64,000 nt of DNA from Methylophilus medardicus (GTDB taxonomy: Bacteria > Pseudomonadota > Gammaproteobacteria > Burkholderiales > Methylophilaceae): the NCBI RefSeq assembly GCF_006363955.1, contig NZ_CP040948.1:1054001-1118000 (forward strand), written 5' to 3'. Position numbers and translations under genes: made by a program. The notes beneath the pieces were generated by a model. That model ran no database searches. It was not told the DNA's origin and was given only the letters and a program-made list of their open reading frames with translations. This document shows, piece by piece, positions 1 to 64,000 of this stretch. The first letter of the stretch is position 1. Every line of letters starts with the position of its first letter.

Positions 1-26
1 GACAGTAAATGGTTGCGCGCTTTCAT
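1..26 (-). CDS. 5' end of a leftward gene, probably mxaA-like (partial)
   Basis: Only the first eight codons lie in the window, reading MKARNHLL and continuing off the left edge. An AAGGA ribosome binding site lies 9 bases before the ATG on the minus strand, and the start falls just past the stop of the mxaS-like gene, so this looks like the next gene of the same operon. In known methanol dehydrogenase clusters the order is mxaR-mxaS-mxaA, which makes mxaA the best guess by position alone. The product itself cannot be identified from eight residues. Confidence 0.5.
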
Positions 27-38
27 CGATCGCTTTCC

Positions 39-896
39 TTAAGCAGGCACATATTGGTGAAAGTAGTCGGTCAGCAAATCTGCATCGAAACTGTCTTCCA
101 CAAAAAATGGCTGCATATCAAATCTCATAAAAATATCTTCAATTGCCTGACGTCTGGCCGTAAAGGCATCCAGAATACGTTGGCGATAAGAGGCGCGTAA
201 GAACAGGGTACGGCGCTCGCCGGTTTCCGGGTCATTAATACTGGTGATGCCGAATTCTGGTAGCTGTTTGTACTCGGTGCTGTTCCACAAAATCACTGGC
301 ACGATATGGTGGCGCAGCATGAGTAATAATGCCTCTTCGAGTTGCGGCAATGGCATATGGAAATCTGAAACCAGAAAAATCAAAGAACGCTCACGGGGCA
401 ACAGGCGCACGCTTTCAAGCAGTGCCGCGGTACCGACTTCATTGGGCAAATGGTTCTCTAATCGATCAGCCAGTTCAAACATGGTATGCGGACGCAAAGA
501 CAGCGTACTTAGCCATTGATCATGCAGATCATCATCAAAGCCAATAAATCCAACCGGATCGGTGTTTCGACTGGCAGATTGGGCGACTGCGCGCGTGATG
601 TGGGCCGCAGTGACCAGCTTGGTGTGCGGTGTGCCATATTGCATCGAGCCAGACATGTCACACATCACAAACACTGGGGTCGCACTTTTTTGGTTGAATA
701 TCCTGACATAGACCTGTTCCATCGGATCGCGGATGGTTTGGCGAATATCAATACGGCGCGGGTCAGGATATGAGAGTAAGGTCGTGTGACCACGAAACTC
801 CATACCCATTCCGCGCTGATTACTTTTATGCCGACCAGGGCGACGCGAACGGGAACGCCAGCCGATGTGGTAGCTGAATTCCTTAATGATTTCCAT
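39..896 (-). CDS. mxaS: MxaS-like DUF58/VWA-type methanol dehydrogenase accessory protein
   Basis: This 285-residue protein has the DUF58 architecture with a von Willebrand A-like fold. A MIDAS-type metal site D-x-S-x-S is visible in MCDMSGSMQYG near residue 80. The N-terminus (HIGWRSRSRRPGRHKS, then FRGH and DPRRIDIR) matches the DUF58 pattern that precedes the VWA domain. DUF58 proteins work with MoxR AAA+ ATPases in maturing metalloenzymes. Here the partner lies directly upstream with a 14-base gap, and the pair corresponds to mxaR-mxaS of methanol dehydrogenase clusters, where the genes are linked to MDH assembly. No transmembrane segment is obvious. The start has only a weak ribosome site, so it may be translationally coupled. 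The family is secure; the mxaS name rests on context and the methylotroph background. Confidence 0.8.
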   Translation of the reverse strand: MEIIKEFSYHIGWRSRSRRPGRHKSNQRGMGMEFRGHTTLLSYPDPRRIDIRQTIRDPMEQVYVRIFNQKSATPVFVMCDMSGSMQYGTPHTKLVTAAHITRAVAQSASRNTDPVGFIGFDDDLHDQWLSTLSLRPHTMFELADRLENHLPNEVGTAALLESVRLLPRERSLIFLVSDFHMPLPQLEEALLLMLRHHIVPVILWNSTEYKQLPEFGITSINDPETGERRTLFLRASYRQRILDAFTARRQAIEDIFMRFDMQPFFVEDSFDADLLTDYFHQYVPA

Positions 897-910
897 AGCG
901 GTATGAATGC

Positions 911-1927
911 TTAAGGTGCTGCAACGGCATTAATAATGCCCGTGAGTAATTCGCGCGCAATTTCTGTACGGCGCATCTCATACACTGGGCTAAATACTAA
1001 GCGGTGCGCGATGGTTTCATGGAACACCGCATGAATATCTTCCGGAATCACAGCTTGGCGATCATTGAGCCAAGCGTTCACACGCGCTGCACGCAACAAC
1101 ATACCCATGCCGCGTGGGCTGGCGCCGCTAAGCACCAAGCGCTTCATGTCAACATTCGACACTTTCACCCCATAAGCGACTGGATCTTTTGTCGCCAACC
1201 ACAAATCTAGCGCGTATTTACGCAGTGCAGGGCTGGCCTGAATATTTTCTTGAATCACTTTGGCAAAGCTGTTCAATTGATCAAACTGCAAAATGTCTGC
1301 CGGCACATTCGAAATCAATTGGTCCACATCATGAAACCGCGTATCAAAAATCAGCGATTCCATGATGTCGTGTGCAGGTGGCACCAAGATAGGAATCTCC
1401 ATCATGAAGCGGTCTCGCGCGGCCGAAGGAATATCAAATGTCTCTTCACGCTCCACTTGGTTACGGTCAGCAAACACCAGCATGTGTGGGAAGTGGTGCT
1501 CTTTGTTGAATGCCGTCAGCGTACGCTCTGCCATCACGCGCAGCATCAGTGAGTGCACTTGTGGCCGGGCGCGGTTAATTTCGTTGAAAAAGAAAATAGA
1601 TAAATCTTGGCCTGACATCAGCAAGGGACCCGGGCTGACATGGGGTTTGCCATCTTCGCCGAGGTAAGTGTGGTACACCAGGTCGTTCGGCATCAAATCA
1701 ATCGTGCCTTCAATCCGCTGGTAGCCGCCACCAATGCCACGGGTGAACGCGCGTAACAAAGTGGTTTTACCTACCCCCACATCCCCTTCAAGCAGCACGT
1801 GGCCGCGAGCGAACACGGCAGTGGTGATCAGACGTACTGGATTCTCCTGACCGACGACGACTTTGTTAACTTCCGATTCCAGTGAGAGCGCATGTGTACG
1901 CCAATCGTTAAGCTGTAAATCTTGCAT
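911..1927 (-). CDS. mxaR: MxaR, MoxR-family AAA+ ATPase
   Basis: A 338-residue AAA+ ATPase of the MoxR family. Walker A is GDVGVGKTT, and the Walker B region is IFFFNEINRARPQ, where most MoxR proteins have LLADEINRA. Sensor 1 sits in ADRNQVEREETF and the arginine-finger region in PSAARDRF. MoxR proteins act as chaperones that help insert or activate metal cofactors together with a VWA protein, here the adjacent MxaS-like protein. The start at 1927 is preferred over an upstream in-frame codon at 2020 because an AGGAA ribosome site precedes it and family homology begins just after it. It heads the leftward operon. The mxaF, J, G and I genes that often precede it are not to its right; fabA is there instead, divergently oriented. 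Confidence 0.85.
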   Translation of the reverse strand: MQDLQLNDWRTHALSLESEVNKVVVGQENPVRLITTAVFARGHVLLEGDVGVGKTTLLRAFTRGIGGGYQRIEGTIDLMPNDLVYHTYLGEDGKPHVSPGPLLMSGQDLSIFFFNEINRARPQVHSLMLRVMAERTLTAFNKEHHFPHMLVFADRNQVEREETFDIPSAARDRFMMEIPILVPPAHDIMESLIFDTRFHDVDQLISNVPADILQFDQLNSFAKVIQENIQASPALRKYALDLWLATKDPVAYGVKVSNVDMKRLVLSGASPRGMGMLLRAARVNAWLNDRQAVIPEDIHAVFHETIAHRLVFSPVYEMRRTEIARELLTGIINAVAAP

Positions 1928-2192
1928 GCCTGATTTCCTGATGAGGTTGATTGTGAGATAAACTGAATTGTAACTAATTTGTAATTGATCACATCTAGAA
2001 CAAGCCGAATTATCCTTCAAAGCTTGTTGGGATGGTCATTGCCAAGTTGTAAAATTCAGTAACAATTTAACGAATACTACCTACATTTTTCTTAAAAGTA
2101 TACAGGTCGGTATAGTTATTGGATGACAAAAAGCTTTCACTAAACGCAATTTCCGGCGAAAATATTGTTTTATACTAAAAATCTAAAAGTAC

Positions 2193-2708
2193 ATGACTAG
2201 AAAAAGTAGTTTCAGCAAAGAGGATTTGTTGGCCTGTGGCCGGGGAGAGATGTTCGGCGAAGGCAACGCGCAATTGCCACTGCCACCGATGCTGATGTTT
2301 GACCGGATCGTCAAAATTTCTGATGACGGCGGCAAATACGGTCAGGGCGAAATTATTGCCGAACTCGATATCCGGCCGGATTTATGGTTTTTTGAATGCC
2401 ACTTTACTGGGGATCCAGTCATGCCAGGTTGCTTGGGATTAGATGCCATGTGGCAACTGGTTGGTTTCTTTTTAGGCTGGAAAGGTGGACCAGGTCGTGG
2501 GCGTGCGCTTGGATCAGGCGAGGTGAAATTTACCGGCCAAGTATTGCCGACTGCAAAACTGGTGCGTTATCACATCGATTTGAAACGGGTGATCATGCGT
2601 AAACTGGTGATGGGTATTGCAGATGCTCGTATGGAAGTGGATGGTCGCGAGATTTATTCTGCCAGTGATTTACGTGTCGGGCTGTTTACCAGCACGGACA
2701 ATTTCTAA
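2193..2708 (+). CDS. fabA: 3-hydroxyacyl-[acyl-carrier-protein] dehydratase/isomerase FabA
   Basis: This 171-residue protein matches E. coli FabA in length and along its whole sequence. It dehydrates 3-hydroxydecanoyl-ACP and isomerises the trans-2 product to cis-3, the branch point for unsaturated fatty acids. The catalytic His is at residue 70 in [12 protein letters not shown] and the catalytic Asp at 84 in LGLDAMWQ. FabB follows 35 bases later, the usual pairing for anaerobic-type unsaturated fatty acid synthesis. The region before the ATG is A-rich with no good ribosome site. A TATACT element at 2171-2176 would put the transcript start very close to the ATG, so the leader may be very short. 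Confidence 0.97.
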
Positions 2709-2743
2709 AAATTCTGACAGTGTCGAAGTTAATGGGAGGCGCA

Positions 2744-3970
2744 ATGCGTCGCGTAGTGATTACAGGATTTGGTATCGTATCGAGTCTTGGTAATAACAAA
2801 CAGGAAGTATTGGAAAGCCTGCAAGCAGGGCGCTCTGGTATTACATATCAACCCGAATATGCCGAGCGTGGTTTGCGTTCGCATGTTGCAGGCTCGATCA
2901 AAAATCTGGATGTTGATGCCCTGATCGATCGCAAGTTGTTGCGGTTTATGGCCAAAGGGCATGCTTATGCATGGCTGGCCATGCAAGAAGCCATTGCGGA
3001 TGCAAACTTGCCTGAAGCGATGGTCTCAAATGTGCGCACCGGTCTGATTGTGGGCGCCGGCGGCACCTCCACAGAAAGTATGCTTGAAGGCACCAACACC
3101 TTAGCCGAAAAAGGCATTCGGCGCGTGGGCCCATACATGGTCACCAAAACCATGAGCAGCGGTATCGCGGCCTGTCTGGCCACGGGGGCTAAAATCAAGG
3201 GTGTCAATTACGGCATCAGCTCTGCTTGCTCAACCAGTGCACATTGCATTGGGGCGGGTGTTGAGCAAATCCAACTTGGCAAGCAAGATATAGTGTTTGC
3301 CGGCGGTGGTGAAGAAGAACACTGGACCATGAGTTATCTGTTTGATGCCATGGGCGCGCTCTCTAGCAAATATAACGAAACGCCTGAAAAAGCCTCACGC
3401 ACTTACGATGCTGATCGTGATGGTTTTGTTATTTCTGGCGGTGGCGGTATTGTGGTGCTGGAGGAATATGAGCACGCCAAAGCTCGGGGCGCAAAAATCT
3501 ATGCCGAGGTCATCGGTTATGGGGCGACCTCTGATGGCTATGATATGGTTGCGCCAAGCGGTGAGGGTGCGGTGCGCTGTATGCAGCAGGCCCTGCAAGG
3601 CATTGATGTAGATGAGGTGGATTACATCAATACCCACGGCACCAGCACGCCGGTCGGCGATACCAAAGAGTTAGAGGCGATTCGTGCAGTGTTTGGCAGT
3701 CAAAGCCGAACGGCGATTGCCTCTACAAAGTCTTTGTCTGGTCACGCTTTGGGTGCGGCAGGGGTTAATGAGGCCATTTATACTTTGCTGATGATGCAAC
3801 ATGGGTTTATTGCGGCTTCTGCGAATATCGAAACGCTGGATCCTGCGGCAGAGGGCTTGAATATTGTGCGCAGCCCAATCGCTTCCGCCAAGATTCAAAC
3901 TGCCTTATCAAACAGCTTCGGCTTTGGCGGCACCAATGCTACGTTGACCTTATCGACCAAAAATCTGTAA
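2744..3970 (+). CDS. fabB: Beta-ketoacyl-ACP synthase I FabB
   Basis: A 408-residue condensing enzyme that elongates acyl-ACPs, including the cis-3-decenoyl-ACP made by FabA. The catalytic triad is visible: Cys162 in [10 protein letters not shown], His in [11 protein letters not shown] and His in [12 protein letters not shown]. The start at 2744 follows a GGGAGG ribosome site and gives the expected N-terminus [10 protein letters not shown]; an in-frame GTG at 2720 is upstream of that site and unlikely. It forms an operon with fabA. The protein is soluble and cytoplasmic. Confidence 0.97.
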
Positions 3971-4057
3971 TCAAATTGAGTAGTTTGTTGCTTGCGGCGT
4001 GCGTTGGAAAACGCGCGCCGTTTGTTTTAACGCGTTTGTGTTTAAAGCCCCAGCGCG

Positions 4058-4552
4058 TTAACAGCCAGTGTGGTCAGTGGTCACGGTGAGTCCGGCGTTT
4101 GGGCCAGTTGCTGCAATCACGTATTCAAGCTTGCAATGACTGCTATCCTTGGCGACATCAAAATAATAAACCGCGCGGTTGCTATCCGATAATGCGGCTT
4201 GAATAGTGAGCTTTCCAGGGTCCAACAGTTGCTGCAGGGTGCCCGCGCCGTCTGCATTGCCAAGCCAACCGACCGGATAACCATGATTAAAATAAATGGT
4301 ATGTCCTTCAATGGAGGTAGATGGCGCGGGCAGTTGATCGCTGCACTGCGCGTCCGCCATGCAAACGCCTCTGGCCATGGTGGCGGTCGCTAACACGGAG
4401 GCCTTGAATGACTGTAAGGTTGCCTGTCGGGCCAATGCATCGATATGTGCCATGCGTGCGTAGGCGGTGACCGCCAGCGCTGATAAAATCAACAGGACGA
4501 CGATCAGTTCAATGAGTGTAAAACCAGTTGGGATGCGTGATATTTTTTTCAT
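4058..4552 (-). CDS. Type IV pilin-like / type II pseudopilin protein
   Basis: A 164-residue protein with a class III signal peptide. A short basic leader ends in Gly and is followed by the prepilin peptidase site and hydrophobic helix G-FTLIELIVVLLILSAL, with Glu at +5. The globular C-terminal part has four cysteines (two around residues 64-70, two near the end) that could form disulfides as in minor pilins. It stands alone, between fabB and a DUF1439 lipoprotein, with no other pil or gsp genes adjacent, so its machine is encoded elsewhere. It could be a minor type IV pilin or a GspH/G-like pseudopilin; the sequence does not decide. Confidence 0.85.
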   Translation of the reverse strand: MKKISRIPTGFTLIELIVVLLILSALAVTAYARMAHIDALARQATLQSFKASVLATATMARGVCMADAQCSDQLPAPSTSIEGHTIYFNHGYPVGWLGNADGAGTLQQLLDPGKLTIQAALSDSNRAVYYFDVAKDSSHCKLEYVIAATGPNAGLTVTTDHTGC

Positions 4553-4631
4553 TGCACACGATCTTATCGTACACTTTGCTGGTGGAAGTCAATTTTTGTC
4601 AAATGTTGCATCTGTTAAATAAGGCTTACAA

Positions 4632-5177
4632 ATGTGTCTGTTAAAAAGCGCTTTCAGGGTGGTTTTGCTATCTTTGTTATTGACGCACTGCGTCAGTATG
4701 GGCGAGCGGACAGTGCGCATGAATACCGCGCAGATACAGCAAAAACTCAACCATAAACTGGCCAAACCGTTCACCGTACTCAAAGTATTTCATATTCAAT
4801 TATCGAATGCATTGGTGTCTATGGACCCCGTCTCGGGCAGGATACATACCTTGATGGATGCGCATGTGCAAAGCGATTTGCTCGCGGATGCGGCGACCGG
4901 CAAAATCAGCTTGTCTGGGTTGGTTAAATTTGACCAGACCCGTCATGCGGTGGTTTTGGATCAGCCTACAGTAGATCAACTTCAACTTGATGGTGCGCAA
5001 GCGGAGTGGCAGGGATTGGTGCAACAGTTGGCGCAGCGGTTAGGGTCGAAATGGCTAGACCAGTTAGTGCTCTATGAAGTGAAACCCGAAGACTTAAGCT
5101 ATGCAGGCAGACAGTTTCAGCCCACTGCCTTGCAGGTGACTGCAGAGGGCTTACAAGTGACGCTTAAGCCGCAATAA
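4632..5177 (+). CDS. DUF1439 (YceB-like) lipoprotein
   Basis: A 181-residue protein with a lipoprotein signal ending in the lipobox LLTHC around residue 20, predicting N-terminal lipidation and an outer- or inner-membrane location. The mature part has alternating short hydrophobic strands (ALVSMDPVSGRIHTLMDAHV, then GKISLSGLVKF), typical of DUF1439, a tubular lipid-binding-like fold related to E. coli YceB. No enzymatic residues are apparent. Its 3' end overlaps the convergent Mth938-like gene by 14 bases. The function is unknown beyond the family. Confidence 0.75.
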   Translation: MCLLKSAFRVVLLSLLLTHCVSMGERTVRMNTAQIQQKLNHKLAKPFTVLKVFHIQLSNALVSMDPVSGRIHTLMDAHVQSDLLADAATGKISLSGLVKFDQTRHAVVLDQPTVDQLQLDGAQAEWQGLVQQLAQRLGSKWLDQLVLYEVKPEDLSYAGRQFQPTALQVTAEGLQVTLKPQ

Positions 5178-5553
5178 GGTGTTTTTCTAGCAGTAACGCG
5201 GCGACCACGCGGCGACCTTCGGCCGTCAGGATGTTGAAGGTGCGGCAGGCTGCAGCAGTGGTCATGCACTCTACGGCGATCTGCGCAGTGGCAAAGGCTT
5301 GAACATGTTTGGGGTGAATAAAACGCTGTTTGTCACCGCTGCCCAGCAACACCACTTCAGGATTGAATTCTAAAATGGCTGCCATTTTGTTGGCATCCAA
5401 GGTGTCCCACGGGCCAAAAAACCAGTCGGTGCTCAGCGCTTGCTCGCTGACAATCACTGGTTGTGCATAGCGTTGACGATTAATGATGACAGCATCGCTA
5501 TCAAAGCCGTTGATTTGATACTGTTGGTCGCTGGTATGTAAGTGTAATTTCAT
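5164..5553 (-). CDS. Mth938-like domain protein (DUF498)
   Basis: A 129-residue protein of the Mth938/NDUFAF3 family. The pattern of an N-terminal strand pair (YQINGFDSDAVIINRQRY), then a Trp-containing middle (DWFFGPWDTL), then PEVVLLGSGDKQRF and a C-terminal ECMTTAAACRTFNIL is diagnostic. In mitochondria the relative NDUFAF3 assists complex I assembly; bacterial members have no settled role and often sit near sec or nuo genes, which is not the case here. No signal peptide. It is convergent with, and overlaps, the DUF1439 gene. Confidence 0.85.
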   Translation of the reverse strand: MKLHLHTSDQQYQINGFDSDAVIINRQRYAQPVIVSEQALSTDWFFGPWDTLDANKMAAILEFNPEVVLLGSGDKQRFIHPKHVQAFATAQIAVECMTTAAACRTFNILTAEGRRVVAALLLEKHLIAA

Positions 5554-5758
5554 TGTTTAAAGCCATCGCGTGAGTGGTGATATCTAGCCAATTAAAGCAT
5601 CACAAGGCGCACGCCATGCGTGCTTTATCGTCTTGCAGCCGTGCGCATTCTAAGCCAAGCAAACGCCTAAGTTTCATTGATGTAGCAAGGGTTTGCAGGT
5701 AGAATGAAAGTTTTACTTTAAGAGCTTAACACACGTCAGAAGTGTTTGTTAACCAGCG

Positions 5759-6985
5759 ATGAAGCCAGTCAATAAATCCAATAAACTCAGTAATGTTTGT
5801 TACGACATCCGCGGGCCCGTGCTGCAACGCGCCCGGCAGATGGAAGAAGACGGTCAGCGTATTATCAAGCTGAACATCGGCAACCCGATGCCGTTCGGTT
5901 TTAATGCCCCAGAAGAAATTGTGCAGGACGTCATCCACAATATGGATCATGCCTCCGGCTACACCGATTCCAAGGGTTTGTTTGCCGCACGCAAAGCCAT
6001 CATGCACTACACCCAGCAAAAAAATATTCCTGGGGTGACGATTGATGACATCATTATTGGCAATGGGGTATCTGAGCTGATTGTGATGGCGATGCAAGGC
6101 CTGCTCAATAATGGCGACCAAGTGCTGGTGCCTATGCCCGATTATCCATTGTGGACCGCGGCGGTTAATCTCGCTGGCGGCACCGCTCGACATTATGTCT
6201 GTGACGAGCAAACTGGGTGGTTGCCTGATCTTGAGGATATCGAAAATAAAATCACGGCCAATACCAAAGGTATCGTGATTATTAACCCAAACAATCCAAC
6301 CGGTGCGTTATATCCAAAAGAAACGTTAGAAGGCATCATCGAGATTGCCCGTCACCACGGCTTGGTGATCTTTGCCGATGAAATCTACGACAAGGTGCTG
6401 TATGACGGTAACACGCATACCTCGATTGCTTCACTGGCAGATGATGTGCTGTTTGTGACTTTTAATGGCTTGTCTAAAAACTACCGCGCCTGTGGTTATC
6501 GTTCGGGCTGGATGATCATCTCGGGTGATAAAAAAGATGCCAAAGATTATATCGAAGGCCTCAATATGCTGGCGTCTATGCGTTTGTGTGCCAATGTGCC
6601 TGGTCAATTGGCGATTCAGACTGCCCTCGGCGGTTACCAAAGCATTAATGATCTGGTGGCGCCGAGTGGGCGCTTGTGTAAACAGCGCGATCTGGCCTAT
6701 GACATGCTGACTGCCATGCCAGGAGTGAGCTGTGTCAAACCCGCCGCCGCCATGTATTTGTTTCCTAAATTAGATCCTGACATGTATCCGATTGCGGATG
6801 ATCAGCAATTTATTCTAGATTTGTTGCTGGAAGAGAAAGTGCTACTGGTGCAGGGGACAGGCTTTAACTGGAAATCACCTGATCATTTCAGAGTGGTGTT
6901 CTTGCCCAATGTCGATGACTTGACCGAGGCCATGACCCGCATTGGGCGCTATCTGGAAAGCTATCGCAAGAAACATTCAAAATAA
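5759..6985 (+). CDS. alaA: Pyridoxal-phosphate aminotransferase, AlaA-like
   Basis: A 408-residue class I/II aminotransferase. The N-terminus (IRGPVLQRARQMEEDGQRI, then LNIGNPMPFGF) is characteristic of the AlaA/AlaC group that makes alanine from pyruvate and glutamate. The PLP lysine lies in NGLSKNYRACGYRSGW, the PLP-phosphate Asp/Tyr in FADEIYDK, and NPNNPTG is the conserved loop. It precedes hom and thrC, and in betaproteobacteria this aminotransferase-hom-thrC order is common, suggesting a shared amino-acid biosynthesis operon. Exact substrate preference (alanine versus aspartate or methionine) is not provable from sequence. Confidence 0.9.
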   Translation: MKPVNKSNKLSNVCYDIRGPVLQRARQMEEDGQRIIKLNIGNPMPFGFNAPEEIVQDVIHNMDHASGYTDSKGLFAARKAIMHYTQQKNIPGVTIDDIIIGNGVSELIVMAMQGLLNNGDQVLVPMPDYPLWTAAVNLAGGTARHYVCDEQTGWLPDLEDIENKITANTKGIVIINPNNPTGALYPKETLEGIIEIARHHGLVIFADEIYDKVLYDGNTHTSIASLADDVLFVTFNGLSKNYRACGYRSGWMIISGDKKDAKDYIEGLNMLASMRLCANVPGQLAIQTALGGYQSINDLVAPSGRLCKQRDLAYDMLTAMPGVSCVKPAAAMYLFPKLDPDMYPIADDQQFILDLLLEEKVLLVQGTGFNWKSPDHFRVVFLPNVDDLTEAMTRIGRYLESYRKKHSK

Positions 6986-7009
6986 GGTAAGCGTGCGCGC
7001 AAGCCATCA

Positions 7010-8338
7010 ATGGTGAGTATGAGTATGAAAGAATTAAAAGTAGGTTTGTTGGGTGTTGGCACAGTAGGCGGCGGTACATATGCCGTGCTTACGCGCAACC
7101 AGACGGAGATTGCCCGTCGCATTGCCGGCAACATTCGTATTGTGCAGGTGGCTGATCGTAATCTTGCCTTGGCTGAACAAGTCACAGGCGGGCAGGTTGC
7201 TTTGACAGAAGATGCCTTTGCCGTGGTTAACAACCCTGAGATCGACGTGGTTGTGGAGTTGATTGGTGGTTATACCGTTGCCAAAGAACTGGTGTTGACC
7301 GCTATTGCCAATGGTAAACATGTCGTCACCGCGAATAAAGCCCTGCTGGCTGTGCACGGTAACGAAATTTTTAAGGCCGCAGCTGACAAAGGCGTGATTG
7401 TCGCTTTTGAGGCTGCCGTGGCCGGTGGCATCCCAATCATTAAAGCGCTGCGTGAAGGGCTGAGCGCCAACAAAATCGAATGGGTGGCCGGCATCATCAA
7501 TGGCACAACTAACTTTATCCTGACTGAAATGCGTGACAAAGGGTTAGCGTTTGTGGATGTGTTGAAAGAGGCGCAACGGCTGGGCTATGCCGAGGCTGAC
7601 CCCACTTTTGACGTTGAGGGTATTGATGCTGCACATAAACTCACATTAATGGCAAGCATTGCGTTTGGCATGCCCGTGCAGTTTGAGCAAGCTTACACCG
7701 AGGGTATTACCAAACTCACGACTAAAGATATTCAATATGCCGAAGAGCTTGGCTACCGCGTTAAATTACTGGGGATCAGCAAAAAAACCAGTGAAGGCGT
7801 CGAGTTGCGTGTGCATCCGACCCTGATCCCGGAAAAGCGTTTGGTCGCCAACGTGGATGGCGCCATGAATGCCGTGGTGGTGAAAGGCGATGCAGTGGGC
7901 CCGACGTTGTATTATGGTGCTGGTGCGGGTGCTGAACCTACTGCCAGTGCGGTGGTTGCAGACTTAGTCGATATTGCACGCTTACAAGGCACCAAGCCTG
8001 AGCAGCGCGTGGCGTATTTAGGTTACCAACTTGATCAACAACAGACCTTGCCGATCTTGCCAATCGCAGAGGTGCACTCTGCTTACTATCTGCGTTTGCG
8101 TGCGACAGACAAACCAGGCGTGATGGCTGCGATTACCAAGATTCTCGCCGATATGCAAATCTCGATTGATGCCATGCTGCAGAAAGAGCCCGCAGAGGGC
8201 GAATCTGAGGCTGACATCGTCATTTTGACGCATACCACGCAAGAAAAAACCATGGATGCTGCGATCAAGCACATTGAGTTACTGCCCGCGATTGCTGGTC
8301 AAGTGACCAAAATCCGCATGGAAACACTGTCTCGCTAA
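7010..8338 (+). CDS. hom: Homoserine dehydrogenase
   Basis: A 442-residue enzyme reducing aspartate-4-semialdehyde to homoserine in threonine and methionine synthesis. An N-terminal Rossmann domain has GLLGVGTVGGGTY; the catalytic region has GGIPIIKALREGLSANK and INGTTNFILTEM. A C-terminal ACT domain (from about residue 350, YYLRLRATDKPGVMAAI) suggests threonine feedback control. Three ATG codons lie at the start (7010, 7019 and 7025); homology begins at the third, and the ribosome site does not settle the choice. It is followed 16 bases later by thrC. Confidence 0.96.
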   Translation: MVSMSMKELKVGLLGVGTVGGGTYAVLTRNQTEIARRIAGNIRIVQVADRNLALAEQVTGGQVALTEDAFAVVNNPEIDVVVELIGGYTVAKELVLTAIANGKHVVTANKALLAVHGNEIFKAAADKGVIVAFEAAVAGGIPIIKALREGLSANKIEWVAGIINGTTNFILTEMRDKGLAFVDVLKEAQRLGYAEADPTFDVEGIDAAHKLTLMASIAFGMPVQFEQAYTEGITKLTTKDIQYAEELGYRVKLLGISKKTSEGVELRVHPTLIPEKRLVANVDGAMNAVVVKGDAVGPTLYYGAGAGAEPTASAVVADLVDIARLQGTKPEQRVAYLGYQLDQQQTLPILPIAEVHSAYYLRLRATDKPGVMAAITKILADMQISIDAMLQKEPAEGESEADIVILTHTTQEKTMDAAIKHIELLPAIAGQVTKIRMETLSR

Positions 8339-8354
8339 CTTACGGTTGAAAGCA

Positions 8355-9788
8355 ATGAAATATATTAGTACCCGCGGGCAGTCGCCTGCTTTGACGTTTA
8401 GTGAAATTCTGCTGGGGGGGCTTGCGCCTGACGGCGGTTTATACCTGCCAGAGCAGTATCCCCAATTCAGTGATGCTGATTTGCATGCGATGCGGCGCAT
8501 GAACTATCGGCAATTGGCTTTTGCGGTGTTGTCGCGTTTGGTGGATGACAGTGATATTCCGCACACAGACCTGCAGGCGATTATCGACAAGACTTACAGC
8601 GCAGAAGTTTATCAATATGTGCGAGCCGGTCAAAGCGCTGAAGATATTACGCCGACGCTGAAGCTTGAGGAGGATCTCTATCTGCTCAGCTTATCCAATG
8701 GTCCCACGTTGGCGTTTAAAGACATGGCCATGCAATTATTGGGTAACCTGTTTGAATATGTGCTGAGAAAAACCGGCCAAACGACCAATATTTTAGGCGC
8801 CACCTCAGGCGATACTGGTTCGGCTGCGGAATATGCGATGCGTGGTAAACAAGGTGTGCGCGTATTTATGTTATCGCCATATCAAAAAATGAGTCGCTTC
8901 CAGACTGCCCAAATGTTCAGTTTGCAAGACGATAATATTTTTAATATTGCGGTAAAAGGGGTATTTGACGATGCGCAAGACATGGTCAAAGCCGTTTCCA
9001 ACGATCATGCCTTCAAGGCGCAATACAAAATTGGGGCAGTGAACTCCATTAACTGGGGGCGAATTGCCGCACAAATTGTGTATTACTTTAAGGGCTATTT
9101 GGCCGTCACCACTGACAATCGCCAGAAAGTCAGCTTTACCGTGCCTAGTGGCAATTTCGGTAATGTATGCGCGGGTCATATCGCCCGCATGATGGGGTTG
9201 CCGATTGACCGCCTGATCGTCGCGACCAATGAAAACGATGTGTTGGATGAGTTTTTTAACACCGGCCTCTATGCCCCGCGTGGTTCAGCCAACACTTACC
9301 ATACCTCTAGCCCATCTATGGACATCAGCAAAGCCTCTAACTTCGAGCGCTTTGTCTACGATCTAGTGGGTCGCGATGGTGGCAGAGTGCGTTCGTTGTG
9401 GACCGCGGTAGACCACGGCGGAAAATTTGACCTCAAAGCCAGCGGTGACTTCGATAAAGTTACCGATTTTGGCTTTGTCTCTGGCCACAGTAACCATGCT
9501 AACCGCATGCAAATGATCCGTGCCGCCAAAGCGCAATATGGGGTCACTATAGACACGCATACGGCCGATGGCCTAAAAGTGGCGCTAGAACACCGGCAGC
9601 CCGGCGTGCCGATGTTGGTACTAGAAACCGCATTGCCTGCCAAGTTTGAAGACGCCATCATCGAAGCCTTGGGCGAAGCGCCCGAGCGTCCAGCCAGCCT
9701 AGCTGGCCTCGAGGACTTGCCGCAAACATCGACAGTGATGGATGTGGATGTCGATGCGATTAAAGCGTTTATTGTCGCCAACACCTAA
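8355..9788 (+). CDS. thrC: Threonine synthase
   Basis: A 477-residue PLP enzyme converting O-phosphohomoserine to threonine. The N-terminus MKYISTRG with [16 protein letters not shown] is typical of the long gamma/betaproteobacterial ThrC type. The PLP lysine is in [10 protein letters not shown] and the phosphate-binding loop is [14 protein letters not shown]. The ATG at 8355 gives the canonical N-terminus; an in-frame TTG nine bases upstream is unlikely. It completes the hom-thrC pair and is followed closely by thyA. A seven-G run lies near its start (about 8414-8420). Confidence 0.96.
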
Positions 9789-9807
9789 CCGCAACGGGAG
9801 GCCTTTA

Positions 9808-10602
9808 ATGCAGCAGTATCATGATTTACTTAACCACTTGCTGGCGCATGGACATGTCAAAACGGATCGCACCGGCACCGGCACCACTTCTGTGTTCGGC
9901 TACCAGATGCGCTTTAATCTGGCTGAGGGTTTTCCGTTATTGACCACGAAAAAAGTGCATCTCAAATCGATTATTCATGAGTTGTTGTGGTTTTTACAAG
10001 GCAGCACCAATATTGCTTATCTCAAAGAGCATGGGGTAAAAATTTGGGATGAGTGGGCGGATGATCAAGGCAATCTCGGTCCGGTCTATGGCTACCAATG
10101 GCGCAACTGGCCCAAGCCTGATGGCACGCACATAGACCAGATTGCGCAGGTGATCCAGCAGATTAAACAGACCCCAGACTCACGGCGGCTGATTGTATCT
10201 GCTTGGAACGTGGCGGACGTTGAGCGCATGAAGTTGCCGCCTTGCCATGCCTTCTTTCAGTTTTATGTGGCGGACGGTAAGTTAAGTTGCCAGTTATATC
10301 AGCGTAGCGCAGATATTTTTCTAGGGGTGCCGTTCAATATAGCCTCTTATGCGCTGTTGACTATGATGGTGGCGCAAGTCTGCCATTTGCAACTTGGCGA
10401 TTTCGTGCACACCCTCGGTGATGCCCACATTTATAGCAATCATATGGATCAGGTGCGCGAGCAATTAACGCGCAGTCCGCGTGGGTTGCCCATCATGCGC
10501 ATTAATCCCGCGGTGGAGGATATTTTTGCGTTCAAGTTTGAAGATTTTACCCTTGAAAATTACGACCCTTACCCTGCGATCAAAGCGCCTGTGGCGGTGT
10601 AG
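9808..10602 (+). CDS. thyA: Thymidylate synthase
   Basis: A 264-residue ThyA, exactly the E. coli length, methylating dUMP to dTMP with methylene-tetrahydrofolate. The catalytic Cys lies in [12 protein letters not shown], and the dUMP-binding segment is [19 protein letters not shown]. The start at 9808 follows a strong GGGAGG site and gives MQQYHDLL; upstream in-frame starts lie inside thrC. It sits only 19 bases after thrC, so it is probably co-transcribed. No folA is visible directly downstream, unlike many relatives. Confidence 0.97.
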
Positions 10603-10780
10603 TCCAGTCGTATTGCACGGTGCATGAATGGTTGCTTTTAACCATTTTGTTAACAAGGTGTAATATTTTCAAAAGCTTAGCGGCTTTTTGATATCCTTTC
10701 CGCGTTGTGAATTCTCGAAACAATCGTCCCTAGCGCTTGTTTCGTGTTCTTCATTCATGACTTTAAACAAGGAGATCATT

Positions 10781-11308
10781 ATGCAAACGAAAGCGTCACT
10801 ATTAATAGCCGCACTGTGCGGCGTATTATCCGGTCAGGCATTCGCTGACCACGAAACCATCAAGCCAAAAGCCTATGACAGCCTAGGTAAGTGCGTAAAA
10901 GCAGCATTGTCCAAGCACGATGGCAAAATTGTTAAACTGGAAGCCAAATCCGAGCGTAAACAAGTAGTTTACGAGTTTGACGTGCAGACCAACGACGGTA
11001 AAGCCTGGGACATCGAGTGCAGCGCGAAAACTGGCAAAGTCACTGAGGTAGAAGAAGAAGTGACTGCGACGGACGAGCGCTTCAAAGCCTTAGCCAAAGT
11101 ATCAGAAGAAGAAGCGAAAGCGACTGCCTTGGCTGCACACCCAGGTAAAGTGGTTGAAGTTGAATACGAATTAGAACCTGACGGTAAAGCCTCTTACGAA
11201 TTCGACATCCTCGAAGCGGATAACGAAGAAGTTAAAGTCGAAGTGGATGCATCGACTGGCAAAATCGTAGAAACCAGCTATGAAATTTACCAAATCGGCC
11301 AAGAGTAA
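10781..11308 (+). CDS. Periplasmic PepSY-domain protein (two repeats)
   Basis: A 175-residue secreted protein. A Sec signal peptide ends at about residue 23 (GQAFA-DH). Two PepSY-like repeats follow. The first contains VVYEFDVQTNDGKAWDIE and ends in AKTGKVTEVEEEV; the second contains ASYEFDILEADNEEVKVE and ends in DASTGKIVETSYEI. PepSY domains are found in protease propeptides and in stand-alone periplasmic proteins, where an inhibitory or binding role is proposed. The sequence is strongly acidic. The start is set by an AAGGAG site eight bases before the ATG. It has its own terminator and appears monocistronic. Confidence 0.85.
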   Translation: MQTKASLLIAALCGVLSGQAFADHETIKPKAYDSLGKCVKAALSKHDGKIVKLEAKSERKQVVYEFDVQTNDGKAWDIECSAKTGKVTEVEEEVTATDERFKALAKVSEEEAKATALAAHPGKVVEVEYELEPDGKASYEFDILEADNEEVKVEVDASTGKIVETSYEIYQIGQE

Positions 11309-11336
11309 TTGATCACTCGGTAGGTTGCCAGTAAAT

Positions 11337-11366
11337 AAAAGGCACCGCGTTTGCGGTGCCTTTTTT
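11337..11366 (+). terminator. Rho-independent terminator after the PepSY gene
   Basis: A perfect 8-bp stem GGCACCGC/GCGGTGCC with a GTTT loop (11341-11360) is followed by six T residues. It lies 32 bases after the PepSY stop codon. Confidence 0.9.
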
Positions 11367-11384
11367 GCATGAGATCATTATGCA

Positions 11385-11460
11385 AGTGAGGGAGTGTCTA
11401 CCCCGATACCAGCGGATATGCAGTCTGCTGGTATCGGTCCTAGTGATAGCTCACTCCCAC
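11385..11460. ncRNA. Strong nested hairpin, possible structured RNA or palindromic repeat element
   Basis: In the 321-base gap between the PepSY gene and the MocR-like gene lies a nested inverted repeat. The inner stem is a perfect 11 bp (CCGATACCAGC at 11403-11413 with its complement at 11427-11437) and can extend to 14 pairs with a 7-base loop. The outer stem is GGGAGTG (11390-11396) with CACTCCC (11452-11458), plus a further 3-bp CTA/TAG pairing inside. No T tract follows, so it is not a simple terminator. It could be a small RNA, a REP-like palindrome or a protein-binding cruciform. No family is recognised. Confidence 0.5.
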
Positions 11461-11564
11461 TGACTAATGAGCATGAAGTGTGCCATGCGCATGAAAAAAA
11501 TTAACACAATGATTCAAAACATTATTTTTCATGTAAATAGGATTTTTTCCTGTATTTTTGGTGG

Positions 11565-11587
11565 TTAAAAACAGCCAGATTGGCTGT
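11565..11587 (-). terminator. Rho-independent terminator of the MocR-like gene
   Basis: On the minus strand the stem ACAGCCA/TGGCTGT with a three-base loop (11571-11587) is followed by a T tract (A residues at 11567-11570 on the plus strand). It lies about 45 bases past the stop of the leftward regulator gene. Confidence 0.75.
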
Positions 11588-11629
11588 GGGTTGGATGTGA
11601 TGAACCGCCCAATCGGGCTAAAAAGTCGT

Positions 11630-12721
11630 TCATGCGGGCTGTAAGAAACGATGAATGCTGGTCAGCAGTTTTTTGTATTCGCCGCGCTTGATCAATTCAC
11701 TTTGTGCCAGCATATTGAGCAAAGAAGATTGCTGTTGCTGTACATTCAACTCATGTTTAAACGTGTTTGAAAAGCCTAGATTACTGGCCAGATAGCACAC
11801 ATTAAACATGTCGCAACACTCCCCATACAGACTGCCTAGCAAGATGCTTTGGGCGTGTCTACTGGCGAGTGGCTGGCTGGGCTGCACAAAGGGTAGGTGC
11901 GTGCGCTGATCTTCAATCAGTAATAGGTGATAATCTGCCAGTTTTTGTGCCACGAGTGTCTGCATAGACGCCATTGTTTGTGGCTCAAACAAGCAAGCGG
12001 TGTCACACCATAAGGCCGAGACTGGATAATTGATGCAGTATTTTTCCACTTGCTCGATAAACTCGTGCGCATTCCCTGCTGCAATGGCGGGCAATCGCAA
12101 TACCTTGACGCCTTGTCTCAGGAGCTGTTTTTCGAGCGTCAAGCTCGTGGTATGGGCCAATAGCAGGTAGCCGTCGTTCAAATTCAGCGAGTGTATTAAT
12201 GCGCTTTGTAAAGCTTGCCAGGTGCCGCAGCTAATGTGTTCGGGGGAGACCAGATAGCGCCTTTCGTGCGCCAATAAGTTGGCCAACATGTGCTTGAGAT
12301 TAAATAGTCCGGTGACATCGTAGTCTTGCGGGCGCAGTTTGTGCATGTGCAAAGCCACCCTGCGGATATGGTGTGCGCAGGTTTTCTGGATTAACTGATC
12401 AATGCTCGCTGCCGTGGTGTCTTGTTCGGGCTGGCTAGGGGTGGCGGCGGGTATTTCAGCGCGTGGCGATTCTGCCACAAAGGTGCCGCGTTTGGGCTGG
12501 GTGACTATAAGGCCTTGTGCAGACAGTTCTTCATAGACGCGAGAAACCGTTTTTCGGTTGATGCTCAGTCGTTGTGCGATTTCACGGGAGCTAGGGAGTG
12601 GGCTACCGCCCAACCAGGTGCCCCCTTCAATCATGGCACGAAAATGCGCGATGAGTTGATGGTGTATTGAATGCGGCGATGCTTTGTCCAATACGAGGGA
12701 GTAATGCCAGGGTCTTAGCAC
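11630..12721 (-). CDS. MocR-like GntR-family regulator with degenerate aminotransferase domain
   Basis: A 363-residue protein with an N-terminal GntR winged helix (residues about 15-85: PLPSSREIAQRLSINRKTVSRVYEEL, quoted in part, then GLIVTQPKRGTFVAE). It is fused to a fold-type-I aminotransferase-like domain, the MocR/PdxR arrangement. Family members are usually 450-500 residues, so this domain is shortened. The motif LLLIEDQRTHLPF matches the MocR IEDDYDSEFRY region and keeps the Asp. The place of the Schiff-base lysine (usual GTFSKT) reads GSLYGE at 296-301, so the lysine is missing and covalent PLP binding is unlikely. The gene is divergent from xoxF across a 363-base gap, making xoxF or itself a plausible target; this is inference. 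Confidence 0.8.
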   Translation of the reverse strand: MLRPWHYSLVLDKASPHSIHHQLIAHFRAMIEGGTWLGGSPLPSSREIAQRLSINRKTVSRVYEELSAQGLIVTQPKRGTFVAESPRAEIPAATPSQPEQDTTAASIDQLIQKTCAHHIRRVALHMHKLRPQDYDVTGLFNLKHMLANLLAHERRYLVSPEHISCGTWQALQSALIHSLNLNDGYLLLAHTTSLTLEKQLLRQGVKVLRLPAIAAGNAHEFIEQVEKYCINYPVSALWCDTACLFEPQTMASMQTLVAQKLADYHLLLIEDQRTHLPFVQPSQPLASRHAQSILLGSLYGECCDMFNVCYLASNLGFSNTFKHELNVQQQQSSLLNMLAQSELIKRGEYKKLLTSIHRFLQPA

Positions 12722-13084
12722 AGTCAGTGTTTACCTTCATAATCAAGTAAAAAAGTGTCACCGCCATGGCGGAACACACGATTACCTGAAGGGCACACTA
12801 GGACATGGCCTTCGATGGTCAAATGATACAAAAAAAAAGCAGTTTTATAAAGTTTTGAGAAAAATTCCTGATCTGGCCCATGAATAAAACCCAAAACTGG
12901 CTGGCTGTTTCGGGGGGCTATTTATATTACAGTTACAAGCGCTTAATAAAGTGACATTCTTCCTTGATAGGAAAATGACCGCTCTGGAAATCCTAGTGCC
13001 AGTGGCAAACTTAAGCACAGCGCAATTTTTTAAATTGCAATTTGTGATAGATCCTTTTGGGATTTTTCTTCCGGAGATATAACG
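12722..13084. promoter_or_regulatory. Divergent control region between the MocR-like gene and xoxF
   Basis: This 363-base gap has no gene. Two palindromes stand out. CCGCCATGGCGG at 12761-12772 is a perfect 12-mer flanked by GTGT/ACAC arms, about 40 bases from the regulator's start. GCAATTT/AAATTGC with a three-base spacer lies at 13022-13038, 47 bases before xoxF. Either could be an operator. The xoxF ribosome site CGGAGA lies at about 13072-13077. No confident -35/-10 pair was found for either gene. Confidence 0.5.
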
Positions 13085-14956
13085 ATGATGAAAATTAAAA
13101 CTGCTTTTGGTATTGCAGCCAGCGTAGCGCTTGCCTTACCAGCCATGGCCTATGCGGCTGCGGATCAAGAAAATGCAATGAAAGATGCAAACAACTGGGC
13201 GCATCCACGCGGCCAGCATAACAACCAAGCTTACAGCGCCTTGGCACAAGTGAACAAAGGCAATGTGAAAAATCTGAAAATGGCGTGGACATTTGCGACC
13301 GGTGTAAACCGTGGTCACGAAGGCTCGCCAGTGGTGGTCGGCAACATGATGTACATCGTGACCGCTTTCCCAAATAACGTGTATGCCTTGGATTTGAACG
13401 ATAACCAGAAAATTGTTTGGTCTTATTTTCCAAAACAAGATCCTAGCGTACAAGCGGTATTGTGCTGTGATAACGTCACGCGTGGCTTGGGTTATGGCGA
13501 TGGCCGTATTTACCTGCAACAAAACGATGGTTTATTAGTGGCTTTGGACGCCAAAGACGGTAAAAAAGTCTGGGAAGTCAAAAACACGGATCCAAAAGTG
13601 GGTGCCACCAATACTAACGCGCCACATGTAATCAAAGACAAAGTACTGACAGGTTGCTCAGGGGCTGAATTCGGCGTGCGTTGCTTTATCGCTGCTTACA
13701 ACCTGAAAGATGGCTCACTGGCATGGAAAGCGTATTCTACAGGCCCTGATGCTGAGACATTGCACGACGCCAATACCAACAAAGACAATCCACTGTATAA
13801 CGCGCTGTCTGTGTATTCAGACGTGAATGGTGGTAACAAAGAAGGCGGTTCTTTCAAACGCCTGACAGCCGAACAAATCAAAGGCGGCGAAAAAGAATTG
13901 GGTACCCGCACTTGGTTAAAACCACAAGCGGTTAAAGATGGCTGGCAACATGGTGGTGGCTCTGTTTGGGGCTGGTGGCCATATGATGCCCGTACCAATC
14001 TGGTGTACTACGGTGCTGGTAACCCTTCGGTTTGGAACCCAGATGTTCGCCCAGGCGATAACAAATGGTCGATGACTGTGACTGCACGTGATTTGGATAC
14101 TGGTGTTGCTAAATGGGCAATGCAGATGACACCACACGACGAGTGGGATTACGATGGTGTAAACGAAGTGATTCTGTTCGACAAAGGCGGTAAAACCTAT
14201 GCGTGGCACCATGACCGTAACGGCTTCGCTTACACATGGAACGCCAGCACCGGCTCATTGATTGCCGCTGAAAAAGTGCACCCATTTGTCAACTGGGCTA
14301 ACAACGTTGATTTGAAAACAGGTGTGCCAGATAAATTAGCCGCAGCTTCTACGCACCAAGACTACAACGCCAAAGGCATTTGTCCAGCAGCGTTAGGCAC
14401 TAAAGACCAACAGCCAGCAGCTTACTCACCAAAAACTGGCTTGATGTACTCACCACTGAACCACGTATGTATGACTTACGAGCCAGTAGAGTCTAAATAT
14501 GTGGCTGGTCAACCATGGGTAGGTGCAACCCTCACCATGTTTGCCGGTCCAGATGGCGTGATGGGTGGCTTTGCTGCCTATGACCCAATGACCAACAAAA
14601 AAGTCTGGTACAACAAAGAGAAGTTTTCTGCTTGGAGTGGTGCGTTGACTACGGCCTCTGATCTGGTGTTTTACGGCACGCTGGATCGTTGGTTCAAAGC
14701 GGTAGACGCCAAGTCTGGTAAAGAGTTGTGGAAGTTCCAAGTGGGCTCTGGTGCTATTGGTAACGCGTTTACCTACGGTAACAAAGGCAAGCAATACATT
14801 GGTATCTTGTCAGGTATCGGTGGTTGGGCCGGTGTAGCGATGAACCTCGGCATGACCAGTGACACCGATGCGCTGGGTGCAGCGGGTGGTTACAAAGAGC
14901 TGACCAAGTATAATGCGGCGCCTGGTGGCGGTGCATTAAACGTGTTCGCGTTGTAA
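13085..14956 (+). CDS. xoxF: PQQ-dependent methanol dehydrogenase XoxF (lanthanide type)
   Basis: A 623-residue periplasmic quinoprotein that oxidises methanol (and possibly formaldehyde) and passes electrons to a cytochrome c. A Sec signal ends at about residue 25. The adjacent-cysteine disulfide CC is at 127-128 (AVLCCDNVTRG). Metal and PQQ residues are visible: Glu195 in GAEFGVR, Asn313 in GAGNPSVWN, and the catalytic Asp355 in PHDEWDYDGVN. Asp357, two residues after the catalytic Asp, is the extra ligand that marks lanthanide-dependent XoxF rather than calcium MxaF. W-docking propeller repeats run throughout. Overall it fits the XoxF group common in Methylophilaceae. No xoxG or xoxJ follows; a terminator comes at once. 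The divergent MocR-like gene may be its regulator. Confidence 0.96.
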   Translation: MMKIKTAFGIAASVALALPAMAYAAADQENAMKDANNWAHPRGQHNNQAYSALAQVNKGNVKNLKMAWTFATGVNRGHEGSPVVVGNMMYIVTAFPNNVYALDLNDNQKIVWSYFPKQDPSVQAVLCCDNVTRGLGYGDGRIYLQQNDGLLVALDAKDGKKVWEVKNTDPKVGATNTNAPHVIKDKVLTGCSGAEFGVRCFIAAYNLKDGSLAWKAYSTGPDAETLHDANTNKDNPLYNALSVYSDVNGGNKEGGSFKRLTAEQIKGGEKELGTRTWLKPQAVKDGWQHGGGSVWGWWPYDARTNLVYYGAGNPSVWNPDVRPGDNKWSMTVTARDLDTGVAKWAMQMTPHDEWDYDGVNEVILFDKGGKTYAWHHDRNGFAYTWNASTGSLIAAEKVHPFVNWANNVDLKTGVPDKLAAASTHQDYNAKGICPAALGTKDQQPAAYSPKTGLMYSPLNHVCMTYEPVESKYVAGQPWVGATLTMFAGPDGVMGGFAAYDPMTNKKVWYNKEKFSAWSGALTTASDLVFYGTLDRWFKAVDAKSGKELWKFQVGSGAIGNAFTYGNKGKQYIGILSGIGGWAGVAMNLGMTSDTDALGAAGGYKELTKYNAAPGGGALNVFAL

Positions 14957-14995
14957 TATTGTTAGCACCTCACACGTCTACGTACGTGTAAACAA

Positions 14996-15025
14996 AAACA
15001 CCCTGCTTCGGCAGGGTGTTTTTTT
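14996..15025. terminator. Bidirectional terminator between xoxF and rsgA
   Basis: Stem ACACCCTGC/GCAGGGTGT (14998-15019) with a TTCG tetraloop, preceded by an A tract and followed by seven T residues. It serves xoxF on the plus strand and probably rsgA on the minus strand. Confidence 0.93.
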
Positions 15026-15059
15026 GTCTGAGGCGCACACAAGCAATAGAAAACGGGCG

Positions 15060-15935
15060 TTAGTGATAGATTTGTACGGTGTTTTCAGCACGGATTTGTT
15101 GAAAAATTTGTAGGCGCTCTGGTGCAATCGTGCCTGTTGCCAACCCCTGCAAAATGACGCACTCCGGCTCATGCGTGTGCGTGCAATTGTTAAATTTGCA
15201 GTGACCAATCAAAGGCCTAAACTCGACAAAGGCATATTCGAGGTCGGCCTCATTGATGTGATACAAACCAAATTCTTGCAGCCCTGGTGAGTCAATAATC
15301 GCGCTTTGACTATCCAGATGGTACAAGTGGGTGGCGGTGGTGGTGTGTTTGCCGCTATCTAAGGTGGCGCTGATTTCTTGGGTTTTACTGCGGGCTTCTG
15401 GTAGCAGACTATTGATGATGGTGGATTTGCCCATACCGGACTGTCCGACCAGCACGCTCGTGTGTCCTGTCAACAAGGGTTTAAGGCTTTCAACTGAGTC
15501 TTTGGCGTTGAGTTGTATGGTCAGATAGCCGAGTGCTGCATACTGATGCAGCTTTTGCATGGCTTGCGGATTAGGTAAGTCACATTTGTTTAGAATAATC
15601 ACCGCACGAATGCCAGCTGCTTCGGCGGCAACCAAACAGCGATTCAGCAAATCTTCATAAAAGCTAGGTTGCGTCGCTAACACAATTAGTATTTGTGTGA
15701 CATTGGCCGCGAGAATTTTGCTTTTGAAGGCATTGCTGCGGTAGAGCAGGGTTTGACGAGGTGCCGTTTTCTCTATGACACCCTCATGATTGGCGGTGAG
15801 CGTGACGCTGACGCGATCACCCGCGGCATTATCCACCTTTTTACCGCGCGTGACGCAACTGAGTACGCGGCCGTCCAGCAATTCAACGTTATAGCGCTTG
15901 CCGTAGGCAGCGACAATGAGACCTTCAAGTGGCAT
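15060..15935 (-). CDS. rsgA: Small ribosomal subunit biogenesis GTPase RsgA
   Basis: A 291-residue circularly permuted GTPase acting late in 30S subunit maturation. An OB-fold N-terminus precedes the G4 motif NKCDLP, which comes before G1 GQSGMGKSTIINSL and G3 DSPGLQEFGL, the order typical of the permuted family. The C-terminal zinc site CKFNNCTHTHEPEC is present. The start at 15935 gives MPLEGLIVAAYG and overlaps the end of the cytochrome gene region with no gap; an upstream in-frame ATG at 15995 lies inside that gene. Last gene of the M48-cytochrome-rsgA run. Confidence 0.95.
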   Translation of the reverse strand: MPLEGLIVAAYGKRYNVELLDGRVLSCVTRGKKVDNAAGDRVSVTLTANHEGVIEKTAPRQTLLYRSNAFKSKILAANVTQILIVLATQPSFYEDLLNRCLVAAEAAGIRAVIILNKCDLPNPQAMQKLHQYAALGYLTIQLNAKDSVESLKPLLTGHTSVLVGQSGMGKSTIINSLLPEARSKTQEISATLDSGKHTTTATHLYHLDSQSAIIDSPGLQEFGLYHINEADLEYAFVEFRPLIGHCKFNNCTHTHEPECVILQGLATGTIAPERLQIFQQIRAENTVQIYH

Positions 15936-15936
15936 G

Positions 15937-16236
15937 CTAGAAATGGTAATAGGTATGATTAAGGTACTGTACCACTTGCTGCTCTTCATCATCAAACCAT
16001 TTTAGGTTGAGCATGGTGTTACAGCTGGTGACTTGTGCTTTAAGACCGCTCAAGGAGCGCACTTTGCGGTAATCGCGGGTATAGATGCCACTGCCATCAC
16101 CGCCGTAACTGCTGGCATGACAATGAATGCAATTAGACTCGAGTAGTTTTTTGCCTGCTTGCAAGGCTTGATCTGCGGCATTGGCTTGCAGGCCTGCAAC
16201 CGCAAATACCACACTGATCAAGCCACTGAGTTTCAT
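15937..16236 (-). CDS. Small periplasmic c-type cytochrome
   Basis: A 99-residue protein with a Sec signal peptide (cleavage near residue 20, after QANA) and one haem c site, CIHCH at 36-40. The second axial ligand may be Met75 in CNTMLNLKWF. The C-terminal WFDDEEQQVVQYLN segment is common in small class I cytochromes. It is squeezed between the M48 protease gene (4-base overlap) and rsgA (abutting), so it is translated from the same message. The redox partner is unknown. It lies about 1 kb from the 3' end of xoxF, but convergent with it and shorter than known XoxG cytochromes, so a role as the XoxF acceptor is only a possibility. Confidence 0.88.
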   Translation of the reverse strand: MKLSGLISVVFAVAGLQANAADQALQAGKKLLESNCIHCHASSYGGDGSGIYTRDYRKVRSLSGLKAQVTSCNTMLNLKWFDDEEQQVVQYLNHTYYHF

Positions 16237-17492
16237 GCGTAAGTTTCTAACTTGGCAATGCGTAAGCTAGCGGGTGGATGCGAGTCATAAAACGCGGAAT
16301 GCAGCGGATCAGGCGTAAGTGTCGACGCATTATCGCGATACAACTTGACTAAAGCATCAATTAAAAATGCTGGTCTGGATTGCTGTGCTGCATAGTGGTC
16401 TGCTTCGAACTCATTGGTACGTGAGTACGCAGCCAATACTGGGCGCAAAATAAACATAAACACAGGTGAAACCAGCACAAACAGCAGTAAAGCCATGTGG
16501 TTGCTGGCCTGTGCGACCCCTAACCCCGTGAAAAACCACTCTTGTTTGATTAAGTAGCCGAGTAACGCCAAACCAACCAAGCTCAGACCAAACATCATGG
16601 CAATCCGTTTGATCACATGTTGATGTTTGAAGTGGCCAAGCTCATGTGCCAAAACGGCCTCAATTTCGTCTGCATTCAATTTTTCGAGCAAGGTATCAAA
16701 AAATACCACACGTTTATTTTTGCCAAAGCCCGTGAAATAAGCATTCCCATGGCCTGAGCGGGTAGAGCCATCCATGACAAACAAACCTTGACTGGCAAAG
16801 CCGCATTTTTGCATCAGCGCTTCAATGCGGGCTTTAAGTGTTTGATCTTGCATCGGCGTGAATTTGTTAAATAAAGGGGCAATCCATACGGGATAAACCG
16901 CCAGCATAAACAGGTTAAATGCACTCCAAATCAACCACAAATAAAGCCACCAAGCTTCCCCAGCGCTTTGCATCAACCACAATGCCGCGAACAGAATCGG
17001 GCCGCCCAGCAATACACCGACCACGCTGTGTTTGATCATGTCACTAAAAAACATGGCAGGCGACATTTTGTTGAAACCAAACTCTTCGTCTACTTTGAAT
17101 GTCTGGATGTAGTCGAAGGGCAGGGTAGCCAAGCCTGAGATCAACATGGCAGAACAAATGACCAACGCACCGCGAATAATTTCATGCGCTGGCAACCATT
17201 GCTGCCAGACTTGGTCTAGGGTCTGTAAGATGCCGCCAAGGGTGAGTGCCAGCAACACCAACGACTCAATGATGGTTTCGTTTAAGCGTAGTTTCACTTT
17301 AGCGCTTGTGTAGTCTGCGGCACGCTGATGGGCCTCAAGGCTGATGGTTTGCTGGAAAGCTACAGGCACTTGTTGGCGATGTTGTTGTATGTGCCGTATG
17401 TGCCGCAGCCCCAGCCAGACGCGGACAGCGAGACTAACGACAATGACAGCGACAAAAATTTGAGTAAAGATGGCGGACATAAGCATGAGCAT
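16233..17492 (-). CDS. M48-family membrane metallopeptidase (Ste24/CAAX-protease type)
   Basis: A 419-residue integral membrane protease. The zinc site is HELGH in AVLAHELGHFKHQH, and the third ligand Glu lies in RTNEFEADHYAA. Several membrane helices occur on both sides, and the N-terminal Peptidase_M48_N region (DYTSAKVKLRL, then FGFNKMSPAMFFSDMIKH) matches the Ste24-like subgroup seen in proteobacteria. It probably takes part in membrane protein quality control. Three in-frame ATGs lie at the start (17492, 17486 and 17480) with no clear ribosome site. It is divergent from orn and overlaps the cytochrome gene by four bases. Confidence 0.92.
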   Translation of the reverse strand: MLMLMSAIFTQIFVAVIVVSLAVRVWLGLRHIRHIQQHRQQVPVAFQQTISLEAHQRAADYTSAKVKLRLNETIIESLVLLALTLGGILQTLDQVWQQWLPAHEIIRGALVICSAMLISGLATLPFDYIQTFKVDEEFGFNKMSPAMFFSDMIKHSVVGVLLGGPILFAALWLMQSAGEAWWLYLWLIWSAFNLFMLAVYPVWIAPLFNKFTPMQDQTLKARIEALMQKCGFASQGLFVMDGSTRSGHGNAYFTGFGKNKRVVFFDTLLEKLNADEIEAVLAHELGHFKHQHVIKRIAMMFGLSLVGLALLGYLIKQEWFFTGLGVAQASNHMALLLFVLVSPVFMFILRPVLAAYSRTNEFEADHYAAQQSRPAFLIDALVKLYRDNASTLTPDPLHSAFYDSHPPASLRIAKLETYA

Positions 17493-17598
17493 TTACGAAT
17501 AAGATCAGAGTGTTATTTTGATGGATTTATATCCACCTTGTTCACTGAACTGAATATAATGTTCCATTTTAATGGAAATCATGACGAGAGGCACACAA

Positions 17599-18165
17599 TT
17601 GGCAACTAATCAGGACAATTTAATCTGGCTGGATATGGAGATGAGTGGTTTGTTACCGGATACAGACCGCATACTCGAGCTAGCGGCTGTCGTTACCGAT
17701 GCGCAATTGAACGTGATTGCGGAATCGCCGGTATTGGTTGTGCATCAGTCGGATGCCGTGTTGGATGGCATGGATGCGTGGAATAAAGGCACGCATGGTC
17801 GTAGTGGTTTAATTGACAAAGTCAAAGCCTCAACGCTGAATGAAGAGGCCGCGACCGATGCTATGCTGGCGTTTTTGCAAGCGCATGTGCCTGCTGGTAA
17901 GTCACCCATGTGTGGCAACTCTATCTGTCAGGACAGACGTTTTATGGCGCGTTATATGCCGCGTCTGGAGCAGTTTTTTCATTACCGTAACTTGGATGTC
18001 AGTGTATTTAAAGAGTTGTCACGTCGCTGGCGGCCAGATATCTATGCAGGCTTTAAGAAAGCCAGCCGTCATGAAGCCTTAGCAGATATTTATGAGTCGA
18101 TTGACGAGTTGAAATACTATCGAGAACACTTTTTGAACTTGACGCCACCTACTCAGTCCGAATAG
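17599..18165 (+). CDS. orn: Oligoribonuclease
   Basis: A 188-residue DEDDh exonuclease that degrades RNA dinucleotides, including pGpG. The first motif is WLDMEMSGL, followed by [12 protein letters not shown]; later motifs are NSICQDRRF and the HEAL-type SRHEALADI, with DDIxESIxELxxYR near the end ([14 protein letters not shown]). The start is taken at TTG 17599 because GAGAGG lies 7 bases before it and it gives the canonical [10 protein letters not shown]-terminus. ATG codons at 17572 and 17581 would add nine or six residues not typical of the family. Confidence 0.94.
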
Positions 18166-18186
18166 TGCGTTTTAAAAAGTAAAAAA

Positions 18187-18208
18187 AAGACGCCTAATAT
18201 GGCGTCTT
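18187..18208 (-). terminator. Terminator of glgA (minus strand)
   Basis: Stem AAGACGCC/GGCGTCTT with a six-base loop. On the minus strand it is followed by eight or more T residues (A run at 18181-18188 plus upstream As), about 100 bases past the glgA stop. It may also serve orn weakly on the plus strand. Confidence 0.8.
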
Positions 18209-18281
18209 GAGGGAGGAGAAGTTAGCTTTGGAGAAGCTTAATTAGATATAAGCATCTTCTGTGCCAGCTCCCTCTTTTTTT
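18209..18281 (+). ncRNA. Candidate small structured RNA with its own terminator-like end
   Basis: Between the convergent orn and glgA genes a 73-base segment folds as a three-part structure. A perfect 7-bp closing stem pairs GAGGGAG (18209-18215) with CTCCCTC (18268-18274). A 5-bp stem pairs AGAAG (18217-18221) with CTTCT (18256-18260). A 5-bp hairpin AGCTT/AAGCT (18224-18238) lies inside. Seven T residues (18275-18281) follow the closing stem, as at the end of an sRNA or terminator. The 5' part carries a Shine-Dalgarno-like GGGAGGAG and the 3' part its complement. It could be the orn mRNA terminator or an independent sRNA; no family is recognised. Confidence 0.45.
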
Positions 18282-18307
18282 AACCTAAAATTCTTAAGTG
18301 TTTGTTT

Positions 18308-19759
18308 TTAAACAGACATCACATTTTTGTATAGCGACAAATAGTGTTTTGCACTGGTTTGCCAGCTCACATCTTGTTGCATGGCTTGTGTTTGCAACTG
18401 TTTCCACTGACGAGAATTGGCATAAATCTGTATGGCTTGCTGTAAGGTGACCAAAAGTGTCGATGGATGATTGTCTGCCATTACTAAGCCGGTCATCGTT
18501 TTTGGCAGTTTACCGTCTGCACCCATGGTGCCGCCATGCACCGAGTCTGCCAGACCGCCTGTGTTTGCAACCACGGGAATCGTACCGTAGCGCAAACCAT
18601 ACATCTGATTTAAACCGCATGGCTCAAACCGCGACGGCATGACAAAAATGTCCGCCCCCGCCATGATGCGATGCGATAGTGGTTCGTTATAGCCAATGGT
18701 GACCGCGACTTGCCCTGGGTATTGTTGCATCAAGGTTAGATACTGTTGTTCCATCGCGGGCTCACCGCTGCCCAGCACCACCAGCTGGCAGCCTGCAGTG
18801 AGCAGTGGATCAACGATCTCAATCAGCATGTCCAGACCTTTCTGGTGCGTGAGCCGACTGACTACACCAAGAAGTGGGGCGTCGCCGATAGGCTGCAATC
18901 CGAGCTCGACCTGCAAGGCCTGCTTGACTAGCGTTTTATTGCTGAGTTGCTTCACTTGAAAGTGGGCCGATAAAAAAGGATCCGTAGCGGGATCCCACAC
19001 CTGTGTATCAATTCCATTCAAAATGCCGACCAAATCTTGCGCTCTGTGCTGCAATAAACCCTGAAAGCCGAAACCGAATTGCTCGGTTTGAATTTCTTGC
19101 GCATACGTAGGGCTGACCGTTGCAAGGGCATCTGCGTAGTACAAACCGGCTTTCATAAACGAAAGATGACCATAAAACTCATAACCCGCAGGTTGAAAGT
19201 CCTGCTCGCTTAAGGTCAGACGCATGCGCCAATCCGCATGAAAGTTGCCTTGAAATGCCAAATTATGAATGCTGAATACCGATTTTGCAGCGCTTGAAAA
19301 CTGCCGCAAATAATAGGGCGTCAACCCCGTTTGCCAATCGTTGCAGTGCACCAAGTCAGGTTGCCATGATTGCAAGGTGTTGGGTACCGACAGCATGGCC
19401 GCGACTTTAGAAAGCACGCCAAAGCGTAAGGGGTTGTCTTGCCATTCACCCTGCTGCGGATGATGGTAAGGACCACCTTCGCGATCGTACAACGCCGGGT
19501 AATCAATCAAAAGAAGCGGGAGTTGGGTGCCGGGGAGGGTAGTTTGATAAATGTCGCAACGAATGTCGTGGAATACTTGTAATGAGCCTAACAACCTTGG
19601 CGCATGACATTGCGCCATGATGCCTCGGTAGGCCGGCAACAATATCTGAATATCAAGCCCGACGCTAGTGAGTGCTGCGGGTAAGGCGCCACTAACATCT
19701 GCCAAGCCTCCGGTTTTGATTAATGGGAAAATTTCTGAGGTAACAAATAATAAACGCAA
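18308..19759 (-). CDS. glgA: Glycogen synthase
   Basis: A 483-residue GT5 glycosyltransferase that extends alpha-1,4-glucan from ADP-glucose. The ADP-glucose site KTGGLADVSGALP is at residues 15-27. C-terminal GT-B motifs include GVVSRLTHQKGLDML and the catalytic region PSRFEPCGLNQMYGLRYGT. Length matches the bacterial family. No glgC, glgB or glgP lies nearby, so the rest of the pathway is elsewhere. It is divergent from crcB and ends at the terminator near 18187. Confidence 0.96.
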   Translation of the reverse strand: MRLLFVTSEIFPLIKTGGLADVSGALPAALTSVGLDIQILLPAYRGIMAQCHAPRLLGSLQVFHDIRCDIYQTTLPGTQLPLLLIDYPALYDREGGPYHHPQQGEWQDNPLRFGVLSKVAAMLSVPNTLQSWQPDLVHCNDWQTGLTPYYLRQFSSAAKSVFSIHNLAFQGNFHADWRMRLTLSEQDFQPAGYEFYGHLSFMKAGLYYADALATVSPTYAQEIQTEQFGFGFQGLLQHRAQDLVGILNGIDTQVWDPATDPFLSAHFQVKQLSNKTLVKQALQVELGLQPIGDAPLLGVVSRLTHQKGLDMLIEIVDPLLTAGCQLVVLGSGEPAMEQQYLTLMQQYPGQVAVTIGYNEPLSHRIMAGADIFVMPSRFEPCGLNQMYGLRYGTIPVVANTGGLADSVHGGTMGADGKLPKTMTGLVMADNHPSTLLVTLQQAIQIYANSRQWKQLQTQAMQQDVSWQTSAKHYLSLYKNVMSV

Positions 19760-19785
19760 GGGAATCTCTTTAAATCAACGGGAGG

Positions 19786-19813
19786 TTGGCACAAGGCTTT
19801 TTAAACTTATGAT
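19786..19813 (+). promoter_or_regulatory. Candidate sigma-70 promoter of crcB
   Basis: TTGGCA (19786-19791) and TATGAT (19808-19813) are separated by 16 bases, close to the sigma-70 consensus, and lie 35 bases before the crcB ATG. A GAAGGA ribosome site follows at about 19834-19839. I saw nothing resembling a fluoride riboswitch in the short leader. Confidence 0.55.
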
Positions 19814-19847
19814 ACATTGCCTGCTATTGTTTTAGAAGGACATTCAA

Positions 19848-20222
19848 ATGAAATCTTGGCTCATGGTTGGTTTGGGTTCAGCATTAGGTGCTTGGGCACG
19901 CTGGGGGTTATCCACTTGGTTAAACCCGATTGGGATGATTCCCTTAGGCACGCTGATGGCAAACGCGGTGGGTGGATTTTTAATGGGCATCGCTTTGGCC
20001 TTGTTTCAGACCATGCCACAACTTTCCCATGAGTGGCGCTTGTTTATCGCGATGGGTTTTTTGGGCGGTTTAACCACTTTTTCTACTTTTTCGGCACAAG
20101 CATTTGTGTTGTTACAAAAGCAAGCTTATGTATGGGCCGGCGTGCATATTTTTACCCATGTCGTGGTGTCCATTTTACTTACCATCATTGGCTATTGGTG
20201 TGTGATCCGTTGGCAAGCTTAA
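19848..20222 (+). CDS. crcB: Fluoride ion exporter CrcB (Fluc)
   Basis: A 124-residue, four-helix membrane protein forming a dimeric fluoride channel that lowers cytoplasmic fluoride. Family motifs are plain: GSALGAWARWG near the N-terminus, GTLMANAVGGFLMG in the second helix, and GFLGGLTTFSTFSAQ, which holds the pore phenylalanines and the central sodium site. It is a single gene with its own promoter and a shared terminator with rne. Confidence 0.96.
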   Translation: MKSWLMVGLGSALGAWARWGLSTWLNPIGMIPLGTLMANAVGGFLMGIALALFQTMPQLSHEWRLFIAMGFLGGLTTFSTFSAQAFVLLQKQAYVWAGVHIFTHVVVSILLTIIGYWCVIRWQA

Positions 20223-20267
20223 TATACAGAAAATGAAGCATGTGCAATTAATAAAACAGGTGCACAC

Positions 20268-20316
20268 AAAAAAAGAGGACCCGCAAAAAAAGAGGACCCT
20301 TAGGTCCTCTTTTATT
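20268..20316. terminator. Bidirectional, partly duplicated terminator between crcB and rne
   Basis: The core hairpin is AGAGGACC/GGTCCTCT (20291-20310) with a CTTA loop. The 15-base unit of seven A residues plus GAGGACCC occurs twice in tandem (20268-20282 and 20285-20299), so the single GGTCCTC arm can pair with either copy. Read on the minus strand, rne transcripts meet two successive 3' arms, each followed by seven T residues. Confidence 0.85.
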
Positions 20317-20337
20317 TTGTGACCAGCAAACGAGTCA

Positions 20338-23034
20338 CTATTCTTTCTGTGTTTCAACCATCACCAGACTTGGCTCCGTGGCGGCGGCTTCGTCTTTTTT
20401 CCACTTGGCTGCATTGCGCGGTTTTTTCGCTTTTGCAGGTGCGTCAGTGGCGGCTGCAGTAGGCTCGGATTTGGTCTCAACCAATTGAATGCCTGCATCA
20501 TTCGCAGTATTCGCGACCTTGGCAGCCGGTTTGCGTTTGCGTGCTGGTTTTTTCTGGCTTGTGTCTGCAGGCGCCAGCGTTTCTGTGCTAGTGGATTCGA
20601 CAGCAATGACCTTGGCAGCGGTTTCGACGAGTTCGATGGCTGGTGTGTTGCCATCTTCAGCGCTACGTTTACCTTTTGCTTTGCTGGTTTTGCCACCACG
20701 TGAACGACCGCGTGGTGCTTTTTCCGGCGTAGGGTCAGCCTCAGTATTTGACTGCGCTGTCTCAGCGCGCTCATTGCTGGAAGTGGCCACCTCGTTTGCT
20801 ACTGCAGGCTCGCTGAGGGTTTTCGGCGCTGTGTCAACATTCGTCGGCGTTACAACTACTGGCGCACTCTCCGCCAGCACAGGTGGTGTGGCTACAGCGG
20901 TCGTTGTGTCAATGCTGGCAGCGACTTGGTTCACTGACTCATCATTTGTTTGCGTTTGACCTTCTTCACGAGGGCGACGATCTCGGCGGCCATGGCGATT
21001 GCGGCGGTTACCACGCTCACCACGCTCTTGCTTTTGATCACCTACTTGAGTGGTTAATACAGCCTGATTGGCATCAGCTTTGTTATTGTCCGCCACCGGC
21101 TGGCGATCCTGCTTTTCTTTTTGTGCAGGTTTTTCATGCTGTTGACGTTCCTGACGCGGTTTATTCGCGTTGGTATCCTGCGCATCTCTGGCCGGACGCT
21201 CACCGGCAGGGCGATCGTTACGGTCTTGTGGGCGCTCGCGCTGGCGGTCACGGCGATTACGGTTTTTATTACGGTCGCGGTGCTGTTCTTTCGATTCGCG
21301 TGCGGGTTTTTCAACTGGCGCTACAACTTCTTTTTCTTCAAGGCCTAACCAAGATTTGATGACGCCAAAGAAAGATTTTTTAGCTTCAACGACTGGAACA
21401 ACCACTGGTTTCTCTTCGACAATCGGTGCTGCAGTCGCAGGGGTAATGCCCTTAACCACGGCTTCAACCTTCGCCGGGGGAGCCGCTTCATTCAGACTGT
21501 GTTGATAATCAGATTCGCTTGGTAGGTCTACCATTTTGTAGCTGGCCTGCATGGTATCTTCATTCACATCATCCAGACGAATGCGCAAAATATTGTAATT
21601 TGGCGTCTCGAGATGGATGTTTGGAATCAGCACGACTTCGACACCAGTGCGTTGCTCGATCTTGTGGATGTCCGCGCGTTTTTCGTTGAGTAAGAAGGTG
21701 GCGGCTTCAACAGGCAATTGCACCTGAATAATGGCGCTATTTTCTTTCATGGCTTCTTCTTGCGTAATCCGAAGAATGTGCAAAGCCGTAGACTCAATGC
21801 CACGAATATGGCCCGTGCCGTTACAACGCGGGCAGGTCATGTGATTGGTTTCGCCAAGGCTTGGGCGCAAGCGCTGACGTGACAACTCTAACAGGCCAAA
21901 ACGCGAAATTTTGCCCATTTGCACACGTGCGCGATCATGATGCAACGCATCACGCAGCGCGTTTTCAACCTCACGCTGATTGCGTTGGTTTTCCATGTCG
22001 ATAAAGTCGATCACGACCAAGCCACCAAGGTCACGCAGACGCATCTGGCGTGCGACTTCTTCAGCGGCCTCTAAGTTGGTGTTGAAGGCTGTTTGTTCAA
22101 TATCCGCGCCTTTGATGGAGCGGCCGGAGTTGACGTCGATTGAAACCAAGGCTTCGGTATGGTCAATCACAATCGCGCCGCCTGAAGGCAGACGCACTTC
22201 ACGCGCAAAGGCAGATTCAATCTGATGTTCGATCTGAAAGCGTGAGAAGAGGGGGATTTCGTCTTGGTAAAGCTTGACGCGGGTGACATTGCCAGGCATC
22301 ACGTGGTTCATGAACTGTAAAGCTTGCTCATGCACATCTGCCGTATCGATGAGGATTTCGCCAATATCCGCGCTGAAGTAATCACGGATAGCACGAATGA
22401 CCAAGCTGCTTTCTTGGTAGATCAGATATGCGCCCGGCTGAAAATTAGAGGCATCCTCAATGGCTTGCCATAGTTGGGACAAGTAATTCAAATCCCATTG
22501 CAATTCTTCAGCATTGCGGCCAATACCAGCGGTGCGCGCAATGATGCTCATGCCATTTGGCACTTCAAGTTGGGCCATCGTGTCACGCAATTCGTTGCGC
22601 TCTTCACCCTCTACGCGGCGCGAAACACCACCGCCACGCGGGTTGTTAGGCATCAGTACCAGATAACGGCCGGCGAGTGAGATGAATGTTGTCAGGGCAG
22701 CGCCTTTGCTGCCACGCTCGTCTTTATCTACTTGGACAATGACTTCTTGACCTTCTTTGATCACGTCTTGAATACGGGCGCGACCTTCAGGCTTGTCCTG
22801 AAAATAGCTGCGGGCGATTTCCTTAAAAGGCAAAAAGCCGTGTCTGTCAGTACCATAGTCGACAAACGCGGCTTCGAGAGAGGGTTCAATGCGGGTGATG
22901 ACCCCTTTGTAGATATTACTTTTTCGCTGTTCTTTGCCAGCGTGTTCAATATCCAGGTCGATGAGTTTTTGTCCATCAACAATCGCAACACGCAATTCTT
23001 CAGATTGCGTTGCGTTAAACAACATTCTTTTCAT
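20338..23034 (-). CDS. rne: Ribonuclease E
   Basis: An 898-residue endoribonuclease, core of the RNA degradosome. An S1 domain lies at about residues 38-118 (KGVITRIEPSLEAAFVDYG). The DNase I-like catalytic domain holds metal-binding Asp residues in SIDVNSGRSIKG and VVIDFIDMENQRN. The zinc-link CPRCNGTGH dimerises it. From about residue 500 on, the protein is low-complexity. It contains an Arg/Asp/Asn-rich RNA-binding stretch (DRNKNRNRRDRQRERPQDR), followed by long Ala/Glu/Thr/Lys-rich scaffold sequence. A segment FFGVIKSWLGLEEKE near 555 is a plausible amphipathic membrane-anchoring helix. The leader upstream is long (about 600 bases to rluC), consistent with the autoregulated leaders known for rne. 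Confidence 0.96.
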   Translation of the reverse strand: MKRMLFNATQSEELRVAIVDGQKLIDLDIEHAGKEQRKSNIYKGVITRIEPSLEAAFVDYGTDRHGFLPFKEIARSYFQDKPEGRARIQDVIKEGQEVIVQVDKDERGSKGAALTTFISLAGRYLVLMPNNPRGGGVSRRVEGEERNELRDTMAQLEVPNGMSIIARTAGIGRNAEELQWDLNYLSQLWQAIEDASNFQPGAYLIYQESSLVIRAIRDYFSADIGEILIDTADVHEQALQFMNHVMPGNVTRVKLYQDEIPLFSRFQIEHQIESAFAREVRLPSGGAIVIDHTEALVSIDVNSGRSIKGADIEQTAFNTNLEAAEEVARQMRLRDLGGLVVIDFIDMENQRNQREVENALRDALHHDRARVQMGKISRFGLLELSRQRLRPSLGETNHMTCPRCNGTGHIRGIESTALHILRITQEEAMKENSAIIQVQLPVEAATFLLNEKRADIHKIEQRTGVEVVLIPNIHLETPNYNILRIRLDDVNEDTMQASYKMVDLPSESDYQHSLNEAAPPAKVEAVVKGITPATAAPIVEEKPVVVPVVEAKKSFFGVIKSWLGLEEKEVVAPVEKPARESKEQHRDRNKNRNRRDRQRERPQDRNDRPAGERPARDAQDTNANKPRQERQQHEKPAQKEKQDRQPVADNNKADANQAVLTTQVGDQKQERGERGNRRNRHGRRDRRPREEGQTQTNDESVNQVAASIDTTTAVATPPVLAESAPVVVTPTNVDTAPKTLSEPAVANEVATSSNERAETAQSNTEADPTPEKAPRGRSRGGKTSKAKGKRSAEDGNTPAIELVETAAKVIAVESTSTETLAPADTSQKKPARKRKPAAKVANTANDAGIQLVETKSEPTAAATDAPAKAKKPRNAAKWKKDEAAATEPSLVMVETQKE

Positions 23035-23649
23035 GTAGGGCTCCTAATCGAAGCCACAGAATAGCCATGAGCGCAGGGCGGGCCAAGGTTGTGAATCAAC
23101 CACCAGAAATTAACGGGAGGGATTGTGTAATGGCTTTTGCGTTGCTAGCCACGGGCAATCAGCACAACGTGGCAGCCTCAAAATACACAATGTTGAGCAC
23201 CGCAAAGCAGCATACACTGCATACCGGTCACTCGATTTCTGCAAGGGGGCAGTGAGTGCATGGCAGATGACTAAACATCTGTCTTATCCATCGCGTTTGA
23301 CTGCAAAAATAAAACCCTAAACAGAGGGTAATTTCGTTAAAATTCGGGTTTGGCAAACGCCGAGCTCATTTCTTTGTTTATTCTGCGTGAGCTTCGCGTT
23401 AAATCATTTCAAATTAATTATCGCTACTTGATGGCGAGCGGTATTCACCAAAATTTTTTTGATTCTGAGTGCAGATCCGAACCTCAATGTTGGGGCTCGA
23501 CTTGCCAGGGTGTACGATCGACGAGAATATCGCGATGGTTATCTTGAATTCGGCATTGCGATGTTGTTGCGATTGCCGGGAAGACCGCTGATTCAGAATC
23601 TCGACAGTATATCTATAAGTCTTAATAAAGCAAAGCACGACCTGCAACT
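23035..23649. other. 615-base intergenic region between divergent rne and rluC
   Basis: No convincing gene was found here. Short reading frames (up to 65 codons) lack ribosome sites and recognisable products. It must hold the promoters of rne and rluC, and probably a structured rne leader. An 8-bp inverted repeat GATTCTGA (23461-23468) / TCAGAATC (23593-23600) encloses about 124 bases. The rne ribosome site AGGAG (on the minus strand, 23039-23043) precedes its ATG. Confidence 0.6.
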
Positions 23650-24756
23650 ATGACCTCATCAGCGCACACTCCGTCAATATCGCTCGCAAGCACGCCCACA
23701 ACGCATGAGGCCGACGCACGTCCCGCCAGTGATCGCGTGACCTATTTGCAGGTTGATGATGCCTCAGAAACCCAACGCATCGATAATTATCTGGCCAAGG
23801 TGCTCAAGGGCGTGCCTAAAAATCATATTTATCGCATTTTGCGCAGCGGCGAAGTGCGCGTGAATAAAAAACGTGTCGATGCGGAGTATCGATTACAAAT
23901 CGGGGATGAGGTCCGTGTGCCACCTATCCGCGTGGCAGAAGCGGCGGCCAAGCCCGCCCCATCAGGCACGAGAGCGAAACTTGCTGATCATGTCATTTAT
24001 GAAGACGATGCCATGCTGGCTTTGAATAAGCCTGCTGGGATGGCGGTACACGGTGGCAGCGGCATTAGTTTAGGCGTGATCGAGCAACTACGTCTCGAAC
24101 GACCACAAGCCAAGTTTCTGGAGCTGGTGCATCGACTAGACCGCGAAACTTCTGGGGTGTTGATGATTGCCAAAAAACGCTCGGCATTAACGGCGTTGCA
24201 CGAGGCCATGCGTCACCACCAGATGGATAAGCGTTATTTGATGGTCGTGCAAGGGCATTGGCAAGAAGCCAGGCGCAAAGTCACGCTCGATTTACAAAAG
24301 TTTGTCACCGAAAGTGGCGAACGGCGCGTCAAAGTGGTGGATGAACCGCTACTCAGTAGTGAACCCGGCGGCAGAAAGTCACTCAAAGCCAGTGGTTTTG
24401 TGGCGCAAAGACATGCAGCCAAAGGCCGCTTTGAAGTAGAAACACAAACCTCTGAAACCTGGTTCTACTTACAAGAGTCGTGGGCAAATTTTAGTTTTCT
24501 ACAGGCCAAGTTAATTACCGGCCGCACGCATCAGTTGCGTGTGCAACTCTCGCATTTGGGTTTTCCGATTTTGGGGGATGACAAATACGGCGATTTTGCT
24601 TTGAACAAACAACTGAATAAACAAGGCCTAAAACGCATGTTTTTGCACTCCAGTGAGACGCGCATTGCGCATCCATTGTCTGGCGAACCCTTGCATTTAG
24701 TGGCGCCATTGCCGGAAGAGTTGACGCATTTTTTGCAGCAACAGCGCAATCGTTAA
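23650..24756 (+). CDS. rluC: 23S rRNA pseudouridine synthase RluC
   Basis: A 368-residue RluA-family enzyme making pseudouridines in 23S rRNA (955, 2504 and 2580 in E. coli). The N-terminal S4 RNA-binding domain covers about residues 35-95 (QRIDNYLAKVLKGVPKNHIYRILRSG in part). The catalytic Asp lies in LVHRLDRETSGVLMIAK, and the uridine-binding region in ITGRTHQLRVQLSHLGFPILGDDKYG. The first 30 residues are low-complexity Ser/Thr/Ala, so an internal start is possible, but no better-placed ribosome site was seen. It leads the rluC-HAD-Rieske-sppA run, a common betaproteobacterial order that supports RluC over RluD. Confidence 0.94.
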   Translation: MTSSAHTPSISLASTPTTHEADARPASDRVTYLQVDDASETQRIDNYLAKVLKGVPKNHIYRILRSGEVRVNKKRVDAEYRLQIGDEVRVPPIRVAEAAAKPAPSGTRAKLADHVIYEDDAMLALNKPAGMAVHGGSGISLGVIEQLRLERPQAKFLELVHRLDRETSGVLMIAKKRSALTALHEAMRHHQMDKRYLMVVQGHWQEARRKVTLDLQKFVTESGERRVKVVDEPLLSSEPGGRKSLKASGFVAQRHAAKGRFEVETQTSETWFYLQESWANFSFLQAKLITGRTHQLRVQLSHLGFPILGDDKYGDFALNKQLNKQGLKRMFLHSSETRIAHPLSGEPLHLVAPLPEELTHFLQQQRNR

Positions 24757-24826
24757 CGTTATGTTTATGCATGTGGCCAAGTAAGCGCAGTCTGGATAAG
24801 TTCTACTATTTTAAGAAAGTCAGTCA

Positions 24827-25480
24827 TTGAAACAATTTGATTTAATCGTATGGGATTGGGATGGCACGGTTGCGGATTCCACTGGCTTGATATCACAGGC
24901 TTTGATTCAAGCGGCGCAGGAGGCTGGTTTGCCTGAATTAAGCGAATCGCGGGCACGTAGCATCATCGGTCTTGGTTTACGGGAGTCTATACAAGTGTTG
25001 TTTGGCGACATTCCAGCCTCTCAAGCGCAAGCACTGGCAACCCATTACCAGCGTAACTATTACGCCAATGAAAATAATATTCTGTTGTTTGCAGGCATTG
25101 CGGAGACCATTGTTGCTTTGTCCAAAAAAGGGATCAAACTGGCAGTAGCGACTGGAAAAGGCCGACGTGGCCTGAATACAGCACTACAACAATCTGGTCT
25201 GGCAAAATATTTTCATGCCACGAAAACCGTGGATGAATGCTTTTCTAAGCCACATCCGCAAATGCTAGATGAACTGATGGATGAGTTGGTCGCTATGCCA
25301 GCGCGCACGCTCATGATCGGTGATTCGCAATATGATTTGCAAATGGGGAAAAACGCGGGTGTCATGACGGCGGCAGTCAGTTATGGATCACAAACAGCCG
25401 CACATTTATCGCAGTATTCGCCTGATTATCTGTTTGATGATGTGGCAACATTAAGCGCTTGGTTGTTGGAGCAAACATGA
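24827..25480 (+). CDS. HAD-superfamily hydrolase, phosphoglycolate phosphatase-like
   Basis: A 217-residue HAD phosphatase. Motif I is WDWDGTVADST with the nucleophilic Asp, motif II lies in LAVATGKGRRGLN, the motif III lysine is in FSKPHPQML, and motif IV is MIGDSQYDLQMGKNAG. The cap is alpha-helical (subfamily IA), as in Gph. It starts with TTG at 24827. Its stop overlaps the start of the Rieske gene (ATGA), so the two are coupled. The substrate is not determined; phosphoglycolate is the default family guess. Confidence 0.9.
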   Translation: MKQFDLIVWDWDGTVADSTGLISQALIQAAQEAGLPELSESRARSIIGLGLRESIQVLFGDIPASQAQALATHYQRNYYANENNILLFAGIAETIVALSKKGIKLAVATGKGRRGLNTALQQSGLAKYFHATKTVDECFSKPHPQMLDELMDELVAMPARTLMIGDSQYDLQMGKNAGVMTAAVSYGSQTAAHLSQYSPDYLFDDVATLSAWLLEQT

Positions 25481-25827
25481 GCGACGGTGTGATCACTTTT
25501 AACAGCAGTGACTTACATGAAAAAGGCGATGGCTTGCGTTTTGCCATGCCAGCCTTAGGCCCACATGCCACCGGCTTTTTGCTGCGGTTTGAGGGCAAGC
25601 CCTATGCTTATGTCAATCGTTGCGCTCATGTGCCTGTCGAACTTGACTGGGAGCATGGTAAGTTTTTTAATATGACCCAAGAGTGGATTATTTGCGCAAC
25701 GCATGGCGCGATGTATGCCCCGCAGACGGGTCATTGTGTCGTCGGACCTTGTCAGGGTAAACGTTTATCCCCCATCCCTGTTTCGGAAAGTGAGGGTGTG
25801 GTGACCGTGCATCTGGATCAGTTTTAA
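25477..25827 (+). CDS. Rieske [2Fe-2S] domain protein
   Basis: A 116-residue soluble ferredoxin-like protein. The cluster ligands are Cys/His in RCAHVPVELDW and Cys/His in CATHGAMYAP, the C-x-H ... C-x-x-H Rieske pattern. The start at 25477 overlaps the preceding stop as ATGA and is preferred over an in-frame GTG-type start at 25459 inside the upstream gene. It sits between a HAD phosphatase and sppA, a conserved neighbourhood, but the electron partner is unknown. Confidence 0.92.
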   Translation: MSDGVITFNSSDLHEKGDGLRFAMPALGPHATGFLLRFEGKPYAYVNRCAHVPVELDWEHGKFFNMTQEWIICATHGAMYAPQTGHCVVGPCQGKRLSPIPVSESEGVVTVHLDQF

Positions 25828-25936
25828 GGGTTGCCTTGGGTCAATTGTTTATCGGCCTTGCAAGGGCGACAAGTAAATCCATTGCAAGCCGCTGAAAGTT
25901 GTTAGAATCGCTAAAATTATTGACGAAAGTGAAGTT

Positions 25937-26917
25937 ATGCAAGAAGAAAATTCGCAGTCATCTGCACCAGTGCAAAACGGTCAAAGCCCGGATTGGGCAA
26001 TGCGGACGGTAGAAAAAATTGCCTTGGCAGGGTTGCAAGAGCAAAAAACGGCTAGACGCTGGTCAGTATTGTTCAAGTCACTGACTTTTATTTATCTATT
26101 TTTCTTGTTGATGATGTTTTTGGGCTGGGTCGGGCAAAACAAGAATGCCTCCACTGCGCACACTGCTTTGATTGATCTCTCCGGGGTGATTGAAGCCGGT
26201 GGTCAGGTGAATGCCGACGCGGTGATCAGTAGCCTAAACGATGCTTACGACAACAAAGGTACCAAGGGCATTATTTTGCGCATTAACAGCCCAGGCGGCA
26301 GTCCAGTGCAAGCCGGGATTATCAATGACGAAATTCATCGGCAACGCAAATTACATCCCGATATTCCTGTGTATGCGGTGGTAGAGGATATTTGTGCTTC
26401 TGGCGGCTACTACATTGCGGTGGCGGCTGATAAGATTTTTGTCGATAAAGCCAGTATTGTGGGCTCGATCGGTGTATTGATGGATGGTTACGGTTTCACC
26501 GAAGTCATGAAAAAAGTTGGGGTTGAGCGTCGTTTGTTGACCGCGGGTGCGAACAAAGGCATGTTAGACCCATTTTCACCAGTGAATCCAAAACAACAGG
26601 CTTTCGCGCAAACCATGCTTGACCAGATCCATCAGCAATTCATTACGGTGGTGCGCCAAGGCCGAGGTAACCGCTTGAAAGAGACCGAAGAGACCTTCAG
26701 TGGCCTGTTTTGGAACGGCGAAGAAAGTATTAAATTGGGCTTGGCAGATGCGCAGGGCAGTGCCGAATATGTGGCGCGTGAAGTGATCAAAGAGTCTGAG
26801 ATCGTCGATTTTACTTATCAAGAAACCGTGGTCGATCGCTTTGCTAAGAGACTGGGTGCCAGCATGGCGCAACAGCTTGGAGTGAGTGGCAAGAACCTGT
26901 TGCCAACACTGCGCTAA
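25937..26917 (+). CDS. sppA: Signal peptide peptidase SppA (S49 family)
   Basis: A 326-residue single-domain S49 protease anchored by one helix at about residues 45-66. The catalytic Ser is probably Ser155 in CASGGYYIAVAADK and the general-base Lys is Lys208 in TAGANKGMLDPFSP. ILRINSPGGSPVQAG forms the oxyanion region. It digests cleaved signal peptides and some membrane proteins on the periplasmic side. About 110 bases separate it from the Rieske gene; a terminator follows it. Confidence 0.93.
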   Translation: MQEENSQSSAPVQNGQSPDWAMRTVEKIALAGLQEQKTARRWSVLFKSLTFIYLFFLLMMFLGWVGQNKNASTAHTALIDLSGVIEAGGQVNADAVISSLNDAYDNKGTKGIILRINSPGGSPVQAGIINDEIHRQRKLHPDIPVYAVVEDICASGGYYIAVAADKIFVDKASIVGSIGVLMDGYGFTEVMKKVGVERRLLTAGANKGMLDPFSPVNPKQQAFAQTMLDQIHQQFITVVRQGRGNRLKETEETFSGLFWNGEESIKLGLADAQGSAEYVAREVIKESEIVDFTYQETVVDRFAKRLGASMAQQLGVSGKNLLPTLR

Positions 26918-26933
26918 TCGCCGTTGATTGGAA

Positions 26934-26962
26934 TAAAAAAGGGACTCAGGGTCCCTTTTTTT
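26934..26962. terminator. Bidirectional terminator between sppA and der
   Basis: Stem GGGAC/GTCCC (26941-26955) flanked by A6 and T7 tracts that extend the pairing. It lies 17 bases after the sppA stop and about 75 bases past the der stop on the other strand. Confidence 0.85.
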
Positions 26963-27037
26963 ATTCCATTGACGCTTCTATGACTTAGTCTGTACTAAGG
27001 CTGCAGGGCCAAAAAGCCACACTCACAAATAAATGAT

Positions 27038-28471
27038 TTATTTTTTGGTTTTGTTTTGCTCATTGCGCTGTTTAAGCTTGGCACGCATCTCGTTTTTACG
27101 GCGGCGCATCGTCACTAACCCTTCGCCTTTTTTGCGCTCATCCTCTTTATCAAACGGATTTTCGCCCTGATTGTATTGCACGCGCAGAGGTGTGCCTACC
27201 AGTTGAAAGGCTTTGCGGAAAATGCCTTCCAGGTAACGGGTGTAGCTCGCTTTAATGCCATCCACATGATTGCCGTGCACGACAACAATCGGTGGATTGC
27301 TTCCGCCTTGGTGGGCGTAGCGTAACTTGGGACGAATGCCGCGGGTGATCGGCGGCTGATGTTGCGTGGTGGCTTCCCCGAGAACTCGAGTGAGTTGTGG
27401 GGTGGCGAGTTTACTCATGGCAGCTTTAAAGGCGACATCGACCGAGGCCAATAGCTCATTGAGGCCTTTTTTACGCAAAGCTGAGATATAGTGAAACTTA
27501 GCAAAATCCAAAAACTGCAGTTTGCGATCAATTTCACGCTTGATCCACTCGCGTTCGTCATCTTGCAGGCCATCCCATTTGTTGATGGCAACGACCAACG
27601 CGCGGCCAGCGTCAACAATATAAGCGGCGACGTGCGCATCTTGCTCAGTGATTCCATCCTTAGCATCAACGACGAGAATCGCCACATTGGCGTCTTCAAT
27701 TGCCTGCATAGTTTTCACTACAGAAAATTTTTCCACCGCTTCGAACACTTTGCCGCGTTTACGCACACCAGCGGTGTCAATAATGGTGTAATGCTTGCCA
27801 TTTTTTTCAAGCGCGATTTCAATCGAATCGCGGGTGGTCCCCGGTTCGTCAAAAGCAATCACGCGGTCCTCGCCCAATAATGCATTCACCAGTGTCGATT
27901 TACCAACGTTTGGTCGGCCAACAATCGCGATTCTGGGCGTATCCTGATCGACGGGCTCAGCGGGCTCTGCAATTTTTTCGACCACCGTTTCTAGTGCTAG
28001 CTCGATTAAATCTCTGACCCCTTCGCCATGGGCAGATGAGATCGACAGGGGTTCACCCATGCCTAGTTCATGAAAGTCCGCGCTGACGATGGCTTTGCGC
28101 ATGCCTTCGGTTTTGTTCACTGCCAGTAGGACGGGGCGTTGTGCTTTGCGCAATGTTTGTGCAATGGTGAATTCTTGTGGCGTGAGCCCGGCACGGGCAT
28201 CCACCAAAAAGATAATGACATCGGCTTCATCGATGGCGAGCAGGGTTTGCTTAGCCATTTCTTTGAGAATGCCGGTATCCGCGGTGGGCTCAAAGCCACC
28301 GGTATCAATCACCAGATAGGGTTGACTTGCCCCCATGCCACGTCCGTAGTGGCGATCTCGCGTTAGGCCAGGTAAATCTGCAACCAGTGCATCACGCGAT
28401 CTGGTTAAGCGATTAAAAAGGGTAGATTTGCCGACATTGGGTCGGCCGACAAGTACGATGGTAGGTAGCAT
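27038..28471 (-). CDS. der: Ribosome biogenesis GTPase Der (EngA)
   Basis: A 477-residue protein with two tandem G domains and a C-terminal KH-like domain, required for 50S assembly. The P-loops are [14 protein letters not shown] at residue 8 and [14 protein letters not shown] at about 183. NKTEG and NKWDG are the G4 motifs. The C-terminus is Lys/Arg-rich. It shares one base with the end of bamB upstream, in the conserved bamB-der order. Confidence 0.97.
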
Positions 28472-29682
28472 TATTTATATGTGACTGCGTAAAGGTGGCC
28501 GTCACGCGATTGCGCAAAGAATTGGTTGGCATTACTGCCTGCAATCAGCGACATAATAGGTTTTGAACCCAATTGTAGCCTGCCAACAAAACTGCCATCA
28601 TCCTGGCTGAGTAAATGGATATAGCCCTCAAGGTCGCCCACAGCAACGATGTTGCTCAGTGGTAAAGGCACGGTCAGGTTACGATAACCGAGATTGCCTT
28701 GGCGCCAGAAGGTTTTGCCATTGGTACTGTCGAGAGAATAAACTGAACCAATGGTATGACTTAAATATACTTTATTGTTTTCTTCTGTGAGACCGACGTA
28801 GCTTGAAATATCACGGTTCCAGAGAATTTGTCCGCGCTGACGGTCTACCGCCGCAACTTTGCCTTGATAGGCGACCACATACACCACCGGGCCATCAACA
28901 AATGGCAGGCTGGTGATGTCGGCAATACGCTCGATTTCGGTCACGCCTTTGGGTTGGGCAACAGTCGCCTCCCACACCAATTTACCATTGTCTGCACGGA
29001 TCGAGATCAGCTTGCCACCGGGGAAGCCTGCGTATACTGCGCCGCCATCCACCACAATGCCAGCCTGTGTTTTCAGCGAGAGGGAGGGGGTGGCGCGCTC
29101 GTAAGACCACTTTCGACGACCGTCAGCGGCATCAATGCCGTAAATATGGTGGTCGGTGGTGCGCACGATCACCGTGCCATCATAATAGCGCGGCTGTCCT
29201 TGTACCTCGCTACTTAATACGGCACTCCATAATTTTTTGCCATTGACATTTAATGCATATAAATGGCCTTTGCTGGTGCCGGCCAACACCAAGCCGCCCC
29301 CTAAACTGACGCCGCTACTAATAGGTTCGCCGAGCTCGGTTTCCCATATTTTTTTGCCGCTGTCAGCGGACAATTGCATAACGCTACCTTCGGCATTCAC
29401 CGCATACAAAAGGTTATCTGCCACCACAGGGGCATAAGTAAAACGCCCCGCTTCACCAATATCGGCTGTCCAAAGGACGCGTGTTTCGTAGGAGGATTTG
29501 ATCTCTTCAAGCTCTACCGGCGGATTCGCCGGTTCTGCGCCAAAAATGCTCTCGCTTAGGTTGGTTTTAACGTCATTAAACGCGGTACAGGCTGACAGCC
29601 CGCTAACAAGTAGCAGTAGGCAACCGAGGGAGGCATGCTTGAATAGAGGCGATGGAATGCGCAGGCGAGAGCTAAACATCAT
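28471..29682 (-). CDS. bamB: Outer membrane assembly lipoprotein BamB
   Basis: A 403-residue eight-bladed beta-propeller lipoprotein of the BAM complex. The lipobox GLSAC is at about residue 32. Repeated propeller strands have the form [24 protein letters not shown] and [15 protein letters not shown] tandem ATG at the start leaves a two-residue ambiguity. It lies between yfgM (6-base gap) and der (abutting), the usual order. Confidence 0.95.
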
Positions 29683-29688
29683 CGCGCG

Positions 29689-30327
29689 TTATCCCAAAGC
29701 GTCCAGTTTTTGCTGGGTCAGGTAAAACAATTTGCCTTCTGGATCTAAACCCTGCAATGCTTTGTTGTAAGCTTCCTTGGCTTCTTTTTCTTGCTTGCTA
29801 GCCATCAAGATATCACCAAGCAGGGCATTTTTAATGCCATCAAAGCCTTTGTCATCAATGGTGCTCAAGGTCTTTTTGGCCTCATCAAGCGCATTACGCT
29901 CAATTTGCAAACCGGCAATTTCAATCGCTGCCATATGCTTGATTGCGGGTTCTTTGGCTTCAGTCAGCGCCCAACGCAATTGTTTTTCAGCAGCCTCAGA
30001 TTGTTTTGCTTCGTGCAGCGCACGGGCAGCAAATAATGCAGCACGGCCAGCGTAGGGCGTCATGCTGTAATCGGCTGCAATCGCTTGTGCATCCGTACTG
30101 ATTTGCTCGGCTTTTTTGCTATCCACCTCGGATAACGGCGTGCTGATCAATGTTTGGTAGGCGGTGGATGCATCTGTTGATTTGCTGTTCATCCAAGTTT
30201 GATACGCTTGCCAGCCGCCATAAGAGAGGGCAGCTACGATCACTAACCGAGTCACCAGTTTGCCATTTTTGTTCCACCAGGCTCTAAATTCGTCGAGTTG
30301 TTCCTGTTCTTCCAAATCGTATGCCAT
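29689..30327 (-). CDS. yfgM: YfgM-like tetratricopeptide membrane protein
   Basis: A 212-residue protein with one N-terminal helix at about residues 25-45 (LVTRLVIVAALSYGGWQAY) after the conserved EEQEQLDEFRAWWNKNGK segment of YfgM. TPR-like helices follow (AALFAARALHEAKQSEAA, then GDILMASKQEKEAKEAYNKAL). In E. coli YfgM associates with the Sec translocon and PpiD. It precedes bamB as in other proteobacteria, but hisS, its usual upstream neighbour, is separated here by three inserted genes. Confidence 0.92.
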   Translation of the reverse strand: MAYDLEEQEQLDEFRAWWNKNGKLVTRLVIVAALSYGGWQAYQTWMNSKSTDASTAYQTLISTPLSEVDSKKAEQISTDAQAIAADYSMTPYAGRAALFAARALHEAKQSEAAEKQLRWALTEAKEPAIKHMAAIEIAGLQIERNALDEAKKTLSTIDDKGFDGIKNALLGDILMASKQEKEAKEAYNKALQGLDPEGKLFYLTQQKLDALG

Positions 30328-30367
30328 TGCAAAGTTCCTGCGTGTTCTTATTGATTGAGGGGTAAGA

Positions 30368-31177
30368 TTAAGCGCCTACAGCGCGTAACCCATGACCGGG
30401 GATCGCGCTGAGTAACTGTTGTGTATATTTTTGCTGGGAAGCATTATAAATGGTTTCTACGCTTCCTTGCTCAATTACTTTGCCTTTTTGCATCACCAAA
30501 ACGTCATCTGCGATGTGTCTTACTACGCGTAAATCATGGGTGATGAACAAATAACTGAGGCCCATTTCATGCTGTAATTGCTTGAGTAAGAGCAGAATCT
30601 GCGCCTGCACAGAAACGTCGAGTGCTGACACAGGTTCATCACAAATCAGTAGTTTTGGTTGCAGAATGAGCGCGCGCGCAATGCCGATACGCTGACGCTG
30701 ACCACCAGAGAACTGATGCGGATATTTCTGCGCATCCTCGGCTTGCAAGCCCACTTTTTTGAGCATTTGGATGACTTGCTCAGTTTGCGCCTGCGGCGTG
30801 CCAATCCGATGGATGACCAAGCCCTCTGCAATGATTTCACCGACGCGCATTCTTGGATTGAGTGACGCAAACGGGTCTTGAAACACCATTTGCATATGTC
30901 TGCGCGCGGCACGCAATGCAGACTTGTCTAGCGCCAAAAAGTCCTGACCATCGAATATGACTTCACCACTATCCAGCGGTAACAAACGCAACAGGCCCCG
31001 GGCCAACGTTGATTTGCCACTGCCGGATTCACCGACCACAGCCAGTGTCGTTCCCCGCTTGAGTTGTAGGCTGACATCCTCCAACGCATGAATGGTGTTG
31101 GTTTGAAGACCGAGCGTGCCGGTGCGCTGGCGATAGGTTTTATTCAGGTGGCGTGCTTCTAGCAAAATATCAGACAT
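30368..31177 (-). CDS. Peptide-type ABC transporter ATPase (OppF/DppF-like)
   Basis: A 269-residue ABC ATPase of the nickel/peptide importer class. Walker A is GESGSGKSTLARG, the Q-loop is MVFQDPFASLNPR, the signature is FSGGQRQRIGIARAL, Walker B is LLICDEPVSALD, and the switch is ITHDLRVV. The ARHLNKTY N-terminus and the QKYTQQLLSAIP end match DppF/OppF. It follows the DppD-like gene with a 10-base gap. No permease or binding-protein gene is adjacent, so the pair is an orphan ATPase module here. Confidence 0.9.
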   Translation of the reverse strand: MSDILLEARHLNKTYRQRTGTLGLQTNTIHALEDVSLQLKRGTTLAVVGESGSGKSTLARGLLRLLPLDSGEVIFDGQDFLALDKSALRAARRHMQMVFQDPFASLNPRMRVGEIIAEGLVIHRIGTPQAQTEQVIQMLKKVGLQAEDAQKYPHQFSGGQRQRIGIARALILQPKLLICDEPVSALDVSVQAQILLLLKQLQHEMGLSYLFITHDLRVVRHIADDVLVMQKGKVIEQGSVETIYNASQQKYTQQLLSAIPGHGLRAVGA

Positions 31178-31187
31178 GGCGGTTCCA

Positions 31188-32012
31188 TCAATTTGGCGTT
31201 AACCAGTCATAGGTCATGGGCTGTAAAACTTTTTTGCCCTCAGCGTCAGGGACACAGGCCAGTAGCGCACGTGTATAGGGGTGTTGCGGTGAGTGCAGGA
31301 CTTGCGCCACACTGCCGGATTCAACGATTTCGCCTCTGAACATCACGATGACCTCATCAGCAATGTCAGCGACCACCCCAAAATCATGGGTAATGAACAG
31401 CATTGCCATGTGCATTCTATCTTTCAATGCATTGAGCAACTGTAATACTTGCGCTTGTACCGTTACATCTAGCGCGGTGGTGGGCTCATCAGCAATCAGT
31501 AATGCAGGTTCACACGCAATACTCATGGCAATCATCACGCGCTGGCGCTGACCGCCTGAGAGCTCGTCGGGGTAGCTGTTTGCCCGGTTAGGGTCAATGC
31601 CGACTTGGTCTAGCAAGGCAGCAACCTTTTGTTTGAGTGCTGCACCTTTTAAACCAAGATGCGTTTGCAGCGGCTCACCAATCTGAAAACCGATGGTGAG
31701 TACCGGATTGAGTGAGGTCATGGGCTCTTGAAAAATCATGCCCATTTTTTGGCCGCGTAAGTGCTGCATCGCAGTCTCATCATAATGGCTGATGTCTTGC
31801 CCCTCAAAAAAAATCTGCCCCTGCATGCGTAATTGTGGGGATAAAAGCTTCATGATGCTGAGTGCGGTTAAACTTTTTCCGCTACCAGATTCGCCGACGA
31901 TGCAGGTAGTTTTACCACGTGCCAGTGTCAGCGAAACCTGATTCACCAGCTTGCGTTCAGGCGCGTGGGCCGGGGTAATGCTCAGTTGTGAGATGCGTAG
32001 AATTTCAGTCAT
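31188..32012 (-). CDS. Peptide-type ABC transporter ATPase (OppD/DppD-like)
   Basis: A 274-residue ABC ATPase. Walker A is GESGSGKSLTALS, the Q-loop is MIFQEPMTSLNPV, the signature is LSGGQRQRVMIAMS, Walker B is LLIADEPTTALD, and the switch is ITHDFGVVADIAD. The HPYTRALLACVPD tail is the oligopeptide-transporter C-terminal extension. The Cys residues that bind a 4Fe-4S cluster in many DppD C-termini are not evident after that tail. It overlaps the SIMPL gene start side by four bases and pairs with the next gene downstream. Confidence 0.9.
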   Translation of the reverse strand: MTEILRISQLSITPAHAPERKLVNQVSLTLARGKTTCIVGESGSGKSLTALSIMKLLSPQLRMQGQIFFEGQDISHYDETAMQHLRGQKMGMIFQEPMTSLNPVLTIGFQIGEPLQTHLGLKGAALKQKVAALLDQVGIDPNRANSYPDELSGGQRQRVMIAMSIACEPALLIADEPTTALDVTVQAQVLQLLNALKDRMHMAMLFITHDFGVVADIADEVIVMFRGEIVESGSVAQVLHSPQHPYTRALLACVPDAEGKKVLQPMTYDWLTPN

Positions 32013-32764
32013 TCGATGTTGTACACCACAGTCACCACTACGCGGGCAATTTTATCCACGGTGGATTTATCATAAATACCACCGTAGCTGTTATCGCTGT
32101 CATCGCCGCCAGTGGCCGGTAAAATATAAAAAGCGCCTTGACTGGCAGATTTCATCACGCCCACCTGCACCCCATCTTGCTTGACAAATTCGGTGGCGCG
32201 GGTGCGAGCGTTTTTAGTGGCTTCCGCAATCAATGACATCTTAACCGACTCTAAGTTGCTGACCAGGAACTCAGGCGCTTGCGAGCTCACAGGATGGTTG
32301 TCGGCACGCAACGATAAAATCGCTTGGTTAGCAGCTGCGATTTTGGCCAGGTCTGGTGTGCTGATATGCACGCTCTGGTATCCCTCGAACCCACGTTGCA
32401 CCTGTCGCGGATTGTCGTGGATGTATTCTTCTTCATAGTGCGGGCCTAAGGTTTGCACATTGACCGTGCGCGTATTCACCGCTAAGCCCTGCTGATCAAG
32501 AAAAGACTCCAATACTGCCCGCTCGCGGTCAATCGCTTGCAGTGTTTCAGCCTGCGTAGGTGCAACGACACTGATATTGATGGTCCACTGCGCCCGGTCT
32601 GCTTTGATCGGCTTTTCTGCCAGGCCTTTAACGGTAATCGATTGTTGGCTAGAAACCGCATGCTTTGCTTGTACACCCAAAATAAATGCAGCCGCGGCCA
32701 TGCCTAGCGCCAACAGCAGGCCCAAGGCCGTCATGGCATTAAAAAAGTGTTTCTGCTCTGACAT
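32009..32764 (-). CDS. SIMPL-domain (DUF541) membrane-anchored protein
   Basis: A 251-residue protein with one N-terminal helix (residues about 10-33, MTALGLLLALGMAAAAFILG) and a SIMPL domain starting SITVKGLAEKPIKADRAQW. The conserved tail KIARVVVTVVYNIE is also present. SIMPL proteins occur in the periplasm; related BP26/OmpA-associated proteins form channels or oligomers, but the function is unsettled. The start at 32764 follows a GGGGG-rich site and is preferred over 32785. It overlaps the DppD-like ATPase by four bases, so the three genes form one unit downstream of hisS. Confidence 0.85.
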   Translation of the reverse strand: MSEQKHFFNAMTALGLLLALGMAAAAFILGVQAKHAVSSQQSITVKGLAEKPIKADRAQWTINISVVAPTQAETLQAIDRERAVLESFLDQQGLAVNTRTVNVQTLGPHYEEEYIHDNPRQVQRGFEGYQSVHISTPDLAKIAAANQAILSLRADNHPVSSQAPEFLVSNLESVKMSLIAEATKNARTRATEFVKQDGVQVGVMKSASQGAFYILPATGGDDSDNSYGGIYDKSTVDKIARVVVTVVYNIE

Positions 32765-32790
32765 CTGGCCCCCTGTGAGACACAAACTGT

Positions 32791-34050
32791 TTAATGAGAA
32801 CGAACGATGGCTAATACTTGGTCAATGGAGACACGCGCTTGTTCACCTTGGCCCAACATCGGTTTCAGGCTCACTTCATTCGCTTGCGCCTCATCGTCGC
32901 CTAAAATCGCAGCGAACCTTGCGCCACTGCGATCGGCTTTTTTCATTTGTGATTTAAAACTACCACCGCCCGCATGTAATACAACGTTCAAGCCAAGTCC
33001 ACGCAGCTGTTCAGACACGCTAAAAGCCGATTGTTCTGCGAGATCACCTACATTGACCAAGTAAATGTCAGGTTGGTTGCTCGCTGTCACACCATATTCT
33101 TGCATAAGCAGGAAAACCCGCTCTAACCCAATGCCAAACCCACAGGCGGGGGTTGAATGACCCCCAATGCGCTCTACCAATGTGTCATAGCGGCCACCGC
33201 CCGCAATGGTGCCTTGCGCGCCTAGTTTGGTCGTCACCCACTCAAACACGGTGCGGTTGTAATAATCCAAACCTCGCACCAGCCGATGGTTAATCACGTA
33301 AGCAATGCCCGCCTGATCAAGCAGGGCACATAATCTGGCGAAATGCAGCTTTGAGCTTTCACCAAGGCAATCCATTAATTTGGGCGCGTTTTCACATAAA
33401 CTTTGCATGCGTGGATTTTTGCTGTCCAGTATGCGCAAAGGATTGCTGTGCAAGCGACGCTTGGCGTCGTCATCTAGCAAGTCTAGATGCTGTTCAAAAT
33501 AGGCGATTAGCGTATCGCGGTATTGCGCGCGCTCACTCGCGTCCCCAATGCTGTTGAGTTGCAAGGCTACGTCTGCGATGCCAAGCGCTTGCCACAAACG
33601 TGCCAGCATGACGATTTGTTCTGCATCAACATCTGGGCCGTCAAAACCAAAGGCTTCGACGCCAATTTGATGAAACTGCCGTTGGCGGCCTTTTTGTACG
33701 TTTTCGTGACGGAACATCGGCCCCATGTACCACAAGCGTTGTGGGCCATTGTAGGTCAGGTTGTGCTCAATTACGGCACGCACGCAACCGGCGGTGCCTT
33801 CTGGGCGCAGCGTCAATTGGTCACCATTGAGCTTGTCTTCCCAGGCATACATCTCTTTTTCGACGATATCGGTATGCTCACCCACGCTGCGCACGAAGAG
33901 TTCTGTCGGTTCGACCACCGGCATACGAATATTCTGATAGCCATATTGGCTTAACACGCGGCGGGCTGTGTCTTCTAACTTAAACCAGAGCGGCGTGGCT
34001 TCCGGCAAAATATCGTAGAAACCTTTAATAGATTGAAATTTTTGCGTCAT
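32791..34050 (-). CDS. hisS: Histidyl-tRNA synthetase
   Basis: A 419-residue class II aminoacyl-tRNA synthetase. Motif 2 lies in RLWYMGPMFRHENVQKGRQRQF (in part), the histidine-binding segments are LVRGLDYYNRTVFEW and GGGRYDTLVERIGG, and motif 3 is GFGIGLERVFLL. The C-terminal anticodon domain starts near residue 330. The start at 34050 gives MTQKFQSIKGFYD and lies four bases past the ispG stop, in the conserved ispG-hisS order. Confidence 0.96.
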   Translation of the reverse strand: MTQKFQSIKGFYDILPEATPLWFKLEDTARRVLSQYGYQNIRMPVVEPTELFVRSVGEHTDIVEKEMYAWEDKLNGDQLTLRPEGTAGCVRAVIEHNLTYNGPQRLWYMGPMFRHENVQKGRQRQFHQIGVEAFGFDGPDVDAEQIVMLARLWQALGIADVALQLNSIGDASERAQYRDTLIAYFEQHLDLLDDDAKRRLHSNPLRILDSKNPRMQSLCENAPKLMDCLGESSKLHFARLCALLDQAGIAYVINHRLVRGLDYYNRTVFEWVTTKLGAQGTIAGGGRYDTLVERIGGHSTPACGFGIGLERVFLLMQEYGVTASNQPDIYLVNVGDLAEQSAFSVSEQLRGLGLNVVLHAGGGSFKSQMKKADRSGARFAAILGDDEAQANEVSLKPMLGQGEQARVSIDQVLAIVRSH

Positions 34051-34054
34051 GAGT

Positions 34055-35338
34055 CTAGATGGAAACAATAGGGATTACGTTGGACTTAGCAGCGCGCAGC
34101 TTGCCGCCCTCGGCGTAATGGGTGTGCACATAATCATTCACAAGTTGTTGAAACTCTTCGGCAATGTGATCGCCTTTTAGCGTTACGGTTTTTTCGCCAT
34201 CAACAAACACCGGCGCCACCGGCACCTCACCCGTGCCAGGCAAGCTGATACCGATGTTGGCCAGTTTGGACTCGCCTGGGCCATTCACCACACAGCCCAT
34301 TACCGCCACACTGAGTGTTTCAACCCCAGGAAATTGCGCGCGCCAGACCGGCATTTGTTGACGTAACCAGGTTTGAATTTGTAGCGCGAGCTCTTGGAAG
34401 TAGGTGCTGGTTGTGCGACCGCAGCCGGGGCAAGCAGTCACCAGTGGTGTAAACGAGCGGATGCCCATGGTTTGCAGAATTTCTTGTGCGACCACCACCT
34501 CTTTGGTGCGCGACTCGCTAGGTTCTGGCGTTAATGATACGCGGATGGTGTCACCAATGCCTTGCTGTAGCAAAATCGCCAGCGCTGCCGTTGAGGCGAC
34601 CACCCCTTTTGAGCCCATGCCTGCTTCTGTGAGGCCTAAATGCAGTGGATATTCGCAACGCGCGGCCAGGGCTTGGTAGACCAATACCAGATCTTGCACA
34701 TTGCTGACTTTGCACGAAATAATGATTTGATTTGCATTTAATCCCAAATCAACCGCTTGCTGTGCGCTTTCGAGGGCTGACTGAATCAGCGCTTCACGCA
34801 TGAGGGCGTCGGCAGGCAACGGGTCGGCCAATTTGCCATTGTCATCCATCATTTGCGCCATTTTGGCTTGGTCTAGGCTGCCCCAGTTCACGCCGATGCG
34901 CACTGCTTTTTTGTAGTGGATGGCCGTTTCGATCATGGCGGCAAATTGCTCGTCACGCTTACTGCCTTTACCTACATTGCCAGGGTTGATGCGATATTTG
35001 GCGAGTGCTTGCGCACAATCTGGATAGGCTTGCAGCAGTTTGTGGCCGTTATAATGAAAGTCACCCACCAACGGCACATTGCAACCAAGGGCATCGAGTC
35101 CCTGACGAATCGTCGCCACTTGTGCAGCAGCTTCGGCGCTATTGACGGTGATGCGCACAACCTCAGAGCCTGCCTGCCATAATTCATAGACCTGAGCAAT
35201 GGTGGCTGCGGCATCTGCCGTGTCAGTGTTGGTCATACTCTGTACGAGCACTGGCGCCACGGTCGATCCATAAAGACCACCGCCTACGGGCACGTGTCCG
35301 ATCATGACTTGAATAGTATTTCGACGTGATAGCATCAT
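34055..35338 (-). CDS. ispG: 4-hydroxy-3-methylbut-2-enyl diphosphate synthase IspG
   Basis: A 427-residue [4Fe-4S] enzyme of the MEP isoprenoid pathway, making HMBPP. Cluster cysteines are in [10 protein letters not shown] and [10 protein letters not shown]. The N-terminal TIM barrel has [11 protein letters not shown]. It is about 55 residues longer than E. coli IspG, as usual for the betaproteobacterial form with a central insertion. Its ATG overlaps the rodZ stop (TAATG) and hisS follows closely, so it is tightly coupled in the operon. Confidence 0.96.
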
Positions 35339-36552
35339 TATTTCAATTGAATACGGGCAACGCGGCCACGGGTTGCTTGAGTTAAATCGTAAGGTTGATT
35401 GTCAATCATCAGACGAGTGCCACCGGCATGACCGACGGTTACATTGACCGGTTTTTCGGCCGTGAACTGGCGCTCAGAGCCTGCGGGCAACACCTCACTA
35501 AAGACCTTTTTGCCTTGCATGTCTTCGATACGCACCCAGGAATCCTCAGTCACCTTGAAAGTGAGGGTGGCTTTTTGTGGTTCAACTGCTTTGATACTTG
35601 TATTTTCTGCCGCTTGTCCAGCGGCTGGCGTGGGCGAGCTGACGATAGTGTTTTCGGCCAATACAGGCGCTGTCGTTACTGCTGACGGATCGGCCTCGGC
35701 GATGGGGGGGGCAACACTTTCAGTGACCGGGGTGGCTGCCGTTGCATCTACATTCTCCGGCGCAGTCATGGCCGGCGCCGACCCTGTAGTCTCTGAAACC
35801 GCTTCAGGGATAGGCATCGGAATTTCTTGACCAGCAGTGTCATTGATTTTATCGACTTCTAATGCCAATGCTGCGTCTTTCAATGCTTGTGGTTTGATGT
35901 GATTGATATAAAAATAGGCGGCGACACCCGCGAGCACTAAAAATACCAGCAATGTCAGGAGTCGTTGCGGACGCATCATTGGTGGCGGCTTATCAATCAC
36001 TGAACGGCTCGCATTGGAGCGTACGCTGAGTGAAAGCGGGGCATTATTAGGCGCTAAGCGTTGGTAAGCCTCAATAATCGGTTGCACGTCGATGTTTAAC
36101 AGTCGCGCATAGTTGCGGATAAATCCGCGCACAATACTCGGTTGAGGCAACTTCTCAAAGTCATCTTGTTCAATTGCTTGAATCTGTTTGACGCCCAGCC
36201 TGAGCTGACTGCAAACCTCATGAATACTCAGGCCTTTCGCCTCACGCGCCGCCTTTAATACACTGCCGCAACCAGAGCCGATGGTCAGTGTGGCAGGTGT
36301 CGATGCTGGCGCATGTTCTAAAGCCATGGCAACAGCATATTCTTCTGGGGCATCTGGGCTCTCCTGAGGCTGCTCATAGGCGACAGGCGCTTCAGATGGG
36401 TCGGCTGCATGTGCTTGCTGACTTTCCATGGCTACCTGATAAGCTGGATCAGGCGCTGAGTCTAGTTCAGTCTTACGCTTGCGGCCACGCTTGGGTTTAT
36501 CTGCTGCCTCTGCCGGCAGAGGATTGACGTTAGTTTTGTCTTCGGACGTCAC
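35338..36552 (-). CDS. rodZ: Cytoskeleton protein RodZ
   Basis: A 404-residue bitopic protein linking MreB to the cell-wall elongation machinery. Residues 1-90 are acidic and low-complexity. A HTH_25 domain follows (about 95-165, [19 protein letters not shown], then [13 protein letters not shown]). One helix lies near 205-225 ([19 protein letters not shown]). A Pro/Ala/Thr-rich periplasmic linker and a C-terminal DUF4115 domain complete it ([20 protein letters not shown]). The start is GTG at 36552 with a GGAG site. An eight-C/G run lies in the linker (35704-35711). Confidence 0.93.
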
Positions 36553-36558
36553 GCGTGT

Positions 36559-37362
36559 TTACTCCATTTTGAGCAATTGCTTGGTTTCGTTCGCATTGGG
36601 GAACAATTTATGTAACTGAACGCTGTAGTAGTTGGCATCATCGGCCATTTGTAATGCGCGGCACACGCGGACAGCTAAAAATAATGATTCAGGACTTGGG
36701 GCAACGTTCACACTATTTTGTAAGGTATTCAAAGCCAACACGGGTTCGCCGCGAGAAAATTGTAAATTGGCCAATTGGTAGGCGCTGGCGTGCGCCAAGG
36801 GATCGACTTGCAAGGCCTGAAAAAAATAATTCTCGGCCTGGGTTTTTTGTTGCGCTCGCAAGGCGCAGACGCCGGCATTGTAAAGGGCTACTTGCGGGGT
36901 TTTGTACAAGGGGTTTTTGATCGCCTGTAAAAACTCTTTTTGAGAGGCTTCGTATTTGCCTTGGTCGCATAGGTAGCGGCCATAGTTGTTATGAGACTCA
37001 GAGTTGCCGGGTTGTAATTGAATCGCTCGCTTGAACGCTTCTTCCGCCCGCGATTGGTCGCCAATGGCAGCATACACGAGGCCCAAGCCATTGTAGGCGA
37101 GGGCGTAATTAGGACTGCGCTCGATGGCGGTGTTAAATTCTTCCAGCGCGACTTCGTAGCGTTTGAGGCGGAAGTATTCCGCGCCCAGTTCAGTGTGCAC
37201 ACGCGCAGACTCCACATCACCGGTTTCACGGCCCGCCGGCGCTTGATCGTAAGGGGTGTTGTGCGTGGTGTTTGACGATGGTGATTGTGCACAACCTGTC
37301 AGCCACAGCACTGAAGCCAGCGAGAGCATGACTGCGGATGGCGTGAATAAGGTTGTTTTCAT
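36559..37362 (-). CDS. pilW: Type IV pilus biogenesis lipoprotein PilW/PilF
   Basis: A 267-residue outer-membrane lipoprotein pilotin with TPR repeats. The lipobox LTGCA is at about residue 23. TPR units include ALAYNGLGLVYAAIGDQSRAEEAFKRA (in part), SESHNNYGRYLCDQGKYEAS and VALYNAGVCALRAQQKTQAE. PilF/PilW is needed for PilQ secretin assembly. It sits between rlmN and rodZ, the standard order. Combined with the lone pseudopilin at 4058, it suggests the cell has type IV pili. Confidence 0.94.
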   Translation of the reverse strand: MKTTLFTPSAVMLSLASVLWLTGCAQSPSSNTTHNTPYDQAPAGRETGDVESARVHTELGAEYFRLKRYEVALEEFNTAIERSPNYALAYNGLGLVYAAIGDQSRAEEAFKRAIQLQPGNSESHNNYGRYLCDQGKYEASQKEFLQAIKNPLYKTPQVALYNAGVCALRAQQKTQAENYFFQALQVDPLAHASAYQLANLQFSRGEPVLALNTLQNSVNVAPSPESLFLAVRVCRALQMADDANYYSVQLHKLFPNANETKQLLKME

Positions 37363-37365
37363 GAC

Positions 37366-38484
37366 TTAGGGTTCCGGATGAATCTGGATGGTTTTTTCAG
37401 TACGCCGAGTCTTGTCTAGGACCTTACCCGCCAGTTGCCCGCAGGCCGCATCAATGTCATCACCACGTGTTTTGCGCACGGTGACCACAAAGCCTGCCTG
37501 CATTAACATATCACGAAACGCGCGCACTTGCATGGGCTTCGAGGTGCCGTAGCCACTGTTTGGGAATGGATTAAAAGGGATCAGATTAAATTTACAGGGC
37601 ACATCACGCACGATGTTAATCAATTGTTTGGCATGCTCTAATGTGTCATTAATGCCGTCCAGCATCACGTATTCGAACGTGACAAAATCACGTGGCGCTT
37701 TCACCAGATATCGCTCACAGGCGGCCATCAGGTCTTTAATCGGGTATTTCTTATTAATTGGCACGATTTCGTCGCGCAGGGCATCGTTGGGTGCATGCAG
37801 GGATACGGCTAACGCTACCGGACAATCTTCTTTCAGGCGGTCCATCGCGGGCACCATGCCACTGGTAGATAGCGTGACACGACGGCGGCTTAAGCCATAC
37901 GCACTGTCATCGAGCATGATTTGCATGGCGGTGACGACGTTGTCGTAGTTGGCCAGCGGTTCGCCCATGCCCATCATCACCACGTTAGAAATAATACGCT
38001 CGCCAGGCGGCAGCAAATCATAGCCTGGCGCCTGACGCAAAGCATGGTTTGCAATCCAGAGTTGGCCGATGATTTCTGAGACACTTAAGTTGCGGTTGAA
38101 ACCCTGACGACCCGTGCTGCAAAATGTACATTCTAAGGCGCAGCCGACTTGGCTAGAAATGCACAATGTGCCGCGATCATCTTCTGGGATAAAGACGGTT
38201 TCTACGCTATTGCTGGTGCCGTCTTTCAAGTTATTGGTGCCGATCAGCCACTTACGCGTGCCATCATCAGACACTTGTTCGAGTTGCACATCGGGCAACT
38301 TGAATTCAGTTTCTTGACGCAGTTTTTCGCGCAGTGTTTTGGCAATGTCGGTCATCTGATCGAGATCTAGCATGCCGAAATGATGCATCCAGCGCATCAA
38401 TTGCTTGGCGCGAAAAGGCTTCTCGCCGAGACTTTCAAAGTACTCGGCGAGTTGCGGTTGGTTAAAGTTTAGTAAGTTAACCAA
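37366..38484 (-). CDS. rlmN: Dual-specificity 23S rRNA/tRNA methyltransferase RlmN
   Basis: A 372-residue radical SAM enzyme methylating C2 of adenosine 2503 in 23S rRNA and A37 in some tRNAs. The radical SAM cluster is C-x3-C-x2-C in [14 protein letters not shown]. The other conserved cysteine is near CGQLAGKV at the end, and [12 protein letters not shown] is the SAM-binding GGE-like motif. It begins with TTG at 38484, supported by an AGGAAA site. It leads into pilW three bases later. Confidence 0.95.
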
Positions 38485-38539
38485 GTGTTTTCCTATTTCG
38501 GTATCCGTTTAAACGTCATTCAAATGACGAAGCGAATGA

Positions 38540-38944
38540 TTAGCCGAAGAAGTATTTGATTTCAATCGCTGCGTTTTCCAAAGAATCGGAACCGTGTACA
38601 GCGTTTGCATCAATGCTTTCAGCGAAATCAGCACGGATCGTGCCCGGCGCTGCATCTTTCGGGTTAGTTGCACCCATCAGGTCGCGGTGTGTCAACACAG
38701 CGTTTTCGCCTTCTAGGGCTTGAATCATCACTGGGCCTGAAATCATGAACTTGACTAAGTCGTTGAAGAAAGGACGCTCTTTGTGCACCGCGTAGAAGCC
38801 TTCAGCTTCAGCCTGAGTCAGTTGTGCCATTTTAGCTGCAACAATTTTCAAACCAGCGTTTTCAAAACGGGTGTAGATTTGACCGATTACGTTTTTTGCA
38901 ACAGCGTCTGGTTTGATAATGCTGAGTGTGCGCTCTAAAGCCAT
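38540..38944 (-). CDS. ndk: Nucleoside diphosphate kinase
   Basis: A 134-residue enzyme transferring phosphate from ATP to NDPs. The N-terminus [17 protein letters not shown] and the catalytic His region [12 protein letters not shown] are unmistakable. It is slightly shorter than the usual 140-143 residues at the C-terminus (ends IKYFFG). It is the first gene of the leftward rlmN-pilW-rodZ-ispG-hisS run and has its own promoter candidate. Confidence 0.97.
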
Positions 38945-38986
38945 GAGAACTCCAAATAATTAATTAACAAGAAAAAACAAACAACT

Positions 38987-39014
38987 ATTCTACTATTTTT
39001 AACGTGATTGATAA
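38987..39014 (-). promoter_or_regulatory. Candidate promoter of ndk
   Basis: On the minus strand TTATCA (39014-39009) and TAGAAT (38992-38987) are 16 bases apart, about 45 bases before the ndk ATG. The -10 is good and the -35 weak. Confidence 0.35.
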
Positions 39015-39052
39015 ACCGCATTAAGGGTTTGTTTCCGTTTATCGCTCTAAAT

Positions 39053-39080
39053 AGCGGGCTTTCCCTGCTTTATTTTTTTT
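39053..39080 (+). terminator. Terminator-like hairpin in the fhc leader region
   Basis: AGCGGG (39053-39058) pairs with CCC-T-GCT (39063-39069, one bulged T), followed by a TTATTTTTTTT tract. It lies about 100 bases before fhcB with no plus-strand gene upstream of it. It may be an attenuator in the fhc leader, or simply a chance hairpin. Confidence 0.35.
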
Positions 39081-39180
39081 ATCTATCCTACGCAGATGTT
39101 TTATGATGTGATGGTTTCCAACGATCACGTGGGTATTCATGATTGAATACGGACGCGCAAACCGAGAGACCTAATCAGCC

Positions 39181-40389
39181 ATGAACATTCAACAAAACAC
39201 GATGCATACATGCCCGGCTTGTGGCTTGCTTTGCGACGATATATCGAGCGAGGCTGTGTCTAGCCGACAGTTGTCGTGCGGTAAAGCTGCTGCGTTTTAC
39301 GCGCGGGTGACCACTGGCGTCACGCCGCAAGTGGGTGGACGCGCGGCCTCATTGGCCGAGGCGGTCACCGCAGCCGCAAATATTTTAAAACAATCCAAAG
39401 CACCGCTAGTGGCTGGTAGTAGCACCGATGTGCACGGCGCACGTGCTCTGGTGGGTTTGTCGCACCGCACTCATGCTGGGATGACGCATCTGAATGCAAG
39501 CAGCACGTTGCGCAACATGAAGGTTTTGCAGCACAAGGGTTGGCAAACCACCACGCTGACTGAAGTTCGCAACCGTGCCGATGTCATTTTGATGATTGGC
39601 ACGGATGTGGTGAGTCACAATGCCCGTTTTTTCGAGCGGGTGGTGTGGGTGCCTGAGGCGATGTTTACCGCACCGTCAGCGCGCAAAATTATTTATCTAG
39701 GCGGTGATCAATTAGACACCACTCCCGGCATCTCCCCGGAAGGGGTAGCGCCGCAAGTGATTGATTGTGCAACTGCACAGCTGCCGGCGGTGGTTTCGTG
39801 CTTGCGTGCACTGGTCATGAATAAGCCGCTTTCCGCTGCGGCGGTTGCGGGCGTGCCTATAGATCAATTGCGTGCATTGGCTGAGATCCTCAAGGCGGCT
39901 AAATACGCCACCTTGGTCTGGGTCTCTAAAGATTTAGACTACGATCATGCAGACCTCACCATTGAAAATATCACTGAAACGGTGGTTGCACTTAATCAAA
40001 AAAGCAGAGCCATGGGCTTGTCGCTAGGTGGCAGTGATGGCGATACCAGTGTGAACTATGCGCATACTTGGTTAAATGGCGTGATTATTGATGCCCCGGC
40101 CTGGGAGAGTCACGATACCGTGGTTTGGGTCAACAGTTACAGCCCACAAGCCATGCCGCCTGCGGGCACGCAACCTGTGATTGTGTTAGGCGCGCCAGAT
40201 AGCACGTTTGATGCGGCGCCTGCAGTGTTTATTCCCGTGGCAACCCCTGGCCTTGATTGCGCTGGCCAACAATTTCGCGTCGATGGCTCAGTCACCTTGC
40301 CGTTAACAGCGGTCAAGCCTGCGGATGCGCCAACGCTGTCGCAAGTGATTGCGATGATAGAAGCAGAATTAGAAGGAGCGTCGGCATGA
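39181..40389 (+). CDS. fhcB: Formyltransferase/hydrolase complex subunit B (FmdB homolog)
   Basis: A 402-residue protein homologous to the molybdopterin-type subunit of archaeal formylmethanofuran dehydrogenase. The N-terminal CPACGLLCDD (11-20) keeps the conserved Cys pattern, and NRADVILMIGTDVVSHNARFFERV is the MPT-fold segment. In methylotrophs the Fhc complex hydrolyses formyl-methylofuran to formate rather than oxidising it. Around residues 105-115 (HLNASSTLRN), where archaeal enzymes carry the metal-binding Cys or Sec, I see none, fitting a non-redox role. It is first of fhcBADC, overlapping fhcA as ATGA. Confidence 0.93.
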   Translation: MNIQQNTMHTCPACGLLCDDISSEAVSSRQLSCGKAAAFYARVTTGVTPQVGGRAASLAEAVTAAANILKQSKAPLVAGSSTDVHGARALVGLSHRTHAGMTHLNASSTLRNMKVLQHKGWQTTTLTEVRNRADVILMIGTDVVSHNARFFERVVWVPEAMFTAPSARKIIYLGGDQLDTTPGISPEGVAPQVIDCATAQLPAVVSCLRALVMNKPLSAAAVAGVPIDQLRALAEILKAAKYATLVWVSKDLDYDHADLTIENITETVVALNQKSRAMGLSLGGSDGDTSVNYAHTWLNGVIIDAPAWESHDTVVWVNSYSPQAMPPAGTQPVIVLGAPDSTFDAAPAVFIPVATPGLDCAGQQFRVDGSVTLPLTAVKPADAPTLSQVIAMIEAELEGASA

Positions 40390-42050
40390 TTACATTACTC
40401 AAAAATGCCAAAGTGATTGATCCCGCGCATGGCAAAGATGGTGTTAAGCAAGATATTTACATCCGCGATGGCCGCATCATCGCTAAGCCAGCCGAGAGCG
40501 AAAAAATCGGTCAAGTGTATGACTTGAACGGCAAAATTGTCATGGCAGGCGCCATTGATATGCATAGCCACATCGGCGGCGGCAAAGTCAATATTGCGCG
40601 CATGCTACTGCCTGAATATCAAGCAATGCGTCAACTAGAAGAGCCTGAGGCCCATATTTGCGGCGCAAATTGTAGTCATCTGGCCACACCGAATACCACT
40701 GATACCGGCATGCGCTACATCGAGATGGGCTATACCGCTGCGTTTGAACCGGCGGTGCTTGCCGTGAATGCGCGTCAGGCGCACATGGAAATGGGCGATA
40801 CGCCCATGATCGACAAAGGTGGTTACGCCATGCTGGGTAATGATGATTACCTGCTGCGTTTGCTCAGCCAGAATGCCGATCAAAAAACCATCAATGATTA
40901 TGTTGCATGGACACTGCACGCGACACAAACCATCGGCATCAAAGTGGTCAATCCGGGCGGGATATCTGCCTTTAAGTTTAACGAGCGTCGTCAGGACTTG
41001 GATCAACAGCACGCGTTCTATCAGATCACCCCACGTCGCATTTTGCAGGCCCTGAGTCGTGCCGTGCATGACATAGGCATTGCCAAGCCGCTGCATGTGC
41101 ATTGCAACAATCTCGGTGTGGCGGGTAACTTTCAAACCACCCTTGACACCATGGGCGCCAGTGATGGATTGCCGATGCACCTGACCCATATTCAGTTTCA
41201 TAGCTATGGTACAGAAGGGGACAAGAAGTTTTCTTCAGCCGCGGCAAATATTGCCGAAGCCATTAACAAAAACAAGCACATCACGGCCGATGTCGGGCAA
41301 ATTTTATTTGGGCAAACGGTGACCGCCTCTGGTGACAACATGATGCAGCACTTGAATGCCAAGGTTGCCAACCCGAAAAAATCGGTGATTATGGACATAG
41401 AGTGCGATGCCGGTTGCGGGGTTGTCCCGTTCAAATATCGCGATGAAAACTATGTGAATGCCTTGCAGTGGGCCATTGGTCTAGAAGTATTTTTAAGTGT
41501 AGAGGACCCATGGCGGGTATTTCTAACCACGGATCACCCCAATGGGGCCCCCTTTACCAGCTATCCACACTTGATTCGCTTGCTGATGGATAAAACCTTC
41601 CGCAACGATGCATTTGATAAGCTCAACCTGGATGCGCAAGCAATGAGTAACCTCAAAGCGCTCAATCGCGAATACAGCTTGTATGAAATCGCGACCATGA
41701 CACGGGCCGCACCAGCCAAACTGATCGGTTTGCATGATCGAGGACATTTAGGCGTGGGCGCCGCGGCGGATATTACTGTCTACACCGAGCAAGCCGACAA
41801 AGAAGCGATGTTTGCGAAACCGGATTTGGTATTTAAGGACGGTGAACTGGTGGTGAAGGAGGGTAAAGTCATTAAAGTGGTGTGGGGAGCAACGCATACG
41901 GCCAAACCGGCATTTGATCTTGGGGTTGAAAAAGAGATCAAGCAGTATTTTGACCGCTATCACACCATGCAGATGGATCACTTTAAAATTTCGAATGACC
42001 ACATTGCGGAAGATGGCCGCAATCATGTCATTAACCATACGCAGGGGTAA
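40386..42050 (+). CDS. fhcA: Formyltransferase/hydrolase complex subunit A (FmdA homolog)
   Basis: A 554-residue amidohydrolase-fold subunit that hydrolyses formyl-methylofuran to formate. The metal site HxH is His60/His62 in GAIDMHSHIGGG, and later ligands include PLHVHCNNLG, PMHLTHIQFHS and FLTTDHPNGAP. The start at 40386 overlaps the fhcB stop; longer readings begin inside fhcB. It is followed two bases later by fhcD. Together with fhcD it does the chemistry that links formyl-H4MPT to formate release in formaldehyde oxidation. Confidence 0.96.
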   Translation: MITLLKNAKVIDPAHGKDGVKQDIYIRDGRIIAKPAESEKIGQVYDLNGKIVMAGAIDMHSHIGGGKVNIARMLLPEYQAMRQLEEPEAHICGANCSHLATPNTTDTGMRYIEMGYTAAFEPAVLAVNARQAHMEMGDTPMIDKGGYAMLGNDDYLLRLLSQNADQKTINDYVAWTLHATQTIGIKVVNPGGISAFKFNERRQDLDQQHAFYQITPRRILQALSRAVHDIGIAKPLHVHCNNLGVAGNFQTTLDTMGASDGLPMHLTHIQFHSYGTEGDKKFSSAAANIAEAINKNKHITADVGQILFGQTVTASGDNMMQHLNAKVANPKKSVIMDIECDAGCGVVPFKYRDENYVNALQWAIGLEVFLSVEDPWRVFLTTDHPNGAPFTSYPHLIRLLMDKTFRNDAFDKLNLDAQAMSNLKALNREYSLYEIATMTRAAPAKLIGLHDRGHLGVGAAADITVYTEQADKEAMFAKPDLVFKDGELVVKEGKVIKVVWGATHTAKPAFDLGVEKEIKQYFDRYHTMQMDHFKISNDHIAEDGRNHVINHTQG

Positions 42051-42052
42051 TT

Positions 42053-42976
42053 ATGGTCATCAACGGGGTAGACATTGACGATACTTTTGCCGAAGCATTT
42101 AATATGCGCGGCACACGTATCTTGATTACCGCGCAAAATTTGCGCTGGGCCTACAATGCAGCAAATGCCATGACGGGTTTTGCCACCAGCGTGATTGGCT
42201 GTGGGGTTGAAGCGGGCATTGAACGGGAGCTGACAGAAGACGAGACACCTGATGGTCGTCCCGGCTTAAGTGTGCTGATGTTTGCCATGGGCAGTAAGGT
42301 GCTTATGCAACAGCTCGAAACGCGTATGGGCCAGTGCATCTTAACCTGTCCCACCGCGGCAGCCTTTGCTGGTATTGAATCCGAAGACATGATCAGCCTC
42401 GGCAAACATTTACGGTTTTTTGGAGATGGTCATCAGGTATCCAAACAGATTCCTGACGCGAACGGTAAGCGCAAGCGTTATTGGCGCATTCCTGTCATGG
42501 ATGGCGAATTTTTAACCGAGGAAACCACCGGCATGGTGCGCGCGATCGGCGGCGGTAACTTTCTGGTGTTGGGCGCCAGTCAGGCGCAAGTGTTGACCGC
42601 TTGCGAGGCGGCCATTGATGCCATGCGTCAACACCCGAATGTGATTATGCCTTTTCCGGGGGGCGTCGTGCGCTCGGGCTCTAAAGTCGGCAGTAAATAT
42701 CCTAAAATGTTTGCCAGTACCAATGACGCGTTTTGCCCAACCCTCAAAGGCGTGGTTAAAAGCGAACTCGATCCCCGCGTAGAGAGCGTGATGGAAATTG
42801 TGGTCAATGGCCTGAGCTTCGAAGACATTGCTGTGTCAATGAAGGCCGGGATTGAAGCGGCCTGTGGACTGGGTAAGGACAATGGCATATTGCGCATTTC
42901 AGCCGGTAACTACGGCGGAAAACTGGGGCAACATCATTTTAAGTTGCGTCCGATCTTAAGTGGAGAGGTCAAATGA
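42053..42976 (+). CDS. fhcD: Formylmethanofuran-tetrahydromethanopterin formyltransferase
   Basis: A 307-residue Ftr homolog moving the formyl group between tetrahydromethanopterin and the (methyl)furan cofactor. Hallmark segments are RILITAQNLRWAYNAANAMTG (in part), CGVEAGIE, and GGVVRSGSKVGSKYPKM. The two Ftr lobes run through NFLVLGASQAQ and ISAGNYGGKLGQHHFKL. Methylotroph family members are about 300 residues, as here. It overlaps fhcC by four bases. Confidence 0.96.
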   Translation: MVINGVDIDDTFAEAFNMRGTRILITAQNLRWAYNAANAMTGFATSVIGCGVEAGIERELTEDETPDGRPGLSVLMFAMGSKVLMQQLETRMGQCILTCPTAAAFAGIESEDMISLGKHLRFFGDGHQVSKQIPDANGKRKRYWRIPVMDGEFLTEETTGMVRAIGGGNFLVLGASQAQVLTACEAAIDAMRQHPNVIMPFPGGVVRSGSKVGSKYPKMFASTNDAFCPTLKGVVKSELDPRVESVMEIVVNGLSFEDIAVSMKAGIEAACGLGKDNGILRISAGNYGGKLGQHHFKLRPILSGEVK

Positions 42977-43641
42977 GCCACATTACACTGTCAGCCAAAG
43001 CGGTGACACGTCACGTCGATTGCCGGTCGCTGGTGCCAAACTTGCTCTCGGACAAATCGATGGCTGAGATTGCTGCCATGCGATTGGCCGCCGATCTGAC
43101 CGTGGCGGATGTATTTGAGGTGAGCGTCGAAGCAGACGAAGCGCACACCATCACTTTTTTAAACACCACCAGCGCGCATCAATACATCGGTTTTGCCATG
43201 ACAGCAGGTCAAATCATTGTGGCTGGAGATGCTGGGGATTATTTAGGGGCACAATTACAAAATGGTGTGCTGATTTGTAAAGGCAACGCTGGGGCACGGG
43301 CGGGTGATCGAATGCGACGTGGCATGCTGCTGATTGAAGGTAATGTCGGCGAATATTGCGCCTCAGACATGATGGCTGGCACCTTAGGCGTGCTCGGTAA
43401 CACGGGCGCATACCTTGGCTATGGCATGAAACGCGGCACGTTGTTGCTCGCGCAAGCGCCGGCCGCACAAGCTACCTGGATAGACTGCGGTTTGCATAAG
43501 TTGCCTTTTTTAAATATTTTGTACAAATCGTTTAAACGCCTAGACAGCCGCTTTACCCAAATCAATAGCCAGCGCGTGCAACGCTTGGTAGGCGATATGG
43601 GCGGCTTAGGCAAAGCAGAAATGCTGGTGATCCAGCCTTAA
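42973..43641 (+). CDS. fhcC: Formyltransferase/hydrolase complex subunit C (FmdC homolog)
   Basis: A 222-residue subunit with a right-handed beta-helix of the glutamate-synthase alpha type, made of G-x-x-G-x-x-x-G turns (IIVAGDAGDYLGAQLQNG, then LICKGNAGARAGDRMRRG, then LLIEGNVGEYCASDMMAG). It is a structural subunit of the Fhc complex. It is last in fhcBADC and is followed by a clear terminator. Confidence 0.95.
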   Translation: MSHITLSAKAVTRHVDCRSLVPNLLSDKSMAEIAAMRLAADLTVADVFEVSVEADEAHTITFLNTTSAHQYIGFAMTAGQIIVAGDAGDYLGAQLQNGVLICKGNAGARAGDRMRRGMLLIEGNVGEYCASDMMAGTLGVLGNTGAYLGYGMKRGTLLLAQAPAAQATWIDCGLHKLPFLNILYKSFKRLDSRFTQINSQRVQRLVGDMGGLGKAEMLVIQP

Positions 43642-43666
43642 GCCAATTCAGCGGTATTGACCGATC

Positions 43667-43690
43667 AACGGGCCTTGTGCCCGTTTTTCT
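43667..43690 (+). terminator. Rho-independent terminator of fhcBADC
   Basis: Stem AACGGGC/GCCCGTT (43667-43673 and 43679-43685) with a short loop, followed by TTTTCTTTTT. Confidence 0.88.
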
Positions 43691-43750
43691 TTTTGCATCA
43701 TAGGGTTAGAGTGGTAAAATCGCGCTTTTGAAATTTAACCTGTTTTGACA

Positions 43751-44668
43751 ATGAGCCAATACCTAACCGCTGCCCTCTATAAATTTGTCCCCTTGCATGA
43801 CTATCAAGCACTGCAACAACCGATTTTGCAGGCATGCCAGCAACACCAAATCAAAGGCACCCTGCTGCTGGCAAAAGAGGGCATCAACGGGACAATTGCC
43901 GGGGCGCCAGATGCAATTCGGGCAGTATTAGCCTATTTGCGATCTGATCCACGTCTGGTCGACCTCGAACACAAAGAGTCCTGGGCAGATAGCCACCCGT
44001 TTTACCGCATGAAGGTCAAACTGAAAAAAGAAATCGTCACCATGGGCGTGCCTGAGGTAGACCCTAATTTAGTGGTGGGGACCTACGTCAAGCCTGAAGA
44101 TTGGAATGCCATTATTTCTGACCCAGAAGTGATTGTGCTCGATACGCGTAATGACTACGAAGTGCATATTGGGACGTTTAAAGGTGCATTAGATCCTAAA
44201 ACCACGACCTTCCGAGAGTTTCCGCAATACGTGGCTGAAAACCTCGATAAAACCAAGCACAAAAAAGTCGCCATGTTCTGTACGGGGGGTATCCGCTGTG
44301 AAAAAGCGTCCTCCTACATGAAGCAACAAGGGTTTGAAGAGGTCTACCACCTGCAGGGCGGCATTCTAAAATATCTCGAAACGGTGCCTAAAGAACAAAG
44401 CCTGTGGCAAGGCGAGTGTTTTGTGTTTGACCAGCGCGTTGCAGTCAAACACGGCCTCGAAGTAGGCGACCATGATCAATGCTACGCCTGCCGCATGCCA
44501 CTTACCCCCGAAGAAATGCAGAGTGAACAGTATGAAGCGGGCATTTCTTGCCCTTATTGCTATGACAAATTATCTGCCGAGAAAAAAGAGTCGTTGCGTG
44601 AGCGGCAAAAACAGGTGAAGTTAGCCAGAATGCGCGGGCAACAACACATTGGTGAACAGAATCAGTAA
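43751..44668 (+). CDS. trhO: tRNA uridine(34) hydroxylase TrhO (rhodanese-like, UPF0176)
   Basis: A 305-residue protein with an N-terminal acylphosphatase-like domain ([17 protein letters not shown]) and a central rhodanese domain whose active-site loop is [14 protein letters not shown]-terminal Cys-rich part has CYACRMPL and CPYCYDKL, a likely zinc site. TrhO hydroxylates U34 of some tRNAs (ho5U formation). ATG 43751 is preferred over an upstream TTG at 43745. Confidence 0.94.
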
Positions 44669-44716
44669 GTGCGAAATTCACTGATCATAAAACGCCATCA
44701 AAAGATTATTTGCACC

Positions 44717-45700
44717 TTAAATGACATCTAAAGGGCTGGCCACGCCTCGGCCGCCCGTCATCACCACCTTGGTATACAGTAGCGTGGTGCTTTCATCAGC
44801 ATGCCCCATCAGTTGTTGCACCGTCTTGAGCGCTTGCCCACCTTGCAATAAGTGTGCTGCAAAGCTGTGACGCAGCACATTTGGCGACACCTGTTTGTGG
44901 ATGCGCGCGTGTTCCGCCGCTTTTTTAATTGCCCGTTGCAGCGGTTTTTCATCGGCATGGTGGCGATAAACCGCGCCGGATGTCTGCACCACCGATAGCC
45001 TGCTCGCTGGGAACACATACTGCCAAGCCCAATCCTTGCCAGACGTGGCTTGTTTTTTGACCAAAGCTGGAGGCATCCATACCTCCCCCAAGCCTTTGGA
45101 TAAGTCATCTCGAAATAAGGCCTCTACTGCTTGCAGATGCAACTGCAAGGGGTTGACCAAGCTCGAAGCCAGCAGGGTGATTCGATTTTTATAACCCTGT
45201 TCGTCGCGGACCAAAATCTCCAATCGTGAGAAATCAATATCCGCAACCCGCAAACGCAAGCATTCCATCACTTTTAAGCCGCTCCCGTAAAGCAAACTGG
45301 CCATCAGCCATCGCGCGCCATCCAGCCCTGAGAGAATGGCTTGCACTTCTTGTGGACTCAAGACCACCGGCAAACGCTTCTGTGCCTTGACTTTTGACAT
45401 ATTCTCGAGCGCCGGCAATCGCTGCCCAAGCACTTCATCATATAAAAAATGCAGGGCGCTCTTCGCTTGATTTTGTGTGCTAGCGGCCACGGTTTTTTCG
45501 ATGGCTAAATGCGTTAAAAAATCCTCCACCTCAGCCACCCCCATCTCACGCGGGTGCCGCTTGCCATGATGCAGAATGTATCGTTTAATCCACTGAATGT
45601 AGGCTTCTTCAGTGCGCTGGCTGTAATTCAGCGTACGCAAGCGGTCAACAATCAAGGGAAACAACTTAATAGGCTGTTTCACTTCAGGTGTGTATGCCAT
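44717..45700 (-). CDS. Integron-type tyrosine recombinase (IntI lineage), catalytically degenerate
   Basis: A 327-residue tyrosine recombinase. The IntI-specific insertion is present (RDDLSKGLGEVWMPPALVKK, then WAWQYVFPASRLS, then YRHHADEKPLQRA), and so is the IntI C-terminus GGRGVASPLDVI. Of six catalytic positions, three differ from functional IntI proteins. The first Arg is Lys143 (GSGLKVMECLRLR), the beta-hairpin Lys is Gln168 (DEQGYKNR for GKGxKxR), and the HxxR His is Asn274 (SPNVLRHSF). Arg277, His300 (GHADESTT) and Tyr309 remain. It is full length with no frameshift, so it is expressed or recently inactivated by substitution. No LexA box was seen upstream and no convincing attC array. 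Flanking genes to the right are small and cassette-sized. Confidence 0.88.
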   Translation of the reverse strand: MAYTPEVKQPIKLFPLIVDRLRTLNYSQRTEEAYIQWIKRYILHHGKRHPREMGVAEVEDFLTHLAIEKTVAASTQNQAKSALHFLYDEVLGQRLPALENMSKVKAQKRLPVVLSPQEVQAILSGLDGARWLMASLLYGSGLKVMECLRLRVADIDFSRLEILVRDEQGYKNRITLLASSLVNPLQLHLQAVEALFRDDLSKGLGEVWMPPALVKKQATSGKDWAWQYVFPASRLSVVQTSGAVYRHHADEKPLQRAIKKAAEHARIHKQVSPNVLRHSFAAHLLQGGQALKTVQQLMGHADESTTLLYTKVVMTGGRGVASPLDVI

Positions 45701-45889
45701 AGAAAAAGCCTTTTATTGAGGTGTAATATAAAATGACTAACCATTGATTTTATTATCATAAATCATTTTTATAAGTTTATAGCGCATAGCCTAAATAAAT
45801 TTTATGATCGTTTTTTGTTTCATCAGCGATCCCTAGAGCGAGTGGCATAACCGCCAACTTTCATTCAATCTAACCGAGTCAAACCCACC

Positions 45890-46534
45890 ATGTATGTACC
45901 CACCCATTTTGCAGAGTCAAACATCGATGTGCTACATCAGTTAATGCGGGCACATCCTTTTGCGACCTTGATTACGATGTCTTCTGCAGGGATTAACGCC
46001 AATCATGTTCCCTTGCACTTGATCCCAGAGGCAGGGCAGTACGGGGCATTGCAGGGGCATGTCGCGCGCGCAAACCCTGTGTGGAGCGATCTCGTCCACG
46101 AGGTGGAGGCGTTGGTGATTTTTCAAGGCCCAGATGCCTATATCAGCCCATCCTGGTATCCAACAAAACAAATAGACGGCAAAGTGGTCCCCACGTGGAA
46201 TTACATCACCGTGCATGCTTACGGCACATTGCGGGTGATTGATGATCCAGCATGGGTAAAAAATCAACTCGAGTCACTGACTACGCAACTGGAGGCATCG
46301 TTTGAAAAGCCTTGGGCCATTGCTGATGCGCCGATGGCGTTCACCGACAACATGATCAACGCGATTGTGGGCGTTGAAATATTGATTACAAAACTTGTCG
46401 GCAAATGGAAGCTGAGCCAGAACCAACCTGCATTGAATCAAGCGGGGGTGGTGCAAGGCTTACAGTCGCTCAAGCAGTCAGAGGCCACTGAACTGGCAAG
46501 CGCGGTTGAAAAAGCACATAAAAAGGCCCGCTAA
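45890..46534 (+). CDS. FMN-binding negative transcriptional regulator (PaiB family)
   Basis: A 214-residue split-barrel flavin-binding protein. MYVPTHFAESNIDVLHQLM at the N-terminus, then FQGPDAYISPSWYP and VPTWNYITVHAYG, are standard for the PaiB family. B. subtilis PaiB affects sporulation genes; elsewhere members are general FMN-binding stress proteins. It lies across an AT-rich gap from the integrase and is monocistronic. The direct target is unknown. Confidence 0.92.
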   Translation: MYVPTHFAESNIDVLHQLMRAHPFATLITMSSAGINANHVPLHLIPEAGQYGALQGHVARANPVWSDLVHEVEALVIFQGPDAYISPSWYPTKQIDGKVVPTWNYITVHAYGTLRVIDDPAWVKNQLESLTTQLEASFEKPWAIADAPMAFTDNMINAIVGVEILITKLVGKWKLSQNQPALNQAGVVQGLQSLKQSEATELASAVEKAHKKAR

Positions 46535-46733
46535 CATCGTATTTAAGTCTGTTTAGCTAGATTGCATTTGCTTGACTAGATTTGCGCGACCAAATGACGC
46601 TCGTTTTGCCAAGGATTAACATTCAAACGCCATCGGGCATGGCGCGTTGATCGTGGCAGGATTGCTAGACGCCCGAAACATTAGGCTTTACCATGGGCCA
46701 CTATCTTTTGATGCCCAATAAGAAAGGTCTTGT

Positions 46734-47066
46734 GTGGCTATTCAGTTTTTACCTATTCTTAAGGCGGTGGCACCTTACATCGCCCAAGTCGCCACTGCGG
46801 CGATCCCCGCTTTTACTTCAAAACCCGAGGCTGCCAAAGTGGATCCCTTGCTAACGCGGCAGATTGAGGAGTTGCAGGCAGCAACCATTCAAAATGCAGA
46901 GTCTATTCATCTATTAGCAGAAAAAATGCAGTTGGCGATTCAGGCCTTAGAGCAAGCGGGCGGGGAGGCGAAGCGGCAAGTCGCCACGTATAAAACCATG
47001 CTTTTTTTTGCGCTCGGTTTGGCCATGCTCACCGCAATGGCCTGCGTTTATTTATTGATGCGATAG
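46734..47066 (+). CDS. Small protein with coiled coil and C-terminal membrane helix
   Basis: A 110-residue protein starting at GTG 46734 after AAAGG. A hydrophobic N-terminus (FLPILKAVAPYIAQVATAAIPAF) is followed by a heptad-like helix (LLTRQIEELQAATIQNAESIHLLAEKM in part) and a C-terminal helix (MLFFALGLAMLTAMACVYLL). I recognise no family. The layout resembles small holin-like or membrane-fusion proteins, but nothing supports a specific role. Confidence 0.65.
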   Translation: MAIQFLPILKAVAPYIAQVATAAIPAFTSKPEAAKVDPLLTRQIEELQAATIQNAESIHLLAEKMQLAIQALEQAGGEAKRQVATYKTMLFFALGLAMLTAMACVYLLMR

Positions 47067-47094
47067 TGAAGGGTGTTCAGGGAGCGTTGCAAGT

Positions 47095-47463
47095 ATGTCA
47101 AATTTAAGTGTCACGGAAATTAAGGCATTTGTTCCAGCAAAACAGTTTGCGTTATCCAGGCAGTTTTATCTCGATCTTGGCTTTAGTCTGGCGTCAGAAG
47201 GCGGCGGTGTTGCTTACTTTCATATTGGGGATGCTAGCTTTTTATTACAGGATTTTTGTGCGGATAACCTTGCCGAAAATTTTATGATGCATTTGCTGGT
47301 GCAAGATGTGGATGCCTGGTGGCAGCAGATAACGCAAAGCGGCATTGTTGAAAAATACGGCGTCAAACTGTCGCCGATCCAGCTGCAGCCGTGGGGGATG
47401 CGCGATTTTTGTATCGCCGATCCGTCAGGGGTGTTGTGGCGCATTGGTCAAAATGTCGATTAA
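47095..47463 (+). CDS. VOC-family (glyoxalase/bleomycin resistance-like) protein
   Basis: A 122-residue single vicinal-oxygen-chelate protein. Two beta-alpha-beta-beta-beta units are visible (IKAFVPAKQFALSRQFYLDLGFSL in part, and LLVQDVDAWWQQI). The closing strand GMRDFCIADPSGVLWRIGQ carries the usual DPDG-like turn (DPSG). It could be a drug-binding or metalloenzyme VOC protein; substrate unknown. It follows the coiled-coil gene by 28 bases. Single VOC genes are common integron-cassette cargo. Confidence 0.88.
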   Translation: MSNLSVTEIKAFVPAKQFALSRQFYLDLGFSLASEGGGVAYFHIGDASFLLQDFCADNLAENFMMHLLVQDVDAWWQQITQSGIVEKYGVKLSPIQLQPWGMRDFCIADPSGVLWRIGQNVD

Positions 47464-47529
47464 CCTGCCGTTGTATGTGCTGTTTTTGTCGTGCTGACAT
47501 GATCGATTGGGCGAGCGAGGATGCGTGAG

Positions 47530-47958
47530 ATGGCGAGTTATTGGTTATGGTGGGCACTCCTGTCTGCCAGTTTTGCTGCATTGACAGCGATTTTGGCCAA
47601 AGTGGGGATGCAAGGGCTGGATACCGATTTTGCCACGCTGATCCGAACCTTATGCATTACGCTGGTGTTAGTGCCGTTTGTTTGGCTGACCGGCAAATGG
47701 CGTAATCCATTCACTTTGCCGCCACGTGCATTGCTATTTCTGGGTTTGTCTGCCTTGGCGACTGGGGCTTCTTGACTGTGTTATTTTCGCGCCTTACAAC
47801 TGGGTGATGCTTCTAAAGTGGCGCCGGTCGATAAACTCAGTCTGGTGCTGGTCGCAGTGTTTGCAGGCCTGTTTTTGGGTGAACGCTTAAACAGTCGTGA
47901 ATGGTTAGCCCTCGCCTTGGTGGTCATCGGGGTGGTTTTAGTAGCGATAAAACGTTAA
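47530..47958 (+). pseudogene. EamA/DMT-family transporter interrupted by an in-frame TGA
   Basis: The coding frame gives a four-helix half-size EamA protein of 142 codons: SYWLWWALLSASFAALTAIL, then DFATLIRTLCITLVLVPF, then RALLFLGLSALATGAS, and after the break LCYFRALQLGDASKVAPVDK and LALALVVIGVVLVAI. The break is a single TGA at 47773-47775, exactly where relatives have Trp in GASWLCYFRALQLG. A TGG to TGA change explains it; the rest of the frame is intact to the TAA at 47958. So it is either a recent nonsense pseudogene, a readthrough case or a sequence error. An ATG at 47521 adds three codons. Confidence 0.85.
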
Positions 47959-48040
47959 TTGCGCCTGAGTCCGATAGCTCAATGTGGCTATTGCAACGCG
48001 AACAAATTCGGTTATAAATGAGGTTGACCTAGTCCACGCG

Positions 48041-48059
48041 GCCCTTCAGGGGCTTTTTT
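48041..48059 (+). terminator. Terminator after the broken EamA gene
   Basis: GCCC/GGGC stem with a TTCAG loop (48041-48053), followed by six T residues. Confidence 0.7.
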
Positions 48060-48158
48060 ATTCAGCGCGGGTGGTTGGCAACACCAATGCCATGGTCATG
48101 AAATGACACTTGTTTCAATGCATAGCCTGTTTTTATGCGCAAGGATGGTAAACCGAAG

Positions 48159-48797
48159 ATGTTAGACCGAAGCCTGTTCAATCGTTATGTTTTGCTCGCC
48201 GGCCTGATCGCATGCCTAGTGGGCTGTTGCGGCACCGTGCCCAGCACGATCACGCAGCCCCCGGCTGTGAAATCAAAATCAGCATCCAATGCGGCTTTGC
48301 ATGTGATTGGTGTGCATCAAGGCCCACGCGGCCGCAGTATGGATCAGCGCGTAAATTTGGCGCAGTGCCAGGCTTTGCGCAATCAAGCGAAGCAGGCGCA
48401 ATTGTTATCTCCTGACGCTTGTTTGGCGGATGTGCATCAAGCATACGATGCACGCACCATTACTGTGAATATCACGGACGATTCACAGCCGATTATTTTA
48501 GGTTTAATGGCCTATGAGGCCGTTAACTGGCAGATCTCTACCACACCGGGCGTGGTGATTGAGAGGGTGATTGTGGCCGGATATCATCAACCGCAGGTGC
48601 AGGGGGTCGGCGATGTGCAGGTTGACGTGTATAGTTATGACAACAGCCCGTGTCCGCGTTGTGTCCAAAAAGGGCGCTTTTTTTATGCTTATGAGCGGGT
48701 ACCGCTTGAAATGGAACTGGCGGCGGGTGTTAGGGCGAGTTCATTTCAAGGGAATTACACCGGTGGTAGCTATCAAATATTTAAAGGCATGCAATAA
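48159..48797 (+). CDS. Putative lipoprotein of unknown function
   Basis: A 212-residue protein with a lipobox LVGCC at about residues 20-24 after a basic start and a hydrophobic stretch (YVLLAGLIACLVGC). An in-frame ATG at 48135 would add eight residues but lacks a ribosome site. The mature part has Pro/Ser-rich sequence, then beta-rich blocks (RTITVNITDDSQPIILGLM, then WQISTTPGVVIERVIVAGYH). A CPRC pair (SPCPRCVQKG) could bind metal or form a disulfide. I do not recognise the family. It stands among small accessory genes. Confidence 0.7.
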   Translation: MLDRSLFNRYVLLAGLIACLVGCCGTVPSTITQPPAVKSKSASNAALHVIGVHQGPRGRSMDQRVNLAQCQALRNQAKQAQLLSPDACLADVHQAYDARTITVNITDDSQPIILGLMAYEAVNWQISTTPGVVIERVIVAGYHQPQVQGVGDVQVDVYSYDNSPCPRCVQKGRFFYAYERVPLEMELAAGVRASSFQGNYTGGSYQIFKGMQ

Positions 48798-48857
48798 CGT
48801 AAGCCGTCATCTGTTGGCGGCTGATCTTTGGGTTGTTGTAGGGTCAGGGGGTCGCGT

Positions 48858-49085
48858 ATGTTGCGTGCGTTAATGGCAGCGTTGGCGATCTTGCACCTTG
48901 GGCCGGGCTTCGCTTTTTTGGTGGTTGCATTTGCTTGTGAAGATTCGTTTTCATACTTTCAATCTGCTTGTCAGCAAGACGCATTTAGCGCATTTGTCCG
49001 ATTGACTTTCATGGCCTGGGCGGCTTTAATAACTGGGTTGATGGTAAAAATAATAGTTACAAAATACATTAATAAAATTAATTAA
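48858..49085 (+). CDS. Small two-helix membrane protein
   Basis: A 75-residue protein with two hydrophobic helices (ALMAALAILHLGPGFAFLVVAF and FMAWAALITGLMVKIIV, each quoted in part). Two Cys lie between them. The start is taken at ATG 48858 with a GGGG-rich region upstream. It may be real because the two helices are well formed and it is followed by an AT-rich gap, but no family is known to me. Confidence 0.5.
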   Translation: MLRALMAALAILHLGPGFAFLVVAFACEDSFSYFQSACQQDAFSAFVRLTFMAWAALITGLMVKIIVTKYINKIN

Positions 49086-49184
49086 TTAACTGATTTATAT
49101 ATAAAAATTATAAAATTATTTTAGTTTAAAAAACTTTTTATAGATGGGGGACTCGTAAAATTAAAACGTGAATGGAGTCTTGTT

Positions 49185-50462
49185 TTGTATGATCTCAATC
49201 AGCGATGGCCCATCGCTTCTAACCTATCTGGCTTATTGAGAGCCATTCGAGTAGGGTGTCTAACCGCAGTTTTATCCGTCCAGACATTCGCCGCAAGTGA
49301 TGATGTGGTGCCTAAATTATTGCTCTCCGGTAGCGACGCGGCAGCGGTTGAAAAAGCCCCTGAACCTGCCCGAATTAGCTCGGTATTTGGCACGCAACCG
49401 CTCAAAGAATATAAATTACCTTTTGAGGACCAATATCCCACCGGACCTTTCGAGCGTTTGGACAAAAAGCTGTTTTTATTTATCAGCAAGTGTGGCGAGG
49501 TATTTTTCGTGCGCCACAACGAGGCCATGGAGCTGGTGAAACCTGGTAAGTCTTTGGCAAAGTATATCCCCGGTAGCGAGACCTCGGCCGATGAGAGTAG
49601 TAGTAAGCAACTGGTCTATTGCCGAGAGTTGTCTGGTGTCAAAGATTCGTTATTGGTCGGCAAGACACTTTATGTAGCATATACCGCCTGGGACGAGGCC
49701 AGCAACGGCGTGCGACTGGCGGTGAGTGAGTTTGAGGTCGACATCGAAAATAGCGAAGTCAGTTTTAACCGCGAGATTTATATCAGCCGTCCGGCAATCA
49801 AAGAGCCTATTTTGGGCCATCAGGTGGGCGGCAAACTGGCGCTGGGTGAGAATGAGCGCACCCTGTATTTGAGCATCGGTGATTTTTCTAAGCCTGACCG
49901 CGTGCAAGATAAAACGACCTCATTAGGCAAAGTGGTGCGGGTGGATCTGCAACGCCTCAATGCGGAAGTGTACGCTTCAGGGTTTCGCTCACCTTCGGGT
50001 GGCTTGTATTTTGACCGTGAAAGCAATGAGTTGTGGCTCACGGATCATGGCCCGCGTGGGGGTGACGAAATTAACTTGGTGAAACGTGGTAAAAACTATG
50101 GCTGGCCGGTGGTCAGTTATGGCACCATTTATGAGCGCGATGGGATGAGTGGCTACTATGGCAATAAGTTTAACAGCCATGAGGGCCATGAAAAGCCCAT
50201 GATGACTTTTGTACCTTCGATTGGCATCGGTCCGCTGGTGAAATATCCCTCTAGCGGGCGTAATGACTTTTGGGACAATGACTTGTTTGTGGCGGGCATG
50301 GGCAATACCACCTTGTATCGCGTGCGCAAAGAGGGCACAACCCTGGTTTATGCTGAGCCCGTACTCAGTGGCTATCGCATCCGAGCTATTCAGATAGATC
50401 AAAACGGCACCTTTTATTTGAAGACCGACCATAATCAGCTGTTGATTTCCGAGCAAGAGTAA
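49185..50462 (+). CDS. PQQ-dependent sugar dehydrogenase-like protein (GSDH family)
   Basis: A 425-residue secreted protein with a six-bladed propeller of the soluble quinoprotein glucose dehydrogenase family. A TTG start at 49185 is preceded by GGAG. A basic, hydrophobic segment ending in TFAAS near residue 37 looks like a Sec signal. The family core is clear: GGKLALGENERTLYLSIGD, ASGFRSPSGGLYFD, LWLTDHGPRGGDEINL, KRGKNYGWPVVSYG. The likely PQQ/Ca site residues are in DHGPRGGDEIN. The substrate is unknown; aldose or polysaccharide oxidation is inferred. A PQQ enzyme fits a methylotroph that already makes PQQ for XoxF. Confidence 0.88.
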   Translation: MYDLNQRWPIASNLSGLLRAIRVGCLTAVLSVQTFAASDDVVPKLLLSGSDAAAVEKAPEPARISSVFGTQPLKEYKLPFEDQYPTGPFERLDKKLFLFISKCGEVFFVRHNEAMELVKPGKSLAKYIPGSETSADESSSKQLVYCRELSGVKDSLLVGKTLYVAYTAWDEASNGVRLAVSEFEVDIENSEVSFNREIYISRPAIKEPILGHQVGGKLALGENERTLYLSIGDFSKPDRVQDKTTSLGKVVRVDLQRLNAEVYASGFRSPSGGLYFDRESNELWLTDHGPRGGDEINLVKRGKNYGWPVVSYGTIYERDGMSGYYGNKFNSHEGHEKPMMTFVPSIGIGPLVKYPSSGRNDFWDNDLFVAGMGNTTLYRVRKEGTTLVYAEPVLSGYRIRAIQIDQNGTFYLKTDHNQLLISEQE

Positions 50463-50646
50463 CCATGTTGTCTATCACGCATGTTGTGATGCGTTGGGCA
50501 CGAGGTTAATCACTTCACTGAAAGCGTTTTTTAAAACATAGAGACAGGGCGCCAATAAATGACGATGTGGGTATTTGGAAACACAAGGAAAAAGAATCTC
50601 CTTACGACTGACCGCGCGTCGTTTGCCACGATTGCGCAGGTGGGCG

Positions 50647-51036
50647 ATGCCTATTAGTTTTCGTGCGGCATCTCTGCTTGTCGGATTGACCGGTGCTGCA
50701 ATCGCCATTGGCTTCGAGTGGTATGCAGCCACCGGCTGGCTGTTTTTAACCGAGCGCACAGGCCTATTGATTACCCTCTGGACAATGCTGCCGTATGTGA
50801 TGATGTCGCTTGGGGGCTATTTTTTTCATCGACGTGATATTCAAAAGCATTGGCTGAGTTTTTGTGCATTTGAGGTGCTGGTGGTTGCCTGGATCTATTT
50901 ACAGACCATTGTGATTTATCCCGATCCGCAAGGCGCTTTAATCTTTTTATTTTTGCCTTTGTTGCAAGCGGGCCTGAATCTGGCGGTAGGGGTGGTTTTT
51001 TACTACCTGCAATACCGAAGTGATCAACAGCATTGA
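50647..51036 (+). CDS. Small integral membrane protein
   Basis: A 129-residue protein with about four hydrophobic helices (SFRAASLLVGLTGAAIAIGF, then LLITLWTMLPYVMMSLGGY, then FEVLVVAWIYLQTIVIY, then ALIFLFLPLLQAGLNLAVGV). The start at 50647 is chosen because the in-frame extension to 50575 is Arg-rich and unlike a membrane leader. No family is recognised. It precedes the YnfA-like gene by about 100 bases. Confidence 0.65.
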   Translation: MPISFRAASLLVGLTGAAIAIGFEWYAATGWLFLTERTGLLITLWTMLPYVMMSLGGYFFHRRDIQKHWLSFCAFEVLVVAWIYLQTIVIYPDPQGALIFLFLPLLQAGLNLAVGVVFYYLQYRSDQQH

Positions 51037-51137
51037 TTGCGTCTATGAATTCCCCCACTAAAAGTAGATGTTCGCCAAGAATTGGAGGGCTCACATCCAA
51101 ACCATCCCAAACAGGATGGCTGCAATAGGAGTCGTCT

Positions 51138-51464
51138 TTGATTAAAACTTTATTTTTATTTGTGTTGACTGCGCTGGCAGAGATTATCGGTTGTTATTTG
51201 CCCTATCTTTGGCTGAGAGAGGGGAAGAGTGCTTGGCTGTTACTGCCAGCAGCGATCAGTTTGGCGCTGTTCGCCTGGTTGTTGAGCCTGCATCCAACCG
51301 CTGCCGGTCGAGTGTATGCCGCTTATGGGGGCGTTTATATTGGTGTTGCTATTGTCTGGTTATGGCTGGTTGAGGGCGTCCGTCCCTCGGGCTGGGACAT
51401 GCTAGGCACCGCGGTTGCGATGCTAGGCATGGCGATCATTATGTTTGCACCAAGGCCCGTATGA
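51138..51464 (+). CDS. YnfA-family (UPF0060) small multidrug-resistance-like membrane protein
   Basis: A 108-residue, four-helix protein, the same length as E. coli YnfA. Family motifs are [20 protein letters not shown] and [21 protein letters not shown], with [19 protein letters not shown] in the last helix. It starts at TTG 51138 with AGGAG upstream. YnfA proteins are SMR-like exporters of cationic compounds; the substrate here is not predictable. Confidence 0.95.
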
Positions 51465-51540
51465 GCGTGCTCAAAGACCAAGGTGCCTCAGGTGGTGTTT
51501 AACATGCGTGGTATGCAACCGAATCCAGCGGAAGTGAGCC

Positions 51541-51960
51541 ATGCGCCTGCTAACTAAGCTCATGCGCTACGGCTGGGCAGCTCCCACTAGCCTGTTGGGA
51601 TTACTGATGGCCACCATCTTGCTGATCACCGGTGGCCGCGCAACGCGTGTTCAAGGCGTGCTTGAGGTCTCCGGTGGCTGGTTGGCCAATCGAATCACGC
51701 ATTTAAGTGGCTTTGCAGCGCTCACCTTAGGCCATGTCGTGCTCGGTCATAGCGCAGATTGTCTGCAGCATTTGCGGCTGCACGAACACGTGCATGTGCG
51801 CCAGGCCGAACGGTGGGGCATATTTTTTGTGCCAGCCTATGTGCTCGCGGCATTATGGCAAATCCTACGTGGCAGACACGCTTACAGAGATCACCCGTTT
51901 GAGCAAGAAGCGTTCGCGGCTGAGTCTGCGCAATGCTCGAAGGATGCGCATTCAAGCTAA
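51541..51960 (+). CDS. Membrane protein with a HEHVH zinc-protease-like motif
   Basis: A 139-residue protein with a hydrophobic helix at residues about 15-30 (TSLLGLLMATILLITGG) and a second hydrophobic stretch near 56-70 (GFAALTLGHVVLGH). It has an HExxH motif, HEHVH at 81-85, followed by ERWGIFFVPAYVLAALW. The motif is set in HLRLHEHVHVRQAERWG, and the conserved-looking surroundings suggest a metal site. I do not recognise a named family. It is read toward bamD, with a shared terminator. Confidence 0.7.
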   Translation: MRLLTKLMRYGWAAPTSLLGLLMATILLITGGRATRVQGVLEVSGGWLANRITHLSGFAALTLGHVVLGHSADCLQHLRLHEHVHVRQAERWGIFFVPAYVLAALWQILRGRHAYRDHPFEQEAFAAESAQCSKDAHSS

Positions 51961-51973
51961 ATAGTCACCAATA

Positions 51974-52000
51974 AAAAACGCCAGTCAAACTGGCGTTTTT
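51974..52000. terminator. Bidirectional terminator between the HEHVH gene and bamD
   Basis: Perfect stem ACGCCAGT/ACTGGCGT (51978-51996) with a CAA loop, A tract before and T tract after. Confidence 0.93.
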
Positions 52001-52020
52001 GTTGTTCATGCTAAAACAGA

Positions 52021-52854
52021 TTAATACAAGCTTTCCCAAAATTTCCACCAGATTTTTTCATCTTCGTTAATTTTGCCGCTGATCATCGGGTTTTCAGGGT
52101 AGTTGGTTTTCAGGATACGCAGGGTATCATTTTTGAGGTCCGTCAGATCCATGGCGTCATAGGCGCTCACCATGGTGACCAGCGCATCTTCAACCGAACT
52201 CGAATTGGGATAGGTTTCTAGCACGTAGCGTGTGCGGTTAAGCGCGGCGACATAAGCCTTGCGTTGCATGTAGTAGCGTGCGACGTGCATCTCGTGCATG
52301 GCCAATGTGTTCACCAGATAAATCATGCGTTGGGTGGCATCTTTGGCGTAACGGCTATTCGGAAAACGCTCGACCAGCTCTTTAAACGCATTAAATGACA
52401 CACGCAATGTTTTGGGATCGCGGTCATTAATCTCTTGTTTAGTGTACTTTTCGATAATGCCGCGCTCATTAAAGGTGGCTAACCCTTTTAAGTAATAAGC
52501 ATAGTCAAGGTTTGGATGGTTAGGATGTAGCTTAATAAAGCGATCAACGGCAGCCAGGCACAGCACTGGCTCTGATTTTTTAAAGTAGGCGTAGGCCACT
52601 TCTAGCTGTGATTGCGTGGCATACACGCCATGCGGATAGCGCGCCTCTAGCTTCTTAAAGTAGTCGATGGCTTTGTCAAAGTTTTTATCTACCATCTTCT
52701 CTTGCCCCGCGGCATACAAGCGCTGCTCAGCCCAGCCTTTGGTTTCATCGGGCGGGTTTGGGTTGCCGAAAATGGCGCAAGCACTCAAAGCCAACGCAGT
52801 GATTAAAATAAAAGCACGCGTGAACAGGGTGTTAAGCGGTAAAATGCGAGGCAT
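52021..52854 (-). CDS. bamD: Outer membrane assembly lipoprotein BamD
   Basis: A 277-residue TPR lipoprotein of the BAM complex. The lipobox ALSACAIFG is near residue 23. TPR repeats include DKAIDYFKKLEARYPHGVYA (in part) and CLAAVDRFIKLHPNHPNLDYAYYLKG. The start at 52854 gives MPRILPLNTLFTRAF; an in-frame ATG at 52935 lies within the divergent rluD gene. Divergent bamD/rluD is the usual arrangement, with only 47 bases between starts. Confidence 0.96.
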   Translation of the reverse strand: MPRILPLNTLFTRAFILITALALSACAIFGNPNPPDETKGWAEQRLYAAGQEKMVDKNFDKAIDYFKKLEARYPHGVYATQSQLEVAYAYFKKSEPVLCLAAVDRFIKLHPNHPNLDYAYYLKGLATFNERGIIEKYTKQEINDRDPKTLRVSFNAFKELVERFPNSRYAKDATQRMIYLVNTLAMHEMHVARYYMQRKAYVAALNRTRYVLETYPNSSSVEDALVTMVSAYDAMDLTDLKNDTLRILKTNYPENPMISGKINEDEKIWWKFWESLY

Positions 52855-52901
52855 GTTGTTTAATGTTGTTTTATTTAAGGAAACGCAGGGCATTATAACT
52901 G

Positions 52902-54011
52902 ATGCTGTTTGAAAATATGAAAGAAAGCGCCTCATTACATCTGGTCGTTCCTAGCAATCTCGGCGGGCAACGTCTTGATCTGGCTTTGCAGCAAATGTTA
53001 CCAGACCACTCTCGCAGCCGCTTGCAGGCATGGATTAAAGAGGGGCTGGTGATGCTAGATGGCAAAGCGCCGACTGCTAAAACCAAAGTTTGGGGGGGGG
53101 AGCAGCTAGTGGTGAACCCGCCGCAAAACGCACAAGAAAACGCGTTCGCGCCAGAAGATATTCCGCTGGACGTGGTGTATGAAGACGACACGCTGATTAT
53201 TATCAATAAGCCTGCTGGTTTGGTCGTACATCCGGCTGCTGGCAATTGGAGTGGCACCTTGCTCAATGCCTTGCTGTTTCATTGGCCATTGCTCAAAGAT
53301 GTGCCGCGCGCGGGGATCGTGCACAGGTTAGATAAAGATACCAGCGGTTTATTAGTGGTGGCCAAAACGCTAGAAGCACAAACAAGCCTAGTGCGCCAGT
53401 TACAAGCACGCACGGTGAAACGAGAGTACCGTGCGATTGTGTGGGGGCAATTATGGCGTAACGGCAAGGTGGATCAGCCGGTGGGGCGTCATCCACATCA
53501 TCGCACCAAGATGGCGGTGATCCGCCGTGGTCGTCCCGCCGTCACCCACTATGAGATTCTTGAACGCTTTGGCACCAATACCTATCTGCGTTGCAACCTC
53601 GAAACAGGCCGCACACACCAAATTCGGGTCCATTTGCAGTATTTGAATGCGCCGATGGTGGGTGACCCAATGTACGGCATCGGCAACATCATTCCGCATA
53701 AAATCATGACCCCAGAGCTACGTGAGGTGATTGGCAATTTCAAACGGCAGGCCTTGCATGCCATTAAATTGGGGTTGATCCATCCGGTGACGAATGCGCC
53801 GATGGAGTGGCAGATTGACTTGGCGGATGATATGCGTGAGTTGCTGGAAGCCATGCGTGTCGTCAAACCGGTGGAAGAGCTACCGCCACTGCCTGACTTT
53901 AATGTGGATGAAAATGGCTTGTATGTGGGTGAAGACGATGATGATTGGGACGACGATTTAGACGATGACGCCGCGCTAGAGGATGAAGACTGGGCAGATG
54001 TGGATGAGTGA
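52902..54011 (+). CDS. rluD: 23S rRNA pseudouridine synthase RluD
   Basis: A 369-residue RluA-family enzyme making pseudouridines 1911, 1915 and 1917 of 23S rRNA. It has an S4 domain (GQRLDLALQQMLPDHSRSRLQAWIKEG in part), the catalytic Asp in IVHRLDKDTSGLLVVAKT, and ETGRTHQIRVHLQYL. It ends with an unusual acidic tail at 343-369, with 18 Asp/Glu in 27 residues. A nine-G run lies at codons 64-67 (53092-53100) in a frame that stays open. The divergent bamD and the downstream pgeF (TGATG overlap) support RluD rather than RluC. Confidence 0.95.
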   Translation: MLFENMKESASLHLVVPSNLGGQRLDLALQQMLPDHSRSRLQAWIKEGLVMLDGKAPTAKTKVWGGEQLVVNPPQNAQENAFAPEDIPLDVVYEDDTLIIINKPAGLVVHPAAGNWSGTLLNALLFHWPLLKDVPRAGIVHRLDKDTSGLLVVAKTLEAQTSLVRQLQARTVKREYRAIVWGQLWRNGKVDQPVGRHPHHRTKMAVIRRGRPAVTHYEILERFGTNTYLRCNLETGRTHQIRVHLQYLNAPMVGDPMYGIGNIIPHKIMTPELREVIGNFKRQALHAIKLGLIHPVTNAPMEWQIDLADDMRELLEAMRVVKPVEELPPLPDFNVDENGLYVGEDDDDWDDDLDDDAALEDEDWADVDE

Positions 54012-54739
54012 TGGCCAGCATTCCTTTCATCACGCCTGATTGGCAGGCACCTGCCAATGTGCAGGCCTTGCAAACGACCCGCCATGGTGGGGTGAGTGGC
54101 GGCGTCTATGCCAGTCTGAACCTGGGCGATCACGTGAAAGATCTGCCGCAACACGTCGCGGCAAACCGTCAATTATTGAGTCCTGAGTTGCCTAGTGAGC
54201 CGGTTTGGCTCAATCAGGTGCATGGCACACGTGTGATTGATGCAGCGCAAGCCACTTGCCTGGAATCCGCCGATGCAAGCTTTACCTGCCGCCAGCGGGT
54301 GGTCTGTGTGACGATGACGGCAGACTGTCTGCCCATTTTGCTCTGCGATCAAGCAGGCACCACGGTTGCTGCCATTCATGCAGGTTGGCGTAGCCTGTGT
54401 GATGGGGTGATTGAAGCCACGCTGGGCGCGATGCCTGTGCAAGCTTCTCAGATCATGGCGTGGCTTGGCCCAGCCATTGGCCCGGAGGCATTTGAGGTGG
54501 GGGCAGAGGTCAGAGCGCAGTTTATGGCCCAAGATGTGCAGGCCGCCACCGCTTTTAAAGCGCACGGCGATAAATGGCTGGGCGATTTATACGCCTTGGC
54601 CGGGCAGCGCTTACGGGCGCTGGGCGTAACAGAGATATCCGGCGGTGGGCGCTGCACTTATCAAGAGTCAGACACTTTTTTTAGTTATAGACGCGACGGC
54701 GATACGGGACGCATGGCAACATTCATCTGGCTAGACTAA
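54011..54739 (+). CDS. pgeF: Peptidoglycan editing factor PgeF (YfiH, laccase-domain protein)
   Basis: A 242-residue protein of the DUF152/laccase-domain family. Metal-binding residues are in QVHGTRVIDA, TADCLPILLCD and AIHAGWRSLCDGV, with GGRCTYQESDTFFSYRRDG at the end. Relatives act as purine nucleoside phosphorylase/adenosine deaminase (human FAMIN) or edit peptidoglycan precursors in E. coli. ATG 54011 overlaps the rluD stop. The rluD-pgeF order is conserved. Confidence 0.95.
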   Translation: MASIPFITPDWQAPANVQALQTTRHGGVSGGVYASLNLGDHVKDLPQHVAANRQLLSPELPSEPVWLNQVHGTRVIDAAQATCLESADASFTCRQRVVCVTMTADCLPILLCDQAGTTVAAIHAGWRSLCDGVIEATLGAMPVQASQIMAWLGPAIGPEAFEVGAEVRAQFMAQDVQAATAFKAHGDKWLGDLYALAGQRLRALGVTEISGGGRCTYQESDTFFSYRRDGDTGRMATFIWLD

Positions 54740-54795
54740 AGTGCTCAACAGCGGCATAACTAAAAAAATAATTCTTATGACCTCATCATTCGACC

Positions 54796-55467
54796 ATGAA
54801 AAAACATTTAATCTTTGATTTAGACGGCACCCTGATTGATTCTGCCGCCAGTATTCTGCAATGTTTTGCGTTGGCTTTCAGCTCAACGGGCACCCCGTTG
54901 TTAATGCCGCTGACCCCTGACGTGATTGGCCCTCCGCTGATGGAAACGCTCAAACGGTTATCTGGTCAGCAGGATGACACGCTATTAAAGACACTGGCTG
55001 AGGCGTTTAAGCACCATTACGACAATACGGGTTACTTGCAGTCTGTGGTGTTTAAGGGTGTACCGGCCATGCTGCAACAACTCAACGACCAAGGCTATGC
55101 TTGTTATATCGCTACCAATAAACGGTTTTTTCCCACAGAAAAAATCATTGCGCATTTGGGTTGGCAACCTTTGTTTAAGGGCGTGTATGCCTTAGATTTT
55201 TTTAAACCAGCGGTCTCAACCAAAGCCGAGATGATTGCTCGGGTAGTGAAGGATCATGCCTTGCCAGTCGCCGAATGTGTCTATATCGGAGACCGCCTCG
55301 AAGACGGTCAGTCAGCGGATGCCAACCATATGGCGTTCACACTGGTGAGTTGGGGTTATGCGGGCGATGTGGGCCTGCGCGCGCCGCATTGGCATGTGTG
55401 TGCGGATGTCGACGCTTTGCCCACTGTGATCGCAACGCTGGCAGAAAAAACCGCACATGATGATTAA
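54796..55467 (+). CDS. HAD hydrolase, phosphoglycolate phosphatase-like
   Basis: A 223-residue HAD phosphatase. Motif I is FDLDGTLIDSA, motif II sits in YIATNKRFFPT, the motif III Lys is in DFFKPAVSTKAEM, and motif IV is YIGDRLEDGQSAD. The alpha-helical cap is of the Gph type. The fragment GPPLMETLKRL is typical of the subgroup. The substrate is unproven. It is a second Gph-like protein in the window (the other is at 24827) and overlaps the next gene by 11 bases. Confidence 0.88.
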   Translation: MKKHLIFDLDGTLIDSAASILQCFALAFSSTGTPLLMPLTPDVIGPPLMETLKRLSGQQDDTLLKTLAEAFKHHYDNTGYLQSVVFKGVPAMLQQLNDQGYACYIATNKRFFPTEKIIAHLGWQPLFKGVYALDFFKPAVSTKAEMIARVVKDHALPVAECVYIGDRLEDGQSADANHMAFTLVSWGYAGDVGLRAPHWHVCADVDALPTVIATLAEKTAHDD

Positions 55468-55888
55468 GCGATTGCGTACGCGCCGGCACCCGGCCAGACC
55501 AACAAACACCGCTGCCCTAGAGACTGCCAGTAATAGTACTTGGCCACAGATGCTTTTGTGGGCCATTGGCCTCGCGGCACTGATAGCAATCGGCGTGTTT
55601 TTGGGGTGGGATACCCGCGTGTTGGCTGGCGTCGCCGTGCTGGTGGGGCTGGTTTCCGGATTGTTTGTCTGGATGCTGGGACTCATCGCAGTGGTGCCTT
55701 TGATCGGCCCACTGATCGTCAAGGTCTTGAGTTTTAGCTTTATTTGGTTACTCAACGCCTTGGGGTACTTAGTCTCTTACGTGGCGATCCGCAGGGGGTA
55801 TTCGCGTGATGTGTTGACTTATCGTGGCCTAACGATGGCTTTGTTAATCGGCATTGTGATTGGCTATGTGGTGGCGCAATTCATCTAG
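55457..55888 (+). CDS. Integral membrane protein of unknown function
   Basis: A 143-residue protein with an Arg-rich cytoplasmic start and about four membrane helices (WPQMLLWAIGLAALIAIGVFL, then VLAGVAVLVGLVSGLFVWML in part, then FSFIWLLNALGYLVSYVAI, then ALLIGIVIGYVVAQFI). I do not recognise a family. It overlaps the phosphatase gene and is probably translated with it. A tandem ATG leaves a one-residue uncertainty in the start. Confidence 0.75.
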   Translation: MMIKRLRTRRHPARPTNTAALETASNSTWPQMLLWAIGLAALIAIGVFLGWDTRVLAGVAVLVGLVSGLFVWMLGLIAVVPLIGPLIVKVLSFSFIWLLNALGYLVSYVAIRRGYSRDVLTYRGLTMALLIGIVIGYVVAQFI

Positions 55889-55996
55889 CGCAATTTGTCG
55901 CAGCATCATCGATGTCTTAAGAGGGTAACTGTTTGTTTATGCTTTGTTTTTTTGATAACTCACGTATAATGCGCGCCTTTCCGCCATAAACAACGC

Positions 55997-56917
55997 ATGA
56001 CGCCTTTGACCACATTGCTCTCAAACATTTCGCCGCTCACCGGCATGATACTGGCCTGTTTGTTAGGGGGTGTCCTCAGTGTGTGTGTGGCGGCACTGTT
56101 CGCGCTTAATGCCAAAAAGAATTTAATTCCGTTGTTGGTGAGTTATGCCATTGGCGCTTTGTTGGCAGCGGTGTTTCTTGAAATTTTGCCGCATGCGATT
56201 GAAACCAGCCTCAATATAGAGGCGATGACCGCCACCATGTTATTCGGCATATTGCTGTTTTTTACGCTTGAAAAGCTCGTGCTCTGGCGGCACTGCCACG
56301 GTGAGCATTGCGAAATGCACGCCATGCATGACGAAGCACATTGCCCAGAATTGCATCCGCAACAACAGTCGAGCAAAAAACCGCAGGGCGCGATTAAATT
56401 TAAACTACCCCAAGTCGCCCCGGCGCAGGTCGTGGGCCATCACCACCACGCGCATAGCCATGATGGTGGTCGCAGTGGCATGATGATTATGGTGGGGGAC
56501 ACCTTTCATAATTTTGTCGATGGGATTCTGATTTGTGCCGCATTTATGGTGGATATGCAGGTCGGGTTAGTCACGGCGCTAGCGATTATTGCCCATGAAA
56601 TTCCGCAAGAAGTTGGGGATTTTCTGATCTTGCTACATTCTGGTTATAGCAAGAAAAAAGCGTTTTTATTTAATATTTTTTCGAGCCTTGCCACGCTGGT
56701 AGGCGGCTTGATTGCCTATGGTGCGCTCAATTTTGTACAACATTGGGTGCCTTATATCTTAAGCCTAGCCGCGGCCAGCATGTTGTATGTGGCGGTGGCT
56801 GATTTGATTCCGGGCTTGCACAAACGCACCGCCATGCGCGATACCTTGAGTCAGATATTTTTAATTATATTAGGGGTGGCGTCTGTCGCCCTCACCAAAT
56901 GGTTGGTAGAAGGTTAA
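55997..56917 (+). CDS. ZIP-family divalent metal transporter with His-rich loop
   Basis: A 306-residue eight-helix ZIP transporter. Helix 4 has HNFVDG (His171, Asn172, Asp175) and helix 5 has HEIPQEVGDF (His200, Glu201, Glu205), the paired metal-binding motifs. The loop at about 98-156 is rich in His and Cys, including a run of four His at 148-151 and CHGEHCEMHAMHDEAHC. Zinc is the likely substrate; iron, manganese or others are possible. It is 12 bases upstream of rimO, close enough for co-transcription. Confidence 0.93.
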   Translation: MTPLTTLLSNISPLTGMILACLLGGVLSVCVAALFALNAKKNLIPLLVSYAIGALLAAVFLEILPHAIETSLNIEAMTATMLFGILLFFTLEKLVLWRHCHGEHCEMHAMHDEAHCPELHPQQQSSKKPQGAIKFKLPQVAPAQVVGHHHHAHSHDGGRSGMMIMVGDTFHNFVDGILICAAFMVDMQVGLVTALAIIAHEIPQEVGDFLILLHSGYSKKKAFLFNIFSSLATLVGGLIAYGALNFVQHWVPYILSLAAASMLYVAVADLIPGLHKRTAMRDTLSQIFLIILGVASVALTKWLVEG

Positions 56918-56929
56918 GAGAGAATCATT

Positions 56930-58264
56930 ATGCAAAGTTCGCCTAAAGTCGGTTTTGTCTCACTGGGCTGCCCAAAAGCGGGGTCAGATTCCGAGCGTAT
57001 TTTGACTCAACTGCGCGCCGAGGGTTATGAAATCAGCAACAGTTATGAGCAGTCAGATCTGGTGGTGGTGAATACCTGTGGCTTTATTGATTCTGCGGTG
57101 CAGGAGTCCCTGGATGCGATTGGGGAAGCGCTAAACAAAAACGGCAAAGTGATTGTGACGGGTTGTTTGGGGGCAAAAAAAGACGTCGTCACCGGCGCGC
57201 ACCCGAGTGTGCTGGCGGTGACCGGGCCGCATGCGCTAGAGGAGGTGATGGGCCACGTGCATACGTACTTGCCTAAACCGCATGATCCTTATACTGATCT
57301 GGTGCCGCCACAAGGGATTCGCCTGACCCCCAATCATTACGCCTACCTCAAAATTTCCGAGGGGTGTAACCACCGTTGTAGCTTTTGCATTATTCCAAGT
57401 ATGCGCGGCGATCTGGTCAGCCGTCCGATTGGCGATGTATTAAATGAGGCAGAGCGTCTGGTCAACGCGGGTGTTTCGGAAATTTTAGTCATTTCGCAAG
57501 ATACGTCTGCGTATGGCGTAGACATGAAGTTTCGCAAGGGTTTTTGGAACGGGCGGCCGGTGAGAACGCACATGACCGAGCTTAGTCAAGCATTAGGCGA
57601 GCTGGGTGTATGGGTGCGTTTGCATTATGTGTACCCTTATCCGCATGTCGATGACGTGATTCCGCTGATGGCGGAAGGCGCGATTTTGCCTTATCTGGAT
57701 GTGCCATTGCAGCACGCCAGTCCTCGTATTCTTAAGTCTATGAAGCGGCCTGCCAGCAGCGAAAATAATTTGGCCCGCATCAAGGCTTGGCGCGATATTT
57801 GTCCTGACATTACGATCCGCAGTACCTTTATTGTTGGCTTCCCCGGCGAAACTGAGGATGACTTTAAGATGTTGCTCGACTTCATGGAAGAAGCACAACT
57901 AGACCGCGTCGGTTGTTTTGCTTATTCAGCTGTCGATGGCGCAGTTGCCAATGGCTTGCCTGACCAAGTGCCAGAAGCGCTCAAACAGGAGCGTTTAAGC
58001 CGTTTTATGGAGGTGCAGGAGCGGATCAGCGCTGCCAAAGTGGCTGCTAAAATTGGTAGCCTGCAAACGGTATTGGTCGATGAGCTTACTGAGGACGAGG
58101 ATGGCAATGTGATTGCCATCGCGCGTACCAAAGGAGACGCGCCTGAAATTGATGGCATCGTTTATTTGCAGGATGCAGAAGGTTTGAACCCGGGGGATTT
58201 TGTTGATGTGCAAATTGTTGATGCACAGGGCCATGACTTGATTGGCGCACCGCCAGAGGCTTAA
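56930..58264 (+). CDS. rimO: Ribosomal protein uS12 methylthiotransferase RimO
   Basis: A 444-residue radical SAM methylthiotransferase that modifies Asp89 of S12. An N-terminal MTTase domain has [12 protein letters not shown] and [16 protein letters not shown]. The radical SAM cluster is [15 protein letters not shown], and [17 protein letters not shown] follows. A C-terminal TRAM domain begins near residue 375. The Asp-specific RimO form (GCPKxxxDSER) distinguishes it from MiaB. A terminator follows. Confidence 0.97.
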
Positions 58265-58276
58265 TTGGCCACTGTT

Positions 58277-58307
58277 AAAAAAAATGCCGCAGACGCGGCA
58301 TTTTTTT
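58277..58307. terminator. Bidirectional terminator after rimO
   Basis: Stem ATGCCGC/GCGGCAT (58284-58301) with an AGAC loop, flanked by A8 and T7. It also serves the leftward hypothetical gene. Confidence 0.93.
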
Positions 58308-58329
58308 ATCTAGCGCTGCTGCTGATGGC

Positions 58330-58656
58330 TCAAGCTGCAATTGCGGGTCGTTCGCAATCGGCACGCTCGGCAAATACGTCCAATGTAAACGGGCAACGCT
58401 TCAGTTTGTTTTGCGCCGATTTCTTTTTGTGAGTTGGTTGCAGGTTGACATAGGGGGTCTGGCTTAGCCGAACATAACCAGATTGCAGCAACTTGGTCGC
58501 GGTCGTTTCAAATTGGCTCAATGGATTGTCCATGTTTTGCAGCGTAATGCCTAGTTTGTGCACCGCCAACACATGGTAAATCGCGCCGGTTTTACCCGTT
58601 GCATCCGGCTTGCCATAAAGCTCACCAACGTGAATTTGAATAGAATCTTGCTGCAT
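58330..58656 (-). CDS. Hypothetical protein
   Basis: A 108-residue basic protein with no signal peptide. Sequence blocks such as IHVGELYGKPDATGKTGAI and the Lys-rich HKKKSAQNKLKR match no family I know. It is convergent with rimO, shares its terminator, and starts about 130 bases upstream of the divergent gltX. Moderately supported by length, clean termination and context. Confidence 0.55.
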   Translation of the reverse strand: MQQDSIQIHVGELYGKPDATGKTGAIYHVLAVHKLGITLQNMDNPLSQFETTATKLLQSGYVRLSQTPYVNLQPTHKKKSAQNKLKRCPFTLDVFAERADCERPAIAA

Positions 58657-58782
58657 ATTGGCATCATAGCGTGTTTGCGCGTCGGCTTCAATTGCCAGTC
58701 AAATCAGGTGGTGCCGCAAGCAGAGCGGGCAGGAGAGGGGGTGACATGTTAAAATACGCACTTGTGTTTTTAGAGAGTCATT

Positions 58783-60186
58783 ATGCAAGTTGTTAAAACC
58801 CGTTTCGCGCCGAGTCCTACCGGATATCTGCATATTGGTGGCGCCAGAACCGCCTTGTTTTCATGGGCTTATGCCAAGCGACATGGTGGCAAGTTCATTT
58901 TACGCATTGAAGATACCGATGTGGCGCGCTCGACCCCCGAAGCGGTACAGGCGATTGTGGACGGCATGGCTTGGTTGCAACTGGATCATGATGAAGGCCC
59001 GTTTTACCAGATGCAGCGCATGGAGACTTATAAAAAAGTGATCCAGAAAATGCTCGATGACGGCCATGCTTATTATTGCTACTGCAGTAAAGAAGAGCTG
59101 GATGCCTTGCGCGAGGCGCAAATGCAGCAAGGGCTGAAGCCGCGTTACGATGGCCGCTGGCGCCCTGAGCCAGGCAAAGAATTGCCTGCGGTGCCTGTCG
59201 ATATTCCTCCAGTGGTTCGCTTTAAAAACCCGACAGCGGGCCTGGTGGCTTGGGATGATATGGTGAAAGGCCGCATTGAGATTGCGAATGCAGAGTTAGA
59301 TGACTTAATTATTGCGCGTGCCGATGGCACCCCAACCTATAACTTCTGCGTGGTGGTTGACGATTGGGAAATGGGCGTGACCCAAGTGATTCGGGGCGAT
59401 GATCACGTCAACAACACGCCTCGACAGATTAATATGCTACAAGCGCTAGGGGCGCAGGTCCCGCAGTATGCGCATCTTTCGATGATTCTGGGCGATGATG
59501 GCCAGAAATTATCTAAGCGCCATGGTGCCGTGAGCGTGATGCAGTACCACGAAGATGGTTATCTGCGCGAGGCCGTGTTGAATTACTTGGCGCGTTTGGG
59601 CTGGTCGCATGGCGATGATGAAGTTTTTAGCATGGATCAGTTTTGTGCGTGGTTTGATCTTGATCACATTACGCCATCTGCAGCGCAGTTCAATACCGAA
59701 AAACTCAACTGGTTGAATGCTCACTATATTAAGACGCTCCCGCTTGCCCAGATCGCAGATGAAGTGCGTCCACGTTTAGCGGCGTTGGGGGTGGTGGACA
59801 CGCAGGTGCCAGACCTCTTTGCTGTGCTCAACCTATACCGCGAACGTAGTAATAATTTGAATCAGCTGGCCAAAGACATTGCGTTCTTTTACCAAATGCC
59901 TGCGATCAATGCGGCGGATGTGGAAAAACATATTCAGCCAGAAACCGCCGATACTATCGAAAGTTTTTTGGCTAAGGTTCAAGATTCAAGCTGGACTGCC
60001 GATAGCTTACACGATGCGCTCAATCAGGTCGTGACGGAGCAACAGATTAAATTCCCCAAACTAGCCATGCCATTACGGGTCGCTTTGATCGGCATTGCAC
60101 AGTCGCCCAGCATTGATCAAGTGATGTCGTTGTTGGGTAAAGAGGTCTGTATTGAGCGGATTCGCGCATTATTTCCAAAAAAATAA
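58783..60186 (+). CDS. gltX: Glutamyl-tRNA synthetase
   Basis: A 467-residue class I aminoacyl-tRNA synthetase. The HIGH motif is SPTGYLHIGGARTALF and the KMSKS motif is KLSKRHGAVSV. Glutamate-specific residues lie in RIEDTDVARST, and the C-terminal anticodon domain starts near residue 330. Length matches bacterial GltX. It precedes hfq by 110 bases. Confidence 0.97.
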   Translation: MQVVKTRFAPSPTGYLHIGGARTALFSWAYAKRHGGKFILRIEDTDVARSTPEAVQAIVDGMAWLQLDHDEGPFYQMQRMETYKKVIQKMLDDGHAYYCYCSKEELDALREAQMQQGLKPRYDGRWRPEPGKELPAVPVDIPPVVRFKNPTAGLVAWDDMVKGRIEIANAELDDLIIARADGTPTYNFCVVVDDWEMGVTQVIRGDDHVNNTPRQINMLQALGAQVPQYAHLSMILGDDGQKLSKRHGAVSVMQYHEDGYLREAVLNYLARLGWSHGDDEVFSMDQFCAWFDLDHITPSAAQFNTEKLNWLNAHYIKTLPLAQIADEVRPRLAALGVVDTQVPDLFAVLNLYRERSNNLNQLAKDIAFFYQMPAINAADVEKHIQPETADTIESFLAKVQDSSWTADSLHDALNQVVTEQQIKFPKLAMPLRVALIGIAQSPSIDQVMSLLGKEVCIERIRALFPKK

Positions 60187-60296
60187 AGCGCGGGGATTGA
60201 AATTGGAACAAATTAGTACAATCATAGTCTTTAAGTGGGATTGGTGTTCAAGAGAATAAAACTCCAATACGATTAAAACAAACAAGGAGCAACGTA

Positions 60297-60539
60297 ATGA
60301 ATAACAAAGGCCAAATGCTGCAAGACCCTTTCTTGAACGCTTTGAGAAAAGAGCACGTTCAAGTGTCAATCTATCTCGTCAATGGCATCAAGTTACAAGG
60401 CCAAGTCGATTCATTCGACCAATACGTCATTTTATTAAAAAATACCGTGACGCAAATGGTCTACAAACACGCCATTTCAACCATTGTTCCCGCGCGTCCA
60501 GTCAGTTTGGCGCCGCACGACACCGCACAAGAATCTTAA
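60297..60539 (+). CDS. hfq: RNA chaperone Hfq
   Basis: An 80-residue Sm-like hexameric RNA chaperone that pairs small RNAs with mRNAs. Sm1 spans [24 protein letters not shown] (in part) and Sm2 has the hallmark [17 protein letters not shown]. The short C-terminal tail is typical of betaproteobacteria. AAGGAG precedes its ATG. It leads the hfq-hflX-hflK-hflC-DUF2065 run. Its presence makes the candidate sRNAs in this window plausible. Confidence 0.98.
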
Positions 60540-60542
60540 TGC

Positions 60543-61670
60543 ATGTTTGATAGACCAAGCGGCGGAGATGCCGTCGTTTTAGTCAGTGTCGATTTCGGCG
60601 ACTCAGACTATGATGAAAGCTTGCATGAACTCCGCCACCTCGCCGGCACCGCTGGCCTGAACATTTCTGCGACGCTGGAAGGCAAGCGTCAAGCTCCCGA
60701 CCCCAAGCATTTTATTGGTTCCGGTAAAGCGGACGAGCTCAAACGATTAATGGCGGTCCACGACAGCAAGGTTGCTGCCTTTAACCATGATTTGAGCCCC
60801 TCGCAGCAACGCAACCTCGAAAAATTGCTTGAAGCCCGCGTGGTGGATCGTACTGGTCTGATTCTGGACATTTTTGCCCAACGTGCGCAATCGCATGAGG
60901 GTAAATTGCAGGTCGAATTAGCGCAACTAGAGCATTTGTCTACGCGCTTGGTCAGAGGCTGGACACACTTAGAGCGCCAAAAAGGCGGCATCGGTGTGCG
61001 CGGCGGCCCGGGCGAAACACAACTTGAACTTGACCGGCGCATGTTGCGCGTGCGCGTCAAACAGTTGCGTGAAAAGTTAGATAAATTGAAGCAACAGCGT
61101 GGCATGCAACGTCGAGCACGTAAGCGGTCAAATTTAATGACCGTTTCGCTGGTGGGTTACACAAACGCCGGCAAATCGACTTTATTTAATCGCCTCACGC
61201 ATTCAGGCGTGTATGCCGCAGATCAGTTATTTGCAACGTTGGATACAACTTCGCGCAAAATGCATTTGCCTGAGGGTTATCCGGTCGTATTGTCAGACAC
61301 GGTGGGCTTTATTAAGCACTTGCCAACGACGCTGATTGAGGCGTTTGGGGCGACCTTGGAAGAGGCTGCGCAAGCAGATTTGCTGTTGCATGTGGTTGAT
61401 GTGGCCAGCCCGAATCGCGATGCACAAGTCGAACAAGTGAATATTGTTTTGAACGAAATTGGTGCCGCGCGTGTGCCACAAATCCTGGTGTTGAACCAGA
61501 TTGATCGCATGGCAATGGCGCCCGCAATTGACCGCGATGAGTATGGTAACATCCGTACTGTTCGCGTCTCGGCTAAAGACGGTACTGGCATTGAGGACCT
61601 GCGCCAGGCACTGTTAGAGCATCAGCAATACTTGAAAAAACTGAGCACTGAAGAGCGTGCTTATGTCTAA
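60543..61670 (+). CDS. hflX: GTPase HflX
   Basis: A 375-residue ribosome-splitting GTPase. The N-terminal HflX domain has FIGSGKADELKRLM and NLEKLLEARVVDRTGLILDIF (in part), followed by the GVRGGPGETQLELDRR linker. The P-loop is [15 protein letters not shown], and VLNQID is G4. It acts in heat-shock rescue of stalled ribosomes. It starts three bases after the hfq stop. Confidence 0.96.
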   Translation: MFDRPSGGDAVVLVSVDFGDSDYDESLHELRHLAGTAGLNISATLEGKRQAPDPKHFIGSGKADELKRLMAVHDSKVAAFNHDLSPSQQRNLEKLLEARVVDRTGLILDIFAQRAQSHEGKLQVELAQLEHLSTRLVRGWTHLERQKGGIGVRGGPGETQLELDRRMLRVRVKQLREKLDKLKQQRGMQRRARKRSNLMTVSLVGYTNAGKSTLFNRLTHSGVYAADQLFATLDTTSRKMHLPEGYPVVLSDTVGFIKHLPTTLIEAFGATLEEAAQADLLLHVVDVASPNRDAQVEQVNIVLNEIGAARVPQILVLNQIDRMAMAPAIDRDEYGNIRTVRVSAKDGTGIEDLRQALLEHQQYLKKLSTEERAYV

Positions 61671-61697
61671 AAGATCAAAAAAATACGGAGTACTAGC

Positions 61698-62888
61698 ATG
61701 AGAAAATTCCCCGGCTTTTGGAATAAGAACAACGAAGGCCCGCCTGACCTCGATGAAGTGTTCAAAGATTTGAATCAAAAGCTGAATCGTTTGTTTGGCG
61801 GCAAAGGCGGTTCGGGTGCGCCACGTGGCACTTCGCCTGCACCGCAACCATTACCCGTCGCACCTATTTTGGGCATCGTCGCCCTGATCTGGCTGGGCTC
61901 AGGCTTTTATATTGTGGACCAAGGTTCGCGAGGCGTGGTGTTGCGTTTCGGCCAGCATGTTGAAACAACCATGCCTGGCCCGCGCTGGCACTTACCATTC
62001 CCGATTGAATCGATTGAAAACGTTAACTTAGAGCAAGTTCGCACAATCGAAATGGGTTACCGTTCTTTTGAGGGCGAAACCGCACGTAGTAAAGAGTTGC
62101 GCGAATCGCTGATGCTCACGGACGATGAAAATATTATCGATTTGCAGGTGGCGGTGCAATACAACCTGAAGTCAGTTGAAGATTACCAATTCAGTAATCG
62201 TTCTACCGAAGAGAGCGTGCGCGGCGTGGCTGAAACTGCGATTCGTGAAATTGTCGGTAAGAGCAAAATGGACTTTGTGCTGTATGAGGGCCGTGATGAC
62301 GTGGCCGCTAGAGCTAAAAAACTGATGCAGGACATGCTAGACAGGTACAAGTCCGGCATCAACGTGGTCAACGTGACGATGCAAAACGCGCAGCCACCGG
62401 AGCAGGTGCAAGCTGCCTTTGATGATGCGGTGAAAGCCAAGCAGGATCTTGAGCGTCAGAAAAACGAGGGCCAGGCATATGCCAATGATGTGATCCCGAA
62501 AGCGCGAGGGACGGCTTCGCGTCTGACCGAAGAGGCAGCGGGTTACAAGCTGCGAGTTGAAAATGAAGCCAAGGGTAATGCAGATCGCTTCGAGCAAGTG
62601 CTGACGCAGTACAACAAAGCGCCTGAAGTCACCCGTCAGCGTTTGTATCTGGATGCGCAAGAGCATGTGTTATCCAATACCAGCAAAGTATTGGTTGATC
62701 AGAAGGGTAGCAATAGCCTGTTGTACTTGCCACTAGACAAATTGATGACCATAAGTGGTGCTCCTGGCAACGCAGCGACAGCTCCCGCGGCGACCACTGA
62801 AAAGCCTGCGCAGGAGCCGCAAGCGGATTCAAGTACCCTAGATCGCTCACGCGATGCCATGAGAACCCGTGATCGCGAATATCGCTAG
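61698..62888 (+). CDS. hflK: Modulator of FtsH protease HflK
   Basis: A 396-residue SPFH (band-7) membrane protein. It has a Gly-rich N-terminus (LFGGKGGSGAPRGT), a helix at about residues 53-72 (VAPILGIVALIWLGSGFYIV), and an SPFH domain from GSRGVVLRFGQHVETT. A coiled-coil region (VKAKQDLERQKNEGQAYAND in part) and a Pro/Ala-rich tail follow. With HflC it forms the cage around FtsH in the inner membrane. A 22-base gap precedes hflC. Confidence 0.96.
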   Translation: MRKFPGFWNKNNEGPPDLDEVFKDLNQKLNRLFGGKGGSGAPRGTSPAPQPLPVAPILGIVALIWLGSGFYIVDQGSRGVVLRFGQHVETTMPGPRWHLPFPIESIENVNLEQVRTIEMGYRSFEGETARSKELRESLMLTDDENIIDLQVAVQYNLKSVEDYQFSNRSTEESVRGVAETAIREIVGKSKMDFVLYEGRDDVAARAKKLMQDMLDRYKSGINVVNVTMQNAQPPEQVQAAFDDAVKAKQDLERQKNEGQAYANDVIPKARGTASRLTEEAAGYKLRVENEAKGNADRFEQVLTQYNKAPEVTRQRLYLDAQEHVLSNTSKVLVDQKGSNSLLYLPLDKLMTISGAPGNAATAPAATTEKPAQEPQADSSTLDRSRDAMRTRDREYR

Positions 62889-62910
62889 ATTGCCCTGAAG
62901 GAAGAGATAC

Positions 62911-63780
62911 ATGAAAAATATTGGAAGTCTGTTAATCGGGGTGTTTGTATTGCTGGTGATCATCACCTCGTCAGCGTATACGGTCGATCAGCGCGAATAC
63001 GCACTGGTGTTCCGTTTGGGTGAAATTGTGTCGGTGAAACGTGACCCCGGACTCTACTTTAAAATGCCAATGGTTGAGAATATTCGCTATTACGACAAAC
63101 GTATTTTGACTTTGAACTGGGAAGAGCCGGATCGGTTTATCACCAGTGAAAAGAAAAACGTGCTGGTCGATTCATTCGTGAAGTGGCGCATTATTGATCC
63201 CTCAAAATACTATGTGTCCGTGCGGGGAGATGAGGTGCAGGCAGAGCGTCGTTTGTCACAAATGGTGAATGATGGTTTGCGTGCTGAATTTGGTAAACGC
63301 ACCATTCACGATGTGGTGTCAGGTGAACGTTCCGAAATTATGGAGATTTTGCGTCAACGCGCGGACAAAGAGAGTCGCCAGATGGGTATCCAGATTTTGG
63401 ATGTGCGTTTACGCCGCGTAGATTTGCCAAAAGAGGTCAGCGAATCGGTCTACCAGCGCATGGAGGCCGAGCGTAAATCTGTGGCCAATGAGCTGCGTTC
63501 ACAGGGCGCTGCCGCTGCTGAAAAAATTCGTGCGGATGCAGATCGTCAGCGTGAAGTGATCATTGCTGAAGCTTATCGAGATGCGCAGAAAGTCAAAGGT
63601 GAGGGCGACGCCAAAGCGTCTGAGGTGTATGCTCAAGCGTTTGGCAAAAATCCAGAATTCTATGCATTCTACCGCAGCCAAGAAGCGTATAAAAATAGCT
63701 TCAAAAGTAAATCTGACGTGATGGTGATTGACCAGAGTTCTGATTTCTTTAAATACATGCGTAGCAGCGGCAAAAAATAA
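62911..63780 (+). CDS. hflC: Modulator of FtsH protease HflC
   Basis: A 289-residue SPFH protein with an N-terminal helix (SLLIGVFVLLVIITSSAYT), then VDQREYALVFRLGEIV at the SPFH start. GIQILDVRLRRVDLPKEVSE and VYQRMEAERKSVANELRSQG are the conserved HflC blocks. It pairs with HflK and regulates FtsH. A coiled coil runs through about residues 180-235. Confidence 0.97.
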   Translation: MKNIGSLLIGVFVLLVIITSSAYTVDQREYALVFRLGEIVSVKRDPGLYFKMPMVENIRYYDKRILTLNWEEPDRFITSEKKNVLVDSFVKWRIIDPSKYYVSVRGDEVQAERRLSQMVNDGLRAEFGKRTIHDVVSGERSEIMEILRQRADKESRQMGIQILDVRLRRVDLPKEVSESVYQRMEAERKSVANELRSQGAAAAEKIRADADRQREVIIAEAYRDAQKVKGEGDAKASEVYAQAFGKNPEFYAFYRSQEAYKNSFKSKSDVMVIDQSSDFFKYMRSSGKK

Positions 63781-63808
63781 TCATTTGTGCTGTTGTGAGG
63801 GATGACTG

Positions 63809-63988
63809 ATGAACGGCTGGTGGTTAATTGGTGGTGTCCTGTTGGTGGAAGGGATCATGCCCATGTTATTTACCCGTCAATGGCGACAAACCTTTGAAAA
63901 GTTATTGCAGCTGAGAGATGGTCAGATCCGTTTCATCGGGCTGATCTCTTGTTTAATCGGTTTGTGTCTGATGTCGTTTCATCGTTAA
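63809..63988 (+). CDS. DUF2065 (YjeT-like) small membrane protein
   Basis: A 59-residue protein with two hydrophobic helices. It starts MNGWWLIGGVLLVEGIMPML, keeping the E-G-x-x-P-x-x-x-P-like pattern of DUF2065 in part (EGIMPMLF). It ends RFIGLISCLIGLCLMSFHR. A TGAGG ribosome site lies at 63796-63800, 8 bases before the ATG. The position right after hflC, where YjeT-like proteins are normally found before purA, supports it. The function is unknown. Confidence 0.9.
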   Translation: MNGWWLIGGVLLVEGIMPMLFTRQWRQTFEKLLQLRDGQIRFIGLISCLIGLCLMSFHR

Positions 63989-64000
63989 TCGTTTGGTTTA

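Follow-up and report, generated by a model that had tools for sequence, protein, structure and literature searches.

The window analysed here is a stretch of 64,000 nucleotides from the chromosome of Methylophilus medardicus. It carries an integron-type integrase gene next to trhO, together with the following features:

43745..44668, plus strand: trhO, the conserved neighbour fixing the shared locus
44717..45700, minus strand: intI, integron-type tyrosine recombinase of 327 aa, catalytically altered allele class (TIGR02249, alignment with 2a3v, AlphaFold2 model)
44774..44776, minus strand: codon 309, nucleophile Tyr kept (alignments)
44801..44803, minus strand: codon 300, catalytic His kept (alignments)
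44870..44872, minus strand: codon 277, catalytic Arg kept (alignments)
44879..44881, minus strand: codon 274, Asn for the His of HxxR (H267 of V. cholerae IntI4); Asn in 7/7 clade members, Gln in G075 (alignments)
45197..45199, minus strand: codon 168, Gln for the Lys of the beta-hairpin (K160), a position with Q, N, E or H in relatives (alignments)
45272..45274, minus strand: codon 143, Lys for the catalytic Arg (R135); this Lys is private to the window among the 8 deficient proteins (alignments)
45701..45812, minus strand: non-coding stretch upstream of intI that is conserved; promoter side, may include an IntI-binding region; approximate limits (alignment)
45745..45765, no strand assigned: candidate operator, 21-bp imperfect inverted repeat TGATTTT-N7-TAAATCA (motif from relatives)
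45816..45889, no strand assigned: approximate place of the attI crossover in relatives, core absent in the window (alignment)
45890..46534, plus strand: PaiB-like FMN-binding gene at the position where the cassette array starts in intact relatives, no attC adjoining (Pfam FMN_bind_2)

The frame of intI comprises 327 codons without stop on the minus strand; the plus strand is full of stops at the same coordinates. The protein matched the integron integrase model TIGR02249 at full length (residues 17-326) with 382.9 bits at a cut-off of 265, and it is the only protein above this cut-off in the one-contig genome of 2.60 Mb. Its best solved relative is IntI4 of V. cholerae (PDB 2a3v, alignment 3e-73). 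In this alignment K143, Q168, N274, R277, H300 and Y309 correspond to R135, K160, H267, R270, H293 and Y302. The Lys and the His at these positions are catalytic in tyrosine recombinases. Instead of the catalytic set R, K, H, R, H, Y the residues K, Q, N, R, H, Y were found. An earlier note on this DNA had described a full-length IntI whose catalytic Arg, Lys and His are replaced by Lys143, Gln168 and Asn274, with R277, H300 and Y309 retained and the frame open over 327 codons. TIGR02249 and the alignment with 2a3v confirmed this description. In the latter, Arg, Lys and His do not occur at alternative equivalent positions, and misaligned catalytic residues were thereby ruled out.

The additional domain specific for IntI is present with its WAWQYVFP and RHH segments. 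Two positions contacting attC are altered (Y210 to Gln and P211 to Ala), both outside the range given as allowed in the accessible part of the residue list of PMC3108266. An AlphaFold2 model of the protein reached a mean pLDDT of 84.1, with residues 1-9 and 310-318 below 50, and had 2a3v as its top PDB match. Model, structural match and residues together indicate a recombinase fold with catalytic residues lost.

Matches to IntI at E <= 1e-30 were detected in 71 of the 187 genomes of the family and in 20 of the 22 genomes of the genus. Fragments of G057, G129, G047, G178, G033 and G127, a second match of G186 and a fragment of 135 residues of G060 were not taken from this search. Eight proteins, termed deficient here, were found to lack catalytic residues: those of the window, G073, G062 (M. 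methylotrophus), G060, G061, G074, G068 and G075. In the first seven the hairpin Lys is replaced by Q, N or E and the His of HxxR by N; G075 has H and Q at these two positions. The first catalytic Arg (Arg-I) is lost in the window alone and kept in the other seven. Tyr, Arg-II and His-III are kept in all eight. An oddity confined to the window was thus rejected, since the replacements of Lys and His are common to seven Methylophilus genomes. Outside the deficient set, R, K and H were retained at the three positions in 69 of 69 aligned IntI rows, mostly from the family. In a class-wide sample 88 of 89 IntI retained all six catalytic residues and the remaining one had Gln for His, but this sample was ranked, among the matches listed, by likeness to intact Methylophilus IntI and may favour intact ones. 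Among the matches listed from the plasmid collection (8 rows), class 3 integrases were nearest at 48% identity.

The changes extend beyond the catalytic residues. Of 78 positions that are near-universal in IntI, 21 were altered in one or more of the eight deficient proteins. The same count gave 2/59 and 0/57 for two intact clades of eight rows, 5/61 for a divergent intact clade of six rows and 13/70 for a far one of five rows; the truncated row L042, the duplicate L045 and the fragment L089.1 were left out. The altered positions concentrate around HxxR and the nucleophile, at residues 272-315 (12/25 vs 9/53, p = 0.006; counted by hand, in a region picked after looking). Hence, more of the active site is changed than three residues, and the active-site region is remodelled as a whole. 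The set of substitutions, which the earlier note had called clean and unusual, is indeed unusual in view of the other 69 rows; with 21 altered positions, Y210Q and P211A, the word clean is too strong. The retention of R277, H300 and Y309 in all eight proteins says little, because 57 of the 78 near-universal positions are kept as well.

Alignment with IntI proteins from Methylophilaceae and a phylogeny had been suggested as a check. In a gene tree of 28 rows, with the trait columns removed, the seven deficient IntI sharing the Lys and His replacements formed one clade (100/100), within which R143K is private to the window. These seven also share R234 and Q239 besides N274, in comparison with eight intact rows of the genus. 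G075 may or may not belong with them (p-AU 0.35 for holding together) and was no longer counted as a sure member of the clade.

At one and the same chromosomal locus, adjoining trhO, intI occurs in the seven, in G075 and in six intact sisters. The hosts of the seven do not form a clade. In a host tree from rpoB and gyrB with 21 genomes (G072, G069, G071 and G075 by gyrB alone, G077 omitted) a topology uniting the seven hosts is worse by 909 log units (p-AU 8e-48, about 1e-47), and at least six changes of allele state are required. A single vertical loss in one host clade was rejected by this tree. Deficient and intact hosts are likewise mixed by the genes that flank intI. Close hosts can carry unlike alleles, as with G062 and G067, where fourfold identity is 0.67 in the flanks and 0.41 in intI. 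Intact alleles were exchanged too: the intI genes of G064 and G065 are more alike than their flanks. As the deficient alleles are one gene clade while their hosts are not, the allele class either moved between species by exchange at the locus, or is very old and outlived species splits.

attC sites were sought with a model based on 35 sites from loci of the family that have active-type IntI; the pairs in it show compensatory changes. In the window no match was obtained at E <= 1; the best one had E 2.1 with filters off over 44600-48200. Four attC-like sites exist in the genome; none lies in the window, and intI is separated from the nearest by more than 500 kb. Arrays of attC adjoin intI at one of eight deficient and ten of twelve intact loci (Fisher p = 0.005, with rows that are not independent). 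The twelve include L108, whose contig ends at intI with the array side unseen; L099 was counted as arrayless with one weak attC of 26.7 bits. The attI core was searched in the window with up to 3 mismatches and in the alignment, both without a match. Among the deficient loci, the core known from intact ones was lost by the window, G074, G068 and G075 and is mutated in G062; G060 and G061 have it almost complete.

The sole deficient locus with an adjacent array is that of G073. Its attI and the first ~250 bp of its intI are 85-97% identical, in windows of 100 bp, to intact G065/G064/G072, followed by 49-76%. The attI, the intI start and the cassette array (L092 9292-15676) look imported by homologous recombination, and the array was therefore rejected as a proof of activity. 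Single cassettes of G073 have 94-95% identity to counterparts in G079 and G065; G057, a genome of another genus, matches at 89%.

The PaiB-like gene of the window has relatives with 48-54% identity at other positions in 13 of the 21 other genomes of the genus. It may be a former cassette or an insertion. An EamA-like frame at 47521-47960 of the window ends after 84 codons, and the DNA downstream still looks transporter-like by eye; the frame is possibly interrupted. No Rfam match at gathering scores was obtained over 30000-64000, and a promoter and terminator scan of 44600-46000 gave 1 and 3 sites at shuffle means of 1.5 and 1.8.

Selection was investigated with a branch codon model on codons 96-327 (catalytic domain) of 12 sequences, with saturated deep branches. 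Omega was 0.116 in the deficient clade, 0.098 on the intact branches (difference p = 0.24) and 0.096 on the terminal branch of the window. A value of 1 was rejected for the window branch (2dlnL 85, p = 2.7e-20) and for the clade (2dlnL 615). No nonsense change was seen on the window branch, where some 46-54 are expected under neutrality. The fourfold sites of the window are near random (0.29-0.49, 15 comparisons), yet protein identity is still 59-77% and no stop interrupts the frame. Because of the saturation of deep branches, the recent and unsaturated pair G060-G061 was also used. It differs by 21 silent and 6 replacement codons (dS 0.11, omega 0.085). The pair G073-G074 gave 0.142, four intact pairs 0.028-0.063. 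By these less saturated pairs, selection is strong and perhaps slightly relaxed in the deficient class. On the stem branch omega went to the upper bound of 20, with saturated sites; setting the stem to 1 was worse by 1.5 log units, setting it to the intact value by 25. The high value may reflect a burst of change, but it is given no weight here because of this saturation.

A determination of dN/dS in close relatives had been proposed earlier, and purifying selection was the outcome. Decay at the active site only, which the earlier note had offered as one of two explanations, is contradicted when read as neutral decay: omega tests and absent stops reject it. An ordinary pseudogene in early decay would agree with the loss of catalytic residues, attI and array. 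Furthermore, such losses are frequent according to the available parts of two surveys, one predicting 43% of 1,135 intI homologues as inactive (PMC3108266) and one counting nearly a third of intI genes as pseudogenes (PMC2426708). Nevertheless, omega near 1, stops and frameshifts were not found for the window's IntI, omega is far from neutral in the clade too, and the loss is old, as it is common to seven species. We consider early decay very improbable.

The low omega values could also be borrowed, if the locus was repeatedly patched by homologous recombination with functional alleles and the protein was useless to its hosts. The clear mosaic of G073, the strong conflict between host and gene trees and the exchange of intact alleles between G064 and G065 are in line with this idea. 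However, the gene of the window contains no recent segment of high identity (all windows of 100 bp at most 86% to 15 loci). Intact donors would restore Lys168 and His274, which are absent in all seven, and purifying selection has acted recently between G060 and G061. Thus, borrowed constraint appears improbable, though less so than early decay.

Cassettes were found to have moved in relatives with deficient IntI. Over 381 bp, a cassette of G061 (L125 3578-3958) and one of G068 (L128 6511-6891) agree at 99.5%. The identity runs from AC-GTT to GTTAGG, i.e. between the cassette borders at core sites, and the hosts are distant Methylophilus. In both genomes the deficient IntI is the only one above the TIGR02249 cut-off. 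Other cassettes of G061 are 91-95% identical to G072, G067 and the second array of G060, and one cassette of G062 is 92-94% identical to G067 and G065. The genomes G060 and G061 are 99.2% identical at rpoB and gyrB, and have different cassettes between flanks of 96-97% identity at the first site. At a second locus (L124 5385-9979 vs L136), with flanks likewise 96-97% identical, G061 has 12 attC sites and G060 has 2, with no cassette in common. At both loci the breaks between the two genomes lie at cassette ends. In G060 a second, different IntI (L091) with active-type residues and a broken N-terminal part lies beside attC sites at a contig end. None of the seven clade genomes is without an attC-like site. 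This turnover of cassettes can have three sources: the deficient enzymes still work, an integrase now lost has acted, or arrays were swapped by homologous recombination.

The first source implies that the deficient IntI still recombines by a non-canonical active site (R/K-Q/N/E-N-R-H-Y), more slowly or at certain sites only, and acts in trans on attC and attI-like sites elsewhere in the chromosome. Tyr, Arg-II and His-III in 8/8 and Arg-I in 7/8 proteins are compatible with activity, as are the cassette common to G061 and G068 with its ends at core GTT sites, and the whole-cassette turnover between G060 and G061. No other IntI above the cut-off is present in G061 and G068, that of G060 is broken N-terminally, and attC-like sites occur throughout the clade. 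Against it, the accessible part of PMC3108266 places the replaced Lys and His among the residues of IntI that cannot be mutated. The attI core is lost or mutated at five and the adjacent array absent at seven of the eight loci. The broken second IntI of G060 reveals a further integrase in the past of this lineage. Arrays could also be swapped by homologous exchange among strains of one species; a gene beside one array is only 91% identical between G060 and G061. For the window itself Arg-I is lost too, two attC-contact residues are changed, and there are four attC-like sites only, all of them far off. In regard to the absence of recombination, residues and sites thus argue for it and cassette mobility in relatives argues against it. 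Owing to the moved cassettes in relatives, an active recombinase is retained as the main alternative, although a rather unlikely one.

The DNA upstream of intI is conserved. A block of about 110 bp is 75-76% identical to intact G067, G059 and G079 over 108 columns, whereas the fourfold sites of the gene reach 31-37% in those pairs. In comparison with all 15 loci the values range from 43 to 76%; the block is weak in the clade members G074 (55%) and G068 (43%, the lowest). The candidate operator within it agrees at 13 of 14 letters with a motif read off the relatives, a score reached by 1 of 2000 shuffles, with the motif chosen after the alignment had been seen. In 13 of 16 loci the spacing between the inverted repeat and the intI start is constant, and in a fourteenth it differs by 2 bp, with 11-14 of the 14 motif letters present; the repeat is absent in G074 and G068.

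Our preferred interpretation, which we hold with about even confidence, is a chromosomal integron integrase of a long-lived class with a remodelled active site, kept for a role other than normal cassette capture, with DNA binding as the likeliest one. The IntI of the window would no longer perform normal attI x attC recombination of cassettes in its host. Its retention would be due to preserved folding, assembly and DNA binding, the simplest target being its own upstream region. The protein may thus act as a repressor-like former recombinase in autorepression or control of the locus, binding upstream as a dimer or higher form and controlling its own or neighbouring transcription. Alternatively it might occupy sites that an active integrase would use. 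The allele class would have spread among species through homologous exchange at this locus, or would have outlived them.

For a role in DNA binding speaks purifying selection at nearly intact level, and so do the remodelling of the entire active-site region, the lost attI core and the absence of arrays beside most deficient loci. The conserved upstream DNA with an inverted repeat at a fixed place would be a plausible target, and MrpR offers a possible precedent as a repressor with recombinase fold. Opposed to it are the recently moved cassettes in genomes with deficient IntI only, and the upstream block, which as a putative target is weak in G074 and G068. The somewhat higher omega of the deficient pairs (0.085 and 0.142 vs 0.028-0.063) suggests relaxation, and the far intact IntI clade also differs at 13/70 near-universal positions. 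Retention for DNA binding without recombination, the second explanation of the earlier note, is still the best fit, and the protein is probably kept for binding. Its other part, the loss of recombination, we infer from residues, lost attI core and missing arrays, and it is called into question by relatives with the same substitutions and recently moved cassettes.

In comparison with known systems, the protein resembles the IntI of chromosomal integrons (TIGR02249; IntI4, 2a3v) in full length, WQYVFP and RHH segments, fold of 2a3v and a locus which in sister species has active-type IntI with attI and attC arrays. It differs by replacement of three of six catalytic residues, by the absence of attI core and attC beside the gene and, as a class, by the 21 of 78 changed positions. 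MrpR, the master repressor of the Bacillus prophage SPbeta (PDB 8A0A), also combines a tyrosine-recombinase fold with lost catalytic residues, Asn at the His of HxxR and a kept Tyr (PMC10516654). This repressor is without recombinase activity, and 3 of its 7 catalytic residues are present (PMC10516654). In contrast to the IntI of the window, MrpR keeps the Lys and has lost crucial Arg residues, with V137/S138 at the first position and, in the accessible part of the table, V257 at the entry after His (PMC10516654). It is a prophage protein with below 25% identity to recombinases, and its repression was determined experimentally (PMC10516654), whereas the window's IntI would be a putative repressor.

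Inactive intI genes of chromosomal and mobile integrons are likewise predicted to have lost function (PMC2426708, PMC3108266, PMC12444791). The available text of PMC3108266 counts missense changes at these residues and would already flag IntI with such substitutions as inactive; it and PMC10516654 describe the Lys and the His there as catalytic. The inactive genes in the accessible parts of PMC2426708 and PMC12444791 have stops, frameshifts, deletions or truncations, whereas the deficient Methylophilus frames are full length, in seven species, under purifying selection. In Xanthomonas, species with mostly inactive integrases have fewer attC sites (PMC12444791). Active integrases are costly (PMC3510236), which is a reason to lose activity, not to keep the protein. 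Integrons of the family are known (PMC11089894; Methylobacillus in PMC2426708). A paper on Methylophilus integrons was not found in the open-access PMC full texts. The accessible parts of this literature likewise contained no description of an IntI class that looks inactive and yet is under purifying selection.

Integron integrases without activity are commonly regarded as wreckage, or as an escape from the cost of an active integrase. We are somewhat more confident than for the specific role in the broader statement that Methylophilus species share an old, selectively maintained IntI allele class with rebuilt active site, which is exchanged between species at a single locus, where it substitutes for the active allele. 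This class would represent a domesticated DNA-binding regulator, a natural anti-integrase, or a recombinase without hairpin Lys and HxxR His. If this is true, a selected, old and species-swapped class of inactive appearance would mean a second useful role of IntI, or looser catalytic rules. This would bear on other full-length IntI now called inactive by residue rules.

A sequence of 143 bp in G061 (L125 3442-3584), ending at an attI-like GTTAG, recurs in G067, G060 and G062 with 84-88% identity and lies near attC-like sites in G060 and G062. It is possibly a dispersed attI-like site without intI.
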